24,027 nt of DNA from a virus, in IMG/VR virus record IMGVR_UViG_3300037427_000790, positions 1 through 24,027 of that record; one strand, 5' to 3'. Below are positions 1-24,027 of the stretch, in pieces (positions within the stretch are counted from its first letter, which is position 1; every line of letters starts with the position of its first letter). The notes under the pieces were generated by a model. That model did not search any database, had not been told where the DNA came from, and was given only the letters and a program-made list of their open reading frames with translations. The translations under genes were made by a program, and so were the position numbers.

Positions 1-179
1 CTATTGCTTCAGGTGCTGTTGCTTTCACTCAGGTGACTGGTACGGCTGCTGCTCAAGCAGTTTCTGTAAATAAAGATGATGCAAGACGTTACGTTCGCAT
101 CAAGTACACAATTGGCGGTTCATCAGGCCAATCATTTACATTCTCTGTAAATGGATTCGGTTTGAAAAAGTACGGCTAA
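1..179 (+). CDS. Virion structural protein, C-terminal fragment (possible capsid decoration/cement protein)
   Basis: An open frame enters from the left edge (codons starting at position 3) and ends at TAA 177-179, giving about 58 residues. The fragment reads as a beta-rich end with an Ala/Gly/Thr-rich stretch, then a patch reading RRYVRIKYTIGG, and ends in FTFSVNGFGLKKYG. Alternating hydrophobic strands of this kind are common in small capsid decoration or cement proteins (for example the Bbp16 type), which usually sit between the major capsid gene and the head-tail connector genes. The neighbours fit, because a head-tail joining protein follows. A strong terminator directly after the stop suggests an abundantly made virion protein. 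The family call is an inference from a short fragment; the end of a major capsid protein is the main alternative. Confidence 0.5.
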   Translation, partial: IASGAVAFTQVTGTAAAQAVSVNKDDARRYVRIKYTIGGSSGQSFTFSVNGFGLKKYG

Positions 180-189
180 TTTATTTATG

Positions 190-218
190 GCCCCCTTACG
201 TCTGCGAGGGGGCTTTTT
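190..218 (+). terminator. Rho-independent terminator after the capsid-region gene
   Basis: The arms GCCCCCT (190-196) and AGGGGGC (207-213) form a perfect 7-bp stem, with two further C-G/G-C pairs possible inside the loop (199-200 with 205-206). TTTTT follows at 214-218. It lies 10 bases after the preceding stop and ends 3 bases before the next ATG at 222. It would end or reduce transcription from the capsid region and so set a lower level for the neck genes. Confidence 0.88.
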
Positions 219-221
219 CTT

Positions 222-500
222 ATGGCATTTACTGAAGACATCGATATTTTCTTTGAAGATTTTTCAGATACTGTTGTGTCTGGAGGTTCTAGCGTGAAAG
301 GAATTCTTGAACAGCCTGATGAAATAGTTGCTGATGGAGTTGTCCTCACCACCGATTATCAATTAACTGCAAAAACTTCTGATTTAGGAAGTTTGGAATT
401 TAATGCAAGTCTTACTGTCAATGGTGCTGCTTATACGGTGCGTAGTGTTAGAAAAATAGATGATGGTGTCTTATGCATAGTTTCTCTTACTAAGACTTAA
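222..500 (+). CDS. Head-tail joining protein (lambda gpFII-like)
   Basis: This 92-residue protein has the size and pattern of the lambda FII / head-tail attachment family, which sits at the neck and forms the platform where the finished tail docks. Visible features are an acidic N-terminal helix (EDIDIFFEDF), a GILEQPDE turn, and a C-terminal half of short beta strands ending in VNGAAYTVRSVRKIDDG, the typical 'value of an attribute, then its derivative' layout of this family. It lies directly before a tail terminator gene, as in siphovirus neck modules. The ATG follows the terminator U-tract directly and has no Shine-Dalgarno sequence (upstream bases are pyrimidine-rich). Identification is by pattern and gene order. 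Confidence 0.68.
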   Translation: MAFTEDIDIFFEDFSDTVVSGGSSVKGILEQPDEIVADGVVLTTDYQLTAKTSDLGSLEFNASLTVNGAAYTVRSVRKIDDGVLCIVSLTKT

Positions 501-506
501 ATAAAA

Positions 507-935
507 ATGGCTACTAAACGAGAACAAATTCTTGCTGCTTTAAAAACTCAATTAGCTGGAACAACTGGAGTAGGAACTCGTATTTTTAGAAGTAGGCCAG
601 AAGCGTTTAAAAGAGCAGATACTCCATCAATTGTTATTGAGCCAACAAATGATCAACCAAGTATAAATTCATCTACTTATTTAAAAATTGATTGGACGTT
701 AACTGTTCGAGTTGTCGTTATTGCTAGAGGGAATGTTCCTGATAATGTTGCAGATCCAACGATTGAGAGTCTTCATACCAAAATGGTCAATGATCCTACG
801 ATTGGAGGACTTGCTTTAGATGTAAGACCATCTAGTACAAGCTTTGAATTTCTTGAGGCTGATCAGCCAGCAGGAATAATAATGTGTGAGTATGAAGTTG
901 ATTATCGTTCTTCTTATAACAATTTATCGTCTTAA
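507..935 (+). CDS. Tail terminator / tail completion protein (gpU-like)
   Basis: This 142-residue protein begins with a helix typical of tail terminators (KREQILAALKTQL), followed by a TRIFRSRPEAF segment and beta strands with alternating hydrophobics (KIDWTLTVRVVVIA). It ends in a strand reading CEYEVDYRS. Tail terminators of the lambda gpU / Neck1 type form a hexameric ring that caps the tube at the correct length and joins it to the head. Its position between the joining protein and the tube protein is the usual place for this gene. ATG lies 6 bases after the upstream stop, with only A-rich sequence before it, so translation is probably coupled to the upstream gene. Confidence 0.72.
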   Translation: MATKREQILAALKTQLAGTTGVGTRIFRSRPEAFKRADTPSIVIEPTNDQPSINSSTYLKIDWTLTVRVVVIARGNVPDNVADPTIESLHTKMVNDPTIGGLALDVRPSSTSFEFLEADQPAGIIMCEYEVDYRSSYNNLSS

Positions 936-966
936 AAGTTATGCCTAACAACCCACTTCCTCTACT

Positions 967-1206
967 ATGAACGAAGTAAATCCAAGCGAAGGCGGTAGTT
1001 ATTCGCTTGACCCAGAAACAGGCGAACGCACTTTAATTAAGCGCACTTCTCCCTCTATCCCAAATCAGGTAAAAGAAAATGGCACTTCTGGAAAGGAAAC
1101 GAGTAATTCTTCTGGAACTGGAAAGCAGCTACGGAACAGATCCAACACCAACAGGAGCAGACGCAATACTAGTAAGCGATCTGTCGATAACTCCACAAGC
1201 GAGTGA
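967..1206 (+). CDS. Small conserved-type protein of the tail module, overlapping the tail tube gene
   Basis: The frame gives 79 residues. The first 37 precede the tail tube start and carry GGSYSLDPETGERTLIKR, a signature (GGSY..DP.TGE..L) that I associate with small proteins of unknown role placed just before the major tail protein in many siphovirus tail modules. The remaining 42 residues are read from DNA that also encodes the N-terminus of the tube protein at 1079. They are rich in Asn, Ser, Arg and Thr, as expected for an overprinted frame. The ATG overlaps the stop of a 9-codon mini-ORF (941-970) in an ATGA arrangement. The N-terminal part is probably a real gene. The function is unknown, and whether the overlapping part is present or conserved in other phages is open. 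Confidence 0.5.
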   Translation: MNEVNPSEGGSYSLDPETGERTLIKRTSPSIPNQVKENGTSGKETSNSSGTGKQLRNRSNTNRSRRNTSKRSVDNSTSE

Positions 1207-2014
1207 TGTTGTCTCAAGGGATTTAATACGTCCGTATCTTGGCTCTTCAAGGCAATTATTAGCTAACACAAGGGTTGAATGTGCGTTTAGCGTAGAACTT
1301 GCAGGATCGACAGCAGCAGGCACAGCACCAAGAGTTGGCAAAGCTTTAAGAGCATGTGGATTCAGTGAAACTGTTGCTGCCAATACAAGTGTTACTTATG
1401 CGCCTGTATCTGGATCGTTTGAGTCAGCAACTATTTATTACAACGTAGATGGTGTTTTACATAAGACCACAGGTTGTCGAGGAAGCTGGGCTTTAGAAGC
1501 TTCTGTAGGAGAAATTCCTAAATTGAATTTTTCTTTTCAAGGCATATATGTAGCTCCAGCAGACGTTGCTCTTCCTACGGTTAGTTATGGAAATCAAGCG
1601 ACACCATTAATTTTTAAAAATGGAAATACAACTGGATTCCAATTTTTGTCTTATAACGGTGCTTGTCAGTCTATTGAATTTGACGCTGGTGTAACGACCA
1701 CCTATATGGAATTAATTGGAGGAACAAAAGAAGTACACATTATTGATCGAAATTCTGCTGGTAGCGTCACTATTGAAGCCCCAACGATTGCACAAAAAGA
1801 TTATTTTGCTGCTGCTTTAAGTGATACGTCTTTAGGTAACTTAGCTTTTACTCATGGATCAGACGCTGGCAATATTGTTCAATTTACTTCAAGTAAGATT
1901 GACATAGGAGATGTGTCTTATGGAGAAGAAAATGGCATTGTAATGGCTGAAATTCCTATCACTGCATGTCCATCTACCAGTGGTAACGATGAGTTCTCTT
2001 TGATATATAGGTAA
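1079..2014 (+). CDS. Major tail tube protein
   Basis: This 311-residue protein has the hallmarks of siphovirus tail tube subunits. It has an N-terminal strand followed by SSYGTDPTPTGADAILV, a short segment seen at the start of many tube proteins. Next come beta-rich repeats with Gly/Ser turns, a central SWALEASVGEIPKLNFSFQG region, and a C-terminal domain of strands. Hexamers of the protein stack into the tube around the tape measure. The start is supported by AGGT eight bases upstream (1067-1070) and by an in-frame stop at 1070-1072. A terminator lies immediately after the stop, as expected for the most abundant tail protein. The 128-base overlap with the preceding small frame is unusual. 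Confidence 0.85.
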   Translation: MALLERKRVILLELESSYGTDPTPTGADAILVSDLSITPQASDVVSRDLIRPYLGSSRQLLANTRVECAFSVELAGSTAAGTAPRVGKALRACGFSETVAANTSVTYAPVSGSFESATIYYNVDGVLHKTTGCRGSWALEASVGEIPKLNFSFQGIYVAPADVALPTVSYGNQATPLIFKNGNTTGFQFLSYNGACQSIEFDAGVTTTYMELIGGTKEVHIIDRNSAGSVTIEAPTIAQKDYFAAALSDTSLGNLAFTHGSDAGNIVQFTSSKIDIGDVSYGEENGIVMAEIPITACPSTSGNDEFSLIYR

Positions 2015-2015
2015 A

Positions 2016-2039
2016 AGGGGGCTTACGCCCTCTCTTTTT
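2016..2039 (+). terminator. Rho-independent terminator after the tail tube gene
   Basis: AGGGGGC (2016-2022) pairs with GCCCTCT (2027-2033), giving 7 bp with one G-T wobble and a TTAC tetraloop, followed by CTTTTT (2034-2039). It starts two bases after the tube stop codon. It would keep the tube protein far more abundant than the chaperones and tape measure encoded downstream. Confidence 0.82.
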
Positions 2040-2076
2040 ATGAGTAGAGTGGCGAAGTATCTCTATTAATTATCTA

Positions 2077-2409
2077 ATGAGTTTTGTAAGGAAGAAAATT
2101 TCTGCCTATCCTTGGCCTGTTGAAATAAAAAAACCTTCAGAAACAAAACCAGGAGAATTTGAAAGTTCTACTTTTATTATTAAATTTAAAAGATTAAAGA
2201 AGTCAGAACTTACAAAGTTTGAAGCTGAACAAGATTATGGTGCTTTAAAAAAAATTATTGTTGGATGGAGTCAAATTCAAGATGAAGAAGGAAAAGACAT
2301 TCCTTTTACTGAAAAAGAATTAAAAGCTTTTTCCGAAGACGTTGATTTTGTTGCTGGAGTGGTTCAAGCATTTGGTGATTTCTATAAAAATGCAAATGCA
2401 AAAAACTAA
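2077..2409 (+). CDS. Tail assembly chaperone, G-type (unshifted product)
   Basis: This 110-residue protein is charged and Lys/Glu-rich. It has a beta-type N-terminus (KKISAYPWPVEIKKP), a FIIKFKRLKKSEL segment typical of tail chaperones, and a helical C-terminal half (GVVQAFGDFYKNANAKN). In lambda-like tails the G product binds the tape measure and is absent from the finished virion. Its position between the tube and the tape measure matches. It ends at TAA 2407-2409, one codon after a canonical -1 slippery site, so it is the major product of a G/GT frameshift pair. The ATG has no Shine-Dalgarno sequence. It lies 62 bases after the tube stop, downstream of the terminator. Confidence 0.82.
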   Translation: MSFVRKKISAYPWPVEIKKPSETKPGEFESSTFIIKFKRLKKSELTKFEAEQDYGALKKIIVGWSQIQDEEGKDIPFTEKELKAFSEDVDFVAGVVQAFGDFYKNANAKN

Positions 2410-2759
2410 CTGATGCTGCTCTTTATTGGGTTTCGGGTGGCAGCGGATCAAATCAACAGGCAGATGAAGATGCCAAAATATTTGGCATAAAATTACCTGA
2501 GAAACCAGAAGTAGATACAGAAGAAAATGGTCAATGTCTTGTCTGGGAAGAGAATTGGGAAACAGTCTTAATGTTTTTAAGAATGCAAACTCAATGGTCT
2601 ATGTCTTTTGGTGGAGTTGTAGGTCTTAAATATGAGGTGTTGTTAAGTGCAGGAGGCTTATTTGACATATACAATGTAGAGAACAGACGAGAGATGTTTG
2701 AGGATTTAAAAATCATGGAATCTGCTGCTCTCACCGAAATGAATAAGAAGGGTTCTTGA
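2077..2759 (+). CDS. Tail assembly chaperone GT fusion made by -1 ribosomal frameshift
   Basis: Slippage at A AAA AAC (2400-2406) moves ribosomes from the G frame into the -1 frame. That frame is open from 2406 to TGA 2757-2759 and adds 117 residues, giving a product of about 227. The added T part starts LTDAALYWVSGGSG. It contains WEENWETVLMFLRMQTQW followed by a GLKYEVL segment, a pattern I recognise from T-type chaperone domains (DUF1799-like: W.EN...V..F....TQW....G...GL.Y). It ends with MFEDLKIMESAALTEMNKK. In lambda, GT recruits tube subunits through T to the tape measure bound by G. An internal ATG at 2571 would give only a 62-residue fragment that cuts the conserved part, so independent translation is unlikely. 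The tape measure gene starts two bases after the stop. Confidence 0.85.
2400..2406 (+). promoter_or_regulatory. -1 frameshift slippery heptamer A AAA AAC
   Basis: Read in the G frame, codons GCA AAA AAC place the heptamer A AAA AAC in the canonical X XXY YYZ register, allowing both tRNAs to re-pair one base back. The zero-frame stop TAA follows immediately (2407-2409). The -1 frame continues open for 117 codons with a T-type chaperone sequence. This is direct sequence evidence; slippage itself has not been measured. Confidence 0.88.
2415..2444 (+). promoter_or_regulatory. Possible stem-loop stimulating the G/GT frameshift
   Basis: GCTGC (2415-2419) is complementary to GCAGC (2440-2444), with G-T wobble pairs possible on both sides and a loop of about 20 bases. 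The stem begins 8 bases after the slippery heptamer, inside the spacer range typical for -1 stimulatory structures. The stem is short, so it may contribute little or only as part of a pseudoknot. Confidence 0.4.
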
Positions 2760-2760
2760 T

Positions 2761-5181
2761 ATGGCAAAAGTTGTTGAAGTTGTTTCTTTAAAACTTGATT
2801 TACAAGGCTTTGCACAGTTGCAAGGTTTAGGCAATAAATTTAAAAAATTAGAAAATCCAATTAAATTAACTGGGCAAGGTGTAACAAGATTAAAAAATGA
2901 AATTTTAGGTTTAGGAAAAGTAGTTCCTAATACTGTTGGTCATTTAAATAATCAAGCTGATGCTTTAAGAAGAGTTCGTCAAGATGTAGAGATTGGTACA
3001 CAAGAATTTAGAGAACTTACAACAGAAATTAACAGGGTAAATAATGCAATAACTAAAGCTAATGCTTCGATGAATAAAACGAAGTTTGGTCGTAAGGATA
3101 TGTTCCAAGGGTTAGGCACAGTTGCTGGTGCTACTGCGTTTGGTGGCCCTTTACCTGGAATAACTGGATTAATTGGTGGTGGAATAAGTAAACTTGCTGG
3201 CGAAGGATTTGCTGCTGGTACTCTTCCTGGTGTTGCAGCAGGTTTTGCATTAAAGCCTGCTGTTGAGGCAGTAAGTGGTGCAACTACATATGCAGCAGAT
3301 ATAAACAAATCAAAAATTGCTTTAGAAGGAGCAACCAAGATAGAAGGAGATCCAGCAGCTTCTATGGAGGCATATAAAGATGCATTAGCAACTGCTGCAA
3401 GAGTTACTAAAGAGTTCAATGTTCCTCAAGAGATAGCAATTAAAGGTATGACTCGGCTAAGTGCTGCGGTTATTGGTGCTGGAGGAAATGTACATAATGC
3501 TTCTTTGGCGTTTACAAGTGTAATTGCAGCTATTAAAGGTACAGCAGGTAGCTCGGAAGATGCAAAAGCAGCGATAACTGCCCTGGTTCAGATCTATTCA
3601 AAAGGCAAGGTATCAGCCGAAGAACTTTCTGGGCAACTCGGTGAACGCTTCCCTGCAGCCGTGACTAAGTTTGCAAAGGCAAATGATATGGAAGCTGCAA
3701 GTTTGCAGAAGATGTTGAAAGATGGAACGGTAGGTCTAGATATGCTTGAGAAATTTGTAATTTCTCTTGGTAAAGAATATATTCCAATTGCTAAAAAGAT
3801 TGCTCAGTCAAGTGAAGAAGCAGGCGCAAGAGCAAGAGTTGCGTTTAATGAATTACGAATATCTGTTGGTAAACAATTAATCCCTATTGGAGAACAATTC
3901 CAAGAAATTGGTATTCAAATTTTAACAACTATTTTGCCAGCAGTTGTAACTATTGCTCAGGCTATGCTTCCTGTTTTCAAAGCTATAGCTGACACAATTC
4001 AATTTGTAGTTGATAATTTCCATGTACTTGCTTCTGTTTTAGCTGTCGCTGGAGGTGTCGCTGCTGGCGTAGCCATACAAGTTAGTGGTTTAGGGGCTGC
4101 TTTAGCAGGATTGAATTTAGCAATAGTAGTGAAGCAAATAGGAGGACTGATTTTTGCTTTAAAGGCAATGACAATTGCTCAATACAAAGCAAATATTGCT
4201 GCTTTTGCTAATCCTTATGTTGCGTTAGCTGCTGGGCTTACTATTGCTACAATTGCTGCTTATAGGTTCGCTACAGCAAACGATAGATTAAAAGCAAAAT
4301 TATCATCTGGGGATGCAAGCGAAGAAGATGTAAATAAAGTATTTAAGAGAAGATTAGAAATTCAAAGACAAATTACGAAATTGGAAAATAATGATGATAG
4401 ACGAGGCAAAACAACAAGAGCAAATAAAATTGTAAAATTAAAAGAAGAATATGCCGAGTTAACTATTGCAATAGAAGAGTTTAGAAAAGCAGTAGAAGAT
4501 GGAGCTTCTGTAGAAGAGTTAATGAAAAAAGCCATGCAAATGCCTGGTATGGGAGGAGATGGAACAGGTAAATCACCGTTAGCAAAGTTTGCAGATGATT
4601 TAAAAGATTTCAAACCAGCCGTTGAAGACGCTGTGGTAGGTGCATTCGGAAAATTAGAAGATACGATTATGGATTTTGTTCAGACAGGAAAACTTGCCTT
4701 TGGAGATTTAGCTCGTTCAATTATTGCTGATATGGCAAGAATTGCGGTAAGAGCAGCAATTGTTAAACCTTTGATGAACTTTATGTTCCCAGGTCTTTTT
4801 GCAAAAGGAGCAGCATTTGCTGGTAACAATATTGTTCCTTATAGAAAAGGTGGAGTTGTAAATAGTCCAACAATGTTCAAATATGGTGGGTCACAATTAG
4901 GGATCATGGGGGAAGCTGGCCCAGAAGCCATAATGCCTCTCAAGAGAGGAAGAAGTGGGAAACTTGGAGTTGAAATGCATGGTCGTGGTGGAGGTGGAAC
5001 AACCAATGTCAATTACACAGGGCCAACATTGAACTTTAATGGTGATGAGTATGTACCTAAGTCTGCGGTAGGTAGCATTGTTAATGCTGCTGCAAATAAA
5101 GGTGCAAACATGGGTGAAACAGCAACAATGAGATCATTGCAAAATAGTCGTTCAGCTAGAGGGAGGATTGGAATTAGATGA
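2761..5181 (+). CDS. Tail tape measure protein
   Basis: The 806-residue protein sets tail length and lines the tube before injection. The N-terminal 110 residues are helical and coiled-coil-like. At about residues 195-345 there is a tape-measure domain including SKGKVSAEELSGQLGERFP and a KMLKDGTVGLDMLEKF stretch, typical of TIGR02675-like proteins. Residues 423-505 form a long hydrophobic region that could insert into the host membrane at injection. At 629-672 the run TIMDFVQTGKLAFGDLARS, continuing through IIADMARIAVRAA, matches the lambda gpH C-terminal domain. EAGPEAIMPLKRG near 718 is the conserved C-terminal motif, followed by a Gly-rich tail. By the usual 0.15 nm per residue, the tail would be about 120 nm. 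GAAGG-like purines precede the ATG, which follows the chaperone stop by one base. Confidence 0.95.
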   Translation: MAKVVEVVSLKLDLQGFAQLQGLGNKFKKLENPIKLTGQGVTRLKNEILGLGKVVPNTVGHLNNQADALRRVRQDVEIGTQEFRELTTEINRVNNAITKANASMNKTKFGRKDMFQGLGTVAGATAFGGPLPGITGLIGGGISKLAGEGFAAGTLPGVAAGFALKPAVEAVSGATTYAADINKSKIALEGATKIEGDPAASMEAYKDALATAARVTKEFNVPQEIAIKGMTRLSAAVIGAGGNVHNASLAFTSVIAAIKGTAGSSEDAKAAITALVQIYSKGKVSAEELSGQLGERFPAAVTKFAKANDMEAASLQKMLKDGTVGLDMLEKFVISLGKEYIPIAKKIAQSSEEAGARARVAFNELRISVGKQLIPIGEQFQEIGIQILTTILPAVVTIAQAMLPVFKAIADTIQFVVDNFHVLASVLAVAGGVAAGVAIQVSGLGAALAGLNLAIVVKQIGGLIFALKAMTIAQYKANIAAFANPYVALAAGLTIATIAAYRFATANDRLKAKLSSGDASEEDVNKVFKRRLEIQRQITKLENNDDRRGKTTRANKIVKLKEEYAELTIAIEEFRKAVEDGASVEELMKKAMQMPGMGGDGTGKSPLAKFADDLKDFKPAVEDAVVGAFGKLEDTIMDFVQTGKLAFGDLARSIIADMARIAVRAAIVKPLMNFMFPGLFAKGAAFAGNNIVPYRKGGVVNSPTMFKYGGSQLGIMGEAGPEAIMPLKRGRSGKLGVEMHGRGGGGTTNVNYTGPTLNFNGDEYVPKSAVGSIVNAAANKGANMGETATMRSLQNSRSARGRIGIR

Positions 5182-5741
5182 GTATCGTTCCGATAATTAC
5201 GTTCATAGAAATCTATGATCCTAAAAATGTTCCACCTTCAGGTGATATTGCAGGGGCTATTGAGCATCGGTTCCAAAATAGTGAACCAAGTCTTAGTGGT
5301 ATTCAATGGTCTGGCCCAGATCCAGTACATACAACAAATAATAAATTTAGTTTTCTTGCCTTTATTTATCAAGGCGCAACCAGAACAAAGGATGGAAGTA
5401 ATCTTGAGTCTGCCTTGATTTTGGCAAATGAAAGTAATGATAGAGAAGGTATCCCTTCAGTTGGTGCAAATAAATTATCAATGAGTTATGCAGCAGAAGC
5501 TGTCAATAATGGTTGGAGTGTTAGGGTGTCTACCTGTCAGATGACTGATACAACATTTAGTTCAATAAAAACAATATTGGCTACTGATATATGGAAAATA
5601 GTTTCCATGGGTTATGACAATGCATCAATTGAAATCTTATTAACTTCTTCTATAGATGCTGTAGGAGGGAATACTGGACGTTTTTTAACAAGCAGTTTAG
5701 TAGGGCATTTACCTGTTACAGCACAAATTCAAACAAGGTGA
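5178..5741 (+). CDS. Minor tail / tail tip protein in the gpM/gpL position
   Basis: This 187-residue protein starts within the tape measure stop (ATGA overlap) behind GGGAGG at 5161-5166. After a variable N-terminal third it carries ESALILANESNDREG and a beta-rich half ending IEILLTSSIDAVGG then GRFLTSSLVGHLPVTAQI. A closing strand describing a position, then 'R.L....G.LP.TG.I', is common at the end of tail tip proteins in lambda gpL-type positions. No cysteines that could bind an iron-sulphur cluster as in lambda gpL are obvious (a single Cys in the C-terminal half). Together with the next two genes it makes the L-K-J order of a tail tip. The assignment rests mainly on gene order. Confidence 0.55.
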   Translation: MSIVPIITFIEIYDPKNVPPSGDIAGAIEHRFQNSEPSLSGIQWSGPDPVHTTNNKFSFLAFIYQGATRTKDGSNLESALILANESNDREGIPSVGANKLSMSYAAEAVNNGWSVRVSTCQMTDTTFSSIKTILATDIWKIVSMGYDNASIEILLTSSIDAVGGNTGRFLTSSLVGHLPVTAQIQTR

Positions 5742-6109
5742 AGACTGCAATGTTGTTAGGGTTGCCTTATCGATTAGGGGCCAATCCAGATCAACACAAA
5801 GCTGCTGATTGCGTAAGTCTTGCTGGACAAGTTATTAGAAATTATGGAATAGATTTTCCTACTCAAGAACGGCATTGGTACAGGCGATTAAGACAAAAAG
5901 ATTATGAGGTATTTCGTGATGAACTAAAAAAGTGGGGAACACTCACAACAACCGCTAATATTGGAGTTGTAGCTCTCTGCAAAGCAGAAAAAGGTTACGG
6001 ATTAGCAGTTTATTGGAAAGGCGGTTGGCTATCATTCGTAGACAAGACGGTTCGTTGGACTCCCATAGAAGGCTTGGGGGTAATCGAACTTTATTACCCT
6101 TCGAGGTAG
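5738..6109 (+). CDS. NlpC/P60-like tail tip protein (gpK-like), probably inactive
   Basis: This protein of about 120 residues resembles the NlpC/P60 domain of gpK-type tail proteins, which normally cut peptidoglycan peptides or fold as a tip scaffold. The N-terminal LGLPYRLGANP then AADCVSLA places the nucleophile at Cys25. The following GVVALCKAEKGYGLAVYWKG is the strand region where active members have 'HVG/AVY'. Here the histidine position is Gly88/Leu89, and no other His lies nearby, so catalysis is doubtful. Two starts are possible: GTG 5738, overlapping the previous stop, or ATG 5750 with AAGGTG (5734-5739) as a Shine-Dalgarno sequence. I consider the ATG slightly more likely. The C-terminus VIELYYPSR is typical of this gene position. 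Confidence 0.65.
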   Translation: MKTAMLLGLPYRLGANPDQHKAADCVSLAGQVIRNYGIDFPTQERHWYRRLRQKDYEVFRDELKKWGTLTTTANIGVVALCKAEKGYGLAVYWKGGWLSFVDKTVRWTPIEGLGVIELYYPSR

Positions 6110-9100
6110 AGCTATGTGAAGCAATAGGTGTTACGCCAAAAGAATATTTTGAATTTCTAGATTTAACAGATGCTTATAATTTGCAACAAAAAAAAGGTTA
6201 TGAAAATGTTCCTTTAATTGTTAATGGAGGATTAGAAACATGGATTGTAATTGAAGGTGGTAAATGGCTTGGTTTAACTTTTTGGGGCAAAGTTGCAGTA
6301 ACTGTTGCTTTGGTTGCAGCAGCCTATTTACTTGCTCCTAAGCCACAAGATCAAAGTGCAGGGCCAAGATTAGATATTGGAGGCATTCAAGGTAGAAGTC
6401 GTTTCAACCCTACAAATGGATTTGAATCTCTTCAAGATTTAGCTGCTCTCGGTTCTTTTATTCCTTTAGTCTATGCAAGTCGAGGTGTCAGAGTTTCTAG
6501 TCAATTACTTTGGTCGCAAATAAGAACTACTCAGTATGGTGAAACTATTAATGCAATTGTTTTGTTTTCTAATGGTGAAATAGGAGAAAAACCACAATTT
6601 GATTCATTGGCTTTGGGTGAAACTTTTCTAGCTGACCTTCCTTTATCTAAACAAAAAGTATATTTTTCTACAGGTGCAACATTTGATAACAGATTGAAAG
6701 GAGTTTCTGATAGTGAAACTCCTCCAAGTAGCTCTGATCAATATCCAAATGGTACATCAAAAAATACACATAATTATGCGTATAGAAGTAATAGAGAATA
6801 TGACGATAGTGATCCTTTTATGGTGAAATGTTATGAACAAACTAGGTTTGTTTATAAGCCAAGTTTTAGTTGCACAAAAACTCCTAGCACTAATAGTAAG
6901 TTTGGAGTTTACTCACCAATGCCTAATGGAAATGCTTATAAAGTCGTTTGGGAATTACTTTTATTAGCAAAAGATGGAGATGATGATATAAAGCAAGATT
7001 CAAGAGTAAAAATGGGAAAAATTACTCATAAATATCCTAGATATGTAGGTATAACAAGGAATGCTAGTTCTAATTTTTACAATTCAGTTGGCAATGGTGT
7101 TGTATTAACTCCTGATCAAGTTAAGAGTGCTATTGATTCTTCTTCAGGAGATTTAATTGTTAATTATCATATTTATCATGCAGTAGAAGAATCAGCATGG
7201 ATTGATTCATCTATAACCAATGTTGATCAATCAAAAAAATGGAATAAATTTTCACCTTGGGGTTCATCTGATGCTAAATCTGTTGCTGATACCACCAGAG
7301 AATTTGTAGATGACACAATAGCTGTAGGTGAGCAATATATGATTGGTTCAACATTGATGACGGTTCTAGAAGAAGATAATGGCAACAGATGGGTCTCTGG
7401 ATATCAAGGTTTTCAAAAAACAATAAAATTACAAGCAGATGAACCTGGTTATTTAGAATTTAGGAACTCAGATGAAACAAGACTTCCTGATCAATCTTTA
7501 GTTGTTCAAAAAGCAAATCTTGCAACTTTTTCAAACACAAGAAAATGTAATATTACAGAGATAGGAATTAAAAGTATTGTTTGGAGGCAAATAAATGGTT
7601 TTCCTAATGTAAATGCAATGCCTTCTCAAGCTCGTATTAGAAGTTATGAAGATAAAAATGGTGGTATTCAATTAGGTAATGTAAGTAAATATGTTAAACG
7701 TCTTAGTTTTTTTGTTTTACAAGCAAAGAAATTAAATTCTGGAGATGCTTTTCAAGACGTAAATACTACACTTATTTGTGTTAAAGGTTCTTCTCCTGTT
7801 GCTCAGTATAATGTTCTTAATGTTAAATCAATTGATGGCCCAAATCAATTTGAATTTAGATTTAAACCTGTACCAGGAAATGTAGTTCTTCATTATTATT
7901 CTGGAGCAGTACATGTTCTTAATTATTCAGCACAACTTCGCAGAGAAACAAATTATACTTTAGGGTTGCAAATTTCATATCATGCTCAATTAGAGTCATT
8001 ACCTACAGATAAAACAAATGGTAATCAATTTACAAATAATTCTGAATGGGATAGAGGAGGTTTAGGTGGTGCTTTAGATGAGGAGACAGGAGAGCCTCTT
8101 CCTATTCTTGGCCCTGTTGAACAATTTTCTCCTATGGAGAGTGGAACTTTACCTGTTGATGAAGATCTAGTTTATGAGTATCGAACTACGCCTTTTCTTC
8201 CTGATGGCGTAACTACTTATTACGGAAATGGACTTAACAATGATCCTAATGCTGGACAACCAATGTTTAGTCAGCATACAAATGTAACTAATTACAATTA
8301 TAAAGGAACTCCTATTGTTGGGAATGCTTATTACAGTCCACAAAAAGGAATTTATGCATTATCTGAACCTAGAGGTGATAAGACACGTTGGCATTTTACT
8401 TTTGGTGGAACTTTAATTTCTAACACGTTTTATAAGGATTATCCTACAAATTATTCGCCTTATAGAGATAGTGATTGGAGCGATGGCATAGAAGAAGTTG
8501 ATAGCAATGGCAATGGAACTGGAATATTTCATAGATTTAGAATTGCAAGAAATCCTAGTTCATGGGGTGGAGGAGCCGATTGGAGAGGTGGTGCTGGGAA
8601 TGGAAGAAATTATTATGCGATTGCTGTACAAAAATCAAACAAGCGTCCTTCAATAACAATTACTACGGACGAAAGACCAACAACAACAACGAAAGGTACT
8701 GGTGTTGGTTTAACTATTCATGTTAAAAAAACAACAGACGGAACTGATACTTTTAAAGAATATACATTAGGAGCTTCAGGAACTAATTATCAAGATGGTG
8801 ACACAGTTACTATTAATAGTGAATCTCCTACTCAAACTTTAATTGTTACAATTGATCCTCCCCCATTAGATGTTGGAGATATTAATACACATAGTGATTG
8901 GAGAATGGAAGGAGGAGATGGAACGGCTGATTATTATACAAAGTATTGGAGTATTGTTAAACATAATCCAAATAATGCAATAGCTGATTATTTCTTATTT
9001 GACGCAGAATCTTCAAGCCATGAAAATGGCCCTGAACATGAATTGACATATGTAAATGAAATTACACATGCAGGTAGTAGTAGTAATCCAGAAATTAATT

Positions 9101-10359
9101 ATGGAAAACTTGCAATAGCAGGTATTCGCATTGGAGCTACAAATACGTTAAGTAGTTTTGGTTCTTTTACTGCATTTATTGAAAAAGGAATAAAAGTAGA
9201 TCGTTTAATTCCAGATTTAAATCCTAATTCTGGTACTGGTTATTTAACTAGAGATTCTGAAACAGCTTCTACTAATAATTTTGTAGAGATAGCTCATGAT
9301 TTATTAACAAATACTATGTATGGCGTTGGCGATATTGTTGGACATGATGGTGTTGATCGTCAAAGCATGATTGAAGGGGCTAGGTATTGTAGAGCTAATG
9401 GTTTTTACTGGGATGGAGTTATAGATAGTAAATTTAATTTAAGAGAATTTATTTTTGAACATGCTGGTTATAACTTTTTAGATTTTTCTATTTTAGGTGG
9501 TCGTTTTTGTTTAAAGCCAAGTTTTCCTGTTGATGGTGATTATAAAATTAATTATGACGCAGGAGTTAACACAGGGATTGATGTAAAAGCTTTATTTACT
9601 GATGGAAATATGAAAGATATAAAAATTACATTTTTAACGCCAGAAGAACGGAAAATGTTTAAAGCAACCGTTATTCATAGAGAAAACAATCGAAATAGTA
9701 GAAACATAGGAGGTTTTCCTGAAAATATTGCAAAAACTTATGCTTATAATCCCACAGGGAAAAATTTATCAGATTTTTATGAAGACGCAGAAAACCTACC
9801 AGAAGAAGTTTTTGATTTAAGTAATTGGTGTACGAGTGAAAAACATGCAAAAACATTTGCCGCTATAGCTTTATCAATAAGAAAAGAAGTTGATCATGGA
9901 ATTGTTTTTCAAACACCTCCTAGTTCTGTTTTTGGATTGATAGCAGGCAATTACATTCGAGTTTTAACTGAAATGACACATACAAGTCGTTTTAATAATG
10001 GAAGTATTGATGAAAACGGAATCGTTATTTCTAGGTCAACAATTTCTGGTTCAATAAATGCTTATGTCTGGAGTCCAGGTACGTTAGGAGGCATAACAAC
10101 AGCACAATTTACTGTTAATAGTAATGGTGAAAACTCAGCAGGTTTAAAAAATAAATTGTTTGCCCAAGTTGACACCACCGAAGAAGATAGAATTTATAAA
10201 GTTGAATCTATTACTTATGGTGAAGAAGGTTTTATTCAGATAGCTGCTAGCCATGTGCCTTTAACATCTGATAACAAGCTTGCAATTTTATATAATGCAA
10301 GTCCTGATCCTGTAAATGGCGTTAACTTTACTCTTAGATTCCCTGAACTAAGTCGATAA
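6013..10359 (+). CDS. Tail tip / host specificity protein (gpJ-like)
   Basis: This is the long tip protein that closes the tube and contacts the host. Counting from TTG 6013 it has 1,448 residues. Near residue 30, FEVELCEAIGVTPKEYFEFL starts the recognisable part, followed by a hydrophobic segment (about 87-107) ending in LLAPKP. Next is IPLVYASRGVRVSSQLLW, a tip-protein beta domain. A long Gly/Asn/Tyr-rich middle follows. Around 1105-1172, DIVGHDGVDRQSMIEGARY and ANGFYWDGVI with a FLDFSILGGRFCLKP end match the phage tail protein 3 domain of gpJ homologues. The start is uncertain: the frame has no ATG or GTG upstream of the conserved part, only TTG at 6013, 6025 and 6055, all inside the preceding gene. 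It overlaps the next gene by one base (TAATG). Confidence 0.88.
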   Translation: MERRLAIIRRQDGSLDSHRRLGGNRTLLPFEVELCEAIGVTPKEYFEFLDLTDAYNLQQKKGYENVPLIVNGGLETWIVIEGGKWLGLTFWGKVAVTVALVAAAYLLAPKPQDQSAGPRLDIGGIQGRSRFNPTNGFESLQDLAALGSFIPLVYASRGVRVSSQLLWSQIRTTQYGETINAIVLFSNGEIGEKPQFDSLALGETFLADLPLSKQKVYFSTGATFDNRLKGVSDSETPPSSSDQYPNGTSKNTHNYAYRSNREYDDSDPFMVKCYEQTRFVYKPSFSCTKTPSTNSKFGVYSPMPNGNAYKVVWELLLLAKDGDDDIKQDSRVKMGKITHKYPRYVGITRNASSNFYNSVGNGVVLTPDQVKSAIDSSSGDLIVNYHIYHAVEESAWIDSSITNVDQSKKWNKFSPWGSSDAKSVADTTREFVDDTIAVGEQYMIGSTLMTVLEEDNGNRWVSGYQGFQKTIKLQADEPGYLEFRNSDETRLPDQSLVVQKANLATFSNTRKCNITEIGIKSIVWRQINGFPNVNAMPSQARIRSYEDKNGGIQLGNVSKYVKRLSFFVLQAKKLNSGDAFQDVNTTLICVKGSSPVAQYNVLNVKSIDGPNQFEFRFKPVPGNVVLHYYSGAVHVLNYSAQLRRETNYTLGLQISYHAQLESLPTDKTNGNQFTNNSEWDRGGLGGALDEETGEPLPILGPVEQFSPMESGTLPVDEDLVYEYRTTPFLPDGVTTYYGNGLNNDPNAGQPMFSQHTNVTNYNYKGTPIVGNAYYSPQKGIYALSEPRGDKTRWHFTFGGTLISNTFYKDYPTNYSPYRDSDWSDGIEEVDSNGNGTGIFHRFRIARNPSSWGGGADWRGGAGNGRNYYAIAVQKSNKRPSITITTDERPTTTTKGTGVGLTIHVKKTTDGTDTFKEYTLGASGTNYQDGDTVTINSESPTQTLIVTIDPPPLDVGDINTHSDWRMEGGDGTADYYTKYWSIVKHNPNNAIADYFLFDAESSSHENGPEHELTYVNEITHAGSSSNPEINYGKLAIAGIRIGATNTLSSFGSFTAFIEKGIKVDRLIPDLNPNSGTGYLTRDSETASTNNFVEIAHDLLTNTMYGVGDIVGHDGVDRQSMIEGARYCRANGFYWDGVIDSKFNLREFIFEHAGYNFLDFSILGGRFCLKPSFPVDGDYKINYDAGVNTGIDVKALFTDGNMKDIKITFLTPEERKMFKATVIHRENNRNSRNIGGFPENIAKTYAYNPTGKNLSDFYEDAENLPEEVFDLSNWCTSEKHAKTFAAIALSIRKEVDHGIVFQTPPSSVFGLIAGNYIRVLTEMTHTSRFNNGSIDENGIVISRSTISGSINAYVWSPGTLGGITTAQFTVNSNGENSAGLKNKLFAQVDTTEEDRIYKVESITYGEEGFIQIAASHVPLTSDNKLAILYNASPDPVNGVNFTLRFPELSR

Positions 10360-10757
10360 TGGCAAAATTCACCCCTACAAATCTAATCCCTTCGGCAAGA
10401 AGTTATTCTCCTGGTGAGTATCCTCAAGTTGAATTTGAGGCAAATAATGGTGTTAAGACTGTTATTCGTTATGGAAAAAATCGAACTGGATCTACTTTTA
10501 ATTTGGCATTTAATAACATTCAAGATTCAGATGCTGCTGCAATTTTACAAAATTATGAAGATATAAATTCAGTTTGGGATGAAGTTGATTTTTCTGGAAC
10601 TAAAGTTCTTGAAGGAGCTTCTAGTCAGATGCAGTCATATTTTGTAGAAAGAACAGAGTTAAAATGGCGATATGATGGCCCTCCAATGGTGACAAGTGTC
10701 TATCCTGGACGTAGCAATGTTGAATGTAAATTTGTTGCTTGCCTCGATTCGCCTTAG
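10359..10757 (+). CDS. Conserved-type tail protein downstream of gpJ
   Basis: This 132-residue protein starts in a TAATG overlap with the gpJ-like gene, so it is translationally coupled to it. It reads as a beta-rich small protein: VEFEANNGVKTVIRYGKNR, then STFNLAFNNIQDSDAAAILQ followed by a short helix, and a C-terminal SVYPGRSNVECKFVACLDS strand. The 'RYG..RTG....L.F.NI.D.DAA.I...Y' layout resembles minor tail proteins that assemble on a tip or collar. I do not recognise a named family. The position after the tip gene and before two tail-tube-fold paralogues suggests a structural part of the distal tail or its fibre attachment. Confidence 0.6.
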   Translation: MAKFTPTNLIPSARSYSPGEYPQVEFEANNGVKTVIRYGKNRTGSTFNLAFNNIQDSDAAAILQNYEDINSVWDEVDFSGTKVLEGASSQMQSYFVERTELKWRYDGPPMVTSVYPGRSNVECKFVACLDSP

Positions 10758-10765
10758 AATATAAT
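10735..10765 (+). promoter_or_regulatory. Possible sigma-70-type promoter before the accessory tail and fibre genes
   Basis: A perfect TATAAT (10760-10765) sits in the 31-base gap before the GTG start at 10789, which would give an RNA start near 10772. The -35 region is poor: TTGCTT at 10735-10740 leaves a long 19-base spacer, and TTGCCT at 10739-10744 leaves a short 15-base spacer. A chance match in AT-rich DNA is possible, but its intergenic location and the match to the better promoter at 22574 support it. Confidence 0.4.
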
Positions 10766-10788
10766 GACTGTTTAATTTAACGATTGTC

Positions 10789-11229
10789 GTGGGCTACTAT
10801 TCAGGCGGTGATGGGTTGATGAAAGTGGGTACTACCACTGTCGCAACCGTAACTACATGGAGTTTTACTGCATCACAAGAAACCTTAGATATCACAACAT
10901 TAGGTGATCACGACAGAAAACTTGTTGGTGGAACTCGTAGTGTTTCTGGTAGTGCATCTATCTCTTGGTATTCCGCATCAGGTGCAACTGCTGGAGACAA
11001 GATGGCTTCTACCTTAATGGGCAATCTAATAAAGTTAGATGGTTCTGTTTCTGATCAAGTAGCTTTAACACTTGGCATTACTGATTACGATAACCAAGAA
11101 AAAAGCATTACTATGACTGTCGTTTTGACAAGTATTGCTATGACTAGTAGTCAAGGTGAAGTCTTGTCTGCTGAAGTTTCCTTTGAGGCTGCTGATGCAC
11201 CTACTGGGCTTACTCTTAACGCTGCTTAA
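10789..11229 (+). CDS. Tail-tube-fold tail protein, paralogue 1
   Basis: This 146-residue protein begins MGYYSGGDGLMKVG from a GTG start. That opening is typical of small phage tail proteins beginning M.YYSG, which favours GTG 10789 over the internal ATG at 10819. It contains TTWSFTASQETLDITTLGD, followed by DRKLVGGTRSVSGSASISWY: a strand, a 'LDTT.LGD' loop, then paired strands. This is the signature of a tail tube fold (also found in tube proteins and collar proteins). The next gene carries the same pattern. It has no strong Shine-Dalgarno sequence. A second tube-like protein located after the tip gene may form a tip extension, a tube decoration or a fibre-attachment ring. Confidence 0.68.
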   Translation: MGYYSGGDGLMKVGTTTVATVTTWSFTASQETLDITTLGDHDRKLVGGTRSVSGSASISWYSASGATAGDKMASTLMGNLIKLDGSVSDQVALTLGITDYDNQEKSITMTVVLTSIAMTSSQGEVLSAEVSFEAADAPTGLTLNAA

Positions 11230-11233
11230 ATAG

Positions 11234-12103
11234 ATGCCCACCTATTTAGGTAGTGGAGGGTTCATTGAACTCAAAAGAACATCAATGGAGCATTCTTTAA
11301 ATGCTTCATTAGTTCCTAGTGACGTTAATACTTCAAGAAAAAGATTTTCAGTAACTGGAGTTAAATCAAATATTATTACTGGAGACAAAGTTGAAATAAA
11401 AAGGACAGATAGTACTGCAAATTTAGAATTAGTTTCTGGTCATTCAGCTAATGATGGTAGTTGGTTTGCTCATGTAGATGACATAGGAGGGATTCGTTTA
11501 TATGAGAATTTTGGATTGGCTGTTGGTGGGACAAAAGTAAATGCTAAAACTTTAGTTGTCCCTTCGGGTAATCAAGAAATTTCAATAATTGCTAGGAATA
11601 AAAATTACAGACCTTTAGCAAGAATTGAAGAGTATGAGTTCACGACACAAAGAGATCAAATAGAAATTAGTCAACTAGGTGATGCTTTTAAGAGGCAATA
11701 TGACAACGGTCTGATTCAAGGACAAGGTTCAATGACTTGTTTTTGGGAACATAGATATGTTTCGACTGACCCTGATTATTCAACGGGGCAAGAATTTTCT
11801 TCTTATTTAGCTCGTTTGATTTTACGAGTACAGCAGGGGTCAGATTTTTTTGGTCGATTTTTTCTTTATAGAGAATCTGCTGCTTCTGCTAATAATGCTT
11901 GGTACGAATGTGATGCTCAAATAACAAGTTGTACCGTTACTATTCCTAATATTGGGATAGTAAAAACTCAAATTGAATTTATTACTTCAGGAGAATTTAA
12001 TCTTCAAGTAGGTGCAACGCCTGGTTATGTTTTACAAGAATCTACTGATCACCTATTACAAGAGGATGGAAGCAAAATTTTCTTAGAAGATGATGCGACA
12101 TAA
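11234..12103 (+). CDS. Tail-tube-fold tail protein, paralogue 2
   Basis: This 289-residue protein follows the previous gene by four bases. The N-terminal half (1-125) is a separate beta-rich domain of unknown type. The second half contains RPLARIEEYEFTTQRDQIEI followed by SQLGDAFKRQYDNGLIQGQG and MTCFWEH, which lines up with the 'WSFT...E.LDITTLGD..RK...G.RSVSGS' pattern of the gene upstream. It therefore looks like a two-domain paralogue. The C-terminus reads YVLQESTDHLLQEDGSKIFL, a short LLQEDG/FLEDD repeat common at the ends of phage tail proteins. Its placement just before the fibre genes suggests that it anchors the fibres. The function is not established. Confidence 0.66.
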   Translation: MPTYLGSGGFIELKRTSMEHSLNASLVPSDVNTSRKRFSVTGVKSNIITGDKVEIKRTDSTANLELVSGHSANDGSWFAHVDDIGGIRLYENFGLAVGGTKVNAKTLVVPSGNQEISIIARNKNYRPLARIEEYEFTTQRDQIEISQLGDAFKRQYDNGLIQGQGSMTCFWEHRYVSTDPDYSTGQEFSSYLARLILRVQQGSDFFGRFFLYRESAASANNAWYECDAQITSCTVTIPNIGIVKTQIEFITSGEFNLQVGATPGYVLQESTDHLLQEDGSKIFLEDDAT

Positions 12104-12144
12104 TATATATAACGTATAAACTGTCCCTAAAGACTAAGAGTTAA

Positions 12145-15100
12145 ATGGCTGACCTTCAAATAAGTCAACTGCCTCAATTACTTGAAGCAGATTTGGCAGG
12201 TGGGGATGAACTTGCAATTGTTGATGATAGTGCGTCAGAGACAAAACGAATTACAGCGAAAGCTTTAATTGAAAAAGGTGTTGCTTTAATTGATGCTGGT
12301 TCAATTCCTGGTACAGCATTAGCAAGTCTTGGGACAGGAACTGTAAATACAGCGGCTGTAGCTGATGACGCTATAACAGCAGCTAAAATTGTGGCAGGAG
12401 CAGTAGGCGCAAGTGAGATAGCTGATGGATCAATAACAGCTACAGAAATAGCAGCTAATACTATTACCGCAACACAGATAGGAACAAATGCAATAGGTGC
12501 TAGTGAACTAGCCGATAACGCTGTTGATACTGCTGCCATAGCTGATGCTGCTGTAACTGCTGTAAAAATTGCCGATGCAACTATTACCTATGCAAAATTA
12601 AACCTTAGTGATGGAGACATAGCAGGAGCAAAGATTGCAAATAATTCTCTTACTGCTGGACAAATAGCTGCTAATGCAATTGGAGCAAGTGAACTTGCCG
12701 ATGATGCTGTAGATACAAATGCTATTGCTAATGTAGCTGTTACAGGAAGCAAGATTGCAAGCAATGCAATCACAAATATCAAGATTACAGACGCAACAAT
12801 AACAGGAGCAAAATTAGTTAATGACACAATTACATCAACACAGATAGCTGCTAATGCAATTACAGCTTCTGAATTGGCAGATGATGCTGTAGATACTGCT
12901 GCAATTCTTGATGATGCTGTAACTTCGGGAAAACTTGCTGCTGGTGCTGTTGACACAACAGCTTTAGGTGCAGCGGCTGTAACTGGAGCAAAGATAGCTG
13001 GAACAACTATTACAGCAGCAAATATTGCCGCTGGAACTATTACGGCTACTGAACTTGCAGCCAATTCTGTTGGTGCTAGTGAGATTGCGGCTAATGCTGT
13101 TGGTGCTAGTGAGTTGGCTGACGATGCGGTTGATACTGCTGCAATAGTTAATGCAGCAGTTACCAATGCGAAGATTGCCGATGGAACTATTACTTATGCA
13201 AAATTAAATCTTTCAGACGGTGATATCCCTGCTGCCAAGATTGCCGCTGGAGCAATTGGTAATACTCAGATAGCAGCAAATGCTGTTGGGGCAACTGAAC
13301 TAGCAAATGACGCAGTTGATACCGCTGCAATTCAAAATTTAGCAGTAACTGGAGCAAAGATAGCTGCCACCACAATTACAGGAGCAAAAATAGCTGCAAC
13401 AACAATTGAAGCTGGAAATATAGCTGCTAATACAATTACAGCCTCAGAAATAGCAGCAAATGCAATAGGTGCTTCAGAGTTAGCAGACAATGCAGTTGAT
13501 ACAGCGGCGATAGTAGACGCAGCAGTTACTAACGACAAAATTGCAAATACAACGATTGCTTATGCAAAATTAAATTTATCAAATGGAGATATTGCTGGAG
13601 CAAAAATTGCTGATAATTCTCTTACAGCAACTCAAATAGCTGCTAACGCTATAGGTTCTAGTGAGCTAGCAAATAATGCAGTTGACACCAATGCCATTGC
13701 AGATGATGCCGTAACAGGAGCAAAAATTGCGGCGGCAACAATTGAAGGAGCAAATATTGTTACTGGCACTATTACTGCGACTCAACTAGCTGCTGATTCT
13801 GTAGGAGCAAGTGAAATTGCCGCAAACGCAGTAGGAGCTTCAGAACTTGCAGACGATGCGGTAGATACAGCAGCAATAGCAAACTTGGCAGTTACAGGAG
13901 CCAAGATTGCAAACGCAACCGTTACAGCGGCAAAGTTAAGTTTGTCTGCTGGAGATATTGATGGAACAAAAATTGCTAATGATTCACTTACAGCAACTCA
14001 AATTGCTGCAAATGCAATAACAGCTAGTGAGTTAGCTGATAACGCTGTAGATACCGCTGCTCTTGCTGCTAATTCCGTAACAGCAGCAAAGATTGCAGCT
14101 AATGCAGTTGGAGCTTCAGAACTAGCTGATGATGCTGTAGATACAGCAGCCGTAGCAAATGGAGCAATAACAACAGCAAAACTTGCTGATGGTGCTGTTA
14201 CAACAGCCAAGCTTTCAGGAACTATTGAAGCTGGAACTCTTGCTGATGGTGCTGTTACAACTGCGAAACTTGCAGACGATGCGGTTACAGCAGCCAAGCT
14301 TGGGGCAGGTGCAGTTGATACAACTGCTTTAGGAGCAACTTCTGTTACAACAGCAAAAATAGCTGCTGGTGCAGTTACTGATGCAAAAGTAGCAACTGGA
14401 ATTAGTGGAACGAAACTTACTGATGCAACAATTACTGCTGCAAAATTAAATACAGCAAATATAGATAGATCGCTAAACGTAGCGTCTGGAAACTTAGGAA
14501 TAAATAATGTTATTTCTGCTGGAACATCTGCTGGAATTAGCTATAACGCTCAGGGCTTAATAACCGCTACAACTGCACTAGTAGCAAGCGATTTGCCAGT
14601 TGCGACAACATCCGCTGTTGGTGGTGTTTCAATTGCTAGTGCTGGTGGATTATCAGTTACAGGAGCAGGTGCATTATCTATTGCAGCAACAACGACTGGA
14701 GCTACAGCGACAAAAGTCACTTTTAACAACTTTGGTCAAATAACAGCAACATCTACTCTTGCTGCTGCCGATCTGCCTGTTGCAACTGCTAGTGCTGTTG
14801 GTGCGGTTTCTGTTCCTACAGGAGGCCCACTTTCTGTTGATTCAAACGGTGCAATTACAGTTGTCGATTCAGGAGTAACGGCAGGGACAGGAATAAAAGT
14901 AACAGTTGACGCAAAAGGCCGAGTAACTAATCTTGCAACTCTTTCAGATAGTGATCTTCCTAACCATAGTGCAGCGTTATTAACTTCTGGAAGTATTCCA
15001 ACAGCAAGAATTGCTAATGATGCAATCACAGGAACCAAACTTGCAAATGCTTCAACAACGCTATTTGGCTCTGTAGGTCAGACCGGGTTCCCGACATCCG

Positions 15101-18100
15101 AGTTCACAGGGCAATTTTTCTTCGATTCAGTTTCTGAAGATTTATATATATATGATGGAAATGCTTATCAACCAATAACAACTTTAACAAAAGGTTCGCT
15201 GGTCTTTGGTGGTACTTTTAACGCTGGAACAAGTAAAGTTGCAAGTGTAACAACAGCAGGTGCAGCAGCAGGTTTAAGCGTTGGAAGTAATGTTCCAACT
15301 CCTACAAGTTCGACTGATGGTTTATATTTAGTAGTTGAAAATGCTGGAACCCCAAGTGCGCCAGCACCTGTAGTTGCACTTGCTCCACCAGATTACATTT
15401 TAGGTGTTACAAATACAGGTGGAAGTTCATGGGAAGAAATTGATTTATCACAGACTATTGCTGGGCAAGTTGCAAGCAATATTGTTTTCACTCCATATGG
15501 TCAAATTGGGGCAACTAATGTTCAAGATGCACTTCAAGAATTAGAAACAGAAAAACTAGCACTTACAGGTGGTACTGTCACGGGTCAAGTGCTATTTGGT
15601 CATACTGGATCGCTTGTTTTCGAGGGTGCAAGTGCTGACGCATATGAAACAACTTTAGGAGTAGTTGATCCAACTACAGCAGATAAAACAATACTTTTAC
15701 CTAATACTTCTGGAACTTTAATAACAAATAACGATTCTGGGACAGTGACTAGCTCAATGCTTGCTGATGGAACCATCGTTAATGCTGATATAAATGCTTC
15801 TGCTGCTATAGCCCTTACCAAGCTAGAAGGCATAACTGCTGCGAAAATAATTGTTGGTAATGGATCAGGCGTTGCTGCTCAAGTTTCTGTAACAGGTGAT
15901 ATATCAATATCTGATGCTGGGGTTGTTGCAATTACGGCTGCTTCCATTGTTAATGCTGATATTTCTAGCTCTGCTGCAATTACAGGTTCAAAGGTTACAA
16001 CTGGAACGACAAGTGCCGTTGGTGTTCTTCAATTAACAGATAGTGCCGCTTCCACTTCTGCTACTACGGCTGCAACTCCTGCTGCTGTAAAGATTGCGAA
16101 GGACGCTGCTGACGCTGCTGCTACAACAGCAAATGCGGCGTTGCCGAAAGCTGGCGGCACAATGACTGGCAATTTGATTCTGGATAATGCTTCGGAATTG
16201 CGTTTTACAGAAGCTGATTCAGATGGTGCAAATTACACAGCATTAAAAGCTCAGGCTCAGACTTCAGACATAACACTTACTCTTCCTGCTACAGCACCAA
16301 CTGCTAACCAGGTGCTTAAGGCTAATGCCAGCACACCTACCACTCTTGAATGGGCAACTGATACAACCAATACTGCTGCGGCAGATATAACTGGAACGAC
16401 TCTTGCTTCTAATGTTGTTGCAAGTTCTCTTACTTCAGTTGGGACTCTTACTTCTCTAACAGTTAGTGGAACAATAACTGGAGATGTAACTGGAGACTTA
16501 ACTGGTAACGCAGATACAGCAACAATATTGGCAACGGCAAGAACAATTGGTGGGGTTAGCTTTAATGGTTCAGCAAATATAGATTTACCAGGCGTTAATA
16601 CTGCTGGCAACCAAAACACAACAGGAAATGCAGCAACGGCAACAAAGTTTGCTTCTGCGGTCACAATTGGTGGTGTTAGTTTTGACGGTTCAGCAAATAT
16701 TGATCTTGCAGGTGTTAATACTGCTGGTACTCAAGACACGTCAGGTACAGCAGCACTCGCAACCCAGTTCACAGTCACAGCAAATAATGCAACAGATGAG
16801 ACTGTTTATCCGATTTTTGTAGATGCAGCTACTGGATCTCAAGGTGCTGAAACAGATTCTGCTTTAACTTACAACCCTTCAACTGGAGCTTTAACTACAA
16901 CAACCTTTATCGGAGCATTAACTGGAAATGTTACAGGGAATATTACTGGTAATACTTCTGGATCTTCTGGTTCATGTACTGGCAATGCTGCAACAGCAAC
17001 TGCTTTACAAACAGCAAGAACCATAGGGGGCGTTTCGTTTGACGGAACAGCAGCTATTGATCTTCCAGGTGTTAATGCAACTGGTAATCAAGACACCACA
17101 GGTAATGCTGCAACCTTTACGGCAACGGCTAATAATTCAACTGATGAAACTGTTTATCCTGTATTTATTGATGGAGCAACAGGAGCGCAGGGTGCAGAAA
17201 CAGATACAGGTTTTACTTATAATCCTTCTTCTGGAGCTTTAACTGCAACATCATTTGTAGGTGCGTTAACAGGTAACGCTTCTACAGCGACAGCACTTGC
17301 TACGGCTAGAACAATTGGAGGTGTTAGTTTCGATGGTACTGCTGATATAGCTTTACCAGGTGTTAATAGTGCAGGTAGTCAAAGTACTACTGGTAACGCT
17401 GCTACGGCAACAAAACTTGCTGCAACTGTAGATATAAACGGTGTTGCTTTTGATGGTTCTGCTGATATTACGGTTACTGCTGCTGCTGGAACATTAACTG
17501 GTGCGACTCTTGCTAGTGGAGTAACAGCATCAAGTTTGACTTCTGTTGGCACTCTTGGAAGTTTGGCAGTTAGTGGAAATGCAACTGTTGGTGGAAATGC
17601 AACTATTACTGGAAATCTAGTTGTAAATGGAACTACTACAACGGTTTCAAGTACTACCGTTGAAGTCGCTGATAAAAATATAGAACTTGGCAAGGTTTCA
17701 AGTCCTGATGATACAAGTGCAGATGGAGGAGGTATAACTTTACTTGGAGCTACAAATAAGACATGGAATTGGGTTAACGCTACTGACGCTTGGACATCTT
17801 CTGAGCATATTGCTTTACCAGATGACAAGAAAATATTATTTGGGGCTGGAACAGACTTAAGTATTTATTCAGATGGATCTGAGGGCATACTTGGGATTCC
17901 AGATGGAGGAACACTCAAGATTAAAGATGGTAGTAATACAATGGCTACTTTCTCAGGAGCCAGTAATCAATTAGATATTGGGGTTCATACTGTTTTCATT
18001 GGTGCTTCAAGCAACGCCGCTTGGGACAAAGCAAATAATAGATTTAGCGGAACAATTACAGAGATAAATGTTACTGCTAATAATTCAACAGATGAGACTT

Positions 18101-18654
18101 GCTATCCATTATTTGCTGACGGTGCAACAGGTAGCCAAGGGGCTGAATCAGATACAGGTTTAACTTATAACCCTTCTAGTGGATTGTTAACCAGTACTGG
18201 TTTTGCAGGGGCATTGACTGGAAACGTCACAGGTAATGTTTCTGGATCAGCAGCGACAGTAACGACTGCGGCTCAAACGGCAATTACTTCTGTTGGCACG
18301 TTAACTGGGCTGACTGTAAGTGGAAATATTTCAATGACAGGCACAGGAGCAATTGATGTTGCTGCTGGTACAACTGCACAAAGGCCAGGTTCTGCTTCGG
18401 CTGGAATGTTTAGATATAACTCAACAACTACCAAGTTTGAAGGATATACAACAGGTTGGGGTGCAATTGGTGGTGGGGCTGGAGCGACTGGTGGTGGCTC
18501 TGATGAAGTATTTGTAGAGAACGATCAAACAATTACGACTAATTACACAATAGGTAATGGATCTGCAAAAAATGCTAGCTCAGTTGGCGATTTAGCTATA
18601 AACTCAGGAGTAACGGTTACAGTACCAGCAAATGCTCGCTGGGTAATTCTCTAA
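12145..18654 (+). CDS. Giant repeat-built tail fibre protein
   Basis: This 2,169-residue protein is very poor in aromatic and basic residues and rich in Ala, Thr, Gly, Ile and Asp. Residues 1-65 (ADLQISQLPQLLEADLAGGD onward) are a non-repeat attachment domain typical of fibres in marine phages. Residues 71-770 are about 70 decapeptide units (consensus AANAIGASEL / ADDAVDTAAI). A middle region carries TGQFFFDSVSEDLYIYDG near 990 and PKAGGTMTGNL near 1333. From about 1467 there are modules of TIGGVSFDGSANIDLPGVN and VTANNSTDETVYP. The end (2076-2169) reads TTAQRPGSASAGMFRYN and closes with a beta-rich tip (VTVPANARWVIL). No C-terminal chaperone domain or collagen region is seen. ATG has only a weak purine run before it. 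Confidence 0.88.
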   Translation: MADLQISQLPQLLEADLAGGDELAIVDDSASETKRITAKALIEKGVALIDAGSIPGTALASLGTGTVNTAAVADDAITAAKIVAGAVGASEIADGSITATEIAANTITATQIGTNAIGASELADNAVDTAAIADAAVTAVKIADATITYAKLNLSDGDIAGAKIANNSLTAGQIAANAIGASELADDAVDTNAIANVAVTGSKIASNAITNIKITDATITGAKLVNDTITSTQIAANAITASELADDAVDTAAILDDAVTSGKLAAGAVDTTALGAAAVTGAKIAGTTITAANIAAGTITATELAANSVGASEIAANAVGASELADDAVDTAAIVNAAVTNAKIADGTITYAKLNLSDGDIPAAKIAAGAIGNTQIAANAVGATELANDAVDTAAIQNLAVTGAKIAATTITGAKIAATTIEAGNIAANTITASEIAANAIGASELADNAVDTAAIVDAAVTNDKIANTTIAYAKLNLSNGDIAGAKIADNSLTATQIAANAIGSSELANNAVDTNAIADDAVTGAKIAAATIEGANIVTGTITATQLAADSVGASEIAANAVGASELADDAVDTAAIANLAVTGAKIANATVTAAKLSLSAGDIDGTKIANDSLTATQIAANAITASELADNAVDTAALAANSVTAAKIAANAVGASELADDAVDTAAVANGAITTAKLADGAVTTAKLSGTIEAGTLADGAVTTAKLADDAVTAAKLGAGAVDTTALGATSVTTAKIAAGAVTDAKVATGISGTKLTDATITAAKLNTANIDRSLNVASGNLGINNVISAGTSAGISYNAQGLITATTALVASDLPVATTSAVGGVSIASAGGLSVTGAGALSIAATTTGATATKVTFNNFGQITATSTLAAADLPVATASAVGAVSVPTGGPLSVDSNGAITVVDSGVTAGTGIKVTVDAKGRVTNLATLSDSDLPNHSAALLTSGSIPTARIANDAITGTKLANASTTLFGSVGQTGFPTSEFTGQFFFDSVSEDLYIYDGNAYQPITTLTKGSLVFGGTFNAGTSKVASVTTAGAAAGLSVGSNVPTPTSSTDGLYLVVENAGTPSAPAPVVALAPPDYILGVTNTGGSSWEEIDLSQTIAGQVASNIVFTPYGQIGATNVQDALQELETEKLALTGGTVTGQVLFGHTGSLVFEGASADAYETTLGVVDPTTADKTILLPNTSGTLITNNDSGTVTSSMLADGTIVNADINASAAIALTKLEGITAAKIIVGNGSGVAAQVSVTGDISISDAGVVAITAASIVNADISSSAAITGSKVTTGTTSAVGVLQLTDSAASTSATTAATPAAVKIAKDAADAAATTANAALPKAGGTMTGNLILDNASELRFTEADSDGANYTALKAQAQTSDITLTLPATAPTANQVLKANASTPTTLEWATDTTNTAAADITGTTLASNVVASSLTSVGTLTSLTVSGTITGDVTGDLTGNADTATILATARTIGGVSFNGSANIDLPGVNTAGNQNTTGNAATATKFASAVTIGGVSFDGSANIDLAGVNTAGTQDTSGTAALATQFTVTANNATDETVYPIFVDAATGSQGAETDSALTYNPSTGALTTTTFIGALTGNVTGNITGNTSGSSGSCTGNAATATALQTARTIGGVSFDGTAAIDLPGVNATGNQDTTGNAATFTATANNSTDETVYPVFIDGATGAQGAETDTGFTYNPSSGALTATSFVGALTGNASTATALATARTIGGVSFDGTADIALPGVNSAGSQSTTGNAATATKLAATVDINGVAFDGSADITVTAAAGTLTGATLASGVTASSLTSVGTLGSLAVSGNATVGGNATITGNLVVNGTTTTVSSTTVEVADKNIELGKVSSPDDTSADGGGITLLGATNKTWNWVNATDAWTSSEHIALPDDKKILFGAGTDLSIYSDGSEGILGIPDGGTLKIKDGSNTMATFSGASNQLDIGVHTVFIGASSNAAWDKANNRFSGTITEINVTANNSTDETCYPLFADGATGSQGAESDTGLTYNPSSGLLTSTGFAGALTGNVTGNVSGSAATVTTAAQTAITSVGTLTGLTVSGNISMTGTGAIDVAAGTTAQRPGSASAGMFRYNSTTTKFEGYTTGWGAIGGGAGATGGGSDEVFVENDQTITTNYTIGNGSAKNASSVGDLAINSGVTVTVPANARWVIL
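12355..14454 (+). repeat. Decapeptide (30-bp) tandem array in the fibre gene, about 70 units
   Basis: Residues 71-770 read in strict 10-residue register, for example ADNAVDTAAI, ADAAVTAVKI, ADATITYAKL. Ile, Val or Leu recurs at every fifth position. The register slips by two in four 12-residue units of type NLSDGDIAGAKI (residues 153-164, 355-366, 477-488, 599-610) and by one in 9-residue units near 691 and 751. The four long units recur at about 122-202-residue spacing, implying a higher-order superrepeat. The regularity suggests a solenoid-like shaft. Confidence 0.9.
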
Positions 18655-19620
18655 AATGGCTTACGGAACACTTAAAGCAGATTCGATTGTTTACGACAAT
18701 TCGGGATCAGATGTAGCACTTACTGTCTCAACCATACCTACTGGTGCATCTCCGACATTTACAGGAAATGTAACTATAAATGGTCAAGGTGATCTTCGTC
18801 TTGCTGATAGTGATTCAAGTAATTATGTCGGCTTTCAAGCTCCTGGCACAGTTTCAAGCAATGTGCTTTGGACGCTTCCTGGAGCAGATGGTTCCGCAGG
18901 CCAGCAGCTTACTACGGATGGATCGGGAACGCTCTCATGGTCTGCTGCTGTAAATGTTCAGGCGGCAAGTTTAACTGGAACAACAATGGCATCTGGTGTT
19001 GTCACCAGTTCTTTGACAACAGTTGGAACTTTAACTGGACTGACTATTGATGGCGATGTCACATTCACAGGAGCAAGTTCAAACGGCACATGGGACAAGT
19101 CAGCAGATGCGTTTGTTGGAAATTTAACTGGTACTGCTTCTACAGCCACAGAAGCAACAAATGTCACGGTTACAGCTAATAACTCAACAAATGAAACTGT
19201 TTACCCATTATTTGTAGATGGGGCTACAGGAACCCAAGGTGCTGAGACTGATACTGGTTTAAGCTATAACCCTAGTTCAGGTCAATTAACAGCTACTAAG
19301 TTTGTTGGTGCAGCAACAGCATTAGACGGATCAAGAACAATAGGAGGAGTAGTTTTTGACAATACAGGAAACATTGATCTTCCTGGCGTTAATACTGCTG
19401 GTAATCAAAATACAAGTGGAACAGCAGCATTAGCAACTGAATTTACGGTTACAGCTAATAACTCAACTGATGAGACTGTTTATCCTTTATTTGCTGATGG
19501 TAATACAGGTAGTCAAGGGGCAGAAACTGATACAGGACTTACTTACAACCCTTCAAGTGGACTTCTTACTAGTACAGGGTTTGTAGGAAATGTCACAGGT
19601 AACTGTTCTGGAACTGCTGC
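16531..19620 (+). repeat. Fibre modules shared by two adjacent genes
   Basis: Two module types recur. A TIGGVSFDG/LPGVNTAGNQ type starts at 16543, 16663, 17020 and 17311, with a variant near 17431 and a copy in the next gene at 19337. The first two are exactly 120 bases apart. A VTANNSTDETVYP/GAETDTGLTYNPSSG type begins near 16774, 17119 and 18069, and in the next gene near 19168 and 19448. Linkers of type TSVGTLTSLTVSG occur in both genes. The DNA of the copies differs at synonymous sites. Confidence 0.85.
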
Positions 19621-20230
19621 AACGGTTACGGGTGCTGCTCAAACTGCAATCACTTCTGTTGGAACGCTTACTGCTTTAACAACAAGTGGTCTTCTTACCG
19701 TAGAAAATAATGCACCAAAAATAAAACTTATTGATAGTGACGCAACTGGGACTCCAGAAGCAATGATAGATGGTTCAGGTGGTGATCTTGTTTTAGAAGT
19801 TGATAAAGACGATGAGAAAGGGACTTCACTTTTCAAAATAAAAATTGATGGAAGTCAAAAGATGGAGCTTACAGGAGGAGGAAATGCTTCGTTTACTGGA
19901 TCAGTTACAGATTCAAAAGGAGATGTTCGTTCTGTCCCAACCAGAAATGAAACGAGTGCTTACACACTTGTAGCTGCTGACGCTGGTAAATGTATTACTG
20001 CTGATAATGGTGTAACGGTTCCAAATGGGGTCTTCTCTGCTGGAGATGTCATTACTATTGTCAACATGGCAACTTCAGATAAAGTTATTACTCAAGGATC
20101 AAGTTTAACAATGCGAAATACTGGAGATGATGGCAATACTGGCAACGTAACAGTTAAGAAGTATGCTATGTGTACGCTTATCTTTACATCATCTAGTGTT
20201 TGTTTCTTCTCTACTACCGCTAAAGCATAG
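18656..20230 (+). CDS. Second tail fibre protein sharing modules with the giant fibre
   Basis: This 524-residue protein starts one base after the upstream stop. The N-terminus AYGTLKADSIVYDNSGSDVA is a different attachment segment from that of the giant fibre. It then repeats the same units: VTANNSTNETVYPLFVDG near residue 171, a TIGGVVFDN module near 228 and a second VTANNSTDETVYP module near 265. The C-terminal part from about 422 (SKGDVRSVPTRNETSAYTL, then DAGKCITADNGVTVP) is unique and ends in a beta-rich tip with two Cys. Likely a receptor-binding or branched fibre, perhaps made trimeric with or beside the giant fibre. It has no Shine-Dalgarno sequence, and reinitiation after the upstream stop is likely. 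Confidence 0.8.
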   Translation: MAYGTLKADSIVYDNSGSDVALTVSTIPTGASPTFTGNVTINGQGDLRLADSDSSNYVGFQAPGTVSSNVLWTLPGADGSAGQQLTTDGSGTLSWSAAVNVQAASLTGTTMASGVVTSSLTTVGTLTGLTIDGDVTFTGASSNGTWDKSADAFVGNLTGTASTATEATNVTVTANNSTNETVYPLFVDGATGTQGAETDTGLSYNPSSGQLTATKFVGAATALDGSRTIGGVVFDNTGNIDLPGVNTAGNQNTSGTAALATEFTVTANNSTDETVYPLFADGNTGSQGAETDTGLTYNPSSGLLTSTGFVGNVTGNCSGTAATVTGAAQTAITSVGTLTALTTSGLLTVENNAPKIKLIDSDATGTPEAMIDGSGGDLVLEVDKDDEKGTSLFKIKIDGSQKMELTGGGNASFTGSVTDSKGDVRSVPTRNETSAYTLVAADAGKCITADNGVTVPNGVFSAGDVITIVNMATSDKVITQGSSLTMRNTGDDGNTGNVTVKKYAMCTLIFTSSSVCFFSTTAKA

Positions 20231-20234
20231 GAGG
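20229..20234 (+). promoter_or_regulatory. Strong Shine-Dalgarno site AGGAGG for the glycine-rich protein
   Basis: AGGAGG lies 8 bases before ATG 20243 and overlaps the TAG stop of the upstream fibre gene. Most other genes here lack a comparable site, so translation of the glycine-rich gene is probably favoured. Confidence 0.8.
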
Positions 20235-20242
20235 TTTTAAAC

Positions 20243-21031
20243 ATGCCAACACAACAAATTCTTTTAGGTACTACTCTTAGTTCTGGTGCGCCTCCAGGGG
20301 AATCGGTTTATGACAATACTGGTGCATATCAGTTTACAGTTCCTTCTGGGGTAACTAGTATTTCTGTTTATTTATGTGGCGGCGGTGGTCATGGCCCTAA
20401 TGATATGGGTGGATCTGGTTCGGCTGGAGGTGGTGCTGCAATTTCTTATGTGAATAATATCGCTGTCTCTGCTGGGGATGTATTTGATATAAATGTGGGT
20501 GCTGGTGGTACTGGTGGTAGCAGTTCGGTTGGAGGGCAATCTTGGTTTCAAGGGGTTACAGGACAGAATGCCAATTACACTGGTCAAGACATGGTAACTG
20601 GAGGTAACGGTGGTACTGGTGGATATTCTCCTAGTCCTTCTCATCCATCAGGTAGAGTAGATAGCCAAGGCTATGGAGCTTGGGCTGGAACGGCTGCAAA
20701 CCCTGGAAGCCCTTCAAAATACTTTGGTTACGCTCAGACCAAAGGCAATACAGGAACAAATGGTGTTGCCTGTGGTGCTACCCCTATGACTGGAGTAGGA
20801 AACTATTTTGGTGGGCCTGGTGGTGGAGGAACTTCTTACGATAGTGATTTTAGTGGACAATCTGGAGCTTATGGTGCGCAACATGGTGGACATGGTGGAA
20901 TCATGGGTGGCGGTGGTGGCCCAGGTAATGCTCAAGATGGAGGAACTGGTGCAAGAGGTGGTGTACGTGTAGTTTGGCCTGGTGATGTATATAGTTTCCC
21001 TAGCAACGCACCTGATAATCTTGGTTCTTAA
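20243..21031 (+). CDS. Glycine-rich adhesin-like tail fibre protein
   Basis: This 262-residue protein has a short N-terminal part (1-45, ending FTVPSGVTSISVYLC, a strand seen in many glycine-rich tip proteins). From residue 46 it is dominated by Gly runs: GGGGHGPNDMGGSGSAGGG, GAGGTGGSSSVGG, GGPGGGGTSY, GGHGGIMGGGGGPG and GGTGARGGVRVVW. Such runs match the polyglycine-II sandwich of T4-like gp38 adhesins or glycine-rich capsid/fibre tips, where loops between the runs bind receptor. AGGAGG (20229-20234), overlapping the upstream stop codon and 8 bases before the ATG, is the best Shine-Dalgarno site in the window and suggests strong expression. Its place after two fibres suggests a receptor-binding tip. 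Receptor specificity cannot be read from the sequence. Confidence 0.72.
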   Translation: MPTQQILLGTTLSSGAPPGESVYDNTGAYQFTVPSGVTSISVYLCGGGGHGPNDMGGSGSAGGGAAISYVNNIAVSAGDVFDINVGAGGTGGSSSVGGQSWFQGVTGQNANYTGQDMVTGGNGGTGGYSPSPSHPSGRVDSQGYGAWAGTAANPGSPSKYFGYAQTKGNTGTNGVACGATPMTGVGNYFGGPGGGGTSYDSDFSGQSGAYGAQHGGHGGIMGGGGGPGNAQDGGTGARGGVRVVWPGDVYSFPSNAPDNLGS

Positions 21032-21033
21032 AA

Positions 21034-21510
21034 ATGGCTCACAATTACAATCTACTAATTAAATTTGATTCCAATAATCAGCCAGTAGGACTTCCTATGG
21101 CTGAACAAAATGTAATTTATTTATTTCCTGATCACGATTGGACAAAAGGTTATCCTGCTGGTTATGCAAAACTTGTAAGAACTGACCCTAATTTAGGTAC
21201 TTATGAGAAATTAGATCCTGCTTATAATTTTCAAGGTTTAGATGGACATGAATGTGTATTAGTAGAACCATCAGGAGAAGGTGATGAACTGCCTTATTTC
21301 ACTTCTAAATGGCATATTATTCCAATGACAGATGAAGAGAAAAAGGCTTATCAAGATAGAGTTAAAGCAGATTGGGCAGGAGGCCCGAATTACGCATCAT
21401 GGACATTTAATGAATCAAAATGTAACTATGATCCTCCTAAACCGTATCCTATAGATGGACAAAATTATCTTTGGGATGAAGATACAACATCATGGAAATT
21501 AAGTGAGTGA
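21034..21510 (+). CDS. Conserved-type small protein with YLWDE motif, fibre cluster
   Basis: This 158-residue acidic protein carries KFDSNNQPVGLPMAEQN near the start, a DELPYFTSKWHIIPMTDEEK segment and the C-terminal pattern W.F.E....Y.PP.P.P.DG..YLWDE....W (residues 126-155). The pattern is common in proteins located beside fibre genes in marine phages, where fibre assembly or a decorating role is sometimes suggested. No catalytic motif is visible. It starts two bases after the glycine-rich gene and overlaps the next gene by eight bases, so it belongs to the same operon. The function is unknown. Confidence 0.6.
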   Translation: MAHNYNLLIKFDSNNQPVGLPMAEQNVIYLFPDHDWTKGYPAGYAKLVRTDPNLGTYEKLDPAYNFQGLDGHECVLVEPSGEGDELPYFTSKWHIIPMTDEEKKAYQDRVKADWAGGPNYASWTFNESKCNYDPPKPYPIDGQNYLWDEDTTSWKLSE

Positions 21511-22078
21511 TTTTCTAGTAAAAGGTTTTGAAGTTGTAGAAGATATTATTTCTTCAGAGAAATTATTATTATTAAAAGAACGTATTAGCTATTTAGACAA
21601 AACAAATTCTTTTAGTCGAAAAGATGAATTAGTTCCAAATGCTAAACATATTTATGGAGATATAGTTTTTGATAATTTACTTCTTGATATTAAATCTGTA
21701 GTAGAAAAGATTACTAATAAGAAATTAATTGAACAATATTCTTATTTAAGATTATATTCCCCTGGAGATGTTATGTATAAACATAAAGATAGAAATAGTT
21801 GTGAATATTCTGTTAGTTTATGTATAGATTCAAATTTAATCACATTATATCCATTAATGGTTGAGGATAAAAATAAACAGATTAATGCTGTATGTTTAGA
21901 ACCTGGTTCGGCGGTTGTTTATGCTGGAACAGAATTAGTGCATTGGCGTGATATGTTTTTAGGTAAATATTTAGCACAAGTTTTTTTGCATTATGTAGAT
22001 GCTGATGGCCCTTATAAAGATCAAAAGTATGATGGTAGAAAAGCTCTTGGAAAAAGTTTTACTACAAAATGTCTTTAG
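21503..22078 (+). CDS. 2-oxoglutarate/Fe(II) oxygenase-like protein, first of three
   Basis: This 191-residue protein starts at GTG 21503 in an eight-base overlap with the previous gene. It has the double-stranded beta-helix signature of 2OG/Fe(II) oxygenases: His94-Lys-Asp96 in YKHKDRNSCEYS, and a distal His147 in GTELVHWRD, followed by QVFLHYVDADG. The R.NSCE.S and HWR motifs recall oxygenases from marine phages. The basic residue usually found about ten positions after the distal His, which holds the oxoglutarate, is not obvious (Gln159). The iron site looks intact but co-substrate binding may be altered. The substrate is unknown. Fibre genes directly upstream suggest that tail proteins are one possible target. 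The region is more AT-rich than the fibre genes. Confidence 0.75.
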   Translation: MSDFLVKGFEVVEDIISSEKLLLLKERISYLDKTNSFSRKDELVPNAKHIYGDIVFDNLLLDIKSVVEKITNKKLIEQYSYLRLYSPGDVMYKHKDRNSCEYSVSLCIDSNLITLYPLMVEDKNKQINAVCLEPGSAVVYAGTELVHWRDMFLGKYLAQVFLHYVDADGPYKDQKYDGRKALGKSFTTKCL

Positions 22079-22566
22079 AAATAAACGATAATTTTTTAAC
22101 TTCAGAAGAATATGGTCAATTAAATGATTTCATAAAATCAGGAAGTTTTCCTTGGTTTTATCGTCCATGCAAAGTAGAAGATAATGATAATATTCCTCAG
22201 TTAACGCATACTTTTTATGATAATTGTGAACCTAGAATGTATTACAAACATTTATATCCTTTATTGTTAAAAATGGATATAAGGTCAATTATAAGAATAA
22301 AAGCAAATACAACTTTTGCTTATGAAAATAATTTAAAAACAAAAGCACATGTTGATTTAGGCAGTTTATCAATGATAGGCAGGAAAACCTCAATTTTTTA
22401 TATGGATACAACTAATGGATCTACTTTTTTCCCAGAATTGAATGAAGAAGTTGAATGCTTAGAAAATAGATTAATTACTTTTGATTCTTCTTGTCTTCAT
22501 GGAGCAATTCTTCATACAGGTGAATTTCTTAGCAGACGAGTAGTAATTAATTTGAACTATTTCTAG
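22069..22566 (+). CDS. 2-oxoglutarate/Fe(II) oxygenase-like protein, second of three
   Basis: This 165-residue protein overlaps the previous gene by 10 bases. It has a complete facial triad and co-substrate residue: His94-Val-Asp96 in KTKAHVDLGSLS, distal His144 in DSSCLHGA, and Arg156/Arg157 in FLSRRVVINLNYF, 12-13 residues after that His. MIGRKTSIFYMDTTNGST and TFFPELNEEVECLENRLIT supply the strands between. Its sequence is unlike that of the preceding oxygenase, so the two are probably not recent duplicates. The reaction type (hydroxylation using O2 and 2-oxoglutarate) follows from the family; the substrate is unknown. The strongest of the three for an intact active site. Confidence 0.8.
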   Translation: MSLEINDNFLTSEEYGQLNDFIKSGSFPWFYRPCKVEDNDNIPQLTHTFYDNCEPRMYYKHLYPLLLKMDIRSIIRIKANTTFAYENNLKTKAHVDLGSLSMIGRKTSIFYMDTTNGSTFFPELNEEVECLENRLITFDSSCLHGAILHTGEFLSRRVVINLNYF

Positions 22567-22579
22567 TATTGGCTATAAT
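22552..22579 (+). promoter_or_regulatory. Sigma-70-type promoter before the small-gene cluster
   Basis: TTGAAC (22552-22557), a 16-base spacer and a perfect TATAAT (22574-22579) lie across the end of the second oxygenase gene and the 36-base gap before ATG 22603. RNA would start near 22586. It would drive the coiled-coil gene, two membrane protein genes and the third oxygenase. Confidence 0.7.
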
Positions 22580-22602
22580 CTTAAAGCATATACACTTTAT
22601 CT

Positions 22603-22812
22603 ATGTCTACTATCTCTGAATTAGACGCTGCTGTTGAAGAATACAACGGTGTCGTTAAAAGACAGCAAGAAGCAAACAAAGCTGAACTTGAACCACTTGC
22701 AGTAAAAATCCAACAGTTGCAAGGTCAAATTATTAACGAAGCTAGAGAAGCTGATCAGAATCCACATGTTTGTGATCCAAACGTTGCTAATGGTGAGGTC
22801 GCTCCTGAATGA
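22603..22812 (+). CDS. Small coiled-coil protein
   Basis: This 69-residue protein is mainly one charged helix. ELDAAVEEYNGVVKRQQEAN continuing to LAVKIQQLQGQI shows heptad spacing of hydrophobics, followed by a loose C-terminus with a single Cys (PHVCDPN). It is the first gene after the promoter at 22574 and overlaps the next gene in an ATGA arrangement. No family is recognised. Small coiled coils next to a membrane protein gene could be spanin-like or structural, but there is no lipobox or signal anchor here, so a lysis role is not supported. Cytoplasmic or virion location is open. Confidence 0.68.
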   Translation: MSTISELDAAVEEYNGVVKRQQEANKAELEPLAVKIQQLQGQIINEAREADQNPHVCDPNVANGEVAPE

Positions 22813-23015
22813 TAAAAATCATAACTTGGATTAATTTCGCTGCTTTCATCTTGGGAGTAGCGGGATTAGGTGGTGCATTTATTTTTAGATCAAAAATCTT
22901 TGATGCAGTACTCGATGGTGTCAAAAAAGAACTTCCTTCTTTAGTGCAAGGAGCTATGCCAGAAATGCCCAAAGTGCCTGAGATGACTGGCCCTGTGCTT
23001 CCGTTCGGGAAATAA
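22809..23015 (+). CDS. Small single-pass membrane protein
   Basis: This 68-residue protein has one hydrophobic segment at residues 4-26 (ITWINFAAFILGVAGLGGAF), a basic flank (FRSK), an amphipathic stretch KIFDAVLDGVKKELPSLVQG, and a Pro/Met-rich tail ending TGPVLP. It resembles small membrane proteins repeatedly seen in marine cyanophages. Size and one transmembrane segment would also fit a class III holin, but no lysis enzyme is nearby. It is coupled to the previous gene by an ATGA overlap and to the next by a one-base gap. The function is unknown. Confidence 0.68.
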   Translation: MIKIITWINFAAFILGVAGLGGAFIFRSKIFDAVLDGVKKELPSLVQGAMPEMPKVPEMTGPVLPFGK

Positions 23016-23016
23016 A

Positions 23017-23574
23017 ATGATCCAATTTAAATCCTTTAACGGCCTAACTTCTTTAGTGTTAGGTGGAGGGCTTATTGCCACCAATTTTATGAGTTTAAAT
23101 TTATTAGCTCGTAAGGACTCAAGCATCCCAGACATAGCAAAGCTAAGTTCAACACCTTACAGTTCAATTCAAATCAGGAGTGAGACAAAATCTGATGGTG
23201 CAGAGGAGTGGATGTTTCACTCGAAACAACATGATCCAAAGCTAGTAACTACCATCATAGATGACGAAAAGCCTACGTTCTCTGGTGGCGTGAAGAAGAA
23301 ATATGTTCATAAACAAGACGTAGCTCAATTTGCAATCTATCCGAAAGGACAGGACGGAAAACTTTCAGCAGATCAGATTGCCTGTATTGAAAAAATGGCT
23401 CAAGGAAAATCGAATGGCATGATGATTGCTGACGCTGCTTCAGTTCAAGTGACACCAGCTATAGCAAGCGTTCCCATCGTTGGCCCGGTATTGGCAGGCA
23501 TTTTCTTTGGTCAAGCTAGAAAACAAGTAGGAAGTGCAGCAAGTGATCTTGCTGGGCAATGGAATGATTGCTGA
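23017..23574 (+). CDS. Membrane-associated protein of unknown function
   Basis: This 185-residue protein has an N-terminal hydrophobic segment (residues 10-30, SLVLGGGLIATNFMSLNLLA), which may be a signal anchor. A polar middle follows with YSSIQIRSETKSDGAEEWM. Near the C-terminus is a Gly/Ala/Pro-rich hydrophobic stretch (SVPIVGPVLAGIFFGQ) that resembles a glycine zipper, before a polar AASDLAGQWNDC tail. Both hydrophobic segments suggest insertion in the envelope or in the virion. It lies in the small-gene cluster and ends in a TGATG overlap with the third oxygenase gene. Similar layouts occur in cyanophage proteins as far as I recall, without a known role. Confidence 0.65.
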   Translation: MIQFKSFNGLTSLVLGGGLIATNFMSLNLLARKDSSIPDIAKLSSTPYSSIQIRSETKSDGAEEWMFHSKQHDPKLVTTIIDDEKPTFSGGVKKKYVHKQDVAQFAIYPKGQDGKLSADQIACIEKMAQGKSNGMMIADAASVQVTPAIASVPIVGPVLAGIFFGQARKQVGSAASDLAGQWNDC

Positions 23575-24027
23575 TGTATTTATCAAATTATATATATTTA
23601 GCTAATTTTTTTACAGCAGATGAATGTAATCAAATTATTAATACTAATGCTGACAATTTTGAGGAAGGTACAGTAAATGGAAATGATACATTAGAAGGTC
23701 AAAAAGCTGTATTAAAATTAAGAAACTCAAAGGTAAAATTTTTAACTTTGGATAGTCCTTGTGGTTATTTATTAAAAAAAATGGCAGATAGGGTTAAAGA
23801 TCTTGCGGAAAGATATTATCAAACTTATTTATCAAGTTTTGAAGCTATTCAATTAGCAGAATATAATAAAAATAATTTTTATAATTGGCATACTGATGCT
23901 ACTGGTGCTATTGATAGTTATATACAAAGAGATATTTCAGCGTCTTTAATTCTTAGTAAAAAATCAGATTATACTGGTGGTTCTTTACAATTTATTGTTC
24001 CAGAAAAAATATCAGATAGTAACATTA
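23574..24027 (+). CDS. 2-oxoglutarate/Fe(II) oxygenase-like protein, third of three, cut by window end
   Basis: An open frame runs from ATG 23574 (one base shared with the upstream stop, TGATG) to the right edge, giving 151 residues without a stop. Residues 101-108 read NFYNWHTD, the His106-x-Asp108 iron-binding pair. RDISASLILSKKSDYTGG followed by SLQF is the conserved strand after it in prolyl-4-hydroxylase / PKHD-type oxygenases. The distal His and the oxoglutarate-binding Arg should lie beyond the window. It differs clearly from both other oxygenases in this window and is closer to the PKHD branch. It may share the promoter at 22574. Confidence 0.82.
   Translation, partial: MYLSNYIYLANFFTADECNQIINTNADNFEEGTVNGNDTLEGQKAVLKLRNSKVKFLTLDSPCGYLLKKMADRVKDLAERYYQTYLSSFEAIQLAEYNKNNFYNWHTDATGAIDSYIQRDISASLILSKKSDYTGGSLQFIVPEKISDSNI

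Follow-up and report, generated by a model that had tools for sequence, protein, structure and literature searches.

How are two overlapping reading frames, the second of them open at its beginning but devoid of a start codon there, expressed between the tail tube and tape measure genes of a virus? The stretch of DNA analysed here (the window) comprises positions 1 to 24,027 of the 24,027-base virus record IMGVR_UViG_3300037427_000790, and its left part encodes a siphovirus head-tail module. Two overlapping frames, G and T, are flanked there by the genes for the tail tube and the tape measure protein, as in G/GT genes (Table 1). We conclude, with a probability of roughly 95%, that they are siphovirus tail-assembly-chaperone genes, belonging to a tail module like those of the Synechococcus phages S-CBS1 and S-LBS1 and expressed by programmed -1 ribosomal frameshifting. 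The slip site, the frames, their conservation, the constraint at the nucleotide level and the gene context were observed here, whereas the slippage itself, its rate and the roles of the products in assembly are inferred. While the G/GT frameshift mechanism is well known in phages, this G/T pair is newly described.

Table 1. Features of the tail module in the window, with coordinates counted from its first base.
Feature	Position	Strand	Evidence or remark
Head-tail attachment gene	222-500
Tail terminator gene	507-935
Tail tube (major tail) protein gene	1079-2014	+	PF18906 Phage_tube_2, E=2e-20
Terminator-like hairpin and T-run in the gap between the tail tube gene and G	2016-2038	+	sequence scan
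G gene, zero-frame tail assembly chaperone, 110 aa	2077-2409	+	ORF, ATG at 2077
Slippery heptamer A AAA AAC	2400-2406	+	in register
Zero-frame stop TAA, adjoining the heptamer	2407-2409	+
T frame (-1), 117 aa, DUF1799 domain	2406-2759	+	stop TGA 2757-2759
Possible stimulatory stem-loop	2410-2446	+	main helix 2414-2421 with 2435-2442
Tape measure protein gene	2761-5181	+	PF09718, E=2e-18; PF20155, E=7.5e-15

The G and T frames and their resemblance to lambda

The heptamer AAAAAAC forms the last two sense codons of G, read ...GCA AAA AAC TAA, so that A AAA AAC stands in register directly before the zero-frame stop, as the initial annotation had described. The -1 frame stays open between 2388 and 2759 and contains no ATG, GTG or TTG ahead of 2571; after a slip it would be read from the C at 2406, giving the junction ...NAKN-LTDA.... 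The earlier claims of a 117-codon open frame with a DUF1799-like motif, and of a T part without a good start that ordinary gene calling would reduce to a 62-codon tail, were both borne out. Mechanical ORF calling yielded just the 62-aa tail of T (2571-2759), and the complete T frame matched DUF1799 (PF08809, E=1.1e-14, 54.9 bits against a gathering cut-off of 26) as well as phrog_680 (E=1e-22). DUF1799 was matched by 41/41 aligned T proteins at E<=0.001, and the T frame was under purifying selection (dN/dS 0.10-0.28).

The G protein of the window matched only two PHROGs, phrog_569 (E=5e-7) and phrog_313 'Tail assembly chaperone' (E=5e-4), and gave no match to the Phage_TAC_4 chaperone family of Pfam at E<=0.01. 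Among 36 aligned G proteins, phrog_569 was matched by all, phrog_313 by 14 and PF08748 Phage_TAC_4 by 19, the last of which, like the gene order, fits a lambda-type G/GT pair. AlphaFold models were fair for T (pLDDT 82) and poor for G (67), and fold searches of both against the PDB returned nothing significant; structure thus adds nothing on function. Positions 62-106 of a T-family profile also weakly resembled ribosomal protein bL20, in the C-terminal half of that protein (best E=0.003). This likeness gained no support from structure comparison by fold search and is probably due to chance.

In the proposed mechanism, most ribosomes would end at the zero-frame TAA and release gpG (110 aa), while a minority would slip one base back on A AAA AAC, where the tRNAs reading AAA-AAC would re-pair as AAA-AAA, and would continue through CTA ACT GAT to produce gpGT (227 aa). 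Lambda G/GT is the source of the analogy for the roles of these products in assembly (PMC5009743). By that analogy, gpG and the G part of gpGT would bind and coat the tape measure protein, the expected client of gpG, and the T part of gpGT would recruit tail tube subunits, so that the tail tube protein (55% identical to that of S-CBS1) is the expected recruit of the T domain; gpG and gpGT would both depart before the tail is complete. In E. coli, A AAA AAC is reported to be much less prone to shifting than A AAA AAG (PMC5009743). A low shift rate would suit gpGT as a minority product, with the proviso that the rate in E. coli may not be that in the host.

The initial annotation had stated that the locus reproduces the lambda G/GT system, which holds for the type of mechanism and for the gene order of tail tube, G, T and tape measure, but not for the layout, as the site in the window abuts the stop codon. 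The lambda slip site is G GGA AAG, whereas the window has the heptamer A AAA AAC, a stop directly after it and a T domain of the DUF1799 family. Common to both are a short chaperone gene between the tail tube and tape measure genes and the fusion of T by slippage into the -1 frame at an X XXY YYZ site close to the end of G (PMC5009743).

Conservation of the slip site across relatives

Two scans of viral contigs yielded 149 loci with a readable G, the window counted in. A T profile built from 13 diverse proteins proved too divergent for scanning the collection, and single proteins were used instead. Every one of the 82 distinct junction contexts carried AAAAAAC or GGGAAAC as the last two codons before the stop, with T in the -1 frame. 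When whole distinct G-T DNAs were counted, the window and S-CBS1 included, the same held for 109/109, with AAAAAAC in 46 and GGGAAAC in 63, and the adjoining zero-frame stop was TAA in 103, TGA in five and TAG in one. These 109 sequences are kin rather than independent trials, and the real evidence lies in the several clades and the two heptamers. The heptamer and the -1 frame were likewise kept in the cultured cyanosiphoviruses S-CBS1, S-LBS1 and S-CBS3, and no relative within this G-T family had a T gene of its own while lacking a slippery site; the comparison with homologous phages, suggested at the outset as a check, supports the G/GT interpretation. Across the window and the loci, 133 of 1179 distinct ORF 3' ends bore a stop-adjacent X XXY YYZ heptamer and all 133 belonged to a G followed by a T-type -1 frame, while the heptamer was absent from the remaining 1046.

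Frame breaks at A-runs are a typical sequencing error, and a single G-T gene could in principle have been split into two frames by faulty sequencing or assembly, or by decay. The same break, however, was shared by 109 distinct sequences, drawn from many metagenomes, and by complete genomes of cultured phages, and more than half of the 109 carried the other heptamer; these independent copies already refute an artefact or a decayed gene, the probability of which is negligible.

Synonymous identity among relatives at codons -2, -1 and 0 was 1.00, 1.00 and 0.92, compared to 0.38, 0.53 and 0.21 expected from codon usage. The asparagine of the slip site was always encoded by AAC, although AAT was 2.5 times commoner elsewhere in these genes, and the codon ahead of the slip codons ended in A before AAA and in G before GGA without exception in the 109 sequences. 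Judged from these alignments, the constraint is one on the nucleotides of the slip site, beyond the amino acids alone.

That AAAAAAC and GGGAAAC alternate at a single position bears on a further possibility, namely that RNA polymerase slips on the A6 run and generates mRNAs of altered length from which GT is made by normal translation. AAAAAA is a homopolymer run on which RNA polymerases can slip, but a run of six is short for efficient slippage, and GGGAAAC, which contains no run longer than three, occupied the same place in 63/109 relatives. The alternation argues against transcriptional slippage, which we consider very improbable; it is rather the trace that selection for tandem -1 re-pairing would be expected to leave in sequence.

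We give equally little credence to an independent T gene whose translation would begin by re-initiation or at an internal start such as the ATG at 2571. That codon would yield the 62-aa tail, and S-CBS1 and S-LBS1 are annotated in this way in their database entries. Against a separate gene, T homology in the relatives reached back to the first codon past the slip, the earliest potential start codon of the T frame varied among them from -21 to +64 codons, and the nucleotide constraint at the heptamer would be left unexplained. In one clade (e.g. L099), a Shine-Dalgarno-like AGGAGG preceding GGGAAAC was considered and rejected, as the heptamer itself dictates GAG GGA, and slip site and motif overlap.

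Programmed frameshifting at the heptamer is also indicated by ten cultured phages with a DUF1799 T that carried the same signal, with AAAGGGT in Klebsiella KLB22 in addition. The closest cultured relatives of the module in the window are the tail modules of S-CBS1 (AGA AAA AAC TGA), S-LBS1 (GCA AAA AAC TGA) and S-CBS3 (GCA AAA AAC TGA). Like the window, these have AAAAAAC adjoining the stop, here TGA, T at -1 and a downstream hairpin, though their T proteins are just ~35% identical to that of the window. Their public records list G and T as two genes with T truncated, and the paper describing S-LBS1 (PMC6157547) does not mention a frameshift. Both gene callers and the records of these three phages thus miss or truncate the T domain. 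In the S-LBS1 record (L151, MG271909.1, 2624-3345), G carries the label of an ABC transporter ATPase (FepC), an antisense ORF has been placed inside T, and only 47 codons of T remain; these are likely misannotations.

More distant DUF1799 phages with the signal were Stenotrophomonas Silvanus, Rhodobacter RC1 and RcWaterboi, Thiobacimonas P1, Pseudomonas SYP, Vibrio ZX4290 and Escherichia JLBYU09. T1-like and related phages whose DUF1799 protein is named 'tape measure chaperone frameshift product', such as Silvanus, share the T family of the window, although their T proteins are only ~30-36% identical and their hosts differ. As in the window, Silvanus has A AAA AAC directly before the stop and a hairpin downstream, and its gene is annotated as a joined frameshift gene. 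Among the papers in the library searched, none joined DUF1799 and a frameshift. Taken together, these results extend a well-known way of controlling translation to aquatic siphoviruses of a widespread and mostly uncultured group.

The possible downstream stem-loop and the adjoining stop codon

The initial annotation had also noted a possible stem-loop 8 bases downstream of the slip site. A stem is present roughly so, its main helix beginning 7 nt past the heptamer, but the window alone did not distinguish it from synonymous recodings (z=-0.5, p=0.32) and support came from the relatives. No clear signal emerged when the 60 nt downstream were folded and compared with dinucleotide shuffles (mean z -0.6, with similar values at two of four other offsets), and a synonymous-codon null was therefore adopted. 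Under this null, mean z was -2.1 to -2.9 in several clades and weak or absent in others. In 54 distinct ungapped relatives, 83.6% of cells paired in the register of the stem compared to 27-55% in other registers, and covariation was above 500/500 shuffles, with the caveat that Ala-Ala and Gly-Gly codons at this place favour pairing by themselves. At the equivalent position, several distant relatives carried long hairpins whose sequences were unrelated. Given the register and covariation in relatives on the one hand and the p value of the window on the other, the stem-loop is a probable feature of the G-T group, unproven for the window sequence.

A broader survey covered 86 distinct DUF1799 loci; the heptamer stood directly before the stop in 68, and likewise in a further four that were cut by contig ends. 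Exceptions were five loci with the stop one codon later, one with the stop 56 codons later (L216), one with CAAAAAC before the stop (L246) and one fragment without the junction. As a further exception, part of the Drexlerviridae-like set, namely L256-L264, had no X XXY YYZ heptamer and read GCA AAA GTY TAA, with T still at -1 from the same place; these phages possibly use a different, single-tRNA slip. The stop-adjacent heptamer recurred across DUF1799 phages of proteobacteria. A stop-adjacent case has been published for gp18/gp19 of Burkholderia phage KL1, where GGGAAAC lies directly upstream of a TGA stop and a stem-loop is predicted, while KL1 differs from the window in an extra gene ahead of the tape measure gene (PMC3483164). 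Common in DUF1799 loci and already published for KL1, stop adjacency is therefore characteristic of the DUF1799 class but not new.

The position of the stop allows a variant of the same system, compatible with the frameshift itself, in which the shift would take place with the stop in the A site (AAC in the P site, AAA in the E site) and in competition with the release factor, rather than with AAA-AAC in the P and A sites. The heptamer touches the stop in 109/109 members and in most of the wider DUF1799 loci, compared to a mean distance of 26 nt from site to stop in SEA-PHAGES frameshift genes (PMC10885494). Set against this are the loci with the stop one codon or 56 codons later, and the adjacency may be merely inherited or serve to keep gpG short. 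We regard such stop-assisted slippage as rather unlikely. It is similarly doubtful that DUF1799-type G/GT constitutes a class of its own in which the stop following the heptamer functions as part of the signal, pitting termination against E/P-site slippage, and has been conserved from marine cyanosiphovirus relatives to proteobacterial phages. AAAAAAC and GGGAAAC occur side by side in nature, in every case in contact with the stop, and supply ready variants for tests of the role of the stop in bacterial -1 frameshifting.

Terminator-like hairpins and other genes of the window

The terminator-like hairpin at 2016-2038 had counterparts ~60 bases ahead of G in 64 out of 87 distinct upstream regions, compared to two of 2385 control windows, and the stem sequences differed strongly by clade. 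A second terminator-like hairpin with a T-run lies at 189-214 in the window, just before the head-tail attachment gene, and most loci that reach that far had one ~1.9-2.2 kb upstream of G. The recurrence of both hairpins suggests a stepwise lowering of transcription past the high-copy structural genes. If transcription partly ended after the tube gene, less G/GT would be made relative to the tube protein, and dosage control is a possible role for the hairpin at 2016-2038.

Elsewhere in the window, the gene at 21503-22078 matched a PHROG family (E=5e-46) that bears the possibly erroneous label ferrochelatase, and the gene at 23568-24026 resembled 2OG-Fe(II) oxygenases (PF13640, slightly under the cut-off). 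A 2169-aa open frame at 12145-18654 contained repeats of short motifs (GASELADDAVDTAAI and similar) and is apparently a tail fibre with many degenerate repeats.
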